Source: Astropecten irregularis
Lineage: Eukaryota; Echinodermata; Asteroidea; Paxillosida; Astropectinidae
Length of the DNA: 64,000 nt
Assembly: GCA_963971285.1 (NCBI GenBank)
Contig: OZ020262.1
Coordinates: forward strand, 4,280,082-4,344,081
Direction of reading: 5' to 3'
Shown: in pieces, positions 1 to 64,000 of the stretch
How positions within the stretch are numbered: the first letter of the stretch is position 1
How the letters are laid out: the number at the start of each line of letters is the position of its first letter
Position numbers and translations under genes: made by a program
Notes under the pieces: model-generated
Databases searched by the model: none
Told to the model about the DNA's origin: nothing
The model's input: only the letters and a program-made list of their open reading frames with translations

Positions 1-1397
1 TTACATATAGTTCTTAAAGTGGTCCATTTTTCGTATCATATCTGCGTTTTGGGGTTTTAGGGGCAGACATTTTTTCTTTTGGGTGAATCTTTTGCTAGTT
101 ACTGCATTTGGCTCTGGGATCTTGGTCTTCTTTTTGAGGGAAGGGGTATTTCTTTTGGAGGAGGGGCTATTCTTGGGGGACCTGTTACTGATAACCAATT
201 GTCCATGTGATTGCAATGTTTATGGCTTTTGTGTTGTGTTCAGCTTTTACTTGCTAAGTACAGCACTCAAATGGGGTTTTTGACGGCCACTTGGTTCAAC
301 TGCAAAGTTTTCATAAAGAAACAAATTCTGGTGTTTAAGGGGTTCCATGCTATCAGCCCCTGTCTCCCAAGGCCACTGCCTTTGACCTATATCCTTTGAG
401 ATTAATTAACGCCAGCGCGTGCGGAAGTTTGATCAGGGGAGTCTTCAAGTCTGGACAGGACAGGATCAAAGCGGTCCTGAAACCACAGGCTTAATCCACA
501 GGATTAGTGAGGGATTAATCCCTCGGCCGAAAATTTCCGGATCAAAAGTCGCACATGATCACGCAACCAAGATGCACATGGCGTGACCTTCAAGGCTTTA
601 GCAGGGACATGAGGGAAGAGGTTTTCTGATAAGGTGCTTGGATGAGGATGGCGTTATCCTCAGAAACAACCGAGCCTTAATCACCCTCCCAAAGTACTGA
701 CCCTGACTGACCCCACCACAAACACTGATAACCTTGTAAAAACATTCAGAATATTTCACAAATATTTCTATTTGTAATAGAAACGAGGACGTTCCAATCT
801 GTACCATACTTTGCAGTGTTTTTCACTTTTCAATGGCATAATGAAGTGAAAAAAAAAAACAGGGGAGGAAATCAGCTGATTAAAAGGAAAAATTTGCATG
901 CCCGAATATGGAGAAATTACAAGTGATGAAGGAAGTGTGATGTGGATACTAAAATTGGAAATGACACTGTGAGAAAGGGAAAACTCTTCCATGGGGAAGT
1001 TTAGTTTTGAAAAGAACTAGCAGGAGGGTAGGAATCAATGGCATGAAAGTAGGTACTGCAAGCCTAGAATTTAACGGAGGCCACGGAGGCCATGGCCTTC
1101 GTTGCCCTGGTTCTTGGCCTTGGTGCCCCCTTCAAATGTTTCCATAGACATTATGATTTTCCAATGGAAGTGCCCCTTGCAATGGAAAAGTGGCCTGAGC
1201 CACCCCGCGATTGCCCTTTCTCCGGGGTTAGTTCAATCCTGCTGAGGACCAGGGTTGAAATTTTCACCCCGAGGTGGCTCCGGGTTGAGTTCGCCCCGGA
1301 AATGAGCGCTCTAGTGGGAAAAGGCCTTTAGTGTAGTTGGAAAGACACGCAGACAACCCTCTGGCTAAGCCGCTGCCGTCACACAGAGTGTACTTAC
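1..1397. other. Intron of TBL1 gene, left edge; no coding sequence seen
   Basis: This is the sequence downstream of the last TBL1 exon in the window (minus strand), so it should be intron. No convincing exon was seen. It holds one short MITE at about 1059-1197 and, just after it, an imperfect inverted repeat (about 1195-1335; GAGCCACC near the left end and GGTGGCTC near the right). Open frames here are short and lack coding character. Confidence 0.6.
1059..1197 (+). mobile_element. MITE, CAAGCC-end family (6-bp duplication type), truncated
   Basis: The left end reads CAAGCCTAGAATTTAACGG. It continues through the family core (GGCCTTCGTTGCCCTGG, then CAATGGAAGTGCCCCTTGC) until about 1197, where similarity stops before the right terminal repeat. 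Full-length copies in this window are about 170 bp. The right part was lost or replaced by the adjoining inverted repeat. Confidence 0.75.
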
Positions 1398-1536
1398 ATT
1401 CCAATCTAATGAGGTGACATCTTTGTTACTAGGCACGTCTTGACCACCTTCTCGAATACAATGTCGTAGTACTAGTTGATGCGGGCTGTTGTTATTCTCG
1501 CTGAGGTTCCATATCCTCGCCGTCGAGTCTCCAGAA
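1398..1536 (-). CDS. TBL1XR1: TBL1X/TBL1XR1 orthologue, coding exon 5 (WD40)
   Basis: The exon is bounded by an acceptor (ttcag, read on the minus strand) and a donor (AAT|gtaagt). It encodes [14 protein letters not shown], a linker, then [20 protein letters not shown] and LDWN. This is the end of the first WD40 blade and the TBL1-specific insert before the second. The first base completes a glycine codon begun in the exon at 4554-4686, giving [15 protein letters not shown], identical in pattern to vertebrate TBL1XR1. TBL1 proteins are the beta-propeller exchange subunits of the nuclear NCoR/SMRT-HDAC3 corepressor. About 290 further residues must lie left of position 1. The choice between the vertebrate paralogue names is arbitrary, because an invertebrate is expected to have one ancestral gene (Ebi in Drosophila). 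Confidence 0.95.
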
Positions 1537-2224
1537 CTGAAACGAGAGGGAAGACAAAAAAAGGGGTCAGGATCGTACGACTGCTGGTTGATTAACACGC
1601 ATCTCATTAAAAATGTTTATGACGAGATACAGTAGAAGTTTTTCTTGGTCAAGCGAGGGCACCGCGTAGGACCCCATTTTGGCGTTTCAACTTTCAATTC
1701 GAAAAACAATCTCATGAATGCACTTTTAATGAAAAAAATATTTAACTGAAAATAATTCACGTGTTGGAGTAAGGAGCGCCTGACGTTCCGATCCTAACAG
1801 GATCTTCACCGAAGGCTGAAGTATAGTACTAAAATACGGTAATTGCAGGAATGAAATGAAGAGTTCATTTGCAAACACAGATAACTCCATTTATGAAAAA
1901 TTAACTTAATCTTGCTTTAATTTTAGTATTCATGGAAACCGCGTACATTTGGACATATAAATCTTAGACATATAAAAATAGAAGCATCCGTGATGATAAT
2001 GTACATTTTTCAACAAAGGAGTTATCTGTTTTTGCAAATGAACTCTTCAAATACATTTTGGTGATATTTTGAGGTTTGGGGGTCCAGTCAGAGTAAGTTA
2101 AGTAGCGGGCCTTTCTGAAACATGGTGCGGTCTTCCATTTAAGACCACCCAAGGGTTGGCCAGTGATTATGATGCCCTTATGAATGTTGAATGCCACCTT
2201 TTACTTCAGTAATGCCACTGTAAC

Positions 2225-2795
2225 GAACACCGCTACACCAAACATTTGGCTTAGATACCGAACATCATCCTTGGCTCCCAATTTTTGTGTACAATGTCAG
2301 GGCTCGAAATAGTACTAGCCTGGCGCACAATGTCTAGCAAAAAAAACACTCTGGGCAAGCTAGACTCACTTCCTTGGTTGCCCATTGGGCTAGTAACAAA
2401 AAATAAGAACCTACACGTTAAGGTATGGATCAACATATGTACAGGCAAGTAAAATTTTAAATGAGCTAATAAAATCTAAAGTAAGCTGGACCGGTGGGCT
2501 AGCCAGGAAATAAAGTTAGCGAAAGGCCTGAATGTATAGCCCTGCTGGACATTGTTTACTATAACGAACGACCACTATAACAAACAATTTCTGTGCATCC
2601 CAGCGTGTTTGTTATAGTGGCGTTCCACTGTATACGTCATCCTTGGCTCCCAATTTGTTTATACAATGTACATGTATATGCCTGACACACCAATACATGT
2701 ACCTGATAAGCACTGTTCACTTTACGGAACAACCACTATAATGTGCAATTTCTGTGTATCCCGGTGTGTTTGTTATAGTGCTGTTCCACAGTAAT
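2225..2795. repeat. Duplicated repeat with TATAACGAAC/GTTATAGTGG ends, split by an inserted element
   Basis: Two similar stretches, each containing CATCCTTGGCTCCCAATTT and a GTTATAGTG(G/C)(C/T)GTTCCACWGT end, lie head to tail. The first is interrupted from about 2296 (CAGGGCTCGAAATAGTACTAG) to about 2546. That insert has an hAT-like CAGGG start and internal CTAGC inverted repeats. A further piece of the outer repeat is at 19405-19465. Confidence 0.5.
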
Positions 2796-4270
2796 GGTCA
2801 GTTCAAATGCATTTTCCCCCTAAAAGATTCAGCTCTGACCAAGCATCACAAAATCATCAGAGAATCACCGGCGGACATTAGCCTGTCAAACTTTTCACGT
2901 CAAGGGTCTAAAACTAGGTCGACCTGTCCAGTTCAATCCTCATGAATTTGTGTCAGATTTGAATACGAAACAGCAAAAGCACTGTATTTCATCATCTTCC
3001 TTTTCCTTTTCAGCAACTCAACTCAAGGAATAAGTAGTGCCTGACTAAAATAAACCGAAACGAGCAAACAAATTCGTCCGAGGCCCAGGGGAGCGCTCGC
3101 TTCTAAATTTGATCCGATATCTGGTTAATCTTACAGTGGGCTTCCTGGGGACTAAAACTCTGTAAGAAGAAAACAGCCAATCCCCAGGGTGAGGGGGAGA
3201 AGGGGGTGGGGGAAGAGGCAGAGAGGGGGCCCTCTAAAACAGCGCGTACTCGGGGTAACGTCTAGGCAAAGATGGTGTGTTGTGTTTCTCTTTTTGGTTT
3301 GTTTACCGGTTGCCTGTGATTTCCCAAACATCCCGTTTGGCTCCAAACTAGGAGGAAATGTCCAATCTTCATCGGATTTTGGACTGCACAGCTGTAAGCT
3401 GGAAGCTGTTACGGATTGAGAGTGCTCAACTACCTATTCCTGGATCCCTAATATCCACAACTTTAAGATATCCCTACACCGCGTGGGATCGTATGGTCGT
3501 CATGCGTCATTCCATCAGGCTGGGGCAAGATGTGTAGCCCTGTGAAACAGGTTGATGTCAGGGCTGGAATTTAATGGGGGCCGTGGCCTTCCTTATTCTA
3601 GTCCGATTTTTCCAACGAGAATGAAGTGGCCTTTTCCCCTTTAAGAGCCAAATACTACCGGCCAGTTTCATAAAGGCGCTTGAGTGCATGGTATTGTGGA
3701 TTTTATGATCAATTTCATTTCGTACAGCTTGTTGTATTCATCATGCTATTCTTTGGTTTGTCCGTTCAGCAGGGTAAATTATCACACATGAATTTAATTG
3801 GTGAATTTACTCCGTTTTTCCAGTTTTTTGGGGGAAAATCAGTGGCCCTATGAGTGTAGTTGATGACCAATGAAACCGGTTCTGAAAGTACTCCTACAGG
3901 TATCCATTGTGCATAAAACCTTGTGAAGAGCTTAATCCTAAGCCTACTTGTTTAAAAGCCCTCCACAAGACGTTAATCCCGAACACGTGTCAACACAAGG
4001 ACATTATTCATTATCATCCTGGACAGTGGGCCCTCTGTTGTTTGAGTGTGTCACATAACACGCCCATTTTTTTCCAATCTTAGATTAAAGTAGATTTTGT
4101 TTTGGGTGTGATTAAGGTTTTTAATTATGACCTTCTGCAGGGGCTTAGTCCTAATACAATTTATGTATATCACAGTTAACCACACATGGATTTTCCTGTG
4201 GTACATGTAAGTGTGGTATCCTGAATACCACAATACACCACAGTGTAGTATGGGTGGTAATGGATGGTTT

Positions 4271-4470
4271 GTGTAGTGCTGTGGTCTAGTGGTCTGGCGT
4301 GTCAAACTCAAAGTCTTGTGGTAAATTTACAGATCGTGGGTTCAAAACCAGCCATGGGCTAGTGGTCCCTGCATGTGGACGCCCTACCGGGCAAGTCCTA
4401 CCAGTAGCTCCCATCAAAGAGTGAATCCGCTGCAGGATTGTTTTCATTTAGAGCCTCTTTCTGCACCAAG
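4271..4470 (+). mobile_element. tRNA-derived SINE, partial copy
   Basis: The box A-like TGGTCTAGTGGTCTGGCG and the box B-like GGGTTCAAAACC are spaced as in a tRNA. They are followed by CCATGGGCTAGTGGT, as in the copies at 11497 and 53214. The body then diverges from those copies. No closed acceptor stem, so this is not a functional tRNA. Confidence 0.65.
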
Positions 4471-4553
4471 TGAATTTGTAGTGCTTATGAAGAAGGCTTC
4501 ATAGCCTGATTTTTTTTGTTTTTGTCGAGGAAGCCTCGGTCCCTGGCACTCAC

Positions 4554-4686
4554 CCTGACGCTAAGAGGTCATTACAAGGATTCCAGGCACAGATGAAGAC
4601 TTCTGATTCATGACCCCTGAGAACGGTTGCTTTGCTGGCTGGGATCTCCACCCCTCCATCCAGCTCCATGCTTTCTGTGTGATTGG
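4554..4686 (-). CDS. TBL1XR1: TBL1X/TBL1XR1 orthologue, coding exon 4 (start of WD40 propeller)
   Basis: Acceptor ccttgtag and donor CAGG|gtgagt on the minus strand. The exon encodes a linker ([19 protein letters not shown]), the first WD40 strand set ([17 protein letters not shown]) and then NDLLASG. It has 133 bases: two complete the alanine codon opened in exon 3 and two open the glycine codon closed in exon 5. The linker is acidic and shorter than in vertebrates. HESEVF and CAWNP are near-invariant in the family. Confidence 0.95.
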
Positions 4687-5030
4687 CTACAAGGAAAAGA
4701 ACAAGAACAAAACACAGCAGGAGTGAAAACCATGAACATTTGGGTTTTTTTCTAGACTATGAATCAGACAGACTCAGGAAGAAGTCCCTGTGACTGGTCG
4801 GGGATTTTGTTCCTTCAAAGTTAAAGGTAGCATCATACTTTGGTAGCACGCCACTCTACCAAACAGAAATCTTCACAGATTTTACCTACAACTTACAGGG
4901 TCTGAAGATGGTGATGGTAGAAACATACCGTTAAAATTTGTCTGCATGAAATGCTTAATTTACTAAAAAAGAGTAAAATCAAGTTACCAAAAACAGTTTT
5001 GATCTTGGGGTGATACCGAACTACTGTGAA

Positions 5031-5196
5031 TAGGGCTCCACGCTTGTGACGTCACATTCAGATGTTCGGACAAACAAGTCGCACGCTACCCAAATAACTT
5101 ACACGTAAACATTGTGAAATTTGTCTGAACATCCGGGTAACTTTAGCTGTTGATATAAAGGGCGTATTCTAAATTTAGCTCGAGCGCGGATCCCTA
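5031..5196. mobile_element. Nested MITE with TAGGG-TCC-CGCT terminal repeats
   Basis: Relative to the second family 1 copy (5575-5605), the first copy has an extra segment. It starts TAGGGCTCCACGCTTG and ends with the reverse complement of TAGGGATCCGCGCTCG. Inside is a second inverted pair (CAGATGTTCGGACAAA and TTTGTCTGAACATCCGG). The insertion point contains TA. Confidence 0.6.
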
Positions 5197-5254
5197 TTGA
5201 TTTGAAAATACTGTGAGTGTTTTTCCACAGTTTTCTAAAAAAGTGGGCCCCATG

Positions 5255-5454
5255 NNNNNNNNNNNNNNNNNNNNNNNNNNNNNNNNNNNNNNNNNNNNNN
5301 NNNNNNNNNNNNNNNNNNNNNNNNNNNNNNNNNNNNNNNNNNNNNNNNNNNNNNNNNNNNNNNNNNNNNNNNNNNNNNNNNNNNNNNNNNNNNNNNNNNN
5401 NNNNNNNNNNNNNNNNNNNNNNNNNNNNNNNNNNNNNNNNNNNNNNNNNNNNNN
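5255..5454. other. Assembly gap of 200 N
   Basis: Exactly 200 undetermined bases. The flanks are copies of the same MITE, which probably caused the assembly break. Any open frame spanning it is meaningless. Confidence 0.99.
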
Positions 5455-6584
5455 TCTGAACTCTGAAGATGGTGAAGGTAGAAACAAACCATTCAAGTTT
5501 GTCTGCATGAAATGCTTAATTTATCAAAAAGAGTAAAATCTATGACCAAAAACAGTTTTGATCTTGGGGTGATATCAAAACTCCTGTGAATAGATTTGAA
5601 AATACTATCTGACTATGAGCGTTTTTCCACGGTATTCTAAAAAAGTGGGCACCATGTGGGACTGGAAATTTCATTTTAGCTGTTACTGGTTACTGTATCT
5701 TCCTTGATGTTTTTGACTGTGAATATGCATTTTATTTGGCAAAAATGAAGTTACCTTTAAAGATATATGATGCATTTTTGGAGTAGCCATAGCCATTGGC
5801 CAAAATACTGTACATACAGGAATTTGCTGATCTTTTCACTAGCTGGCTCAACTTGAAAGCCCGACTTTCAAGTTTCATACTTATGTCAGCCTTATCCAGT
5901 TGCTCTACGGAAACCCACACAGACACCCCCCCCCCCCCCCCAACAAGAGGTGTGACATTCATAAATCTTGAACAAGCCTAGACCTCAACTTCTGTACATG
6001 TACAGCCTTCCTGATTTGGTTTTCAGAAACAAAGTACTGATCAGGACTTGATCTGTCAACAGCTGATTAGAGAAGGGGGAGACTGCGAGTGGGTAACATG
6101 TCCAAGGGCCTTCAGCTGTGATTCACTTGTCTTCTGGGACAACAGCCGAAGATTTTAAGGGTAGATGTAAGATGTGCATTTTCAGCACAAAAATGTATTT
6201 TTTTCCTCCCAAGAATTAATTTGATTTCAGGTGACTCGGCAATAATTCCAAAAATAAACAGAAGAATCTGAGATGGCAGCACTAGCTTGCTAGAGACAGG
6301 AGCGTAACAGAAAATACACTTTTTGGCAAAATTGTGGATCTAGGAAGAACCATAAACTTGACGTTTATGGACGGCAGAAGAAAAAGACCAATGCAGTCAC
6401 TCCTTGTGAAAATGGGCAGAGCACATTGTCTGAAACGTTGAGTGCTGAATTCACTGACAGTTCTTCTCATAACCCCACTCCTTATTTAAAAAAGGAGCGT
6501 TTCAAATTTATAGTTCAGGTTGTCACCAAAGAGCTTGTTCAGTAGAGAGTTTCAGTCTACTTGTCATAATAATGTATTGCTGCA

Positions 6585-6885
6585 GTGGCCCTGGCCATTG
6601 CCTTGATGCCTCCTGGTCATTGCCTTAGTGCTCATGGTCATTGCCTTAGTGCCCCTGGTTATTTCCTTGGTGCCCTAGGTTATTGCCTTTGTAGCCCTGG
6701 GGTCGATTTCACTAACGCTTTGCGATCATCGCTAGGCCCAAATCCATCGCTAAAAGGGAAAATTGATCGCTACTTTGTGTAGGAATTTTCCGTTTAGCGA
6801 TGGATTTGGGCCTAGCGATGATCGCAAAACGTTAGTGAAATCGGCCCCAGGTTATAACCTTGGTGCCCCTGGTCATGCCTATTTG
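6585..6885 (+). repeat. Degenerate minisatellite, older part, interrupted by a palindromic MITE
   Basis: Imperfect units of the type CTGGTCATTGCCTTGGTGCC run from 6585 to 6698 and resume at 6849-6885. Between them sits the palindromic element 6699-6848. The array is the diverged edge of the homogeneous array at 7067-7345. Confidence 0.75.
6699..6848. mobile_element. Palindromic MITE with GGGGYCGATTTCACTAACG ends, copy 1
   Basis: The two arms are almost perfect reverse complements over the whole 150 bp (GATCATCGCTAGGCCC on the left, GGGCCTAGCGATGATC on the right). A short asymmetric centre contains GATCGCTACTTTGTGTAGG. A second copy at 11229-11377 has its centre in the opposite orientation. 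Confidence 0.85.
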
Positions 6886-6892
6886 CAGAGTT

Positions 6893-7045
6893 GTTGACTC
6901 GAGTCGGTGACTTGGACTGGAGTCAAACTCAAGTCACCAATTTTTGTGACTTGACTTGGAACAAAATGACTCGAGACTTGACTTGACTTGAGAAAATTTG
7001 ACTTGCAATTTGACTTGACTAGTGAAAATTTGACTTGGTTACAAC
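6893..7045 (+). repeat. GACTTG-based degenerate simple repeat
   Basis: Dense iterations of GACTTGACTT and GACTCGAG with AAAATTTGACTTG units lie immediately before the minisatellite. No coding sense. Confidence 0.8.
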
Positions 7046-7066
7046 TCAGCCTATTGGTGTCCCAGG

Positions 7067-7345
7067 GTGCCCATGATCATTGCCTTTGTAGCCCCTGCCC
7101 TGGTCATTGCCTTGGTGCCCCTTGTCATTGCCTTGGTCATTGCCTTGGTGGCCCTTGGTCATTGCCTTGGTGGCCCTGGTCATTGCCTTGGTGGCCCTTG
7201 GTCATTGCCTTGGTGGCCCTTGGTCATTGCCTTGGTGGCCCTGGTCATTGCCTTGGTGGCTTTGGTCATTGCCTTGGTGGCCCTTGGTCATTGCCTTGGT
7301 GGCCCTGGTCATTGCCTTGGTGGCTTTGGCCATTGCCTTGGTGTT
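7067..7345 (+). repeat. Minisatellite, 21-22-bp unit GGTCATTGCCTTGGTGGCC(C)TT
   Basis: About a dozen nearly identical units run head to tail, alternating 21 and 22 bases. All three forward frames stay open for about 90-120 codons because the unit lacks stop codons; these frames are repeat artefacts, not genes. It lies in a TBL1 intron. Confidence 0.92.
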
Positions 7346-7440
7346 AGTTAAAGGTCTAGGCCTTGCCACTCCTTCATTATAGTATAGTTGCACTCGATAT
7401 TTTAAGGTGCTATTGCTACAATGTATACTGTATCTTTCAG

Positions 7441-7589
7441 GTCACGTTTCCACAACTCTGCACAGCAGTATAATCAAACAGCGCCCTCACACCAACATCG
7501 TGGACTATCTGCATGTATGTCAGGCTGTCAGGTTGCATCTCGAGATGGCTGACAGGAAGGGAGCCCAGCCCTGGAATCTTATCAACTAG
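7441..7589 (+). CDS. Possible terminal coding exon on the plus strand (unrecognised)
   Basis: A good acceptor (ctgtatctttcag) precedes an open stretch of 49 codons ending in TAG. It includes IVDYLHVCQAVRLHLEMADR and ends WNLIN, and the codon usage looks protein-like. It lies antisense inside a TBL1 intron, and no partner exon was found upstream on the plus strand. It could be a retained fragment of a retrocopy or a chance open frame. I do not recognise the family. Confidence 0.3.
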
Positions 7590-7689
7590 GTAGCCCCAAG
7601 GCCAAGGAGGTAGAGGTGCCAGGTACATACATGTACAGCATGTACCACAGTGACTAGCCCCATGAACACATGCACACACACATGCCACC

Positions 7690-9610
7690 TTTCACTAGCA
7701 ATTCTGCATTTTGGACAATCATGCCTTTGTCAAAAACTTCCTGCCTCGACCTTTTAACACCGTTGACACTTTGCCAACGCAACGGTTTGACATCTTGAGG
7801 TGGGCAACACATGTGTTTTTCAAGGCAGTTTTTAATTCATATTTTCCTGTTGTGAGGAGATTTTCAGAACACTTGTCATCTGAACTTCAAGTTTAACATG
7901 CCTTAAAAATGCCTTGTGCTTTGGAAGAATGGCATACTCCATGAAGTACCGGTACTGCAAACATGTATAATACAATGTAGGTATAAATTCAGTATTCCCT
8001 GACAGCAGTAGTGCTGTGCATTTTCAGCGCTTTTTAAAACCGGACAACGCTTTGAAAAAATGATCGGTTGCCCGAGCTCAACTTTTAAAAAAATGAATGA
8101 CAGCACTATATTACGCACGTGTCGATAATGTGCACAATCAATGGATGCATAGCGCAGTAGGACAAGTGTGTAAAACATGCTACAATGATCGTTGTATTAT
8201 AGCACATGAGTTTCTGATCTCGATCTAAGTGCATGTTCTGGAATCTTGCGATGATTTGGTGCCGGCAACCTTACAGAATATTCAGTCAGAGTCGTTAATA
8301 ACTTGCTCAGCGTGACATGTCACATTTCTTACCGCAAAATCTGAGCCGAAGCCGGCCGCAACCCATGGTACCGAGCGCAACTTGACTGCACCAAATACAC
8401 ACGTTGTACGTACAACATGTAGGCTTCCACTTCCGGCCCGATTGCGAATTCGCGACTATGCACTTTGCTTGTGCACGTTTGTATGCTTTGAACATGTTGA
8501 ATGGTGTGGCGCGGATACTCATCATGGAATTTTCTAGATGCAATGCTGCTGCTGCATTGGCTGGGCCATGCGGCCATTTGGTGTGCATGCGGTGTACATG
8601 ACGCATCGTACGCGATATGTTTGTCTTCTTTTGTGCAAACTCGCTTCGGAAGGCTTTTCACAATATTTCTTTTTTAATCAAGTATGGGAAAACTTTGTTT
8701 CTACTTCAGCTGTACTTGGCAAAATGGACCCAACAAACAACTGAAATTCAAGTATGTATTGTACAGCCTACACTTTTGTGGTTGTTTAATTCATTGGGCA
8801 AACGTCAGTCTACTTTTTAAAAAGTTGGTTTTGTTAAATACCGTTTTTGAAATTTTGAAACCAGATGGCTAAATCCAAAGCGGTAGCCCGGAAATCTGTT
8901 TTTAATGCACAGCACTAGACAGGAGTGCCACTGTTAAAATGTTTCTCAGTCTCCACAGAGCAAATGTCAAGTCCGCAAGAGCTGTCACGCTGAGGTGGTT
9001 AGGGAGGGACATTTGGTTATGTCACAGGGACTGGGATGACTGGACTGGGATGTGAGTCACTACATCCGATGAGCAGCCTTCTAGGGAATGTACAGGGTAC
9101 CAGCTGAGAGCGTAGACATGACAAGTGGAATCCAGGTATGGATGACACCTGATCCCCATCTATCCTACGCCCAAGCCCCACCCACCAGGAATCAGGGTTT
9201 AGGGAACACCTGTGTAGGACTTGTGTACAAAAGCTTATATGGACTATGTGTGTGCACACAGCCAAACTATCGATCACCGAAGGTTTACAATGTAATACAC
9301 AATACACAAGTAATAAACTGCTGCAAACTGCTCATCAGCCAAAGTAATGACCTGGGGTGCGATCCGCTTGCACGAACATACGCGAACATGTTTGCAACAT
9401 TGGCGTTACGCTTAGATTTAGAAGTGGAATGAGACACGCAACAAATGGCTAACATGTGTTGCGTATTGCATCCATCTTTCATTCAATGTAGTAAGCCAAC
9501 TTCAGCAAACACCTCCACTACACCGTAATAGCAACGTTAGGCGAACATTGCGTTCCTGTTTGGCGAACAGCGCGTTCCGATTTGACAATGGTGGCGCAGA
9601 GTGTGCGTGG
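7690..9610. other. Intronic stretch without recognisable features
   Basis: Inside the 8.2-kb TBL1 intron. Open frames overlap on both strands near 8300-8740 but show no splice context or recognisable domain. A short piece at about 9300-9350 resembles the flank of the GGATC-hairpin repeat (CTGCTCATCAGCCAAAGTAA). Confidence 0.5.
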
Positions 9611-9620
9611 AAGGCACCCC

Positions 9621-9845
9621 TGGGGCCAATTTCATGGAGCTGCTAAGCACAAAAACGTCTTGTCCAATAAAACTAACTACATGTACAGATTAAAAATTAT
9701 ATTTGATATTCATGGTCAATGAACAACAGCCAAAGACCAATCGCAAGTGATACACAACACATGGAAATTTGGTTGCTAACCCTATTTGTCAGAAATTTCA
9801 TGGTTAGCAAATTTTTGTGCTAAGCAGGGTCGTAAAATTGGCCCC
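9621..9845. mobile_element. MITE with GGGGCCAATTTCATGGAGC ends
   Basis: The left end is GGGGCCAATTTCATGGAGCT; the right end is the complement, AAAATTGGCCCC. Subterminal GCTAAGCACAAAA and TTTTGTGCTAAGC extend the inverted repeat. The core includes GATATTCATGGTCAATGAAC, also present in the 13210-13450 copy. Confidence 0.8.
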
Positions 9846-9854
9846 TGAAATTGA

Positions 9855-10015
9855 TAAATGCTTGGAGTTACAAGTAGGAGGGCTGCTTCGATCCTCAGGA
9901 TCTCTCAAATGTGTATCTTTACAAATTCGCATGTTCTTATCCTCTTGTCATTTAGCCTTCAATAAAGATCCTGCTTGGATCGAAACGTGTCACACCTTCC
10001 TCACTCCAAGCGTAA
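9855..10015 (+). repeat. GGATC-hairpin repeat (GGATCGAAACG family)
   Basis: It starts AAATGCTTGGAGTT and ends with the complement CACTCCAAGC. Near the right end is AAAGATCCTGCTTGGATCGAAACG: a GATCC/GGATC hairpin followed by GAAACG. Related copies are near 1768, 14960, 32900, 49241, 52795 and 55805. Confidence 0.65.
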
Positions 10016-10019
10016 TATA

Positions 10020-11080
10020 CGATACTTTAAGCTAGATTAACACCGGATCTTGATGCAAAGGTCTGCATGTATCATCAACAGTGGTCAAAGCTTGATTGAA
10101 GGTGCACCTGCACTGGATTAATTTTAGCTTCAGGGATGCAAGTGACCGACTAAGTCATTTCCGGAAAATCACGGAAGGCCAAAATTGTGCAACCTACATG
10201 TAGGCAAGAGACTTACGGCAGGGGTGCAGGCGCCCTTCAGTGTTTAGGGTTCACACTTCTATCCATTTATTTGTATCAATGGTTTTGGTAGCTTATCCCT
10301 TGTGAATGTCTCGATCAATGATATATCCTTCCTTCTTTTTAAATTTTGTTAAAGCTGGAATTCATTTTGACATGTGCGGTTGCTATTTCGATCGATGTAG
10401 GCCGATCTGTACGACGCGCGTCTGTGCCAGTATTCATTAACATGACAAAAATTACATGGAACCAGACTATTCAGTTTGATTGTCAACAGAGGGCGCTATC
10501 GGTAAGGTCTGTTTCCTGCCCTGTTAAACCCCATTTAAACATGTGTACACAATACATGGAGCCAGACGATATGCTTTATTATTGTTGTTTTTTTACTCTC
10601 AAAATGAACAAGCGCAGCGCACAGCGGGCCCAGCGAATCATTTCCGGAAAATGATTTTTAATTACGCCATTTCCGGAAATCCGGAAATGTCCGTAACTCT
10701 TACATCCCTGTAGCTTGAGCCAGGCCCTAATCCGGATAACTTGACCATGAAGGCGTCCTGTCCTTGAATTTCAATTAACAGAAAAGGGTTTAGGGGTAGG
10801 TGTAAAGGATTAGTCGCATTGTCGATGTCATCGGTGACCCATGCATGATGAAATGTCCTATGGGCATGATATTACCCGGGACATCTGCTCTGGGCTTCAC
10901 AGGGTGATGTAGTAAAACTGACAATGTGACTAGAATGAAGCCCCCCCCCCCACTTGGCCTTGAAAGAGATACTGACTCTGCTCTATGCATTCATAGCATG
11001 AGCAAGGGATAGCTCTGTACTGGACCCACAAGTGTCTTTCATGGGTTGTTGAAGAATTCTGGCTCCTGCACATGTGTACA
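10020..11080. other. Intronic stretch without recognisable features
   Basis: Non-coding. Several TCCGGAAAT motifs occur at 10150-10690, including inverted pairs, suggesting a decayed element, but its borders are unclear. The open frame at 10346-10654 has no domain and no splice support. Confidence 0.45.
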
Positions 11081-11082
11081 TG

Positions 11083-11214
11083 AATGGGTGACTTTTGAGA
11101 ACCGGTCTTCAAGTCAACAGCGCACGCAATTGTGAGCATACGCGCGTTGTTTTATGCCTGCGCTGCTGTGCGTGCGCTGTTCACTTGAAGACCGGTTCTC
11201 AAAAGTCTCCCATT
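11083..11214. mobile_element. Palindromic MITE with GGGAGACTTTTGAGAACC ends, copy 1
   Basis: The left arm GAGAACCGGTCTTCAAGT mirrors the right arm ACTTGAAGACCGGTTCTC. A GC-rich centre contains GCGCACGC and GCGTGCGC. A shorter copy lies at 28471-28567. Confidence 0.8.
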
Positions 11215-11228
11215 GTACTTGTATTCCT

Positions 11229-11377
11229 GGGGCCGATTTCACTAACGTTTTGCGATCATCGCTAGGCCCAAATCCATCGCTAAACGTAAAATTCCTACAC
11301 AAAGTAGCGATCAATTTTCCGTTTAGCGATGAATTTGGGCTTTACCATGATCGCAAAGCGTTAGTGAAATCGGCCCC
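11229..11377. mobile_element. Palindromic MITE with GGGGCCGATTTCACTAACG ends, copy 2
   Basis: Near-perfect palindrome of the same family as 6699-6848. The central asymmetric segment reads ATTCCTACACAAAGTAGCG, the reverse complement of the centre of copy 1. The two insertions are therefore in opposite orientation, 15 bp beyond another palindromic MITE. Confidence 0.85.
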
Positions 11378-11496
11378 TGGGTCCTTTTCCAAACCTCGGC
11401 TCTGGCTCAGGCTCTGTCATCCATATGCTGAAATAACTGTTTTTTTTTCAATGAAGCTGAAGCTCTGTTTGTTCAAACTAGAGAATCCTCTTCTGA

Positions 11497-11782
11497 ACCG
11501 CTGTGGCCTAGTGGTCTGGCGTGTTGAACTCAAAGTCTTGTAGTCAATCTACAGATTGTGGGTTCGAATCCAGCCATGGGCTAATGGTGCTTGTATCCTT
11601 GGGCAAGACGCTTTGTAACATATTGTTCCTCTTCACCCAGGTGTAAATGGGTACCTGGGAGGGTAGAGATGGCTTTGTGGTTTGATGTGCCCTCTGTGCG
11701 CTGAATACGGCAGCCAGGGTTGTATACTCCCCAGGGAGTTGAGATGGTTTCAGGAATGTAAATTATGGCCCGATGACCAGGG
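11497..11782 (+). mobile_element. tRNA-derived SINE, most complete copy
   Basis: Box A-like TGGCCTAGTGGTCTGGCG and box B-like GTGGGTTCGAATCC are followed by a body with CCTTGGGCAAGACGCTTTG and CACCCAGGTGTAAATGGGTA. Bodies of this kind occur in SINE families of many aquatic invertebrates. There is no tRNA acceptor stem. Its 3' end runs directly into a LINE fragment. Confidence 0.75.
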
Positions 11783-12292
11783 ATGAAATTTCTCCTTCCT
11801 AATAATGTTTTGCGTACACTTTATTGCACTCTCATACTACCATATCTCCAATATTGTAATGTCGTATGGGGAAACACATTCAGCGCCAATCTGAATAAGC
11901 TGAGTATTCTCCAAAAGAAAATTGTCCGTATTATTTCACATTCTCCATTTAGGGCCCATACAAGTCCTTTGTTTTGTAAACTTAAATTACTCAACTTAAA
12001 ATGTATCAACAAATACCAACAGTGTATCTTCATGTATAAACATATGAAAGGACTACTTCCTCTCTCATTCAATAAGTACTTTGAACTAAATCGTAATATT
12101 CATGGCCATAACACCAGGTCCTCTTCTAATTTTCATCTTCCCAAACACAGAACGACAGCCTTCCATCATAATATTTGTTTCTCTGGACCCTTAAATTGGA
12201 ATAAACTGCCTAATAGTATAAAAACTGCCCCTACGTTACCTATTTATAAACATAAACTAAAAGCTCACCTTCTCAACAACCACACTGTATAG
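11783..12292 (+). pseudogene. 5'-truncated non-LTR retrotransposon: C-terminal part of reverse transcriptase protein
   Basis: A 169-codon open stretch begins inside the protein. It starts near LRTLYCTLILPYLQYCN and VVWG, a segment located just C-terminal to the polymerase core of CR1/L2/Jockey-type LINEs. It continues through the thumb-like region (LQKKIVRII) and ends with the typical WNKLPNSIKT block before a stop. The endonuclease and catalytic reverse transcriptase motifs are missing, so it is a dead 5'-truncated insertion. The frame is intact over this length, which suggests a fairly young copy. Confidence 0.88.
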
Positions 12293-12625
12293 CCTTAATT
12301 TTGTATCAACAATTTAAAACTTCCAAACCGTGTTATTCATGCTTGTTTTTCCTGTATATGATATAATCTGAAGATCTGTATCGTAATTGTTTAGTTACAT
12401 CTACGTTTGTTTTGTTTGCTTCTTTATTCGTTTAATTGATTGTTTGTTTGATTGTTTGTTTTGTTCATGTCCAAAGGCATTTCTGTCAACAAGCATTGTT
12501 TTTTGCTTTTTTGGATTTGCCTCCTCCAATATAATGCTTTCTTATTAATTGCATTGATCTTTTGTTATTGGTGGAAATAAATGTTCTTTGAATGAATGAA
12601 TGAAAAATGAATGAATAATAATAAT
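12293..12625 (+). mobile_element. 3' untranslated tail of the LINE, ending in GAATGAAT repeats
   Basis: An AT-rich 3' UTR follows the stop codon. It ends in (GAAT)n and AATAAT units at about 12588-12625, the short 3' repeat typical of CR1/L2-type elements rather than a poly(A) tail. Confidence 0.75.
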
Positions 12626-12731
12626 TTGCGCCATGAGCGTCATGCTTGGCGGATACCGCCGCATTATAAGTGTCCATTATTATCATTAAAAGCCTCTATC
12701 TTAATCTGTTATTTTACAATGGATTCACAAA

Positions 12732-12838
12732 ATGGAGCCGGAGCCGGAGCCGGACCCTGAGCCAGAGCCTGAGCTGGAGTCTGAGCTGGAGCCTGAGCTG
12801 GAGCCTGAGTCTGAGCCTGAGCCGGAGCCGGAGCCAAA
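12732..12838 (+). repeat. Hexamer minisatellite GAGCCG/GAGCCT
   Basis: About 17 units of GAGCCGGAGCCT type with transitions to GAGCTG and GAGTCT. The reading frames it opens encode only low-complexity peptides. Intronic. Confidence 0.9.
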
Positions 12839-12930
12839 AGATCTTCAAGCAGGGCTTATCATAGAATGGAAGGTTTTGGCTACAGATGGTTTGGGTTAAA
12901 GGCTACACCATACTAGACTTTGGTACCTAC

Positions 12931-13111
12931 CTTGTAATGAGTTGAGTGCTACGTCATCCCCATTAGCATTGGCCCCATCCACCTTGCTGGTGTTATTGGT
13001 ATTGGCTGCTGCTTGCCTAGTGAGCTCGCTCTTCCTCGATGAGATGACGTCCGGCATGACGGCATCTATCAGTGACAGCGAGTCAAACCCATTGTCCATC
13101 ACCGAACCATC
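12931..13111 (-). CDS. TBL1XR1: TBL1X/TBL1XR1 orthologue, coding exon 3 (linker)
   Basis: Acceptor gtgcactag and donor CAAG|gtaggt on the minus strand. It encodes DGSVMDNGFDSLSLIDAVMP, then DVISSRKSELTRQAAANTNN and a polar, low-complexity linker ending LNSLQ. LSLIDAVMPDV is a strongly conserved TBL1 signature between the F-box-like region and the linker. The linker is shorter than the alanine-rich one of vertebrates. It starts in phase 0 after SINE of exon 2 and ends with one base of the alanine codon finished in exon 4. Confidence 0.95.
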
Positions 13112-13209
13112 CTAGTGCACAAACAAACAAAAACAATTTAAACAAATTGAAAAGATCAGAAATTCACTAGACAAGTCCCTTCAAGGCTTTTGGTCTCTTC
13201 ATGATTTCT

Positions 13210-13450
13210 GGGGCCAATTTCATAGAGCTGCTAAGCACAAAAAATTGCTTAGCATAAAAATGTCTTGCCCAATAAAACAAACCACCATTAAAAATTGCAT
13301 TTGATATTCATGGTCAGTGAACAACAGCCAAAGAACAATCACTTGCGATACACAACACATGGACATTTGGTTGTTTATCCTGTTTTTGTTAAGACAAAAA
13401 TGTCATGCTTAGCAAATTTGTGTACAAAGCAGCGCCGTGAAATTGGCCCC
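13210..13450. mobile_element. MITE with GGGGCCAATTTCATAGAGC ends
   Basis: 241 bp with mirrored ends GGGGCCAATTTCA and TGAAATTGGCCCC. Subterminal GCTAAGCACAAA matches a decayed complement on the right. The core is shared with 9621-9845. A partial further copy begins at about 13508. Confidence 0.82.
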
Positions 13451-14340
13451 TGGTTAACAATACTTCTGGCAACCAAAAGGTTTCCATTTTGGTAGGGTTT
13501 CTGTTCTAGGGGCTAATTTCATAGCTCTGGTTAAGCAAAAGAATTGCTTTTAGCTTGAAAAGTCTTCCTTCATGTCCTTGATCAAACAGGATTGCCTACC
13601 AAATTTTCATGTAATGCTCACTGCTTTGGCCTTGTATTCGGCCATTGTCTGCTGAGCAAAAAGTTTTGGAAGGGCGCCCTCTTTTGATTAAAAAGAAAAA
13701 CTGTGGTGGTGTCAGTATATTATTTTGTACACATCTTTTTTGTATACATCTTTTATTGAAATCTGGGAAGCTGGAAAGCTAATCATGAGCAAAAGACCTG
13801 TGGGGAAATCCGGAGATGTTGCCCAATGTTGAATTTTCTACTATAAACTCTGTGTTCTTTTCAGGAATAAATCGCACACCACGTACATGTACTGAGCCGG
13901 AGTTGTAGTGCATTTAGATCGATAAACACCACCGCAGTATCTTGTTCTAATCAAAAGAGGGCGCCATTCAAAACCGTGTGCTCGAATTACTGTATAGTTA
14001 ATAGCACAGAATCTGCCTGCCATTACAATGTTACAAGTGTGGCGTAACAAATGAGTTCACAAAACTCTGTAGCACAATAAGTTAGAATGTCAGATGCTGC
14101 TATATGTACATATGTACATGTAAGTGGACAAATTGAGTTGTCTACAGTTTAATGACCACATAAGGATCACATAATGACCTTTTGAAATGAATTGTTTATA
14201 GGAACATGCTGGTACACTGTACATGTACACGTATACATTTGTACTGTTTGTGCTTAGTGTTATTACAACATGTACTGTACACGTACAGTAAAGCTGTATG
14301 TATGATAATACATGTATGTATGCATGTGATGAACATGTCT

Positions 14341-14509
14341 CAAGCCTGGAATTAAATGGAGGCCACGGAGGTCATGGCCTTCATTGCCTTGGTTCTTGGC
14401 CTTGGTACCCCTTCAAATGTTTCCATCTAGACATTATGATTTTCCAATTTAAGTGCCCCTTGCAATATAAAAGTAGCCTTGCCCCTTTCAGAACCAAATT
14501 CAAGGCCTG
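14341..14509 (+). mobile_element. MITE, CAAGCC-end family, intact with ATGTCT duplication
   Basis: The element starts CAAGCCTGGAATTAAATGG and ends ACCAAATTCAAGGCCTG (169 bp). The six bases ATGTCT occur immediately before (14335-14340) and after (14510-14515), a clean 6-bp target-site duplication. Confidence 0.88.
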
Positions 14510-14733
14510 ATGTCTAAAAGCATGCTGAGATTAAATACTCAACAGATGGTTGAAATAAAAATTCAAATTAGCAATACTCTCTCCGCACATTTCTCTGTGT
14601 ACACCTGCCACTGCCAGCAACTACATAATATCTCAATCATTTTCAAAATGAAATTTTTTTTTTATGCACCGTTTGGATAATCCTACATTTCAGTTATTAA
14701 TTTGGTAGTTAAAAGGTATACAGTGCACTGATG

Positions 14734-14900
14734 CAAGCCTGGAATTAAACGGAGGCCACGGAGGCCATGGCCTTCGTTGCCCTGGTTCTTGGCCTTGGTG
14801 CCCCTTCAAATGTTTCCATAGACATTATGATTTTCAAATGGAAGTACCCCTTGCAATGGAAAGGTGGCCTTGCCCCCTTCAGAACCAAATTCAAGGCCTA
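14734..14900 (+). mobile_element. MITE, CAAGCC-end family, second copy
   Basis: Same orientation and length class as 14341-14509, only about 220 bp away. It includes GGCCATGGCCTTCGTTGCCC and ends CAAGGCCTA. No matching duplication is evident at its borders. Confidence 0.85.
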
Positions 14901-14959
14901 TTGACAGTCATGTTGTTAGCATGAAATGCAATGCAAATCATAACACTAAGAAGAATTTC

Positions 14960-15120
14960 AAAATGCTTGGAGTTAGGAGGGTCTGATATTTCGATCCCAG
15001 CAGAAACTTTATCAAAGGCTTTAGAGATCCTGCTAGAATAGAAACACATCAGGCCCTCCGAACTCAATGCATTAAAAAAAATTTCAAGTCATTATTTTGG
15101 CCGATGAGCAGCTTGCAGCA
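14960..15120. repeat. GGATC-hairpin repeat, diverged copy
   Basis: AAATGCTTGGAGTTAGGAGG is followed by GATATTTCGATCCCAGCAG and AGATCCTGCTAGAATAGAAA, closing with CAGGCCCTCCGAACTC. The flank ATTATTTTGGCCGATGAGC is the reverse complement of the flank seen at 49241 and 55740. Confidence 0.6.
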
Positions 15121-15124
15121 GTTT

Positions 15125-16560
15125 ATTCATACTTGTATAGTTGAGTTAATTACATAGTATTAAGTAGAATTTGATCACAAACGGTGTTCACATGAATGAC
15201 AGTTTGTGTTCTTAGTATAATGCACAGGACATAGTGTGGTTTCCTAAATAGCCATTTAAAAGCCCGTTTCCAACTCAATTTTCTCAAATTTGACAGCAAT
15301 TACAAATTTCAAACAGCATAACTTCACAGAAACACAGGTTCCACTATTTCGTTTTACAAATGAAAAAATTTCCAGACAGATTCCAAACCAACGATGAGTT
15401 TGATCCAACCCAATCATGTGCTCTACCTTAAAATCTATCATCACCCAATAACAAAATTGAGCAAAATCATGAACAGAACATCTTCAATAATAATCATCAT
15501 CGCGGTATTAAATTAACCCTGGAAAAAGCCCCGGGGGAAAAAAAAAGAGATGAAGATATTAATTCCGAAAGACACGTCTGCTGCAGGACCCTAGATACAT
15601 TTCTGGGTGATGGTGAATCACCACTGGTACCCTGACTCAATAACTGGTGTCCTGCAGAATTTACTGTGCAGTGATCCATCCATCTCCCGGAGACAAATTA
15701 AACGAGTGAGTTACCTAACACAAGACTGAGTCAATTTCCTACGTGCAGCATGTATGCCAAACCAGACACGAAAGAAAAAAATGCTGATTTTCTTTTCGCT
15801 TTCTTAAAACATGTTAAAGGGAGGGTAAAAGGTGTCTTTATGGAAATACATCGCACAAAGTGTCTCAGAACATTTTCTTTTTAATGTACGTGGTTCCGGG
15901 GCAGACAGTACCAGAGACAAAGCTAGAATTACCACCAGAAATTGACAAGTCAACTGGATCAATGCATGTACAATGTACAGTGTACCAGCATACATGTACA
16001 TCTCAACGATTTTACGAGACCAGGCAGCAATTTGCAAGACTGGTAACAACAGAATAAGGGGAAAACAAATTGTAATGTCATTCTGCCACAAAATGAGTTG
16101 CCTTTACTCTGCCATGAAATGGGGTGGCATTACCCTGTATTAGTATTTCAGCTTTTAAGATGCTGCATAGTGTACGACTTGCAAGATTCAGAAAAAAATA
16201 TATGGGACTTCAATTTTAACTTTTAAGCATTGTTAAAGACCAGGTACATGTACATGTGTACATGTACATGTAATGTACACACACATGTACATGTATTGGG
16301 GAAATTATAGGCATTTACGAGGGAAAAATGGCAAAACATTGGAAAAGTCAAGTAAGAGAAGACTTGACTACAGGTAATTAATGTGAATTTTGTGGACTCG
16401 TAGTCTGGTAGATTTCTTAAAGCCTTCTTAAAGTTTCATTTCAATCCCAGTCAAATTCAGGTGCTTTAGCCATTTGTGATCATATTAATTTATTTCTAAG
16501 AAGTTTTTTTCCACAAGATAATCTCTTATTAATGCAAACATTGGCAAAGGAAAAAGGCAG
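15125..16560. other. TBL1 intronic stretch without recognisable genes
   Basis: Contains an ACATGTAC-rich segment near 15960-16010 and a longer one at 16240-16300. The short open frames on both strands at 15800-16090 are mirror images created by low-complexity sequence. Nothing else was recognised. Confidence 0.5.
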
Positions 16561-16676
16561 TCCATTTCACAAAGTGCTAAGACTACTTATCTTAAATGCC
16601 AATCTATCGTAATTGCTTAGCAGCAAAAAATTTCAAATCACTACGGTGATAAAATTGGGCAATTAATCTTAAGATC

Positions 16677-16820
16677 AGGGATGAGATAAAAATATTTGAA
16701 AACAACTGACAGCGGGCATACAAAAACTCCTATACTTTTGTACACAGCCTGCGAGAAAAACACAATCTGAAATTAAAAACAAAAAAATCTGAGATAAAAA
16801 TCTGAGAAATCTCATCCCTG
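16677..16820. mobile_element. hAT-like MITE with CAGGGATGAGA ends
   Basis: Left CAGGGATGAGATAAAAAT and right CTGAGAAATCTCATCCCTG are inverted repeats. The CAGGG terminus is typical of hAT elements. It interrupts another repeat (16560-16676 plus 16821-16860) whose other copy lies at 55210-55475. Confidence 0.7.
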
Positions 16821-16866
16821 GAAGATTAATCTCAGTGTATTGTGAAATCCAGCCCAGAACCTTTAA

Positions 16867-17370
16867 AGGTAATTTCATATTTTTGTTTAATCATCAAAGA
16901 AATGCAGGTTCGTGGGCAAAAATATCAAGGAAGATACAGTATACTAATACAGTCATAGTGAAAATTTCAGTCCCATGCGGTGCCCACTTTTTGAGAAAAC
17001 AATGAAAAACGGCCACAGTATCAGGCCTTGAATTTGGTTCTGAAAAGGGCAAGGTCGCTTTTCCATTGCAAGGGGCACTTCCATTGGAAAATCATAATGT
17101 CTATGGAAACATTTGAAGGGGGCACGAAGGCCATGTTAAATTCAAGGCTTGCAGTATCTAAAAAAATCTTTTCACCGTTATTTTTGATCTTTGAAATATC
17201 AAAATTGTTTTTGGTCATTGGTTTTTTCTCAGTTCTGGATAAATACAGCATTTCAGGCAGAAAATCTAATAACAGTATGTTTCTACCATCACCATCTTTA
17301 TACCTTGTAAGTTATAGGTAAATCTGTGAAGATTTCTGTTTCGGTATGCTACCAAAGTATGATAGTACCT
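16867..17370 (-). mobile_element. TTAA-type MITE (family 1), reverse orientation, with nested MITE
   Basis: Ends AGGTAATTTCATA and AAGTATGATAGTACCT, flanked by TTAA at 16863-16866 and 17371-17374. The complement of GGTGATGGTAGAAACATAC is at 17275-17293. A 120-bp CAGGCC MITE is inserted at 17032-17151. Confidence 0.85.
17032..17151 (-). mobile_element. MITE, CAAGCC-end family, nested, with CAGTAT duplication
   Basis: Begins CAGGCCTTGAATTTGG and ends AAATTCAAGGCTTG, flanked on both sides by CAGTAT (17026-17031 and 17152-17157). It has lost about 45 bp of the family core. Its insertion cleanly splits the surrounding TTAA element, so it is the younger of the two. Confidence 0.88.
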
Positions 17371-17821
17371 TTAAGTCGCTACATTGTGCAACAAGGAGGG
17401 GGGGGGGACGAGGAGGATAGTGAACAAGAAACAGTAATCATCTAGGGATTGGGCCAGCTCATTTTTAGCTGAAGGTACGACAAAAACTCCCACAGTATGT
17501 ATCACTCAACAGAAGACCATACATGCATGTCACTCAGTTGGCTATGATGCGTGATTGGATTGTACACGTGTACCCCCCTCAATGAATCCGTTGCTTCATT
17601 CTGTATTTATTTCTCCCACTGGTCAGATATTTGTTAATGCAGGGAGTTAGGGTCCCACTGCCATGAGCGAGGTTACTAAATACTGTACATACATGTGCCT
17701 TTAAGCATTATTTGTGCTGTCCCTAGTGGGTCCAATTTGTGTGTATCAGAAATTATGAATACGGTAATGTACTGTACGTGTACAGTTGTGTATTATTATT
17801 AGAGTTGTTGATATTGGTACA

Positions 17822-17960
17822 GTATGTGGATCGGTTTGTGGAAACACCATGTAATAATCGTTCGAACTTTCGCACTTCTATTTTGATCGCACTTCTCGAA
17901 ATAATTAGGTCTCAACGTTTCGACTTTCGACTCGTATGCTCTAGTCCTCATCAGGTTATT
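17822..17960 (-). repeat. Single-arm copy of the hammerhead-like repeat
   Basis: It runs from GTATGTGGATCGGTTTGTGG through CACTTCTATTTTGATCGCAC to the complement of CCTGATGAGGACTAGAGC at about 17935-17955. On the minus strand it carries CTGATGAG, then a damaged stem, then CGAAACG. The insert GTCGAAA in the stem region shows it is decayed. Confidence 0.7.
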
Positions 17961-18837
<877 letters not shown>

Positions 18838-18864
18838 TTAAAGATGTGGTCTTGCTTTTAACCC

Positions 18865-18985
18865 TAACCCTCCTGCATACCACAGTTTACCACACGTGGT
18901 TTTTGTCCTGTGGTAAGTGTGGTATCCTGAATACCACAATACACCACAGTGTGGTTTGTGTGTAATGTGTGGTTAACGATCTAGG
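18865..18985. repeat. CCACA-rich palindromic repeat
   Basis: Interleaved ACCACACGTGG, TGTGGTATCC and ATACCACAATACACCACAGT blocks form mutual inverted repeats. Related pieces are at 4175-4290, around 28630-28900 (split by a MITE) and at 35140-35200 (GGTATGGAGGCGGGTTGGGG). Confidence 0.6.
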
Positions 18986-19290
18986 GGTCGATTTCACCAA
19001 ACTCTTTGTAACTTACTATCAATAGTGCTGCGCATTTGCGCTAAAAATAGCACCGAACCTCAGACAAACATTGCAACCGGCCATGCAAACGTGTGGTGAG
19101 TGGGGGGTACATGTATGTGTGAACGTGCATGTATGGTGTGACGTCATTAGTGCGGAACGCTATTGTAGAACTGTTTTGATGCATTGAAGCCCTACATGTT
19201 ACATGTACTTTGGATAGGTCCCCTACGATGGGTTATCCTTCGTAACTCGAGTTACGATCTATCACAGGGCTTCGAGAAATCAACCCCAGT
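18985..19290. mobile_element. Nested pair: GGGGTCGATTTC element containing a GACGTCATTA MITE
   Basis: The outer ends are GGGGTCGATTTCACC near 18985 and AAATCAACCCC near 19287. Its subterminal GTAACTCGAGTTACGATC recurs near 26815 and 34610. Inside, 19021-19164 is a separate MITE (AATAGTGCTGCGC at one end, GCGGAACGCTATT at the other) with full copies at 20989-21118 and 45109-45238. Confidence 0.7.
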
Positions 19291-20465
19291 TCCCAAGTGG
19301 AGACTGTGATACAGTATGGTCAGTAGCTATTGTCTTGTGTGGTACAATGTAGAAAGTTTGTGTTCATACAAACATTTTATGGTAAAAAAGAAAATACAAG
19401 AAATACAGTGGAACGTCGCTATAATGAACATTCTACTGTACTGAAAATCATCCTTGGCTCTCAATATTTGCAGACAACACATACAGAACATCGCTAATCT
19501 TAGGGTACAACAAGCAGACAATGTCTGCAGATCTAGTCTTGTTTGCCATTGTTGCACTGTAGTCACTTATTGCATGTATTCCTTTATCCACTGGCATGAC
19601 TGGCAAGTTCATTTGTGCAATGTCATGGATACATGTATTACTTTGAGATCCTAGAGTATCGAATGTACTGTACTAAAATGATATTGATTTTAACCATGAC
19701 CATGACTTCAGTAAAATACATACCGTGTACAGTAGGCAATTAGGCAGTTCATATGCCTACATGTAAAGTACACACAAACATAAATTTATTATGCCTACAG
19801 GTATACATAATCTATCTTCTGAACAAATTAATTTGTTGCAACATATATGCACTGCATGTACATGCACATGTGCATGCAGATACAATATATGTACACTGTA
19901 CACATACATTACATGTACAGTATGTGCATTATCTGGATAAATAAGACAACATTTTGCATTTTTAAAGAAAAAGATTCAAATGTAAATATCACTGACCACT
20001 GTAAAAAGAAACTAAAAACAACACATCGTAACACAACACAACAATTTTTATCCTATTTTATACAATACACGTGTACATTTTGTACATCGAGTAATACACC
20101 TGTATGTGTACAGTATTTGATAGGGCAAGACCTAAACACTGTACAGTATATTGCAGTATGTGCTGTATAGGCTATACACGTACATGTACATGTACAGTTA
20201 TATACCGGTACACTGTACAAGTATACATGTTCTGTAGTTTGCTGGCCAAATGCCAGTGAAAATGACTAGGGAAAAAGCGATTTAATCCTCTCCACAGATT
20301 TGTGCTGAAACACTCAAAATATTGCGCAACCAAAATGCCAAATACACCCTGAACACTGTACAAGTGAAATGAACTACATACATCCAAGAGGGTAAGAACA
20401 TCCCCCTCCTTGCTCCTCCTAAAAAAAACTTAGCCAAAATAAGTGTATTTGCATGGAAACCAAAC
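19290..20465. other. TBL1 intron 1, stretch rich in TGTAC/ACATGT words
   Basis: No gene seen. The sequence is AT-rich with scattered TACATGTACA words and a piece of the GTTATAGTGG repeat at 19405-19465. Short open frames at 19750-20170 come from these words. Confidence 0.5.
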
Positions 20466-20547
20466 ATGTACATGTACATGAATGTACATGTACATGTACA
20501 TGTATGTACACATACACTGTACATGTACATGTACATGTACATGTACC
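20466..20547. repeat. ACATGT/TACATG microsatellite
   Basis: Runs of (TACATG)n with GTATGTACACATACACTG in the middle. The unit is its own reverse complement, so the array can form hairpins. Smaller arrays lie at 16240-16300, 19855-19925, 20175-20215 and 30360-30480. Confidence 0.92.
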
Positions 20548-20750
20548 TCTCAGAGGCAACACTGAAAACACCAAACCAAATGTCTACAGAAGATCCTCAA
20601 AAACATGCAGACTATGAAAATGGGGGCAGACCTGTTAAAAGCTTTTACTGCTGTGGTGTGTGTAATGAATAAATGAATAAAATTATAAATCAATAAAAAT
20701 ATGAGAAACCCTTGAATGAAAAAAAAAAAACACTAAATGGAACTTCTCGT

Positions 20751-20908
20751 CAGGCCTTGAATTTGGTTCTGAAAGGGGCAAGGCCACTTTTCCATTGCAA
20801 GGTGCACTTCCAGTGGAAAATCATAATGTCTATGGAAACATTTGAAGGAACACCAAGGCCAAGAACCAGGGCAACGAAGGCCATGGCCTCCGTTAAATTC
20901 AAGGCTTG
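20751..20908 (-). mobile_element. MITE, CAAGCC-end family
   Basis: CAGGCCTTGAATTTGG at the left and GTTAAATTCAAGGCTTG at the right, 158 bp, full core. No clear duplication at the borders. It lies just left of another MITE (20989-21118). Confidence 0.85.
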
Positions 20909-20988
20909 CTTTTTGTGTATTGTACATGTACATGCGTACAAGTTCATGTTGTGCAAAAACTGCAAAGGCATAGAGGATACTTCTTTCA

Positions 20989-21118
20989 AATAGCACGTGC
21001 GCTAAAAATAGCATCGAACCTCAGACAAGCATTGCAACCGGCCATGCAAACGTGTGGTGAGTGGAGGTATGTGTGCACATGCATGCATGGTGTGACGTCA
21101 TTAGTGCGGAACGCTATT
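20989..21118 (+). mobile_element. MITE with AATAGC/GCTATT ends and GTGTGACGTCATTAGTGCGG
   Basis: Shares GCTAAAAATAGCA, GAACCTCAGACAA, GCATGCATGGTGTGACGTCA and the GCGGAACGCTATT end with copies at 19021-19164 and 45109-45238. It contains a CRE-like TGACGTCA. Confidence 0.82.
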
Positions 21119-21917
21119 GAGTATTGTTAAATACATTTACATAAATGTACACAACATTTGGTTTCATGGTCACAATGTTTAACATTTACATGAAATTTGA
21201 ATCATACAATGCACTATATAGAGGATATGGAGTATAAATGTACATCCCCATTTTTAGGTACATCACTACATGTGTACATTGTACACAGTGATATCGAGCA
21301 GCCAAATTCCAGAATGCACTATCATGCCATGATAAATTCAATGTGCAGATGCACATACATGCCCATGCCCATGTCCATAATGTACATTTCTGACATGATG
21401 TACATGGGGCGATCCAACGGATCCAGGAATAGCTGAGGGTGGTTTATGCACTCTTACAGGATTCCCCTGGCCATCTCCAGGGATCTCCTAATGGAACTGA
21501 TGGCCCAAGTAATATTGCCAAAACATTTTTTCCACATCCTTGCACATGGCACTATTACAGTACATGTACATACACGTACATACACTGTAAATGTACTCCT
21601 GTGGCATAAGGGAAGGAGAGAAACCAGTTCTGTGCATTTAATGTGTCCACTGTGTACATTGAAAGCAATGCACAGAACGGAAATGGAACAAGGAGGGGCT
21701 GGAAAGAAGACTATTAGCAGAGCCATCCATTAACCTTTGACATTTCCTTAAGGCAGTTCCTCCTAGTCCTAAATATACCCTGCTGAATTCAGCCAAATCC
21801 AAGAAAACAGGAAAATAGGATAGCTCTGATTTATAATTACAACTCCACAACGGCCCAAATACTACTTGGGCACTGCAAGTTAAAACGACAACGTGGACAT
21901 ACTTTTAGCGTGTAGGC

Positions 21918-22091
21918 CAAGCCTTGAATTTAACGGAGGCCACAGAGGCCATGTTATTTGTTGCCCTGGTTCTTGGCCTTCGTGCCCCCTTCAAATATTT
22001 CCAGACAATTATGATTTTCCAATGGAAGTGCCCCTTGCAATGGAAAAGTGGCTTTACCCCTTTCATATTTCAGAGCCAAATTCAAGGCTTA
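21918..22091 (+). mobile_element. MITE, CAAGCC-end family, with GTAGGC duplication
   Basis: CAAGCCTTGAATTTAACGG to CAAATTCAAGGCTTA, 174 bp, flanked by GTAGGC at 21912-21917 and 22092-22097. This is the third copy in the window with an exact 6-bp duplication. Confidence 0.88.
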
Positions 22092-22779
22092 GTAGGCCTC
22101 TTGGAACTAAAGAGGTGCTAAGCACACTTAACTTGCTAAACAAAGGAAAGATTTGCTTAGCAAGCATGGGTTACTGGTTACTGACCAAATAACCAAAATC
22201 TGATACATTGTACATGTGATGCATACATTGTAAATGCTTGTGACTGTGACTTTTATGCTCAAAATACCACAATTCAGGGTAGCACTGGAACACATTCAAA
22301 CGGTCAAAAATCTGTATACAGATCCTGTGTACATTACAGCAATGTACATACTGTATATCCATTTAGGAATTTGCTTAGAAAAAAACAAGTTCCCTACATG
22401 GGCAATTCCAGCAAAAATGTTCACTAAAGTGAAAAAATGAAGTATGAAATTGCACTTCAGCTCTCAACGATTCTTGAAAAATAATGCTTGAATTTTCATT
22501 TTCCAAAAGATTAATCATTTTTATGACAAAATTTTATGTTTTTTTCGCAATTGAAAATGTTGTGTATTATTTTGCAGAAACACAGAAATGTGGCAATTTT
22601 TGAAGGTTTTTTGGTTCCTGTCTTTAAAGGAGACCAGAAATGCTCTAGAGGCCTCCTTCAACTTTAAAACAGCAGAGGACGGTATGACTAAAAGAAAAAT
22701 AATGGCAAAATTTTACATCAATTCTTACATTTCAAGCCACTAGTAGTCAAAGTTGCGCGATTTCTCTAACAAAATAAGT

Positions 22780-24985
22780 GTCATGTCCGTTACGTTTTTC
22801 ACTAAAAGTTTTCATTGCCAACAGGAAATTTGGATATAGGTGCTGCAAATTCATTTCCTATGTTAGAATCAAATGTCCTTATATGTGTAGCAACCATTTT
22901 TCCTTAGCACTTCTAGTTTTCTTACAAATAGCGTAACGGACATGACATTTTGCGTAACGGACATGACACCTCATAAAAGACAAGTGCCAAAAACAATATT
23001 TTGGCTCTGTGTAAAAGTCATTGAACATCAACATCTTCAGTAATGATGCTGCCTCATGGTTCAAAAACAAGTTTGTATTCAGATTCCCCTATGAGCTCTA
23101 TGAATCCTGGAACCTACATCTCCAATGGCAATTCTTTGCGAGATCACATGGAAAGAGAGCTATGGATGGAATAAAGCGTGTTATCACTAGTGCTGTGGTC
23201 AGTCAAAGTCACATTGTGAATGATGCAATTTCACTTACTCAGACAGCTAATTATAATGCATAAAAAGTATGCAAAAGGTTCTACCCTGAGGAAGATACAT
23301 TGCAGTGTTTGTCATCAAGCACAATCTTGATGCTGCATGTACATGTATGGGATGATGTTTGTCCATTGAAAGGTACATAGCATGCGCATTGGTTGCACCC
23401 AGTTAGTAGCAAAAATGTGCAGTTTAAGCCCTATTCATAAGCTGAAGAGAGTAGAAAACTAGTACACCACTTTGTCAAGCCTTGTGAAATGATGTGAAAG
23501 GGAACAAGGCATCACAGCTGATGATGATGAGCCACAACTAACCCCCTCATGCTGCCATCTCCTCTCCAGCAGTACAAAGAGGAAATCTTGTTCGAATTGA
23601 ACTTAGTACAAAGAAAAAGTGAAAATACTTTGTCTCCCAGGTGACTAACTAACTACAAGAGGATGGATGTGATGTAGAATTTCTGAGAAGACAAGCTAGG
23701 GGGCTCATACAGTCAACTCAAGAGGAGGAAGCTTTTCTTGAAAATGATCAAGCACTTGGTGGATGTTTTTATATTATCCGATATTAGAAAACAGAGCACA
23801 CTTCTACTTGGAGGATGACATTGATTCTGAATGAATGAGTTTACCAGTAAAACAAGCATGCAATTTGCTTCTCTGAAGGTTATTACCCATGTTAATTTAA
23901 AATTAAAATGACACTGGTTTTATAATCCTGTCTCATCAAGCATTTGATTAATCTTTCTGCAAAACAGAGATGAATAATTTTCATGAAATTGTATTCAGGA
24001 CCCAGGCTAGGTACATGTGAACGTTTCTTTGTCTCAAATTTTAAAATGTGACCTTCTTAGCTCTATGTAGGCCCCCATTGGTTGCACTCTGAAACATTTT
24101 ATTCCATTATATTCCATGTTCTACTGTTTTTTTTGTGATATCACTGAAACTCAAAATGAATTTAAGGTGCACGTTATTCATAACATACTGTGCAGTTAGA
24201 TTTTTTTTAAGTAAAGAATTGGAGATATAATGGGGTGTCATGTCCGTTACGCCAATGTTTGTCAAATATGAAGCCATTAAGTAAAAAATCACCAAATTAC
24301 CAACTAATCATGTATTTTGTGTTGGCATGGTGGGCGATAGCAAGAGAAATAATTCATGAACAGGACCCATGGAATGAAGAAGCAATTTTTTTCAAGATTT
24401 TTTTGTTTTGTTCATAATGATGAAAAAATAGCAACTCTGAAATTTCACAAAGATATGAGATATTACAGAATACCAGTTTTAAATTGTGTCCCAGTCTTCT
24501 AACATTGATATAAATACAAAATATCTGCCATAAACCTTAAAGGAAGAAAATTATAGAAGTTTACAAAAAGTGGACAAAAGTGTCATGTCCGTTACGTTGA
24601 AAGTGTCATGTCCGTTACGCTGCTTTTTGAGCTGGCAAAAAAGATTGGAATCAAAACTGTTTAAAAAAACTGTATTTATGATAAGAACATGGCCTTATGG
24701 TTCAAACCAAATCAAAATTAGGTGCATTAACTCTAACAATTCACAGGAAATTGCATAACAAAAAGCAGGTTAAAAAGCCTTGTCCATTTGGTGTCATGTC
24801 CGTTACGGTCACAAGAAGTGTATTTTCTCTACAACCGTTCAATGAAATCACATGAATTTTACTACATATGTCACTGATAGTCAAATGTGTCTGATAAGCC
24901 TAATTAAAATTGTTTGCAAACTGCCAATCCTTCTTTGTGATCCTCTGAATAAGGCAAAAACTGTGTGATTGTCATGTCCGTTACG
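22780..24985. repeat. Eight copies of GTCATGTCCGTTACG inside the 2.6-kb transposon
   Basis: Exact copies: plus strand at 22780-22794, 24237-24251, 24582-24596, 24605-24619, 24793-24807 and 24971-24985; minus strand at 22932-22946 and 22953-22967. Two close pairs have start spacings of 21 and 23 bp, about two helical turns. Interspersed subterminal motifs of this kind are usually transposase binding sites, as known for En/Spm and several hAT elements. Here that role is inferred. Confidence 0.93.
22995..23835 (+). pseudogene. Degenerate transposase of the 2.6-kb element
   Basis: At 23039-23263 the frame gives SNDAASWFKNKFVF, then WQFFARSHGKRAMDG. This resembles the F-F-A-x-SHGKG-x-x-DG block found in a widespread group of animal transposon proteins. 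The second glycine of SHGKG and the GG after DG are altered. Further on, another frame with stops gives VEFLRRQ (about 23675) and FYLEDDIDSE (about 23805-23835), like the C-terminal block of the same proteins. Several stop codons and frameshifts make it non-functional. The family match is from memory of the motif and was not searched. Confidence 0.62.
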
Positions 24986-25001
24986 CTGGAATTGCCCACA
25001 T

Positions 25002-25679
25002 GTATTAGTTTTGAAGAGCCATAACAAGCACCATTTCCATGTAAGCGCATTCTTTTTTTCTGATTTAATTGCAATCTACGTAAGAACCAGCATTAAAATT
25101 AAGCAATCTTAATTACTTTCACACTAAATGGAAATGACTTCTAATTTAATGAAAGTTTGGCTGTTCAAACCAAAAAAAATGCAATAAGTCAGAGAGCTAC
25201 ATGTCATGTACACCCTGTATACATGTACAGAATCTGTTTGTTTGCTGAATGTTTCCCTTTACACTAACCACAATTTTTAAGGAGTGTTTATTTGAACAAC
25301 AGACTGTTCAAGTGTTAAAGTAATGAGTTATTCGGTATAAAGTCTCAGCACTAATTCAGGGACTACGTGACACAGAACTAAAGGCAGTTTTGTGGTGCAT
25401 GGTGCCTTGTACACGTACACGTAGTACAACCTTTTGTACCCGTACTTGTAACCTACTCTACCATGTCTACATGTGGAAGGTTCACAAGGTTAAGCTGGGG
25501 GAGGCATTCTTCTTGGAATCACTAATATGTTGAGACATCCGAAGAAAACAAATTGTTTGACTTTTATACCCACAATGCATCTTAAAATCAAGTATACTAT
25601 ACAAGTACAGTGTACGTGCAAATCCAGATTTTGATAAAGCTTTTTTATCATTTGAATCTTTAGAAATAGTTCTTTGATG
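25002..25679 (-). other. TBL1 intron 1, no feature recognised
   Basis: AT-rich sequence directly right of the 2.6-kb transposon. Scattered GTACACGTAC words are all that stand out. Confidence 0.5.
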
Positions 25680-25949
25680 CTATTTCAATGTGTAGGTCAC
25701 AATTATGGCAAGATCGTGATATGATCGAGGTGGTATAGGGTTCCTGCTATGAAAGACTTTGCGTGACAACTCACTGACGCATGCAGGTTTTATAAATGCA
25801 TGTCTAGGTCCACCAGATCCCAATATTCTGTGCAAACGTGGATATTTTCTGTTGATGTAAACAACATCTTTTGTCCCCTCAAACTCTGTTGCCCACTCAG
25901 GGTGCAGATCAGTAAATAGGACCAAATCAGTAATTTTTTGTATACCCTC
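25680..25949 (-). other. Orphan open frame, possibly a gene relic
   Basis: An uninterrupted stretch of about 85 codons reads DLVLFTDLHPEWATEFEG, then YPRLHRILGSGGPRHAFIKP, and ends LAIIVTYTLK. Composition looks protein-like, but there is no initiating ATG near the start and no clear acceptor upstream on the minus strand. It lies on the TBL1 strand inside intron 1. It may be a piece of a captured gene or transposon protein. No family recognised. Confidence 0.3.
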
Positions 25950-27335
25950 AAAATCTTTTTTATAAAATCATTTGCTGGTCCCTACATGGGGAGTCTTGTA
26001 AAGGAAATAGACGGAACCCGGTCACCAGAGTTTGGACTTTCAACTTTGAGCTGTTTGGATGAAATCAGGCCCTAAACTCGCTCTACTTGGGCCTGTAGGG
26101 GAGGGGTACATTTTTTTTTAGTCTGGCACCAGTCAACATGGCCGTTTTCAGGGTATTTTCCATTGGATGGATTTTTCTCAAAAAGTCATTGGTTACCCTA
26201 TAGAATACTGAAAGGAAAATGAAAATTGAAGTTTTCAGCTTCATTTTGGTGTATAGCTGGAGTGTCTAAGAAACATCTGAGTATTTTTAATAATTTTTTG
26301 AAATTGGCCATTTAGCATGGGAGCCTATGGGAAATTAGTTACTGGTCTGCACCCAACAAGCCTGCCTTTGCAAACACAGACAAACACTGTAGCTTGAATT
26401 CAAGCAAAGAAAATTGCTTACGGTATTTACTGTGCTTTAAAATGGGGTTATGGCGCTATTTCTTTCTGATTTATGGCCGCGTTATCTTTTTTCAAATTAC
26501 GGAATAGTGACACATACAAATTCTGTGAGATCTTAAGGTATTGAAGAAGAGAACAAAAGATTTCTTTGTTGTAGCGGTTTTTTTCTGTTGCAGTGAGGTT
26601 ATTCAGACTACCAAATGGAATTATTTACAAGGCCAGTCTGTCAAAAGGAATATTTTGAAGGGGAAAATACATACATGTACCTAACCTAGAATGCAATGTT
26701 ATGGCAATCAGGAGATTAGAAGCATTGTGTACATATATTACAGACCCGACTATCAATCGTAGGACTTGCGATGCACTGCAGAATTTGCAGCCCTACATAG
26801 GATACAATGGCTTATCCTTTGTAACTCAAGTTACAATCTACACCGTAAATTTTCCTATAAACATTGTCTTCTACTGAAAACTGCATTCAGCTGAAGTCAC
26901 GTACATATATGTACATTTATAAGTTTAAGTGTTAATGGCATTTTATAGTAGATTTTGTCCATAAATCTTGTTGTAATTCGTAGCAAACTACATTGTCCTT
27001 TTGACCAAAGAAACAAATCAAAACTTCTTTTTAGGTGGTCAGGACATTCAAAAGGACAGATCTTTTGATCTAAAATCTTATCTTAAATTGGAAAAAGGAA
27101 AAAAGAAGTAATTGTATTGGAAAAATTAATATAATTCACTTCAGACGAATGTGAAGAGTCGAAAGAAACTTGCTATGGGGTGGTTTATAGAAATTATGAC
27201 TCACTCCCAAACGTTGGGTTAGGCTCTGTAGGTTGGTTTTAATTTCTTTCAATTTTTATGTAACAAGCATCAAAACAGACTTGAGGCTAGGGATAAGAGG
27301 TACAGTAGGCTAATTTCAATGAACTTCATTTGAAG
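25950..27335. other. TBL1 intron 1, decayed repeats
   Basis: The segment at about 26000-26365 (GTTTGGATGAAATCAGGC, then a TTACTGGTCTGCACCC end) is a relative of the sequence at 57690-57960 and of the ends of the element at 37986-38182. A piece with GTAACTCAAGTTACAATC at 26815 belongs to the GGGGTCGATTTC family. No genes seen. Confidence 0.5.
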
Positions 27336-27339
27336 ATGA

Positions 27340-27665
27340 ATAAACAACATTGACTGAAGCGAGATTTGAACCTGCAACCCCTGGAATAAAGTACCGGTGC
27401 TCTACCAACTGAGCTATCCAGCCCTTTGTTAGCACTGTCCCAAACTCTTAACAACCTCACTTTTTTGCTTTTTTTCCATTCAAAAAGCATGAACAACATT
27501 CACTTAAGTGAGATAAGGTACCAGTGCTCTACCAACAGTGCTATCCAGTACTACATTGGCAGTTTCCCAAAATCTAGATGACTTTTGTTTGTTTGCCAGT
27601 CAGAAGCCATGAAACCACTCACACACCGCTTCATCCCAAGGATCATTTTAGAAGCAAGCAACATA
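27340..27665 (-). mobile_element. tRNA-derived SINE (minus strand) with two tRNA-like heads
   Basis: On the minus strand, GGCTGGATAGCTCAGTTGG and TAGAGC (box A) and GCAGGTTCAAATCTC (box B) lie at about 27425-27360. A second, broken box A-like copy is at about 27545-27500. The shared body CAGTCAGAAGCCATGAAACC and CACACACCGC links it to the copy at 40840-41095. The anticodon arm does not close into a standard tRNA, and no matching acceptor stem is present. Confidence 0.7.
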
Positions 27666-27931
27666 AACAATGTTGCAAATCTTTTTTTGACAAAGATTTA
27701 TGAAGACGGAGAGGGAATCTGAGCTGAGGTTTGGCAAAGAGCCAGAAGTCCAGTCCAGACTTTATGAATGCACCACATGATAATTGTTCAATGCTTGGAA
27801 TTTCTGGTACATGTGTAGATTCGAGAAGGTTCTATGGCAAGAATACCAAGGAGCTTGGGATGAAAGTTCAAACTGATTGCCAAATAGAAGATGAAACAAA
27901 AAAGATTTGAGGCTTTGCATGGTGACAATTG

Positions 27932-28273
27932 GTATGTGGATCTGTTTGCGGAACCACCATGTAAGAATCGTTCGTACTTTCGCACTTCTATTTCGTTCGC
28001 ACTTCTCGCAATTAAGGTCTCAACGTTTCGACTAGCCTGCTCTATTCCTTATCGGGGTCTCTGAGTCTTGATCAAGGACTCCTGATGAGGACTAGAGCAG
28101 ACTAGTCGAAACATTGAGACCTTAATTGCGAGAAGTGCGTCAGGGTCTCCTGATGAGGACTAGAGCATACTAGTCGAAACGTTGAGACCTTAATTGCGAG
28201 AAGTGCGAACGAAATAGAAGTGCGAAAGTACAAACGATTCTAACATGGTGTTTCTGCAAACCGATCCACATAC
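27932..28273. repeat. Long inverted repeat built from the hammerhead-like unit
   Basis: The left arm starts GTATGTGGATCTGTTTGCGG and the right arm ends CCGATCCACATAC. Both contain TTCGCACTTCTATTTCGTTC or its complement. The centre has extra units, so the CTGATGAG...CGAAAC module occurs twice on the plus strand (28090 and 28150) and once, damaged, on the minus strand (about 28060-28020). Confidence 0.85.
28144..28189 (+). ncRNA. Hammerhead-ribozyme-like motif (type I, minimal stem III)
   Basis: In order: GGTCTC (28144-28149), CTGATGA (28150-28156), one extra G, GACTAG (28158-28163), a six-base loop, CTAGTC (28170-28175), GAAA (28176-28179), CGTT, then GAGACC. GGTCTC pairs perfectly with GAGACC (stem I) and GACTAG with CTAGTC (stem II). 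GAAACGTT supplies the core GAAA, a two-base self-complementary CG for a dimeric stem III, and a GUU cleavage triplet. The extra G between CTGATGA and stem II departs from the consensus and may weaken or abolish cleavage. Hammerheads with very short stem III are known from Penelope-like retroelements. Activity here is inference. Confidence 0.5.
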
Positions 28274-28301
28274 AAATAGAAGATGGTTTCTTTTTTGTTA
28301 C

Positions 28302-28359
28302 CTGACTCTTGGAGGTACCTATACACCAGGAAGTTGACTTCATCACTACTGATGCTCAT
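28302..28359 (-). CDS. TBL1XR1: TBL1X/TBL1XR1 orthologue, coding exon 1 (start codon, LisH)
   Basis: The ATG is at 28359-28357 (minus strand), followed by MSISSDEVNFLVYRYLQES and one base of the next glycine codon, then donor CAG|gtaaca. This is the N-terminal half of the LisH motif. The start is identical in position and sequence pattern to vertebrate TBL1XR1 (MSISSDEVNFLVYRYLQESG). Context ccaccATGA is favourable. The exon probably extends as 5' UTR to 28416, where an acceptor (gtccgcag) lies. The following intron is 9.6 kb and holds the 2.6-kb transposon. Confidence 0.97.
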
Positions 28360-28470
28360 GGTGGTCGGGGAAACATCAAGCAATGCAGATCAACTGGAAC
28401 TCATCAACATGGGCACCTGCGGACATGACCATAAACCCTCATTAAAAAGCTAACCCTCTGCACCTACAAT

Positions 28471-28567
28471 GGGAGACTTTGGAGAACCGGTCTTCAAGTC
28501 AACAGCGCACGCGAAAGCAATTGTGAGCATGCGCTGTTGACTTGAAGACCAGTTCTCCAAAGTCTCC
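28471..28567. mobile_element. Palindromic MITE with GGGAGACTTTGGAGAACC ends, copy 2
   Basis: Left GAGAACCGGTCTTCAAGTCA, right TGACTTGAAGACCAGTTCTC, with a short GCGCACGC/GCATGCGC centre. It lies in the first intron, 55 bp from the probable 5' end of coding exon 1. Confidence 0.82.
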
Positions 28568-28663
28568 TATTTAGTCTCCTCTGGGGGCTAGATCATAAGC
28601 AACACATTACCATACAAACCGCACAGTGATCCAGTATATTGCGTAATTGTGGTATTCAGGATA

Positions 28664-28824
28664 CTACCTTGAATTTGGTTCTGGAAGGGGCAAGGCCACT
28701 TTTCCATTGCAAGGGGCACTTCCATTGGAAAATCATAATGTCTATGGAAACATTTGAAGAGGCACCAAGGCCAAGAACAAGGACAGTGAAGGCCACCCAT
28801 GACCTCCGTTAAATTCAATGCTTG
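28664..28824 (-). mobile_element. MITE, CAAGCC-end family, nested in the CCACA repeat
   Basis: ACCTTGAATTTGGTTCTGG to GTTAAATTCAATGCTTG. The flanks (TGTGGTATTCAGGATACT before, TTAACCACACAACCAC after) are two parts of the CCACA-rich repeat known from 18865-18985, so this copy inserted into it. Confidence 0.8.
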
Positions 28825-28899
28825 TTAACCACACAACCACAGTCTGAAGAACCAATTGTGGTAATTGGTAAACTGTGGCATGGAGGCGGGTTAGGGTAA

Positions 28900-29438
28900 C
28901 CGAGTAACTGTTAACTCTCACAACCTATATTAGTAACTGGAGAAATTTGAGGAAACTTCATTGACAAATTTTAGGGACTTATACATGTACATGTATTATA
29001 GCTGCACTGCTTTTGTTCACGTGAAAAGATTAATAAAACAATTATCTTCAGTCAAACAAATTTAGAATAGCTGGGGCTTTACCTTTGTGCAACCCCAAAA
29101 ACATACAAAGTTAAGATTTCTGATGCTACAAACAAACCAACTACAACAAACTGGTCTAACATTTTATTAATTTTGCATTTCAAAGTGCGAAAGAACTTGA
29201 ATATGACTGTTTAAATTAGACTTCATTTGGCCAAATTATTGTGTGAATATATTAATATTTAAACTATAAGGCCTACAGCAAAGATTGAAATTCTGTGCAT
29301 GATATATTAATAAATTGAGCACTTGAAAAAATCTTGTTAATGGATACACAACTGAAGCTTGTGGTTGGTTCGTTTGGTCAACTCCTTTCCATTGTCTGTA
29401 AATGAACGGCAACATTTGAAAAATCTTTACTTATGTAC
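28900..29438 (-). other. Intron between non-coding exon and first coding exon of TBL1
   Basis: AT-rich, with no feature beyond an ACATGTACATGTA word near 28983. Confidence 0.45.
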
Positions 29439-29545
29439 CTCAGTGCCTTGTCCCCTTCTCTGGCCTCAGTTCTTGCTCAGCTTGAAGGGATGGTGGACGA
29501 AGGACTCCACCCTCAAAAGCCTGTCTAGCAGTCTGGCATGAAACA
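29439..29545 (-). other. TBL1XR1: Probable non-coding 5' exon of TBL1
   Basis: On the minus strand, acceptor gtttttacag and donor CTGAG|gtacat bracket 107 bases of higher GC content than the surroundings, without an extended frame. It is about 1.0 kb upstream of the first coding exon. Vertebrate TBL1XR1 also has non-coding 5' exons. An RNA-supported junction is needed; the call rests on splice signals and composition only. Confidence 0.4.
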
Positions 29546-29698
29546 CTGTAAAAACAAAAAAACAAATCCATTCATGTCAACGGTGTCGTTAAATACAAGA
29601 AATGAAGCTTTTAAAAGCTTGTAATAAACCCTGCAAATGTGTACAAACTGGTGCGATTAACTGAACGTGCACAAACGTACATCATTTATTTAGTTTAA

Positions 29699-30055
29699 AG
29701 GTAGAATCATACTTTGGTAGAATACCGAAACAGAAATCTTCACAGATTTACCTATAACTTACAGGGTATGAAGATGATAATGGTAGAAACATACCGTTAA
29801 AATTGTTCTGCCTGAAATGCTGTATTTATCCAGAAAAGAGTAAAACCAGTGACCAACATTATTTTTGATCTTTTAAAGATAAAAAATAAAACAGAAAAGA
29901 CTTAAGAAATACTGGGGCCATTTTTCACAGTTTTCTCAAAAAGTGGGCATCGTATGGGACTGAAATTTTCACAGATGACTGTTACTGTATCTTCCTTCAT
30001 ATTTTTGCCCATGAATCTGTATTTCTTTGACAAAAACAAAAGTATGATACTACCT
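29699..30055 (+). mobile_element. TTAA-type MITE (family 1), intact reference copy
   Basis: 357 bp starting AGGTAGAATCATACTTTGG and ending AAGTATGATACTACCT, flanked by TTAA at 29695-29698 and 30056-30059. It contains all family landmarks (GATAATGGTAGAAACATACC, TTTTCTCAAAAAGTGGGC, TCACAGATGACTGTTACTG). It has no coding capacity. A TTAA target is characteristic of piggyBac and Kolobok elements. Confidence 0.9.
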
Positions 30056-30059
30056 TTAA

Positions 30060-30920
30060 GAAGATGGATACAAGTACACATCAAAGGAGGGGAGAGAAAG
30101 ATTCCCCTTCCGAGATTGTGGATGAGCAGATCTGTAAAACGATACGTGCACTAACTGTACAAGTACAGTCACAGTATGTACATTTAATTTGTACTGTATA
30201 TTCCTACTCACTCAGAATATTAATAGCGGATTACGTATACCGGATGTGCACATGTACTTGTACAGTACTTATTATCCATACTTAAGTAAGTCTAATGCAT
30301 AATGTATGTCTTTTGGCGATACACTTGCAATGAATGCAATCCTATCTAAAATTTACTACGTGTACCGTACACGTACGTACATACATACATATATACATGT
30401 ACATTGTATGTTACCAAGTCCAAGTACATGTACGTCATACGCGTAAATGTATGCATACAGTACATGTATAAATTGTACAATGTATGTACTCCTGTAACTA
30501 TAAGTACATAATGAAATGAGCTGAATGTCATGTAGATGTTTCATATAGCCTACATGTACTGTACTGATGTAAATTAATGACATTTGTAGGATTTTATGGC
30601 TATTGCCTTGGCTGTCTTCAATGGTCTGGACCCGCCATAATACACGCAATATAAACCAATTGGAGCATACAGTATTTCTCCTAATAAGTAACAATTTACA
30701 ACATTAAAGGGTGCCACATTGTTAAACTTTAGCTATTCACAGTGATTGAACCAGCTGATGAATAAATCCATCAATACCATAGGTCTGATTTCAAAGTTGA
30801 ACTGCAAAGTTGAGAAAACAAAAAGTTACAACAAACAAACCCAGCAAAGTACCAGTCACACGCAGCATCATCTACATAATGTATAACTTATGTTGGTAAC
30901 TATAATCAGTGAATCTACAT
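30060..30920. other. Gene-free stretch with TACATGTAC words
   Basis: AT-rich sequence upstream of the TBL1 5' exon. Arrays of GTACATGTA at 30360-30480 create overlapping tyrosine-rich open frames on the minus strand that are not genes. Confidence 0.5.
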
Positions 30921-31233
30921 CATAGATATACATACTAATAAACTAGAGGGCGGACGCACAATACTCCCCTGTACAGTGTGGCGCTGTGATCGCATGGGCC
31001 TGTGCCGCCATTACTATTATGGGCACGAATTACGTATACGCATGCGTACCATACCGCAACGGGTTGACGGAGCACTTGCGTAAACTACAGTACAAAGTTC
31101 TACGCCGTACGTACACAGCAAAGATAGTAAAGCGCCAGCGCAGTGCCCATTTCAGTAATGGTGGATCGATCCCCATGTTGTCACAGAAATTTCACCGAGC
31201 CTGCCCTCTAGTTTATTAGTATGTATCTCTATG
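30921..31233. mobile_element. MITE with about 30-bp TIRs ending CTAGAGGGC
   Basis: The left end reads CATAGATATACATACTAATA followed by AACTAGAGGGC; the right end is its near-perfect complement. The 250-bp interior is much richer in CpG than the flanks (ACGTACGGCGTAGAAC, CAGCGCCAGCG) and can be mistaken for a promoter. Confidence 0.85.
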
Positions 31234-31689
31234 ATCCACATGTACATGTTATGTCAGCATACCTGTATGACTGGTAACCTGTTTCTGTTGAGTATAATCA
31301 GAATCTACATATGTACATGTACACGTATAACTTTGCCTGGTAACCTGTTTCTGCTTAGCAAACAAAAATTGGTGTTTCGTCCTCACCAACCTTTCCTACT
31401 TGGTAAGCACCACCAGGATGACCCATGATAAAAACTAGGTCACTGATCAGCCCTCATGAATAGAGATTCTATTTTGATGAATGGGAGTGAGTCTGAGACT
31501 ATCAATTCACTGTCAGCTACTAGTCAGGAGACACACTATGCACACGTACACATGCCCGGTCCTTGACCTAGGAGTATACATGTACTGGGTTTAGGTTGGG
31601 AGGTCAAGTTTAATAGAGCCACTGACTGGAATAACTGCAGAAGAGGTTGGCAAACTTTGAAGTGAAGGTGACCACCCGATTCAAGTTGA

Positions 31690-32103
31690 AGGTTTACTGT
31701 AATAAAAACTCATATGAAGTGAAATACATCTTAACTGTTATAAAACTCAACCTGATATCATTGTTGGTGCTAAAAAATAATTAAGATACATAGAAAAAGG
31801 AAGTTTTTTAGACTCATAACTAAGCTCCCCAATTTTCGCGACGAAAAAAATTGCTTACGTCACATGCAGAATGCCATGCAGTTTACTGTCATGACTGTGC
31901 TGCGAGCCTACATGTACACTAGTTCTTGTTGCATAGATCGGTTCCAAGGGGAACTTTTTTGGGGAGGCGGGCATAATGATTTTATAACTTTTTGGTCAAA
32001 ATTAAGCACTTAAAAAAATATTTATATAGTCAGTAACTCAGTATTTATGTATTAAGCAATAATTTTTAAGCACTTTCATCCCTTTCCCAAATTTGATTAA
32101 ACC
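31690..32103. mobile_element. TTAA-type MITE (family 3), copy 1
   Basis: Left AGGTTTACTGTAATAAAAAC, right CCAAATTTGATTAAACCTTAA. The interior CACATGCAGAATGCCATGCAG and TTTTTGGTCAAAATTAAGCA matches the complement of the copy at 58899-59336. The left TTAA has changed to TTGA. Confidence 0.75.
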
Positions 32104-32177
32104 TTAAAGAAATGCCATGTGACAGTCAAACAGCACTTGGGAGGGTTTTGAAAATTTGAGGGTTTTGGAAATTTATG

Positions 32178-32445
32178 AGAAATGGTAGAGTCAGGCTGTC
32201 GGAGTGATCTTTCCTCGCCTTTCATCTCTGGCGGAACGGGTTCGAGTCTGAATCGGTCAACAAGTGGATTGGGTTATCAAGTCCCTCCCTACCTGATTCT
32301 GTGGGTTTTAACCACAATATTACTTGGAGGTTTTCTTCCCACCTCTAAAACTGTATCTTCTTCTTATCATCTTTCCATAATAGGTTTCATTAGGCTTTTG
32401 AGCTACAGTGCCTAGGGCGGTTTTTAGGAATCCTTGATTACATAT
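32178..32445 (+). mobile_element. tRNA-derived SINE with GGTTTTCTTCCCACC body
   Basis: A box A-like segment (GTAGAGTCAGGCTGTCGGAG) and box B GGGTTCGAGTCTG are followed by CTGTGGGTTTTAACCAC and TTGGAGGTTTTCTTCCCACC. It ends in a short AT-rich tail (GATGATAATAAATAC). Bodies with a TTTTCTYCCCACC block are widespread in invertebrate SINEs. No tRNA acceptor stem. Confidence 0.65.
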
Positions 32446-33626
32446 TAAACTAGAAAATAGATGATAATAAATACTTATAATAACAAGTGAAACCGCTACA
32501 CTTGCTTGCTTAAAAAAAAATGGAAACCCATGAGTTTCAGTAAACTTGTATTAATTTAAAGCATGTAATCTTGCACAGTTTTGTACACTGTATGTTATGT
32601 ATTGTAAATGTAACACCATTTCATAATGTACACGTATGCCACTCAAATTATGGAAATTCCTGATAGATACTCACACATATGTCATTGATTATCTCAAACA
32701 TAGATTAAATATGAGTTACATTGTTTGTACGTTTGCAAAAACTTTGCACCTGAACGAGTGGACACTATGATTTAGCATTGAAGAATGATGTCAACTGCTT
32801 GAAGGATTTTAATTTTTCGTTCAACTGAGTTTTAGACTAGTCACTTGTGATTGGCAATTTCTGCATATAATAACCAAACAACTACAACTAACCCAATTGA
32901 TTTATCCATTTTAAATGTGTATCTTTACTTGCATGTTCTTGTCCTCTTGTCATTTAGCCTTTGAAAAAGATCCTGCTTGGATCGAAACGCGTCAGACCCT
33001 CCTTACTCAAACCATGTTATTTTTCGAACAAACTTTACCTTCTGTCCATGAATATTGCATAAAAAATGTTTTCTTTAAAAGCTTTTACCAGTTTACTCCC
33101 CCCAAAGTGTGTCTACGTGTACATGTACACGACACGTACACATTTATGTTACAACTTGCAAAAAATGGGTGGAGTCTGTTGCGTGTGCACTGTGCAGTGA
33201 ACCAGAACTACATTTACATAGTAACCTACATGTTTGTATACATTGTTCAGTGTATAGTAGCCCACAGGCATGTAACTTGGACTTAACAAAAAGGACATTC
33301 CAATCTTTACCATATTTTGTACAATGTTTTTCAACTTTTCAATGGCATAAGAATGAAGTGATAAAAGAGGAAATCAGCTGATCCGAGGAAAAGTTGCAAG
33401 CCTGAGTCCAGTGCAGTTTTACAAACAGAAACGCCTAAATTGCAACAGACAGACAGAATGCAAATGTTTTACTATCAGTGCTCAATGTTCCACTCACTCA
33501 GCAGGTGTGGAATTCATAAAATAATTGAAAAATGTGATCACTACACTTAAAACATACTTTCAAACAAAGATCAACTAAAAAATTTCGACAAACTAAGCAA
33601 GCGAAACACAAATTTAAAATCGGCAT
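32446..33626. other. Gene-poor stretch with a GGATC-hairpin repeat fragment
   Basis: Contains AAAGATCCTGCTTGGATCG at 32967-32985, followed by AAACGCGTCAGACCCTCC, a right half of the GGATCGAAACG repeat. A further segment at 33285-33400 is similar to 775-900 (GGACATTCCAATCTTTACCA; GGACGTTCCAATCTGTACCA). No exon recognised. Confidence 0.5.
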
Positions 33627-33930
33627 CAGGCGCGGTTCTAGAGCCAAAATTGGGGGGGGGGGCTAGAAGAGCCATTATTTTTTTTTTGGGGGGGGGGGCT
33701 AGAATACCCAATATTTTGGGTTCTTCCAACACTCGCTTCTGCTATGTCTTATTACGGGTAGAAAAACATGCACATAAGAGCCCATACAACGCGTTTTTAA
33801 AAAATGTAATTGGCGCTTAATAGCTGAACAAATCCAGTATTTTCAAGAATTTGTTTTTTCACTTGCATTTTTTTGGGGGGCTACACAACATTTTTTGGGG
33901 GGCTACAGCCCCCCCTAGAAACCGCGCCTG
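33627..33930. mobile_element. hAT-type MITE with CAGGCGCGGTTCTAG ends and 8-bp duplication
   Basis: 304 bp; CAGGCGCGGTTCTAG left and CTAGAAACCGCGCCTG right. The flanks are ATCGGCAT (33619-33626) and ATTGGCAT (33931-33938), an 8-bp target duplication with one change, as expected for hAT. Long G runs next to the left end and C/G runs near the right end. A second copy ends at 37144. Confidence 0.9.
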
Positions 33931-34247
33931 ATTGGCATTATGTGTGTACTGGGCAGAGACTTCATTCTTAAAAACGCAAGACAATTTCTTATCTGACACC
34001 AAGTCAAAGGGGCACCTTTGTAGGAGAACATGAAATGTCTATGGTCATGGGATCATTTGAAGGGGCACCAAGGCAATGGGCAGAGGGCACAAAGGCAATC
34101 ACCTCCGTCTGTTGCCTTTGTGAAATTCCTGTGTGCATACAGAACATGTTCATAATACAATATACAGTGACCCTAAACCCACATCCATCCAGATGGTTTT
34201 TCCTGCACATGGTACAATGAAAGTGTGGTATTCTATACTACATTAAT

Positions 34248-34515
34248 TCCTAGTCCCATACGGTGCCGACTTTCTGAGAACACAGTGAAAAATGACCACA
34301 GAAATTCTTTAATCTTGTCACCGTTATTTTTCATCTTTTAAAGATGAAAAATATTTTTGGTCGTTGCTTTTACTAATTTCTTGATAAATTCAGCATTTCA
34401 GACGAAGCATTTTAACGGTGTGTTTCTATCAGCACCATCTTTATGCCATCTAAGTTATAGGTAAAATTTAAATCTGTGAACATTTCTGTTTTGGTTTCCT
34501 ACCAAAGTATGATTA
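34248..34515 (-). mobile_element. TTAA-type MITE (family 1), truncated copy
   Basis: The complement of the family core is recognisable (GTCCCATACGGTGCC, TTTGATAAATTCAGC-like, CACCATCTTTATGCC, ACCAAAGTATGAT). Both TTAA ends are lost. Confidence 0.7.
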
Positions 34516-34898
34516 TGATGAAGATTTTTTTCAATAGGAATTGGACACATTACACCCCCTTAGGCCTTAGACATACTGGGGTCGATTTTACAAAGCCCTA
34601 AGATCGATCGTAACTCTAGTTACGAATGATAACCCATCGCATCCTACGTAGGGCTGCAATGCATCATATTGAGTCATGATTGATAGTAAATTACAACGAG
34701 TTTGGAGAATTGTCATTGATACATCTCAAATCATTCTTTTTAAAGATTGTAAACCAGTCACAATAAATCAATATCAACTGGCGCTACAGTACACTTATCA
34801 ACACAAGAGAACTCTGCTTAGGCTACCACATAATTTAATTAATTATTAAGCCTACCAGTCTCCACTGGGGGACTAGATCATAAACTGCATTTAGGCAT

Positions 34899-35114
34899 AG
34901 TGTCTTTTACGCCACCCATTTTCAGTATTTATTTGGGTAAGAAACTTTTTTTTCACTGAAATATTGCCGAAATATGTTCATTTCATTTTCAGAGTTTACA
35001 GGACCCATGAATAAATTTGCTTTAACTTTTTAAGTAACAAATCTCATTTTGGAACAGAAGAAGCTAAATAAATACTGCAAATAATATGGGCAGATGGGTG
35101 GCGTAAAAGACACT
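34899..35114. mobile_element. MITE with AGTGTCTTTTACGCCACCC ends
   Basis: Left AGTGTCTTTTACGCCACCCA and right GGGTGGCGTAAAAGACACT are exact complements over 19 bases. Inner AAATACTG/CAGTATTT add to the palindrome. It lies within a CCACTGGGGGACTAGATCAT repeat also seen at 28575. Confidence 0.85.
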
Positions 35115-35339
35115 AACCCCTCATAAACCTTGATGCATTAGGCCTACCACAAAAACCACACTGTGGTGTAAATTGTGGTATGGAGGCGGGTTGGGGACTC
35201 GGCCAGTCTTGGACAAAGTTGAAGTAGGGCCAGGGGCCTAAATGAAAAAGGTGACACACATAAAAGTCACTTGGGCCGATGTTGGGGCCGGGTCAATGTC
35301 TGTGCTGTGTCAAAAATGAATAAGGATCCACTAAAAGTA

Positions 35340-35905
35340 TAACAAATGTGTGCACATGAAAATTGGAATGCTAAACGCGCGGGAGTTTATTCACCCCGCC
35401 GCGGGGCGAACATCCACAACTCGACCAACTTCAAATTTCTAATTCCCTGGCAGAAATGTGTGAGCATTTGTGTCTTTTATGGCCTTAATTTGTGTCACAA
35501 ACATCCGTTGATTAACACCTGAAGTACACACTATTCGAAAATCATATCGAGAAACTGCAAATCCCAACCCACACTCTTCAATGCATAAGTTAGTGCATTC
35601 ATAACATGGGACCATACTCACGTCTTGGGGTCCAATTGCATACAAAGCTGGACAAATTTCGTTCGGACCGGAGCTCACGTTGAATTATAACTCGATGAAC
35701 CGTCTCAGGAAAAATCGAATGGACACAATTTTCATACCATAAACATCTTTGACATATAATCCGTCGATTAACGTGGTATACCGGTCGCGCTTTTCGCCTC
35801 TAACGCGAATTTTCGAGGGATTTTGGAAGCGTTCATTCACTAAAATTTCGAAAAGCAGAACCAAGATGGCGCCACGAACGAAGTACGCATTTCATTTCCA
35901 AACGA
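35340..35905 (-). promoter_or_regulatory. CpG-containing region with AAGATGGCGCC, possible promoter
   Basis: CpG density rises here (GCCGCGGGGCG near 35400, CGGTCGCGCTTTTCGCC near 35785). AAGATGGCGCC (35863-35873) matches the YY1-type element common near housekeeping start sites. A donor-like CAAGAC|gtgagt lies on the minus strand at 35632/35631. It could be the distal promoter and first exon of TBL1, about 6 kb upstream of the non-coding exon, or an unrelated CpG patch. Weak evidence. Confidence 0.25.
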
Positions 35906-36910
35906 TTAGAGAACTATTTTAAAAATTTCCTATCACAGACGATTTTCTCAACTTCGAGTATGCTTATGGAATAATATCACTACAAAGATGTACAAATTGT
36001 GATAATTTTGATATATTCGTTTCTGTATCAACACCAAAATCTTTCCAAAATTCCATTCAAAATTACGCGGAGTGATATCTAGGGCACCCTGCGAAAGCAT
36101 ACATGTCACGTGACAAGAAGCTTGCCAAATAGCAAGATAGAGGGCGCACTTTATGAACCAGCTCTGAATGAAATGAAAACATAAAGCGCGATATGTTGAA
36201 TGGAGTAGCAAAATCGTCGGTAGATTAAAATGAATAAGATTTGCTTGATAGAGAGAAAATTGTGTTTTTGCAGTTAGGGATATCATGAACAGATTCCAAA
36301 TAATACATTGGGTTTTATTATTTTGTGTATGACGGGATCTTTGATCTTTCTTTTTGTCTCTTCTCATTGACGGGATACAAGGGTTATCCACTTCGAAACA
36401 AAAGGTGCTACACGTATGGGTGTCATATGGGTTGGCGGGAGATTATTGTACAATGTAGGGTAGGCCTATTTCAGACTTTCTTCATCTTTGATATAAATGT
36501 GATCGGATTATTCCTGTCGGTGATATGAAAATAATACTGTTAGTTTATCACCTTTCTGACATAAACCACGTGTCCACCAATGGAGGTAGAAATACCGCCA
36601 TAATTATGGTCCGCCTGACTCCGCCATAGTCCAAAAAGCATAATGGTCATTGAAATCGTGAATACAAGTTTTATGCCTATAAGGCACGCACTGCACTCAT
36701 TATGGCAACGTGTTTTGTACGGACGAATTAATTTTAATTTGGACAGTTGGGACTATAATTTTAAGCCTGAACAATGATTCGGACGGGCCCAATTATGTTT
36801 CATTAGTTGCTAGCTCGTCTTCAACGCAGGATTTGACACTTTTAAAAGAAAGGTCTCTTTGTAAAATCATGGCCACGTGACCGTTGTCATATTGACATAT
36901 TGTACATTGT
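35906..36910. other. Gene-free stretch
   Basis: No domain or convincing exon. The minus-strand open frame at 35948-36391 has no recognisable composition or splice context. A small inverted repeat, ACCGCCATAATTATGG with CCGCCATAG nearby, sits at 36590-36630. Confidence 0.45.
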
Positions 36911-37144
36911 TCTAGGGGGAGCTTGTTGGGTGGGGGCTGGTGCTGGAGCCCTCCCCCCTAAAAAAATGCAACTGAAAAAAAAAAAGCATGAATAATACTG
37001 GAGATTACGCGACGATTACATGAACAAAGTTGTGGAGGGTCTACCCCCAAAAAATATTGGGTCTTCTACTCGCGCCCCCAATTTTTTTTTTATAATAATA
37101 ATAGCTCATAGCGAAAAAAAATATTGGCTCTAGAACCGCGCCTG
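36911..37144. mobile_element. hAT-type MITE, left-truncated copy of the CAGGCGCGGTTCTAG family
   Basis: The right end GGCTCTAGAACCGCGCCTG is intact. The interior includes CCCCCTAAAAAAATGCAA and GGGTCTTCTACTCGCGCCCC. The left end starts at TTCTAGGGGG without the terminal CAGGCGCGG. Confidence 0.75.
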
Positions 37145-37985
37145 GTCACAGCTAGGGACCGAACTTTGGATAAGGACTGGGATGCATGGGCGAACTAAAT
37201 TTCACTTGTACCGTGTCATGTGCGTCTGCGAGACAACGGCTCCCAATATCCGGGACACTTGTTAAAATTCCTCCTCACTGCTCTATAAAGAACGCTTTTA
37301 ATACATTGTATTTTTGTGACAGAGACTGAGGGTCCAGGGTGAGAAAAACCTGAGCCCTTTTCCAGTTTCTTTCACACATCAAGCGGGGTAAGTGGTGAGG
37401 GTCTAAATAATTATTTTATGAGGGGGCCGAGGGCACACGGGGTGCACCATATCTATTTATTTGACATGACTGTATGTATGTACTTTTTTTTGGGGGGGGG
37501 GGCAGGGGCGACGGGGTGCCCCTTCCCCACAGTATGCCACTGTACATCTCTTCCTCGTTATTTTGTCAATGAAAATTAATCTGGACTCGAGAAGTGCGGT
37601 GACTGCATGGTGTTGCCTCTTTGCGGCTTCCGTAGCACCCCCTCCCCCCAATGGTGACTATCAAAAGAAAACTTGACCCGGTACCGTCAATTTCAAGATA
37701 AGTATGTTGGACAGATTCCCAGGGAGAAGATTGCGTGCGCCATCAATCATTAAGAAAATTTACAACCGGGAGATCAACAGTTTGAGTAATTATTTTGTAT
37801 GCGACGGCGACTATTTTGATTTGTATAGCGCCCGCTATCGATCGGAAGCACCTTGATTCCAAATGGTCACGCCATACTCGGACTTTGATACCATAGCTGC
37901 ATAAAGACAAACCTGGCCAGGCCAGGCCTTCCCCAGTGGGGTCTGTCAATGCTGTGGCCTACCAAACAGAACATGCCTTCAGTCT
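37145..37985. other. Gene-free stretch
   Basis: No coding sequence seen. A GGGGGGGGGGGCAGGGGCGACGG-like run at 37490-37515 and CCACAGTATGCCACTG may be the end of a decayed element. Confidence 0.45.
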
Positions 37986-38182
37986 TAGGGGTGCAGACCA
38001 GAAAATACACGGGTTTACACTTCGAAAAAAGCGTATGCGTGATAGTGCCTCGTTTTGAAGTCGCGATCAAAACCGCCGATCATGCCTCAGAATCTTAATA
38101 TTTGAAACAATCTTTTGAAATGAAATTTGTCATTTTGCATGGAAGCCTATTATGGGAAATTATTCACTGGTCTGCACCCCTA
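37986..38182. mobile_element. MITE with TAGGGGTGCAGACCAG ends
   Basis: Left TAGGGGTGCAGACCAG, right CTGGTCTGCACCCCTA: perfect 16-bp complements, 197 bp overall. The subterminal TGGAAGCCTATTATGGGAAA resembles GGGAGCCTATGGGAAATTAG at 26320. Confidence 0.85.
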
Positions 38183-38371
38183 GTAGGGCTCGGTGCCCGG
38201 TAGATAAAGAAAAGGTTAGTAGACGATGGCCACCATTATGGCCTCCCCCTTCAGTTATTATGAAATCTTAACACCCAACATCGCTTGCAATATATAGGCC
38301 TTTATAAAGGTCAATCTGTCCCCCTTAGTATTAAAATTATGTCCGGCGGACAGAAATATTACCAAGGTAAA

Positions 38372-38512
38372 AGTATTCCCCGGACAACTGTACATGGTCA
38401 TAACCGTGTAAATATGTCCCCGGACAACGGCACATGGCCACAACCGTGTAAATGTGTCCCCGGACAACGGTACGTGGCCACAACTGTGTACATGTGTCCG
38501 GTCGGACACATT
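38372..38512 (+). repeat. 40-bp tandem repeat (CCCCGGACAACGG units)
   Basis: Three full units and a partial one, each with TGTCCCCGGACAACGGYAC and ATGGCCACAACCGTGTAA. The period is 40 bases, not a multiple of three, so the open frame across it is not under coding constraint. Confidence 0.88.
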
Positions 38513-38746
38513 TTAAAGAGGGGGACAGGTTTAACCTTTACACCTGCATTCTCCCAGTGTTGCATGTCATTGTTTTCCCATATTCCGGTTTGTTACCCTT
38601 CACAAACCCCCTCACATCATTGATAAATAAATTTACAATATAGGCCTACAAAGTTTCAGGTTTGAAGAAAAAGAAACGATTGCGTGAAGTCTGAAATGTC
38701 TATTTGGAAATGGGATACAATGGAGAACACAACGCGCGCACTGATA

Positions 38747-38998
38747 TAGACTAGCGGGCTAGTCGTTGTAAGTCGCGGTGATCGTCTCTTCTTTCACGCA
38801 AAACCGTGAAACCGCGCGAGACTCACGGCTACGGCGAGAGTTGGGCGCAGGACCACTCGAAAATAACGAGTGATCCTGCGCCGAGAGCCGAAGTCTCGCC
38901 GTAGCCATGAGTCTCGCGAGAAAGTAGAGCGGTTTCACGAGAGTTGCATGAAATAAGAGATGATCACCGCGACTTACAACGACTAGCCCGCTAGTCTA
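38747..38998. mobile_element. 252-bp near-perfect palindrome with TA borders (foldback element)
   Basis: The left arm starts TAGACTAGCGGGCTAGTCG and the right arm ends CGACTAGCCCGCTAGTCTA. Complementarity continues, with few mismatches, to the centre (ACTCGAAAATAACGAGTGAT). The core is CpG-rich (GGCTACGGCGAGA). Both ends carry TA, consistent with a TA target duplication of the Tc1/mariner kind. No coding capacity. Confidence 0.88.
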
Positions 38999-38999
38999 A

Positions 39000-39465
39000 C
39001 CGCTGAAATAGTATATCACTTGCTTGTGATTCCCGTGGGTCCTGCTTAATATTACGTCATCACTTCTGCTCAACACGGTCCCGCCTAAAAAACCCGTTTC
39101 ACCCACCCATTAACCGGGCATCTTATCTTTAAATGAGGTCGTCAGACGGAGCTGGATGTACGAAGCCGGCCGAGTGTCAGGGGAAAAAACCGTCCGTTGA
39201 TGACCACTCACAAAAAAATCGCCCGAGTATATAGGCCTATTTTAAATTAGAGTTATCAAGGGAACACTTGCTAGAGGGTGGGACCGAGGTGACTTTTTGT
39301 CTTTCAGAGGTCAAATCTGGGTTTGATTGACCCTCATAGGAGATTATCTTGCACTTCCAGATTGACCTTATTACTCATCCCTTTATGTAGTCGTGCATGG
39401 CTAGATCAAGTCACGTCCTTCTCAATTTGGACATTTTCTTGTGTAATCCGTTGCCCGTCCTTGAA
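39000..39465. other. Gene-free stretch
   Basis: Nothing recognised between the palindrome and the next MITE cluster. Confidence 0.45.
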
Positions 39466-39662
39466 CCAAGGGGCAACTTTCATTGAGCTGATTAAGCACC
39501 AAAATTTGCTTAAGCACCCAAAACCAAGTTGGTATGTAAAATCAGTATGCTAGCCAAAACCATGTGAATGTTATGCTGAACAATTAAATAGCTGAATACA
39601 AGTCAAAAGCAGTAAATATCACATGTAAGTCATGTTTGATCAAGGATGACTTTCATGCTTAA

Positions 39663-39990
39663 AGGTAGTATCATATTTTGGTTTTTTTTATCAAAGAAAT
39701 ACAGATTCATGGGCAAAAATACCAAGACAGATACAGTAATTTTGTGAAAATTTCAATCCCATACGGTGCACACAATTATTTGTGAAAACAGTGAACAAAC
39801 TTTTTTTCCTTTTGATCTTTTAAAAGATCAAAAGGATTTTCAGTCGTTGTTTGACTAATTTCTGGATAAATATACACCATTTCAGGCGGACAAATTTTAA
39901 CGGTATGTTTCTACTACTATCATATTTATACCTTGTAAGTTATACGTAAATCTGTGAACAATTCTGTTTTGCCAAAGTATGATACTACCC
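39663..39990 (-). mobile_element. TTAA-type MITE (family 1)
   Basis: AGGTAGTATCATATTTTGG to AAGTATGATACTACCC, preceded by TTAA (39659-39662) and followed by the decayed GTAA. The internal TTTTAAAAGATCAAAAGGAT hairpin is a family feature. Confidence 0.85.
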
Positions 39991-40012
39991 GTAAGCAACA
40001 TTTCTGGCTTAA

Positions 40013-40385
40013 AGGTACAATACATGATTGGTAAAGGTCTCAGGACTGCACTCATACTTTGTCTGATCAAACATGTACATGAAATGATAAACCTGTGAAA
40101 AATTTAGCTCAATCGGACATCTGAGTCACGAGAAAATAGCAAAAACCCGACTCGATTTTCTTATAAAACATGAAGAATAGTTTACTTTATGTTTGTTCCA
40201 AAAATCGTTGGGACGAACGATCTTTGGAAAAGACACTTAATATTGATTTCCTTGAAAACCTCAGCATCTGATGAACCTAGATTTCACATGGTGACTGTTT
40301 GCAATGTTTACGAACTGCTGAGTCCTCTTTTTGTCTCAAACTCAATATTTTTTTTTGGAGGCCTTGCAAATTCAATATGCTCCCT
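40013..40385 (-). mobile_element. TTAA-type MITE (family 2), intact reference copy
   Basis: 373 bp from AGGTACAATACATGATTGG to ATATGCTCCCT, flanked by TTAA at 40009-40012 and 40386-40389. The interior has TTGTCTGATCAAACATGTAC and ATCGTTGGGACGAACGATC. Another copy, itself holding a family 1 fragment, is at 54450-54987. Confidence 0.88.
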
Positions 40386-40839
40386 TTAAAGTATTTTTGA
40401 TTCAGTACGCTTCCCAGTTGACGGCAGTTTTATGAAAATGACCCCAGCTCTGGACAGCTCAACAGTCGAGCTGATGACATACTGCCATGGCGCATGGTTT
40501 TAGTACGAATAATCTTTAACTCACCTGGCAGGATCGCTCTAGGATTTGATAGAGAAATTAGAACCGACATTTACAGTGCTGACGTCATTTAAGGTATGGT
40601 GCTACATGTATTACACTGTAGGCTATGGGATACGTGTACTATACAGTGGATTTTTGTATCTCTTTTTATTTTTGGAAGGATGGTTATACCTTGGGTATAG
40701 AGCGGGCCAAGGATACAGTCTTACAAAGTAGATTCATCATCATCATTAATCTATAGAGGAAGGGTGTAATCCACTCACACCTCGAAATTTGCAGAAGTTT
40801 GCAACATGTGTTAATTTCAATCAATTCGCCTGGACTTGA

Positions 40840-41095
40840 ACCCGAGACACCTGCCTGGAACACTGCAATGACATTCTATCAACTATCAAAGTCATTGAAA
40901 AGTGAACAAAGAAATGAATTGACTGGAGCGGAATTCGAACCAGCGACCTCCTGAATACCGTATGCATGCGTTTTACCAACTGAGTCTTCCAGCCCTATGT
41001 TGGTGGTGACCCCAATAGTCAATTATCTTTGTTCGTTTGGCAGTCAGAAGGCATGAAACCACACACACACCGCCATATCCCAGGGATCATTTAAC
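40840..41095 (-). mobile_element. tRNA-derived SINE (minus strand), second copy
   Basis: On the minus strand, GGGCTGGAAGACTCAGTTGG (box A region) and TCGCTGGTTCGAATTCC (box B) lie at about 40997-40930. A second box B, CGGGTTCAAGTCC, is at about 40855-40842. The body CAGTCAGAAGGCATGAAACC and CACACACACCGCC matches 27590-27640. Confidence 0.7.
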
Positions 41096-42700
41096 CGACA
41101 TTTACGCGCATGCAGCAATGCTGCAACCTGGGGACGGCACATGGGGGATCACTCAAAGAAGATACGGCTTTTAAATTAATAAATTATAATCATCAAATAT
41201 TAATAATTAACTGTTAAAGACATCATACAATACACTGTACAGTCACTGCATTTGGTATCCGGCGGCGTATTAATTATAGGGAAAACTCGGCGCTAAAATC
41301 GCGCCCCTAATTCCAACTTCTGATGTCAATGGAAGCAAAAATCAGACAATTTGAAATTGGAATCTTTCTTTGTTTGTTCATTGGATTATAACATTCCAAT
41401 AACTTTAACAGAACATCTACGGTCCGTAGCTGTCATCCGTGGCCCCCACCCCAGATACGCCACTGCCGGGTATCTCCACTGGGCCTCCATAAATCTTCGC
41501 TTGATATTCCTAGGCTGATTTGAGGGTGTGGGTAGTCGATTTTAGCTCCAAGAGGAGTTAGGTTGGCAATTATTTCCCGAGCCAAAATCGAGGGGAACTA
41601 CTTTTTTTGTTAACTTGACCCTGAGATGGGACACCTATACACAACACAGAACCCAAGTGAAGCTAAAATCGACTGTCCGAACGAAAGGTATACGATATAA
41701 TAATATAATTACTTTGTATGATAATAATTCCACACATTCTGTTGCCGTCTTAATCTGCCTTCTTTAGACTCCTGCCAGAGGGCGCACTACTCACATGACG
41801 TCATGTGCATTCGAGTTATTGCAGAGTAAATCGAGAAATCCAGCAATAGTCGTCCTGTAATTTGTTTATTGTGGGTGAAAATGACATAAACGGTATTTGA
41901 TTACTCGTGCCAAAGCTTGAGAAATACTGGCATACCCAAAGCCAAGCATCATAATGGTGCAAGTATAGGGAATTCGAAGAGCGAATGTCCACATGTATTT
42001 AACGAAACGAAGTCACTGCACTATAACATTATTCACAGTTATTTTGTAAAAGTCATATTGGGCCACTGTGGTAATCTTACAGCTACTCTTATAAAATTGG
42101 TAATGAATTTATTGGTGCTGAATTCGCTCTGAATTAGGTGGTCTCGAGAGGTCCAGCATTGGAATGGCTGAGGCACGATGGAAGTGAAGCTACCGTTAGT
42201 TCACACTCTTAACCCCACAGCGGAAAGACTCAATTATCAAGGACGTCTAACGGAAATGCGCACATCTGGTGTCGCATTTACACGTTGCTAAAGTGAAACA
42301 AAACGGTTCATTTGATCCTTCAGGCTTTCGAGCACCGTTAAGACTGCTAATAACAGCCCGAGAAACGTGTACAATGCTAGTGTGACAGCTTGCCTCTGCG
42401 TTGCCATTCTCAGCTACAAGTTATTTTTGTACACATTACACAGTGGTTGTTTTATTCTGTACGGATCCCAGTGTTTGACTCCTAGCTGTTCTTTTCTCTA
42501 ATCTCCCGCGTTAAGTTCTTTAGACACTTGTCCAAATTTAGCCCCAAGCTTCTGCTTAATTTCCGTCAGCTAAAATGTCAAATATGCACGTTTTTGTTTT
42601 CTGCTGAAGTTGAAGTTTATTCTGTTCGAAATAAGTGGAGTGCTGACTTCAAAACTGGAGCCAAAAGACTTTATTTTGATACCCTTTTCTTTCAAAATGG
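41096..42700. other. Gene-free stretch with one small inverted-repeat element
   Basis: A small element at 41534-41675 has GTCGATTTTAGCTCC at one end and AGCTAAAATCGAC at the other. The rest shows no exon or recognised repeat. The open frame at 41917-42132 has no support. Confidence 0.45.
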
Positions 42701-42702
42701 AT

Positions 42703-42862
42703 AACGAAGCCGAAGCCGAAACCAAAGCCAAAACCGAAGGTAAAGCCGAGACCGAAGCTGAAACCAAAGCCGAAGCCGACGTCAAAGCCGAACCGAAGCC
42801 GAAGCCAAACCGAAGTTGAAGTCGAGGGGGAGGCCGAAGCCGAAGTCGCACCGAAGCCGAGG
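42703..42862 (+). repeat. GCCGAA hexamer-type repeat
   Basis: Interspersed GCCGAA, ACCAAA, ACCGAA and GTTGAA units, about 25 in total. It opens long frames on both strands that encode Glu/Lys/Ala-rich or Phe/Gly-rich low-complexity peptides. No splice or start context supports a gene. Confidence 0.85.
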
Positions 42863-43599
42863 ATTGAAAACACGGTGGTTGCAATGAAGGAAGCGCTTCA
42901 TTGTATACACACACTCCATTAGGATGGGATGGAGGAGATCAAGTAATACAATCAACCATTTTTGTCCTCAAACTGTTCTTTTCGTTCAAAATCGTCCTCG
43001 AGCTAATTAGTAAATGGGAGTTTATTAAAGTAGAGGGACAATAGAAACCACAATGACTCATGTCACTGTTTGTAAGTTCAGAACTTCAGATGGTAATTTG
43101 TTTATTGACTCAGCATTTCGTTTAAAAGATATACACAATCCTGGATGATTTCACGACCTTGAAGCCCTAATGGGCGGTGTACCATTCCGGATGTGCTATT
43201 ACGGCCTGAGTGGTGACGTGACATTAATGTTCAATGATCCTGATCGTCTGAACGTACCCACACGTACCTATAAATTCTATTAAAGGCCCATTTGTCACAA
43301 GACAATTTACAAGAAATTGTTCCAGGCGATGTTAAAAAAGAAATACATTTACCCTTCACTTTTCACATAAACTTTCATGAAGATAGACTCTATATCAGAA
43401 ACATGTATCAAAGTTGGCGTGCGGTGTACATGTTGCCCGTAATAATCGCCTAGTCCGACATCGGCACTACGCATGCCCTCGCAAAGGATAGTGCGTATTC
43501 TTGTGGCAAAAAATGTACATCACTCAGCCCCAGCGGCCCGGCCCAAGCAACAATTTTACCTAGAATGATTTGTGCATACCCCGTTTTGGGATATAGATA
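42863..43599. other. Gene-free stretch
   Basis: No recognisable exon or repeat. Confidence 0.45.
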
Positions 43600-43838
43600 C
43601 CCTTGAGCCTTTACGGGTGAGGCTTGAGGCTAGGCTTGGCCGGTTTTATTTTGCTACTGCCATTATGTGTCCTCGTGAAAAAAATGAAGGGCTTGAGATA
43701 CATGTCAAAGCTGGAGCCTTTCTTCGGCTCCGTCACATGGCCCAATCCCTTCATTTCGTTTTGTGGGCTCCTTCAAATGGCGGTAGCAAGATAAGTCCCA
43801 AGCCTAGCCGCAAGCCTGCTTTCGTAAAGGCCCTTCGG
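43600..43838. mobile_element. Palindromic MITE around 240 bp (AGGCTAGGCTTGG arms)
   Basis: Left GAGGCTAGGCTTGG, TTGCTACTGCCATT and ATGAAGGGCTTGAG are mirrored on the right by CCAAGCCTAGCC, AATGGCGGTAGCAA and CAATCCCTTCAT. The apparent 100-codon open frame is the palindrome read through. Confidence 0.75.
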
Positions 43839-44368
43839 TTTTGCTGTTTGCGGTCGTGCACGCACCATGAATGAACCTTAAGATTGTGGGATTGTTGTCG
43901 AGCTCAAATAGAAAGCTATGTCTGCATGGCGACTACAGCATATGTGTTCCTTAGGGCCTACTCTATGGGTGTGTGTGCCTGGTCTTTATAATATCCTTAG
44001 ACAATAGATGGACAAGACGTTAACTTTGAGATAAATGAAATGGCCATGAAACCTGCCTCTGACCATATGCACGCCCACATGACCGGTGAATCACTCGCCC
44101 AAGAATAAGAAAGCGCGTTTAAAAATAAACCACGATCTTAATTCTTCGAGCCTTTCTCTGCCGTACCCTTGGCCGTGTCTTCCTGCCGATTGCACGGGGA
44201 AGATCACCAGCAACGGCCGGTCATTTCCTTCTCTGGACCCTGAAGGACCGTTGTGGATGCGAAGGATAAGCCGTAAGCTTACGAAGGGGAAAGTGTTTGA
44301 AGACGCAGGTGGCATGCAATCTTTAATATCCGAGAATGTAATGTAAGTTCCTAACCCTCCATGGTTGC

Positions 44369-44817
44369 ACAGCGTGTCCCATCCCCCCAAAACGCAACAC
44401 TTTGCGTCGAGAACCATTATATTAAAATTAAAATATTCATCACTTCAAGATTCAGTAGTGATACAGCTATGTCTTCGCTATCATCGTGTAGAATTTGAGT
44501 ACAATTGGACTGAAATTGAGGGAAAAAACTAAGACTGAATCACCCAACCTCAAAACCCGATTTCCACCTTTCTTTCATACACATTATGAGTGTATTGACC
44601 ACTTATTCTGGAATACTGCAAATTTTGTAAATTTTTTAAAGAGTACTCTTTCAATTGGTCATGATTTCGCCAATTTTGGCCAGAATTTGCTTAAGTTCTA
44701 CATGGTGATAGACAAGACATGGTTGTATCATATAACTGAATCATGAAGTGATAAACAGTTTAATTTGAACATAATGGTTCTCGACAAAGTGTTGCGTTTT
44801 TGGGGGGTACACGCTGT
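44369..44817. mobile_element. MITE with about 50-bp TIRs (ACAGCGTG / CACGCTGT)
   Basis: The left end ACAGCGTGTCCCATCCCCCC continues through ACGCAACACTTTG and CGAGAACCATTAT. The right end gives ATAATGGTTCTCG, CAAAGTGTTGCG, GGGGGGTACACGCTGT. It is 449 bp, with an AT-rich interior lacking coding sequence. Confidence 0.85.
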
Positions 44818-44957
44818 ACAAGGCATGCATTAATGCAACGGAAATTGGGCATTATGCACTGAATATCAAGAAAAATTTAAAGATGTTCAATCAATATAAA
44901 GAGACACCAGACAAACAAACAAACAAACACCCCAACGAACAAATGGACAAAGGATGC

Positions 44958-45358
44958 CAGGGGCGGATCCAGGATTTTCCAAGGTGGAGGGGGGCGTGGA
45001 AATAAAATGCATGTCTATTGTAATGGTGAGCCACGAAATTGGCAAACTCAATATATATACGGCGCGAACAAAGCTAGCAGGTTACGGCAGGCGTGACGTG
45101 AACTGCCCAATAGCACTGCGCACTTACGCTAAAAATAGCACCGAACCTCAGACAAACATTGCAACGTGGCCATGCAAACGTGTGGTGAGTGGGGGTATGT
45201 GCATGCATGGTGTGACGTCATTAGTGCGGAACGCTATTAATTTCGCCCCCTCTTTTATATTCTCTTTTTGAGTCTCTTTCCCTATCTATATGTTGTTTTC
45301 AGGGGGCTGAATGATAGGGGCGTAGGCCTATGCCCCACGCCTCCTAAATCCGCCCCTG
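44958..45358. mobile_element. hAT-like element with CAGGGGCGGATCC ends and GATGC duplication
   Basis: Left CAGGGGCGGATCCAGGA, right TCCTAAATCCGCCCCTG; both flanks carry GATGC (44953-44957 and 45359-45363). It contains a nested AATAGC MITE. CAGGGGCGGATCC-type ends are common in animal hAT MITEs; a 5-bp duplication is atypical for classical hAT but known for the hAT5 group. Confidence 0.82.
45109..45238 (+). mobile_element. MITE with AATAGC/GCTATT ends, nested copy
   Basis: AATAGCACTGCGCACTTACG to TTAGTGCGGAACGCTATT, including GCATGCATGGTGTGACGTCA. Third copy in the window, here inside the hAT-like element. Confidence 0.85.
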
Positions 45359-45419
45359 GATGCATCAAAGGAATGGCAATGAACGAATGAACAATATTGA
45401 ACGAAATATGGAAATTAGG

Positions 45420-45575
45420 CTTGCCCTCCACCGACGAGGATGAGCACTTTATACTCAGTGCTTGTGAGAGCACGTGAAAAAATCACACGCTGGCGTAGGT
45501 GGGATTCGTACCCACGACCTCCTGCTCACTAGTGCAGATGCCATACCGCTAGGCCACCGAGCTAGCTGGGGTCAG
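45420..45575 (-). mobile_element. tRNA-derived SINE (minus strand)
   Basis: On the minus strand, GGTGGCCTAGCGGTATGGC (box A) and GTGGGTACGAATCCCAC (box B with a closed T arm) are followed by GTGATTTTTTCACGTGC. The sequence beyond the T arm has no complement 5' of box A, so it is not an intact tRNA gene. Confidence 0.65.
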
Positions 45576-46170
45576 CGGGGTGAATCGAATCCAATATCGC
45601 GCCGGGTACCGCAGTAAAGCATGAATATTAAATGATTTTGTTCGGGAAATAGATAATATGCCAATTATAATACTTGCCCTTCACCGACGCGGATGTATGA
45701 ACAAGGTATGGACGAAGTACGTAATGGAACGAAGGTGCAACGCGAAGGAGGAAATGAACAAACAAACAATCAACATACAAACAATCAACAAACGAACAAC
45801 ATTGATCAATAAACAACAACACACTTCAGAGAATAGATCAATTTTCCCCCAGAGCATTTTTGGGTTAAACATTGTTTTTTTTGCTTTATTTCAGTGGCAT
45901 ACCAGCGGAGGAAATAACAGTGTTTCAAATAACCTTTCCCCCAGATATTCAATTCCTTCTCCCAGAATGACGGGTTGGTTAGGAAAAATGTTACAAAATC
46001 TGATTACAAATTGAATAAATTCTCGAATGATGCATGAAGTTCCTTGGCGAAAGGCAGAATCGGGTGTGGTATACAAAAGTGAAATTTTAAAATTCTTTTC
46101 GCCCTCTGTAGGATTTTGAAATGGTTCTAATAGATGGGCCTTGTGGAAATGAAAAATCAGAACCGTACAT
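45576..46170. other. Gene-free stretch
   Basis: Short AAACAAACAATCAAC iterations at 45750-45810 produce overlapping frames on both strands. No exon recognised. Confidence 0.45.
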
Positions 46171-46302
46171 AGGGTTCGTTCGTTTAGCTCCCAGGAGTCA
46201 ACTCCAGTCAACCCGCGCGCTCACCCTCTCGCTTGTTTTGTGCAGTATACACGACCAATCCCTGGTCAGGGATACCTGTGGAGGGCTAAACGAACGCACC
46301 TT
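46171..46302. mobile_element. MITE with GGTKCRTTCGTTTAGCTC ends, copy 1
   Basis: Left GGGTTCGTTCGTTTAGCTCC, right GGGCTAAACGAACGCACC. The interior CTCTCGCTTGTTTTGTGCAG is identical to the copy at 55319-55445. Confidence 0.85.
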
Positions 46303-47143
46303 TAGAGAGATTGGCAACAAAATGGCTGATCATTTGAAGTACGTTTAAACTGGATCGGCCATTTTGACTCCACATTTCGGATTTATCATGTCGCCAACTC
46401 CATGTACAGCATTGGACATTACCTTAGGCTAAAGAGGAACAAGGGTAGCTCTTTGGCCCACATTGTACGGCGGTGTATGTGCATAAATTACGGCCAAATG
46501 TTTGCAGAACATGTACAATCACAATTTTGCTCTTTAAGATGGCGGTGGATGACGTCACTGCTCAAAGCCCATCTTCCAGTGCGCCCTCTGTAGTTTTGAG
46601 ATCACATTGTTATCAATTTATTCCATAAACGGCCTTTTTGTATTCACCCACCCGATCCGCCCTTCTCTCAGTAACGTATAATTGTGTCTACATTATGATA
46701 CAAAAATATGGTATTTTACATAGATACAGAGTATAAAATGTTGTAGTATATAGAAAGAATTTGTGAAGCTGGAAATTACACAAGTATTTTACAATGATGA
46801 TTCAAAAGAGCTGTACAAAGACGTACATTGGCTATGATAACTATAACACAATACTTCATTATGCTTAATACAGAGATACAAATGATTTAGAAATGAACAT
46901 TTGATACAATAACAGTTACAAGGATGTAAGCACAAACAAAATGAAAAAGGAAACAAAATGGCGAACGAAGATGGCGTGGGGAGGAGAGTGAACATTGGTG
47001 GTTTTTGGGCGTCCATCATTTATAAGGGATGACATTGCGCGCCTGATTTTTCGTTCCAGTGAACTTTGACATTTTGGCTGTGTCTCGATAAATGTATGCA
47101 ACCTTATGCTTAAATTGACGTACATGAAAATTGTTGGACTCAG
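46303..47143. other. Gene-free stretch with AAGATGGCG words
   Basis: AAGATGGCG occurs at 46536-46544 and 46968-46976. These resemble YY1 sites, but no transcript structure was seen around them. Confidence 0.4.
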
Positions 47144-47274
47144 GCCGTGTCTTAATTCTCTGGCTGCGGCTGCAAATTACGCATGTACCTGTGGCAGCCA
47201 CTAGCCAGTGACTGCAGCCATTTCCATAGACTTGTGTGTTATTTGCGGTCGCAGCCAGAGAATTGGGACACGGC
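47144..47274. mobile_element. Palindromic MITE with GCCGTGTCTTAATTCTCTGG ends
   Basis: 131 bp: GCCGTGTCTTAATTCTCTGG on the left, CAGAGAATTGGGACACGGC on the right. Inner GGCTGCGGC/GCGGTCGCAGCC and GGCAGCCA/TGACTGCAGCC repeats add to the fold. Confidence 0.82.
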
Positions 47275-47384
47275 TTTTTGCACACAAAGTATCCATAACA
47301 AGGTATTGTTAAAAGTCAAGCACAACAGTGTATGGGTGTCTAATTGAATGACCAGAATGACAATGTATGCACAACATTGGTCCT

Positions 47385-47470
47385 TGATAAAGAAATTGGT
47401 AAACAGAGATTTTGCCTGACACAGGACTTGAACCTTATACTGCCGAGCGAACACACAAGTGCTCTACCCT
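47385..47470 (-). repeat. tRNA-like SINE head, weak
   Basis: On the minus strand, a box A-like TTGAGGGTAGAGCACTTG and box B GGTTCAAGTCC stand in tRNA spacing. The acceptor stem cannot be closed. Confidence 0.4.
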
Positions 47471-49240
47471 CAAATTTTAAGGTAGCGGAAATTGGAATTT
47501 GCTTAGAGGATATTGGGTGAAATTGAAATAATTTGCGGTCAAAGATTACATTGCACTCTCGTGGTGAAATGTCATGCACATACAGTGCTAGATATGACCC
47601 CGTCTGGGGATATTTTTAACGTTAAAGACATCCGCTTTTCTCTTGGTACGCTATTTACGAAAATTCGAGTTTGCAAATTCGCCTAGCGATGGACGCCACG
47701 GCTACAATTTGAGAGAGAAAAACAAAAATAACGGTCATAGGAAAGTAAAAAAAAGACAATACACGTTGAAAACTGACGGACGAACCAAAGGGATAACATC
47801 GAAATGACAGGGCGATAATACAGTGAAGTCCGATCCTGTGTGTCATAATTACGTGTTAATGATCGGGTTTCCTGGGTTTAATGATGAATGATTACTGTAA
47901 TACACGAATAGGAAGAGATAGGAAAAAGCCTCATTTTGATAGAGTCACGCTGACCTTTCATAGCTGATCTGAACTATCGAAGTTACAGAACCATCGAAGT
48001 TTAGGCCTTTACACGTTAAGAGCGAAGCTAACGCATGACCCGAAGAAAAACTAACTTGCCTTGAACGGTAATAAAAAAGTGTACTATCTGGTTGCGTCAT
48101 GGTGGCCTGGGTCATTTTTTTAGTATCAGTACTACTCCATATGTCAGATGCACAGGAAATTGTCGTTAGTGGCACGGCCATTTGCTGATGGAAGTTTCTA
48201 TTTTAGGCCGGCTCAGTCAGCGACTGCCAACAGCTTGTGCCGCAAGGTACCAAGGCGGTTCGATTAATGCTATACACGGCCTAAACAAACTCACATGCAA
48301 TCGGGCCCGTTCGAATTACGTGGGACCAGACGATGAATGACCAAAAATGACGAAGTGTATACAGTAAATGCACTGATGTTGATAGAAGATAAAAGTAATA
48401 CGGTCGCAAGTTTTGACAGGATGCGTCATGGTCGCGTTTGAAAGTTGTTCAGGAGTGTTGTGACTGCGTTTCTGTCGCGTTCCTGACGCACGCAGTGCGC
48501 TGCACAGACCACTTTATATTGGAACGTGTGCAAAGATGGTCAGAAACTAGACACATGCGTCAGTTAAAATACGCACCCAATGTCAGTATCGCTTGGTACG
48601 AGAGTATCATTGAGTTGTAAATCTGATCGATTTATACACGGTTGCCTCGATTTGATTGGCTGAATGTTGATTTACATCACGGATCGGCAACCAATCATCA
48701 GCCAGAATAGTTCTCATTCATAATGACTGCATAGATTTACAGTACAAAATCAGATCAGGACAACCTCTCATTGGGCCAATACAAGATCATCATGCTTTGA
48801 ATGGTTGCCCTTGTAAGCTTGAATGCTACAAAGAAGAATGCTAACTGAACATTACTCATTCATGTAATGATTTCCGGTATACGAATGATATACTTATTTT
48901 AGAAATCATCAGTAGGCCAATCAACATATGCATGTGCTTGATGAAAAGGCAGGGTACCAGCGAATCGGCACTGGGATCTGTCCACTTGGCCGTAATTTTA
49001 AAACCGATTTTTCCCCTAAATCAGAATTCTGATAACTGTTCGTGAACAATATTTTGGCCCAATGGGGGCGCCCTTTCGACGCCATCTTTGGGGATTGCCG
49101 TTCACAAAACATCAGCTAAAGCGAGCCCTGTCATCCCACACCTACAAAATACAGGTTGTGGGTGAGAAGGTAGATTTCCAGTTTCTTATTTTAAAACAGA
49201 GCATAGATCTGCTTTGAAGCCAAATTAATAAGCATTTACA
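47471..49240. other. Gene-free stretch
   Basis: No exon, repeat family or domain recognised. Short open frames overlap on both strands. Confidence 0.45.
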
Positions 49241-49415
49241 AGTAATAAATTGTCCATCAGCTAAAATGACCTGAAATATATCAAATGCTTAGAGTTTGGA
49301 GGGCCTGACGCGTTTTGATCCTAACAGGATCTTTCTCAAAGGATCTTTGCCTTTGAGAAAGATCCTGTTAGGATCGAAAAGCGTCAGGCCTTCGTAACTC
49401 TAAGCATTTAATAAG
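49241..49415. repeat. GGATC-hairpin repeat, palindromic copy
   Basis: Both arms are present: GGAGGGCCTGACGCG, GATCCTAACAGGATC and TTTCTCAAAGG, then the mirrored CCTTTGAGAAAGATCC, GTTAGGATCGAAAAGCG and CAGGCC. The flank CATCAGCTAAAATGACCTG matches 52760 and 55765. It is the clearest palindromic copy of the family. Confidence 0.8.
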
Positions 49416-50737
49416 CATCTATTTAGAATTGATGAGGGAAAATGGAGCAAATTGGAGAAAATGATGAAACAAAATGGAGCTGAAACGGAGCTGAAACCAA
49501 AGATGAAGTTCAGTAACGGTCGTAACATTAAAATACTTGACTTAAACCAAAGGAAAGATGGCGACCGAAAAGTGCCACCACTAGAGCAACATAAGGGTGT
49601 ATATTTAGGCCAGTTGACGTCACCCGTTTACCAAAATGAAACAAGCAACTCGATTTGAAGTGTCAAGTCTCAAGCAGGCAAATCTTGAAACAAGATGGCG
49701 TACAGGGATAATCAATTTAATATCTCACGAACAAGTTCATTTCTAACTGTCAATTTTCATTTCAGGTCTTTTGCAATCTTTTTTTTGCAATATCGCAATC
49801 TTAATGAGACATATTTCCTGTTTTTTTATTCGCATAGGAGATCCTGAATGCAGTTGAGTATTACCAAATGTAACATTTTTTGTTAAATTCTCCGATTGAA
49901 AATAATGTATGAAAACGCACAGTTAAAATGAACTTGTTTTTCACAGATTTTTGCAGTAATGGCCAAAAAAGCGGCTTAAACTGTTCGCAATACAACAAAA
50001 AAGTTGAGCTAAAAGAACATGTAGGACCAAGTCATTATTTACAAGGAAGATTAATACACATGTACATAGCCGTATGTATACCGTGCTATACTGCATGAGT
50101 GCTTTGCAGAAATTAAGGGCGAAACAGAGTTACACGAACAAGGTCATAAGGCTTTGCAATGCAAAGAGTGGCGAGTGAGTTGACTATCTCTATAAGCTTT
50201 TTGGATAAAGTGACAAGGTAATGGGACAACCATGGAACAATTTCATTTTCTTTACTTACTGAGCGATTTTCGTTTGATAGGATAAACCGTAAGCACTGGA
50301 CAAATACATGCTAAGCGTCAAAAGACTTATCGCTAGATAATGAGTGACTTACCATACTTACGAAAAACATTTACCGTTAAGCAGCTGGGTGAAATTGAAA
50401 TAACGGACTGCTAACATAAGGATGGAACATCGCACCGAAAATTATTATTGTTTTAATTTCTGAATCTATGTCAACCCTAAATTTCAGCAAAGCACGAACA
50501 AAATTTTTTGTACTTTAACACTGATGTATGAGTTATAGTAATTTTCAAAAATGAGATATAAATGTTATAGAATGTACAAGAGAAATTTACAATACTGTCA
50601 ATCACTAATCGATTTTGCCTGGTACCCATGGAACATTTTGCGTATAATAGTTACCAGGCAAAACCCACCAATGACGACAAAGTTGCTGCTGATCGAACTT
50701 GCCCATCGTTTATCGTTCTGTAAAGAATCGATTCTCG
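49416..50737. other. Intergenic stretch, 3' side of the gene at 50738
   Basis: No exon was recognised. AAGATGGCG occurs at 49555-49563 and 49692-49700. The gene ending at 50738 should have its polyadenylation site here; AATAAA-type signals are too frequent in this AT-rich sequence to choose one. Confidence 0.4.
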
Positions 50738-51008
50738 CTATTTTGTGAGCAGCTGAACGGTGGTTGGAAGAGCTTGCCGAATACTGTCGATTCCGAATAA
50801 TGTGTCGATTCCACATTCCCGATTGTCTGGTGTCGATACCAGGGTTTGGAGGTCACGGTTTTTGTGCATCTTCAAGGTGGAGATATCGCAGCCAAACTCC
50901 CCGTGGTGTGAGGCAGTGATGTGAGTCACAATCAGCTCTGGAACTCCGGAAAAAGGCACCAGCCAATACGCGCTTCTTGTCATGACGAATCCGATCCGAT
51001 TCTCTGGC
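50738..51008 (-). CDS. Terminal coding exon of an unrecognised gene
   Basis: Acceptor ttttttcttag (minus strand) precedes 271 bases: one base completing a codon, 89 sense codons and TAG. The peptide begins PENRIGFVMTRSAYWLVPFS, continues GVPELIVTHITASHHGEFG and ends TTVQLLTK. Alternating hydrophobic strands suggest the beta-rich end of a globular domain; it is not low-complexity. The upstream exon must end with two extra bases. No donor of that phase was seen in the 286-codon gene at 51349-52209, so partner exons probably lie further right, with that gene nested in the intron. I do not recognise the family. Confidence 0.6.
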
Positions 51009-51348
51009 CTAAGAAAAAAAGTGGCAACTACGGTGCAAGACGAAAATTTATGATGTAGGGCCTATGGAAGTCGTGCATGTTTGTCATTATGATGGTGAAT
51101 TATTGGTCCCTTCCCCTTCATTTAGGTACAAGGTTGAGACTAGCAGCTCGGCCACGAGGTTGTGAATCAAGACACAAGTTCACTGATGTAGGAAATCCGA
51201 ATTGTAAGACGAACAACCATTTGAGGAAAATGGTCACAGATTCTACACATTCTGTTCTTTTTTTTCATCCATGCGCTCTTTTTCTCTTCCGAGTTTCTTT
51301 GTCTCGTTTTATCCAGTGTTTTTGATTTTTTTTTTCGCGGTTGTCACT
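51009..51348 (-). other. Spacer between two minus-strand coding segments
   Basis: Presumably the 3' UTR of the gene at 51349 and the intron end before 51008. It holds a T-rich tract (51258-51270 on the plus strand) and a polypyrimidine/acceptor signal at its left border. Confidence 0.5.
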
Positions 51349-52209
51349 TCAACATTCGTGGGACAATTGCTCGAAGAAGTGAATTTTGGATTTCGTCTGG
51401 GTGTACTGGCAGGACTGCACTGCCCTGCGCGACTTCGGTGTGGGCAGTTCGGAGTGTATGCCCCGAGATATGTCCTCGAAGAGCTTGACGCGATGCCGTA
51501 TTTCGGGCGAGCCGGGGCAGGGGCTGGGTGGGTGGTCATTGACGCCGTCCAGTGTCTTGATTTCCCGCTCTTTTTTCAGTCGGATCATAATTTTCTCAAA
51601 GTACTCGATTTTGGTGACCAGCGGCAGCGCGCTTAGGTCGGGCTCATCGGGCTGTTTGGGCGGCTCTGGCGCGGCGGCAGGCTGTTCCTCTATCACCTCA
51701 TCGGAATCAATCCCACCGAACTGCTGCACCTCGTCCGAGAACCTCACGCGCCGGTTGCTGTGGCTTCCCTCCTCGCTGTTGTTGGAGTACCGTCGGCTGT
51801 TGGTGCGGCGGTTGCGCTCCAGGAAGGCCGTGGGGTTGAAGGAATCGTCGGTCTCGCCGGCGGACGCGTACCCCTCAGAGCCGTCATCTTCCTCGGGGAG
51901 CGGGTACGAGTCCCTGATGGACACCACCTGTTGACGAGCTAGCGGCCGGTGGGTGTTCCGTGTCTCCACCTTGAGCGCCTCCTCGCTGGGGGATTCTCGG
52001 TGGCGGACGGCGCTTCCCTCTTGTTTCCGGAGCTTCTCATTAGCAGCCAGCATCTCCGTCAGGGGCTTCAGGATGTTACCGTCATCGTCTATACATCCGC
52101 TTCGCCTGGCCTCGATCACCTTGTGGACGCATTCCACGAACTTCCCTCGCTTCTTGCGACGGAAGAGGAGATCGAAACGCTTGGCGATGGTTCTCTTGAA
52201 GAACGCCAT
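51349..52209 (-). CDS. Intronless 286-residue protein, unrecognised; PP1-type RVxF and KIxxFE motifs
   Basis: An uninterrupted minus-strand frame begins at an ATG in good context (gagacATGG) and ends in TGA. An in-frame TAA lies just upstream, so the start is well constrained if the gene is unspliced. The GC content and third-position bias are much higher than in the flanks, a clear coding signature. The basic N-terminus (AFFKRTIAKRFDLLFRRKKR) may be an amphipathic membrane- or nucleic-acid-binding helix. The middle is acidic/serine-rich (PEEDDGSEGYASAGETDD). RRVRFSDEV contains RVRF, a PP1 docking consensus. The C-terminal third has KIEYFEKI, RVKLFEDIS and KIHFFEQLS, a threefold short motif. 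The function is unknown; a phosphatase-regulatory or scaffold role is inference. Confidence 0.75.
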   Translation of the reverse strand: MAFFKRTIAKRFDLLFRRKKRGKFVECVHKVIEARRSGCIDDDGNILKPLTEMLAANEKLRKQEGSAVRHRESPSEEALKVETRNTHRPLARQQVVSIRDSYPLPEEDDGSEGYASAGETDDSFNPTAFLERNRRTNSRRYSNNSEEGSHSNRRVRFSDEVQQFGGIDSDEVIEEQPAAAPEPPKQPDEPDLSALPLVTKIEYFEKIMIRLKKEREIKTLDGVNDHPPSPCPGSPEIRHRVKLFEDISRGIHSELPTPKSRRAVQSCQYTQTKSKIHFFEQLSHEC

Positions 52210-52620
52210 GTCTCTCGTGATCAAACTCGTGAAACCGTACTTTTGCGACAAGGTGGATTCTTACCGCGATCGGTTTGGATACCAACGCGGTGCTACTCAG
52301 GCCACTACCGCTGCTAGCTGCTTGCTTCTGCCTAACTGACTGCCGAGCGCTAGGGCGCACAGCTTGGCCCAACCCCGTTCACGATGAGATCTCTTGATGA
52401 CTGTCAACGCATGAACTGGAGAGCTGCATCGAGGATGATGAGTGTATAGGTAACCCGGCCAGGCACGTAAGGAAACGCGTTTCCGCCACCCAAGTTGGTG
52501 ATCTCTGTGGTGTCTTAAGGAATTGCTGCTTTAGTTCTGGCCGGCTTGAGTCATGCGGGCGTGTGTCTAAAAATGTCTAGCAATGATATGAGGTGATTGT
52601 GTGCGAGGTGGCCGTAGGAT
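52210..52620 (-). promoter_or_regulatory. GC-rich 5' UTR / promoter region of the gene at 51349-52209
   Basis: High GC and CpG content continues to about 52560 (GGTAACCCGGCCAGGCACG, GAAACGCGTTTCCGCC) and then falls to AT-rich sequence. This is the pattern of a CpG-rich promoter for a minus-strand transcript. No TATA box was identified. Confidence 0.45.
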
Positions 52621-52744
52621 TTATTCATCAGATTTAAGACCCTGTAATTCTTTAGGTCGAAACTCAAATTATGTTAATGTACGGCATTTTAAGTTAGCCT
52701 TGTACACAAACCTACACTACGGCAATTTGATGTACATATACATT

Positions 52745-52870
52745 AAGTAATAACCTGCTGCAAACTGATCATCAACCAAAAATAATGACCTGACAATGCT
52801 TGGAGTTAGGAGGGCCTGACGTTTCGATTCTTGCAGGGTCTTTCTCAGAGGCTAAACAGGCGAAACTTTA
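52745..52870 (+). repeat. GGATC-hairpin repeat, partial
   Basis: TAACCTGCTGCAAACTGATC and AATAATGACCTGACAATGC are followed by GGAGTTAGGAGGGCCTGACG, TTTCGATTCTTGCAGG and GTCTTTCTCAGAGGC: one arm of the family. Confidence 0.7.
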
Positions 52871-53213
52871 AACAGTTACATTGCTTACGTACTATTTACT
52901 CTGAATAAAAAAAATACATTGCTTGCTTACTATTTACTATGAATGAAAGAATCGTTTGTGCCAGGTTTTGTTCAAAAAGGAAAAAGAAAAAAGTGGCGGG
53001 AAAAATAAAATCCTTGATGTTTAGACTTAGTCTTGTTTTCGAAAAGCTATATAGAAGAAAAATACAGAAAATCACTTTTTCTGATTCAACATACAAAATA
53101 ACACCCTGTGACAGTTTCAACTCAATCGCGTATAGTACTCCTAGCCATTGTACAACTACTTGTAGACTATTTTGTTGTTTCCTCTTTCCTAAAATAAATA
53201 TTTTAGGGGTGTT

Positions 53214-53352
53214 GTCGGCTAGTGGTATGGCGTGTCGAACTCAAAGTCTTGTGGTCAATCTACAGATTGTGGGTTCGAATCCAGCCATGGGCCAGTGGTG
53301 CTTGTGTCCCTGGGCAAGACGCTTTGTCACATATTGCTCCTCTTCATGACAC
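53214..53352 (+). mobile_element. tRNA-derived SINE, 3'-truncated copy
   Basis: GGCTAGTGGTATGGCGTG (box A region), GTGGGTTCGAATCCAGCC (box B) and CCTGGGCAAGACGCTTTGTC match the copy at 11497. The body stops soon after the CTCCTCTTCA block. Confidence 0.75.
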
Positions 53353-54110
53353 AGTGGCATTTAAGTAGGATTAGAAAGGGCAATGGCATTTACATTTCTT
53401 TTTTTACTTGGTGCACGGACAAGGAAGCTATTTGAGCCAAAATTTGAGGTAAATTGGAAAACAACACGAAAAAATTGAAGAATTTGAAACGAAATAGGGG
53501 AGCATGGTTGTGCAAACTTTGCATACTTTGCGCGGCTAGGTGGAACCGGATCGGGACTAGTAACGAAGCAGGCCGCCATTGAAATATATTCAATGTTCCT
53601 TCAAAGTCAAACATAGAAACAATAGCTTATAATTTAGAACACCACTTCGAAAACAAAACAAAAACAACACAGCCTCATCCAATGTTTTGTATTTTAAATT
53701 TAACATTCGCATTTAATTAATATATATATATGTATATATGATTTTTGGTATAATAATAATTTTGGCACAATATTTTATACACTCATGATAATGAATGGTT
53801 TTAAAAGCAATTTTACAAAAATAAAACAATTTACGTAGCATTTACTACTTATTAAGCAGAGGCAATCATTGATAGAGATTAAATTGAAAGCATATATTCG
53901 TTCTGATCTGTTAGCAGATTATCAAATCTTAAACAAAACTGCATATTAAATTTTGCATATTCTCGGTAAGTAATGAATTGTTCACCACCGTTGGTGATGC
54001 CACAGTCTCTGATAAGGAACTTGAAATGGCAACAACTACGGGTTAAAAATAAAGTGCCAATTGACACAATTATTCGCACCACGTACGAACGAGTGAGTTA
54101 TCGGAAATGA
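53353..54110 (-). other. Intergenic, 3' flank of the coiled-coil gene
   Basis: AT-rich (ATATATATATGTATATATG at 53720-53740). No gene recognised. The 3' UTR of the gene ending at 54111 should lie here. Confidence 0.5.
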
Positions 54111-54377
54111 TTAAATGATAAAATTCATCAGAAAATTATTGAAGGCCATCACGATTAAGGCTAGCAAAACTACCACAACCAGTGTGCCGTGATAGCGCCA
54201 CCTTGCGACGACCAGCTCTCGGCGAGGCACTCCGTTTTCTTTGAGTCTGTCTGCCGCCCTCTTGAGTTCTTTTGCCTCTCTTTCCTGGCTTTGCTGTTCA
54301 AGTTTAAGGGCTTCAAGACGGTGCATCTTCATGTGTGTAGTGTGTTTCTCTAATTTGTTGATGCGTGCAACAAGAGC
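54111..54377 (-). CDS. Coiled-coil tail-anchored protein, last exon
   Basis: Acceptor tatatttcag (minus strand) opens in phase 0 with ALVARINKLEKHTTHMKMHR, continues as a charged coiled coil (LEALKLEQQSQEREAKELKR) and ends with the hydrophobic GTLVVVVLLALIVMAF, then NNFLMNFII and a stop. The last 28 residues form one membrane-spanning segment with only a few residues after it, so the protein should be inserted post-translationally as a tail-anchored (type II-like) protein facing the cytosol. The exon joins in frame to ...IDEEHK of the exon at 55957. Confidence 0.78.
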   Translation of the reverse strand, partial: ALVARINKLEKHTTHMKMHRLEALKLEQQSQEREAKELKRAADRLKENGVPRRELVVARWRYHGTLVVVVLLALIVMAFNNFLMNFII

Positions 54378-54413
54378 CTGAAATATAAAGAATAAACAAA
54401 CGTTGGGTTCAAA

Positions 54414-55192
54414 CGTCAATTTCATAGAGCTGCTTAAGGATTTGCTTAAAGGGAGCATATAGGATTTGCAAGGCCTCCAAAAAATAGTATTGAGTTTGAG
54501 ACAAAATATAGACTCAACAGTTCGTAAACAGTGCAAACAGTCACCATGGGAAATCTTGGTTCATCAGATGCTGGGTTTTTCAAGGAAATCAAGATTTAGT
54601 GTCTTTTCCAAAGAACGTTCGTCCGAACGATTTTTGGGAAAAAACATAAAGGACACCCTCACTTGAGTTGTTTTAGTTATCCCCTTTCACTCAAGGTATG
54701 AAGATGGTGCTGGTAGAATCCTATACCGTTAAACTATTTCCAACTGAAATGCTGTATTTATCCCGAAATTATTAAAACAAAGACCGAAAACAGTTTTGAT
54801 CTCGGGGTAAGATCAAAACCATTTTTCATGTTTTATAAGAAAAATGTAGTCGGGATTTCGCTATTTTCTCGTGACACAGATGTCCAATTGAGCTCAAATT
54901 TTCACAGGTTCATTATTTCGTGTACATGTTTGATCAGACAAAGAATGAGTGCAGTCCTGTGACCCTTACCAATCATGTATTGTACCTTTAAGCACCAACA
55001 AACTTGGTAAATAAGATCAGTATGCCAGCCAAAACTCCTTGTGAATGTTATGCTCAGCAAGCAATGGCCGAATACAAGTCAAAATCAGTGAACATCATAT
55101 GAACATTTGATTGGTAATCCTGTTTGATCAGGGAAGACTTTCCATGCTTAAGCAAAACGTTTGCTTAAGCAGCTCTTTGAAATTGGCCCCTG
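54414..55192. mobile_element. Nested MITE: CAATTTCATAGAGC element holding a TTAA element
   Basis: Outer ends CAATTTCATAGAGCTGCTTA (left) and GAAATTGGCCCC (right). Its body resumes after the insert at 54992 with GCACCAACAAACTTGG. The insert is the family 2 TTAA element 54450-54987. Located in the last intron of the coiled-coil gene. Confidence 0.8.
54450..54987 (+). mobile_element. TTAA-type MITE (family 2) carrying a family 1 fragment
   Basis: Ends AGGGAGCATATAGGATT and ATCATGTATTGTACCT, flanked by TTAA at 54446-54449 and 54988-54991. Relative to the copy at 40013-40385 it has about 165 extra bases at about 54680-54840. They contain family 1 landmarks (GGTATGAAGATGGTGCTGG, CAGTTTTGATCTCGGGGT), so a piece of family 1 lies inside family 2. 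Confidence 0.82.
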
Positions 55193-55475
55193 GTTTGGAA
55201 ACCGTTTGCCTTTGACAAAAAGTCGAATTCACAAACACAAAGGCTATTCTTAAAATGTAAATCAATCTTAATTGCTAAGCAAAGTGTGATGTCACAATAC
55301 ATCATAAGTTAATCTTAGGGTGCATTCGTTTAGCTCCCTCGGGTCGACACCAGTCAACCTCGTCCCCATTCTCTCGCTTGTTTTGTGCAGTAAAACACGA
55401 CCATTCCCAGTAAGGGCTGACCCGTGTTAGCTAAACGAATGCACCCTTAGTGTTTGGTGAAATTCAGCCCAGGTG
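55193..55475. repeat. Repeat split by a MITE, related to 16560-16860
   Basis: Pieces AATCTTAATTGCTAAGCAA and TTGGTGAAATTCAGCCC resemble the sequence around 16590-16670 and 16830-16855. The MITE 55319-55445 sits inside it. Confidence 0.6.
55319..55445. mobile_element. MITE with GGTGCATTCGTTTAGCTC ends and CTTAG duplication, copy 2
   Basis: GGTGCATTCGTTTAGCTCCC left, AGCTAAACGAATGCACC right, flanked by CTTAG (55314-55318 and 55446-55450). The core CTCTCGCTTGTTTTGTGCAG is shared with 46171-46302. Confidence 0.88.
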
Positions 55476-55804
55476 ACCCATATAGTTTTATCACAAAATA
55501 TGTCGTGCCAGACATCATTTCAAATTCAACATTTTTGAAGTCTTTCACCTCTAAAATCTTCTGAAATTTCTTTAAGTTTCAATTGGCATAGAAAGATAGT
55601 ATCCAAAGTAATTCCCGTAATAAACCCCACACTTTCAGTTTATTTCGTTGTGGTAATGATAACAACAATGTTGTATTCATGCGTCGTTGTACTGTCACAG
55701 TGAAGGCAGGCTAGAAACTCTAAAACTATAACCTGTAATAAATTCAAGTAATTAACTGCTGTTAAATACTCATCAGCCAAAATAGTGACCTGAAATGTAT
55801 GAAA

Positions 55805-55890
55805 TGCTTGGAGTTTCTACGAGTTTCTGACGCGTTTCTATCTTAGCAGATCAAAACGCGTCAGGCCCTCCTAACTCCAAGCTGTAATCT
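55805..55890. repeat. GGATC-hairpin repeat, internally deleted palindrome
   Basis: AAATGCTTGGAGTTTCTACG, CTGACGCGTTTCTATC and AGCAGATCAAAACGCG lead into TCAGGCCCTCCTAACTCC. The flank CTCATCAGCCAAAATAGTG is the family flank. Confidence 0.7.
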
Positions 55891-55956
55891 ATAAACTAAA
55901 CTATGAACTAGAACTGTTCCATTTTTCAAACAATTTTTATGTTATCAAATTCACAC

Positions 55957-56512
55957 CTTATGCTCTTCGTCTATGGCGGCCTTTTCTTTCTCCTGTTGGG
56001 CAGATTTCACCTCGATTGCTTTTTCGAGTGCTACAGTTTGTTTCACACAATCGTCTGCATGCACTTTGTTCATCTCGATGCTGCGCTCCAAACTGATGAT
56101 CTCGTCCTTCTTCAGCGAGATCTCGTTCGTGATCTGCGAGATTTGGCCCAGGAGTGTGTCCCTCTGTGATGTTAGGCGCCCACAGGTAAGCAAATTAACG
56201 GCGTCTATTTCCGAAACCGCTGGTGATTTGTCCTTTTTCGGTCGATCTTTAATTTCGACCGCTGCTTTTCCCCGGGTCAGCATTTTGAGTTCCAGAAACC
56301 TCGCGAGTTTCCGTTCAATCTCGCGAGACTCGGCCCGGGCGGCTGCAGTTTGAGCCGCGGCATGGCTGGCGGCTAGCACTGATTGGTTGATCAGGTGGCG
56401 ATACGTCTGTACTTCCAGGATTAGACGATGCTGATTGGTCAAGTGGAGTTTGCCAAGTTTTGGCGCCAATAACCGAAGGCGAGCCCCATTACAATGTTTA
56501 ACATCTCTGGCA
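55957..56512 (-). CDS. Coiled-coil tail-anchored protein, large middle exon
   Basis: Acceptor tatcaacag and donor AAG|gtgtga (minus strand), 556 bases. It encodes ARDVKHCNGARLRLLAPKLG, a helical region (TNQHRLILEVQTYRHLINQS), an alanine-rich stretch, a basic segment (VEIKDRPKKDKSP) and a long heptad region (ISQITNEISLKKDEIISLER to KEKAAIDEEHK). The phase fits the exons on both sides. Overall the protein looks like a coiled-coil membrane adaptor of about 290-305 residues, similar in layout to small coiled-coil/transmembrane proteins such as TMCO5. The layout alone does not prove orthology. Confidence 0.75.
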
Positions 56513-56755
56513 CTGTTGATACAAGTAAGTATACAAGTTAATATAATGCATTTACGAAACTCGTCATTGCTGTGTTCAATCGTTATCAATCAAATTGAGT
56601 AGCCTTAAGTATGTAGGGACTAATTGAAACTTGAAGTCCAAAAAAACAATCTTCTTATCCATGGGGACTAACTTGCTTTGCTGACGTGCCCAAATTGTGT
56701 TCACAGTATTTACATAGAGGTGTGAGTTAAAACAAACAAGCAAACGAAGAGGTGT

Positions 56756-57127
56756 TTAGAGCTTGAAATGGCATGCGGTTGGCCGCATATCCCTCAGGAC
56801 TGGTAGTGCCAGATTCTGAAACTGCTGGATTGTTGAAGCTGACAGAGTAGATGGTGGTAATCTATTCCACACAGGTATAATGCGCATAAAGAAGGAGCAT
56901 TTGAAGACATTAACCCTTGGCAGGATGTTTTGGTAGCAGTGGGTATTGCACACTGTCCCTGTTTTTACACTCGGTACAACACAGTTCGGAAATGGGATGT
57001 GGACCAGCCCATTTGATTTTATAAAACATCGATCATTGATGGAGGAGGAAGCGTGTGGTAAGACTAAAAGAATCCCACTGGATATTTTGAAGAAAAAGAA
57101 CTGAATGGAAAACGAAGATCCTGGCAT
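56756..57127 (-). pseudogene. Fragment of a non-LTR retrotransposon reverse transcriptase C-terminus
   Basis: A minus-strand open stretch carries SFFMRIIPVWNRLPPSTLSA and STIQQFQNLA, the typical RT C-terminal block (F-P-R-T-x-x-W-N-x-L-P). The upstream part is present in diverged form (NCVVPSVKTGTVC) and the catalytic domain is absent. It lies in the intron between the exons at 55957 and 57155, in the same orientation as the gene. Confidence 0.78.
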
Positions 57128-57154
57128 TATTCTCTGATAAGATTGAGTTCTTAC

Positions 57155-57204
57155 CTAAACTCGGTGGTGCTGCTCAGTTTTTCTCGGATCCATGGAACTG
57201 CCAA
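57155..57204 (-). CDS. Coiled-coil tail-anchored protein, upstream exon
   Basis: The donor TTTAG|gtaaga is strong (minus strand). Reading in the frame required by the next exon gives LAVPWIREKLSSTTEF, and the split codon AG|T joins to SARDVKHC. An acceptor-like ATACTGCAG precedes it. Alternatively the exon extends to an in-frame ATG at 57246-57244 (MVTCLIVISIEILQ), which would make this the first coding exon. The tryptophan and charged residues and the phase match support a real exon, but its left boundary is uncertain. Confidence 0.5.
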
Positions 57205-57404
57205 CTGCAGTATTTCAATGGATATCACTATCAAACAGGTTACCATATTGGTTCTGTCTGGGGATACAAGGTTCTAGGATAATTACAATACTTTCGAGTT
57301 CTTCTGTAAGGCGAATTAAGTCTTATCACTACGACAAATATCGTTTCTTTTGTAATAAATCAAGTCAGTAACAACGAATGCTGTATGTCAAATTGCTGAC
57401 TTCA

Positions 57405-57545
57405 ACAGAATCGTCAGGACGACCACGTACTGCGCGCGCGTCGATTCTGCGTCACGTTACCAACGAGTCAAGCTTCCTGATTGGATGAGAGGGACAATAG
57501 GCGCGCGCAAAGCGTAACACGTCACGTATGCGCAGGCAGAGGTGG
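57405..57545 (-). promoter_or_regulatory. CpG-rich patch, candidate promoter of the coiled-coil gene
   Basis: A short island of CpG (ACTGCGCGCGCGTCGATTC at 57429-57447; AGGCGCGCGCAAAGCG at 57499-57514) with CGTCACG words lies about 200 bases upstream of the first exon candidate. Composition and position suggest a promoter; no start site element is defined. Confidence 0.35.
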
Positions 57546-57639
57546 GGCCCGTGCAAATGGGCCCAATTTCTTTGATTACCCTCAAAATAATTTTTTTAAG
57601 CGTTTGGTGAGCGCTACGCTGGAAGTCTTGCAGAAAAAA

Positions 57640-57970
57640 TGGCTGGAACCAGTTTACAAGATTTTGGAGCTTCACTTTTGAGTTGTTTGGATGAAATCAG
57701 GCTCTAAAGTCGCTCTTCTTTTGCCGTGTAGTGGATGTGTGGTTTTTAACGTCTGGCTAGGGTAAATTTTGCCGTTTTTTCTTTGCACTTTTCGGCCAAA
57801 AGTTATCGGTCAACCTATAAAAAAAAATGAAAATAAAATGCAATTTGCATCATTTTCAGCTTTATTTTCCTGTATGTCTTGATTTCTTCAGAAACGTTTG
57901 AGTATATTTAATGCTCCTAGGAGTGTATGGAACATTACTAAACTAAACGTTTGAAGTTTCTCTCTCAATA
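57640..57970. repeat. Diverged repeat shared with 26020-26365
   Basis: Shared order of GAGTTGTTTGGATGAAATC, CAGGCTCTAAA, AAGTTATCGGTCAACC and CATCATTTTCAGCTTTATTT with the TBL1 intron segment at 26030-26260. Open frames here have no support. Confidence 0.55.
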
Positions 57971-58174
57971 CTGAAGCTATCGAGCTGAAACTTGAACGAA
58001 AGTGTAGCCATAGATGTTCCCTACAGGATTGTATGGGTTGATTCCAAAGCCAATTTCATGGAAGACAATCCAAGTGTAGCAAGATACGCAATGTGAGAAA
58101 ACAGCCGAGCAGGCGTCATGAAGACTGCACGTGTAACATTATTAAACACTTTTGTTACGAAAAGTTTGAAATTA

Positions 58175-58725
58175 AGAGAATAATTTCAAACTCTATTACA
58201 CAAAAATTAACCTAAATACTGTTCCCCAGCCGCATTTTTTAATGCCAGCTTGGCTGCGTTTTCGTAGTACAAGTCATGCTATACTTGGATTTTTGAAAAT
58301 GAAGATGTGTATTAATTGGGGCAAAACTGGTATATTTCTTTAGAGAATATACACGACTTTTACAAGTTTTCAGATTGATTGCCTCAATATTCAGAGAATT
58401 ATTTCAAACTCTAGTACAAAAATGAACCTAAAAACTGTTCCAAAGCCACATTTTTTAATGCCAGCTTGGCTGCGTTTTCGTAGTACAAGTCATGCTATAC
58501 TTGGATTTTTGGAAATGAAAATGTGTTTTAACTGGGAAAAAGTGAAATAATCGTTTAGAGAACATCCACGGCTACAAATTGTACAAGTTACAGATCGATT
58601 GCCTCAATATTCAGAGAATTATTTCAAACTCTAGCACAAAAATGAACCTATAAATACTGTTCCCCAGGCGCCTTTGTAATGCAAACTTGGCTGCGTTTTC
58701 GTAGTACAAGTCATGCTATACTTAC
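58175..58725 (+). repeat. Tandem repeat, about 219-bp unit, two and a half copies
   Basis: Units start at 58175, 58393 and 58613 with AGAGAATWATTTCAAACTCT. Each contains ATGCCAGCTTGGCTGCGTTT (or a variant) and CGTAGTACAAGTCATGCTAT. The third unit ends after CATGCTATACTT. Spacings of 218 and 220 bases. Confidence 0.92.
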
Positions 58726-58898
58726 TCCAAGTAGGCCTACCCATAAAGAAGATTCATACAGTTAATCATAATGTGTAGACTTCATGTTGGTGGTTTTACA
58801 GCACGATGGCATGTTAGCAGATATTCATGTCTTCCTCAAATGGTCTTAAAATCGACAAGAAGCAAATTGCAACATAATAATATCGCCAGTGGTATTAA

Positions 58899-59336
58899 AG
58901 GTTTACTGTAATCAAATTTGGGAAAGGGGTGGAAGTGCTTGAAAATTATTGCTTAATACATAATTAATGGCTATATCAATTCATATTTTTATGTAAGTAA
59001 TTCATTTTTACCAAAAAGTTACAAAATCGGTACATGTATGACCCCCCCACCCACAAAAAAGTCCCCATTGGAACCGATCCAGGGAACAATAGCGTGTGAC
59101 GTCACACGCTATTCAGTACTAGTATAGGCTCGCATAACAGTATAATGCGTGGCGTTCTGCATGTGACGTAAGCAATGTTTTTCGTCACGAAAAGTGGGGT
59201 GCTAAATTATGGGCCTAAAATATCTCTTTTTTTTCTATTTACAATATTTTTTTTGAACAAACAATGATAAACAGGTAAAGTTTTATAAAAATACGGATGT
59301 ATTTAACCTCATATGAGTTTTGATAACAGTAAACAT
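58899..59336. mobile_element. TTAA-type MITE (family 3), copy 2
   Basis: AGGTTTACTGTAATCAAATT to GATAACAGTAAACAT, flanked by TTAA at 58895-58898 and 59337-59340. The interior matches 31690-32103 in reverse orientation (CCAAAAAGTTACAAAATC, GCGTTCTGCATGTGACGTAA) and contains the short palindrome GTGTGACGTCACAC. Confidence 0.85.
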
Positions 59337-59344
59337 TTAATTGT

Positions 59345-60716
59345 GTCTTTCGAATATCACAGCAGAAACAATACTTCTCAATTATTACAACCACACAGTG
59401 TGAAGCATGGCAACAACTGATCCGCCCATGTGTCGGTAGAACATAGCGGCACAGTATTAATTCTCGTTTGCCTTTGAGGAACACGATGCATTCTAAATAA
59501 CAACCATTATCACAGTTTCTTAGGGCACAGGTTTTGTCATAAGGTGTGTCTACAGCATGGGTGTCGATCTCGGGGATGGGGATGTGATATATCCCCCCAA
59601 TATTTGAGGTGGGGTGGTGGGATGGCGTTCATTATCATCCCCCCAATATTTCGAGGTTGAATAATGAATATCATTTAAAATCTACACAAAATCTGAAGCA
59701 CCAACAAAACAATAAATTGCTTGGAATGTTCGCACTTCTCGTTCTTATTATACATTGATTATCTTGATGTGGGTAATTTGTGAGGAGTGAGAGAGAATTA
59801 TGAGAGTCATGCGAGAAAGCGAAGACATGTGCCACATATTTATTAATCAGGGGAGAAAAACATACTGAGCAATTATTGGTGTCTTTGCAGTGAATTTATA
59901 CTATGTTTAATCATTCTTCTGAATATCGTTTTGAAATGCTCTAAAATGCGACTCGGTCGCTTGGCTCCCTCGCATAGGAAACCAAATCACCAATCATCCC
60001 CCGATCATGAAATTAAATCGACACCTATATAGCATACAGTGTGCATACGTTAAGAACTACATGTAGTATCATTTAGTTTTTGTTCTTTGAAATGAATTGT
60101 CAAATTAAGGTACAAGGTTATATATATATGACTAAATACCTTCATATGCATCATAATATAAAGTCTGTTATATGTCAGGGATAATTACATGTAATGATAT
60201 GACAGTAATTTATAATGATATATGTCTGGCTTATAATATGAATTCCCGTGGACAAGAATGGGCACCAAGCATGCCGTGCCTTATTAAGCAGCACAACAGG
60301 TATATTACTGACTACACGACGACATGCCCTTCAATAGAAAGAGAATGGCAAAATAATTGATATGGGAACGAAACGCACACGACAGAGACAAACGGAGCCC
60401 AACAATTTATTTCATTATGAACATAATAAGGCAGACCTGAAGAATAGAAATTACGCTCTTGGTTTCATGCACCGATCGTGTAGTTACCATGACAATTTGG
60501 TATAAACATATAGTGGTACGTGGTAAAAACAACTACGTCAGACATCACGTGATACAACCCAACCAATCAGATCGACAATGCAACCAATCGCGAACATGTT
60601 GATGTAAACGAAAGCTGAAATTAGAGGGTTTGGGTCATTTTGTCGAGTAGCATCAGTTGATGGGTTTGAAGTAACCGTTATCTTTGAGATACTGTAGGCA
60701 GTAGACTGATTCAAAC
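59345..60716. other. Intergenic region upstream of the plus-strand secreted-protein gene
   Basis: No gene recognised. CCCCCCAATATTTGAGGTGG and CCCCCCAATATTTCGAGG repeat at 59596 and 59639. The final 170 bases must hold the promoter and 5' UTR of the gene starting at 60717. The minus-strand open frame at 60538-60726 overlaps that promoter and has no support. Confidence 0.5.
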
Positions 60717-60780
60717 ATGGTGTCATCTCTGCATTCTGTCGTGTTGATCATTGTCACCTTACTTGTCTACGAATTCAAAG
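60717..60780 (+). CDS. Secreted or membrane protein, first coding exon (signal peptide)
   Basis: ATG in acceptable context (caaacATGG) opens 21 codons: MVSSLHSVVLIIVTLLVYEF and K, then one base of the next codon and a consensus donor AAAG|gtaaga. The hydrophobic run (VVLIIVTLL) has signal-peptide length. Phase 1 at the junction, as in many extracellular-protein first exons, matches the exon at 62785. The intron is 2.0 kb and contains the long-TIR element 60974-61946. Confidence 0.68.
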
Positions 60781-60973
60781 GTAAGATATTTAGGATTTTT
60801 AGGCAAGAAGATAAAGGAGGAACTGTATACTCAAGGAGGACCTAAACGTAGATGTGCGTAGTGCGACGGTGTATGGTTGCGTACCCTGTGCAGTGACACC
60901 GCGTGCCAACCAGCATAGGATTGCGTATATCACACGTAGGGAATGGTACTATTGTGTAGGCATGGCTTACAGT

Positions 60974-61946
60974 AGTCTTGGTCCAAGACTGTAAAGCTCG
61001 ATAACGGACCCCATCGTGCCACTGCGCCCTCTCGTGACTTCATTTGACCCAGCTGCTCGCATTACAGTCTTGGGCATTTGCTATGAATTGTTTAACTTTT
61101 TCTTTATTTTTCCTTCGGATTTCCGGAGGAACCAATCAGCGCCCGCAAAAATCCAGTTGAATTGGTATCTAATGAATATGGATGACCTGTAACGAATGAC
61201 CTCCGTGTACCATGATAATGCAGTATCGTATGACTAGTACTGTACTGTGCTTCGGTGTCGATCGTGGGATCGGGAATAGTCACGGTGCGCTGTGGTATTG
61301 TCATGGGGAATTGAAATAATGTCTGCGTTGCCTACTGCTTGCTATAGTTGTCATGATAGTATACTTACTATTCATCGCATAGTCGAACATGCCTGATGCA
61401 TGAGGGCATTGAACCCTGTTACTATACACACGATCTATTTCTATTATGGTAAATATTACAACATGAAAGCTGGTGGTACACACACATTAATTGTGGGTGC
61501 GTAATTAACTCTAGCTTTCCACAAACGAGACACTACCGCATGGATTTGAATGTAGCCGCCATGTTGTGTCTGCGATTCAACAAGCACGGAATCATGCAGC
61601 TCAGACTGTTTTATAAACCACGCGCTGAGACAATAGCTATAAGTTTTATTTTATAATGTCTATGGCCGAGACTGTCTGGACGCGGACGCGGACGCGGACG
61701 TGTTTGTTTACATTTCAGCAGCTCCAACCGTGACGCTCCCACGCCCGCTTGGCATCCTATTTTGCATTTCAACGTAAATCATGAATATTCATAATAAGGT
61801 ACCTAATTGGCATACAAAAGCCACGCCCCGGTTTATAGGAAATGCCCAAGACTGTAATGCGAGCAGCTGGGTCAAATGAAGTCACGAGAGGGCGCAGTGG
61901 CACGATGGGGTCCGTTATCGAGCTTTACAGTCTTGGACCAAGACTA
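60974..61946. mobile_element. 973-bp element with 106-bp TIRs and 10-12-bp duplication (Mutator-like MITE)
   Basis: The left arm 60974-61079 starts AGTCTTGGTCCAAGACTG and ends CAGTCTTGGGCATTT. The right arm 61840-61945 is its reverse complement with hardly any mismatch. GGCTTACAGT flanks both sides (60964-60973, 61947-61956) and the match can be extended to GGCTTACAGTAG. Long TIRs with a 9-11-bp duplication fit Mutator-like elements. The interior has no transposase. Confidence 0.9.
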
Positions 61947-62177
61947 GGCTTACAGTAGCGTAGTGTCAAGTAGACTTGCGTAAAAACTGCGTACGTCCGG
62001 TACGTGTCCAGTGATCTACGCCAAGAGAGCGCGAAAAAACAAATTTCACATGTTTACTTTTGCGTCCATCTCGTCTAATCCTTCAGTGTCCTCGGCGTAT
62101 TGTTACGTAATCCAGCGTAGACTACCCTAGAAACGGCGTGGGAATAGCATATAGCGCAGCTTATTTGATTAATTTCA

Positions 62178-62412
62178 GGGCGCTGCTTAGCAGAACAATT
62201 TCCTAAGCATGACATTTCTGTCTTAATTCAAACAGGATTAACAACCAAATGTTCATGTGTTGTGGTTCACTTGTGACTGTTCTTTGGCTGATGTTCGCTG
62301 ACCTTGAATTTCAAATGGAATTTTTAACGGTGTTTTGTTTTTCACTGGGTAAAACATTTTTTGTGCTTAGCATTTTGTTGTGCTTAATTAGCAGCTCCAT
62401 GAAATTGGCCCC
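62178..62412. mobile_element. MITE with GAAATTGGCCCC end, left end eroded
   Basis: The right end GCTCCATGAAATTGGCCCC and interior AACCAAATGTTCATGTGTTG match the complement of 9621-9845. The left end survives only as GCTGCTTAGCAGAAC. Confidence 0.75.
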
Positions 62413-62477
62413 TGTAGGCTACGTAAGGCCAGGTGTGAAAGGGGCTTCAGGAGTAAATGGCTACAGTGACAGTCATC

Positions 62478-62749
62478 TGTGAAATTGTCAGTCCCATGCG
62501 GTGCCCACTTTTTAAGGAACAGAAAAAAAACACGGTATTTTCAAAATCGTTTCACCGTTATTTTTTATCTTTAAAAGATCAACATTATTTTCGGTCGTTG
62601 GTTTTATTCTTTTCTGAATAAATACAACATTTCAGGCAAAAACACTTTCATAGTATGTTTCTACCATCACCATCTTTATACCCTGTAAGATATGTGTAAA
62701 TCTATGGAGATTTCTGTTTTGGTATCCTACCAAAGTATGATAGTTCCTT
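62478..62749 (-). mobile_element. TTAA-type MITE (family 1), one end intact
   Basis: The right end AAGTATGATAGTTCCT is followed by TTAA (62750-62753). The left end is truncated at about GAAATTGTCAGTCCCATGCG. Intron of the secreted-protein gene. Confidence 0.8.
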
Positions 62750-62784
62750 TTAAGAACAAGAACAATCTTTGGATTTATTTGTAG

Positions 62785-62904
62785 TTGTGGCCGAAAACGA
62801 ACATACATTGAGGACGAGGTACTTCGGTCCTCCTCCGAAGCCAGTTCCTGGGGAACACTGGATGCAAGCAGCCGTACGAGAGCTTAGCAAACAACACTGC
62901 CCCG
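62785..62904 (+). CDS. Secreted or membrane protein, second coding exon
   Basis: Acceptor atttatttgtag and donor CCCCG|gtaagc bracket exactly 120 bases. In the frame set by the first exon it reads VVAENEHTLRTRYFGPPP, KPVPGEHWMQAAVRELSKQ and HCP, ending with one base of the next codon (phase 1 again). After signal removal this would be the N-terminus of the mature protein: charged, with a proline run and one cysteine. A phase 1-1 exon is typical of extracellular modular proteins. I do not recognise the family; the rest lies right of the window. Confidence 0.65.
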
Positions 62905-63077
62905 GTAAGCAGATCGATTTGAAATGTAAACCTGAATAAAAGTTATTAACAACTACAGTTTATGGCTGTTGGAAACACCTCATAAGGCTTTTCCGCACAT
63001 GAAATTATAAATTGATATATAAATATATAATGTGCTATACAAAGAAAGGGATCCCTCATACGGACAAATGAAAAAAA

Positions 63078-63340
63078 TTATGATCCTAGCTTTTCCCTCT
63101 TTTGAATGAGGAGCTACTTCCTGTTTGGCCGGACGAAGAGGTCACAGAGGTCAACCAATGTGTCACAAAGAAAGACCTTGTCAAACATGGACTCAAGTTG
63201 GTGAAAGAATTATGATCCTAGCCGTCTTACCAATTTTAAATGAGGAGCTACTTCCGGTTTGACCGGAAGTAGAGGTCACAGAGCTCAAGTAATGTGTCAC
63301 AAAAAAAGACCTTGCCTAACATTCACTTTTGGTGAAAGAA
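63078..63340 (+). repeat. 131-bp direct duplication (GAGCTACTTCCGGTTTG unit)
   Basis: Two units starting ATTATGATCCTAGC at 63078 and 63209 share ATGAGGAGCTACTTCC, GGTTTGACCGGAAG-type palindromes, AGAGGTCACAGAG and GTGTCACAAA. The second is followed by TTGGTGAAAGAAT, so the array may once have been longer. Confidence 0.85.
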
Positions 63341-63540
63341 TCAACTTAATATCTCAATCCGTTGATTTTTTCAAATCGCTTGTAATTTGACACCTGATGA
63401 CGTCATGATGACGAAAAGTTTCGAGAGACAACTACCCTATATGGACTTCCTTCAGACCAAGTTTGGTTAAAATCGGCTGTTTAAATGTGACCAAAGTGGG
63501 GTCTAGAATGACCCTATGCTTTGTCTAGGGATTTTGGCGA

Positions 63541-63597
63541 CAAGAAGAGGAAGAGGAAGAAGAGGAAGAAGAGGAAGGAAGAAAAAAAAACAGAACA
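63541..63597 (+). repeat. Purine tract (GAAGAGGAA)n
   Basis: 57 bases of G and A only, except for one C at the left edge and one at the right. Could form triplex DNA. It follows the sequence CTAGGGATTTTGGCGAC. Confidence 0.9.
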
Positions 63598-64000
63598 AAA
63601 ATAAAGGCTCTTTGCTTGCGCGAAAAAGCCAATTATATCAATCTTTTCACCCCCAAATTGGCTGGGCCAAAACGACAAAAGGTTTCATGGCGTGTAGTAG
63701 GGTCCATTCAGCTTTCAAGGGATGGTTGTTGGGATGTGTTATCTGTGCAGCAGGCTAAAATAGCTAGAACTTAGAGTAATATATTTACATGATCAAAGTT
63801 TGAGGAATTCTCTATGACCATAGAATTTGGATGTTTCCCGGACGCAGACGTGAATACCAAGGGTGTGTAGTAATACAATGAGTGTTTCAATTGTGGGTGC
63901 ACCCAAGTAAATAGTCCCAAAATCCGTCCGCCCAGCTCATTAATAAAAGTTAAGCAGTCAATATATTTTAAATAAGAGAGTTCTGAGAGCTATACAAATG

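Follow-up and report, generated by a model that had tools for sequence, protein, structure and literature searches.

The window, a 64,000-nucleotide stretch of Astropecten irregularis DNA analysed as a whole, contains a 2598-bp element at positions 22400-24997. It is bounded by identical 13-bp terminal inverted repeats (TIRs) and an exact ACAT target site duplication (TSD), and carries eight exact copies of the 15-mer GTCATGTCCGTTACG (Table 1). A search of the window at up to 3 mismatches returned 9 matches, the eight exact copies and one with 3 mismatches, against 0.93 expected from shuffles. The sequence-only reading had described one insertion with perfect TIRs, ACAT on both sides and an eightfold 15-mer without mismatch, subterminal on both sides, with pairs 21 and 23 bp apart and one copy abutting the right TIR; this description held in full. 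The left TIR, unlike the right, has no adjoining site. Below, W denotes the family of the window element, and distances are counted in bases from the element ends.

Table 1. Features of the window element (window positions)
Feature	Position	Strand	Remark
Left target site duplication ACAT	22396..22399		sequence
Left TIR GGGCAATTCCAGC	22400..22412	+	exact pair with right TIR
Site 1	22780..22794	+	exact 15-mer; 381 bp from left end
Site 2	22932..22946	-	exact 15-mer; 533 bp from left end
Site 3	22953..22967	-	exact 15-mer; 554 bp from left end
Transposase catalytic-region remnant, 79 aa	23024..23260	+	aligns with intact relative L061
Site 4	24237..24251	+	exact 15-mer; 761 bp from right end
Site 5	24582..24596	+	exact 15-mer; 416 bp from right end
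Site 6	24605..24619	+	exact 15-mer; 393 bp from right end
Site 7	24793..24807	+	exact 15-mer; 205 bp from right end
Site 8	24971..24985	+	exact 15-mer; 27 bp from right end, abuts TIR
Right TIR	24985..24997	-	exact pair with left TIR
Right target site duplication ACAT	24998..25001		sequence

Elsewhere in the window, an open frame at 11777-12292 resembles, by eye, the end of a LINE reverse transcriptase. Two Rfam tRNA matches (27351-27423 and 45491-45563), neither of them called by ARAGORN, are perhaps tRNA-derived SINEs, and minisatellites lie at 7131-7343 (21/43-bp units), 28072-28207 (68-bp) and 38377-38499 (40-bp).

Copies and coding remnant of the W family

Searching the genome (475.7 Mb, 168 contigs) retrieved 878 copies of GTCATGTCCGTTACG (451 + 427) versus 2 + 0 for the reversed word, and 523 copies of the TIR 13-mer GGGCAATTCCAGC (254 + 269) versus 1 + 1 for the reversed control, showing that other copies with the same ends exist. 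Among the matches listed, all on contig C1, an exact TIR lies within 450 bp of 90 of 100 GTCATGTCCGTTACG words and within 2.6 kb of 96 of 100, which ties the 15-mer to such elements. Of the 19 TIR pairs found on C1, 12 span 417-418 bp, five span 210-359 bp and two span ~2.6 kb, so that the ~418-bp MITE outnumbers the 2.6-kb form among them. This MITE consists of the right ~209 bp and its near-inverted repeat (arms 84, 96 and 99% identical in three copies), that is, two right ends back to back with sites at ~26 and ~205.

At least 14 full-length W copies, including the window's own, were found by DNA search (40 of 381 first-look candidates scored), and divergence from the window copy is 0.2-4.8% in the other 13. 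A fifteenth (C27:2836849-2840034; loci L045 and L054) is split by ~600 bp; element bases 296-298 are present on either side of the gap, the pattern expected if a nested insertion had duplicated 3 bp. The TSD length, which the sequence-only reading had proposed to check, is 4 bp: an exact 4-bp duplication flanks 16 of the 20 W elements with both exact TIRs (10 of 14 full-length and 6 of 6 short), and 4 bp was the longest duplication matched in the 14 full-length copies when lengths of 2-10 were tested. With common ends, many copies and no functional transposase, W is a non-autonomous, MITE-forming family.

The coding remnant at 23024-23251 aligns with residues 450-529 of the intact relative L061. 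The window copy keeps the Asp497 region. In all 14 W copies an Asn stands opposite Asp456 of L061; one stop is common to 10 of the 14 copies and another is present in 4. The simplest reading of these sequences is that the reading frame of a W master copy was dead before the copies spread. The earlier claim of a non-autonomous element mobilised in trans is supported. The intact autonomous copy whose search had been proposed with that claim was not found for W in the assembly, either by protein search or by a scan of the fetched loci, divergent copies included, so that the pairing of GTCATGTCCGTTACG with a protein rests on analogy. The remnant (~80 aa) gave nothing usable in Pfam or PDB; the one DUF508 match was sub-threshold and lay in an unrelated 62-aa frame.

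Site conservation was then counted over the aligned copies. Across the 14 full-length copies, sites were intact in 103 of 112 cases, and 12 of 1680 cells were changed in sites versus 631 of 34118 elsewhere (Fisher p 2e-4, cells taken as independent). The difference persisted at CpG cells (8/448 versus 23/336; Fisher p 6e-4, cells again taken as independent), and resampled 15-bp windows gave a weaker p of 0.03. In 18 MITE arms, 6 of 510 site cells and 192 of 2908 background cells were changed (blast rows <100 bp omitted), a count biased by the 12 arms from loci fetched via the exact word; the other 6, retrieved through overall similarity, gave 2/165 versus 48/934 (p 0.02). In 10 aligned stretches from nine more divergent loci the counts were 21/448 versus 511/5481, with blast rows <200 bp omitted along with L051 and L054, which belong to copies that were split or had been counted before. 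The sites are thus more conserved than the sequence around them, but much of their identity in the 2.6-kb copies reflects recent origin, and identity among W copies is expected because all descend from one ancestor. The contrast that the sequence-only reading drew between an exact motif and a decayed coding background thus stands for the sites, but not for decay in place, the frame having been inherited dead.

Relatives and their end arrays

In a protein search with the remnant, the best non-W matches were four relatives with open frames, each sharing 38-42% identity with it. With the L061 transposase as query, 64 of 290 candidates were scored and at least 63 matches were obtained in the genome, many of them within long open frames. 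All 10 aligned relatives carry D380, D456 and D497 (L061 numbering; in DF, DG and HGKGxxD), and nine aligned transposase relatives have six invariant cysteines, pointing to a DDD-type transposase with a putative fold and catalytic role. The L061 transposase matched no Pfam family at E<=1 and nothing in PDB, and AlphaFold models built without an alignment were useless (mean pLDDT 32 and 36). Transposase frames are open in L061 (691 aa), L064, C18 (758 aa; its protein was shortened near the C-terminus as aligned, leaving its end distances unaffected) and L101 (690 aa), and broken in L063 and L065. L101 is contig JAAEPJ010000558.1 from outside the genome, titled a bacterial MAG and probably eukaryotic host contamination of the MAG bin; it is the one confirmed of 22 candidate stretches matching the transposase pattern in outside genome contigs. 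Among viral contigs, 49 stretches matched that pattern and none was confirmed, and 23 stretches with one GTCATGTCCGTTACG match each and no array were taken as chance.

Six relatives with at least one end found carry words of their own at nearly the W distances (Table 2). Over W and these six, right-end sites lie at ~26, ~195-206, ~383-404 and ~404-426 bp and left-end sites at ~361-381, ~520-533 and ~542-567 bp, L064 and L101 departing by 8-20 bp at some sites.

Table 2. Site distances from the element ends in W and six relatives (a trailing minus marks strand, as for sites 2 and 3 of Table 1)
Element	Left	Right	Word
W	381, 533-, 554-	761, 416, 393, 205, 27	GTCATGTCCGTTACG, 8/8 exact
L061	365, 530, 547, 567	406, 391, 204, 27	GTAACGTAACTAACC, eight exact
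L063	363, 528, 544, 562	407, 392, 206, 27	GTAACGCGTGTTACC, 4/8 exact, others 1-2 mismatches
L065	361, 527, 544, 564	no end found; a pair of sites 15 bp from each other	GTAACGCGAGTTACC, 5/6 exact
L064	end not reached; four sites 165, 22, 21 bp apart	426, 404, 206, 26	GTCACACACGTAACC, 7/8 exact
C18	182-, 366, 533-, 547	594, 572, 416, 394, 205, 40, 26-	TGTCCGTCCCTCAC, 10/11 exact
L101	365, 520-, 542, 556	404, 383, 195, 26	GTACGTCCAACAC, 3/8 exact, others 1-2 mismatches

The same positions are thus occupied by different words in related families. When the seven words were hand-aligned as 15-mers, A at position 13 and C at position 14 were common to all seven, and pairwise agreement ranged from 5 to 14 of 15. 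The L101 array was not reproduced in any of 20 shuffles. The words of L061, L064 and C18 have 44, 56 and 196 genome copies, respectively, versus 1, 2 and 1 for their controls. Judged from match positions alone, several shorter loci with the L061 or L064 word keep spacings of 165, 15, 187, 177 or 22, 198, 180, and a second copy of the C18 element on C16 has the same spacings. TIRs of 13 bp in W and about 11-14 bp in L061 (GGGCAATTCC), L063 (one mismatch) and C18 have sequences common to most families; the TSD is ATAT in L061 and L063 and TAAA in C18, and none was found at the L101 element ends.

Seven further relatives (L074, L076, L077, the 876-aa frame on C11, C2, C1:1351 and C15) showed no word in a W-type layout in the fetched flanks. 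Nor did they show a clear TIR pair in a weak test, whose duplication flag was negative in both controls too and whose six listed rows for the C18 control lacked the true TIR; because no pair was seen, they may be host genes or relics. Three of them, C2, C1:1351 and C15, had been taken as fresh relatives for a blind test of the array, and none had the layout: C1:1351 carries short repeats of another kind, in three copies at intervals of 38 and 36 bp, and C2 and C15 lie inside longer inverted repeats. For L075, positions were predicted beforehand and the prediction came half true, with three exact words at intervals of 20 and 175 bp and a TTGCCC end 192 bp past the last, as predicted, whereas the fourth site was absent and no left end was found in the fetched DNA.

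Two further observations concern kin of the DDD transposase. At C3:403351-427175, seven similar decayed relatives recur every ~3.84 kb, so that part of a transposon has become an array resembling a satellite. Open frames of 740-948 aa at C11:20172623, C14:9343273, C19:16901423 and C27:1464359 and in L071, L072, L076 and L077 are candidates for domesticated genes, no clear TIR pair or array having been seen in C11, L076 and L077.

Origin of the shared positions

The agreement in position was assessed by a placement test in which the reference (L061) and the tolerances were chosen after seeing the data, and which omits the W site at 761, L063 and L065. At the right end, sites of W, L064, C18 and L101 fell within 2 bp of the reference in 10 of 16 cases, within 10 bp in 15 and within 13 bp in all 16, and each total was obtained in 0 of 100000 random placements, with the TIR-adjacent site included or not. 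At the left end, sites of W, C18 and L101 fell within 3 bp in 5 of 12 cases (3/100000), within 10 bp in 8 (1/100000) and within 16 bp in 11 (0/100000).

Shared positions could reflect plain descent, in which short sites survive in homologous end DNA and spacing is not selected. Right-end spacers do align between L061 and L063 (z 5.5) and weakly between L063 and L064 (3.3; -0.2 for L061-L064), left-end spacers give z of -0.8 to 4.2 with some weak alignments, and most families have TIR sequences in common. However, the right-end spacers of W and C18 do not align with those of any other family compared (z from -1.3 to 1.6, in a rough test of 60 shuffles per pair that kept base composition alone, with no L101 spacers among the pairs), and yet the ~205-bp and ~393-bp sites differ by no more than 3 bp among W, L061, L063 and C18, L064 and L101 being 8-13 bp off at some. 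Unselected spacers would be expected to gain indels that shift the sites, and descent alone appears unlikely.

Use by the element of host-factor sites, for transcription or chromatin, is less likely again. In L061 the left array precedes the transposase gene, a possible place for a promoter, and the words of L063 and L065 are near-palindromes, like many host factor sites; but one factor needs no private words, whereas families in one genome carry different words at the same positions, and the MITEs keep the right-end sites though they are too short for a gene. That the eight words are leftovers of ordinary duplications in one master copy, carried passively by copies whose common ancestry makes identity expected, is hardly credible, since the similarity around the sites is too short for duplicates of longer segments (the longest word-bearing pair reported spans 27 nt with 85% identity, or 26 nt with 92%) and in the MITEs the sites have changed less than the adjoining sequence.

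Superfamily, proposed mechanism and meaning

Several known systems resemble W in part. CACTA (En/Spm) elements have family-specific short words in both subterminal regions, bound by an element protein, and W too repeats family-specific words in both regions; CACTA words are irregular in number and place, and the elements have CACTA/G ends and a 3-bp duplication. The W ends GGGCAATTCC and the 4-bp duplication do not fit CACTA. Elements of the hAT and P groups make an 8-bp target duplication, which the 4 bp of W likewise does not fit. The ends of Tn7 and phage Mu carry asymmetric sets of 3-4 transposase sites per end at fixed distances, closer together than in W. In hAT elements (Ac, Hermes, Herves) subterminal repeats are bound by several transposase subunits, as may be so in W; the L061 transposase, without any Pfam match at E<=1, sets it apart from hAT. 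The Hermes octamer contacts the left end via several BED domains, according to PMC10368747.

The closest fit is Sola. A DDD transposase and 4-bp TSD are described for Sola (PMC10741241), and 12-21-bp TIRs with AWWT/ATAT-type TSDs for Sola2 (PMC3627910); W, L061, L063 and C18 have a 4-bp, mostly AT-rich TSD and short TIRs, and the transposases of the relatives have three conserved Asp. W and its relatives are thus likely Sola-like, probably Sola2, a placement made from DDD, TSD and TIRs against published descriptions, with no Pfam or PDB match for L061. No mention of a private-word array at fixed positions was found in the passages of PMC3627910 and PMC10741241 consulted, and a literature search returned nothing explaining GTCATGTCCGTTACG and nothing joining Sola transposons with subterminal binding sites. 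The sequence-only reading knew of no described family with this word; the word did remain without a literature match, but the superfamily is most likely Sola.

The reading we favour, at a probability of about 0.8, is that W is a non-autonomous Sola-like element, recently amplified in trans, with a fixed end scaffold of transposase-binding words. Internal deletion and decay of a Sola-like (DDD) cut-and-paste element would have produced the window element, and transposase supplied in trans would have amplified W recently. The eight 15-mers would be binding sites of W's own transposase, on a scaffold with right sites ~26, 200, 390 and 410 bp inside and left sites at ~365, 530 and 550, none beside the left TIR. 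Several transposase subunits, in a number equally conjectural, may bind this scaffold at once and pair the ends. The right end may be the stronger, because the commonest short derivative seen, the ~418-bp MITE, consists of two right ends.

The relatives suggest that related elements keep the binding-site geometry while the word that is read changes, the word presumably following the DNA-binding domain of the transposase. The array thus behaves, as far as sequence comparison goes, like the cooperative transposase-binding array proposed earlier, but the word itself is not the conserved thing, because relatives replace it and keep the positions. The best reading is a transposase-encoded end array whose geometry is fixed and whose word drifts with the protein. 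We give even odds to the stronger proposal that this DDD group reads its ends by a rigid asymmetric ruler of ~8 sites, the metric (26/200/390/410; 365/530/550) being kept down to ~25-29% protein identity and in the outside element as the word changes with the transposase. If so, all sites would switch specificity in concert, rendering families mutually orthogonal with their architecture unaltered.

On the surface W is an ordinary non-autonomous family, and its interest is the fixed metric with a changing word in its relatives. Word and spacing combined could also serve to find and annotate elements of this kind, even in families that have lost their transposase. The right-right MITE suggests which end suffices for movement, and the ~170-200-bp spacings raise the question whether the paired-end complex involves looping or assembles on a nucleosome scale. 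Matched transposase-site pairs from one genome constitute a natural experiment in which a multi-site DNA-protein interface changes its letters and keeps its geometry.
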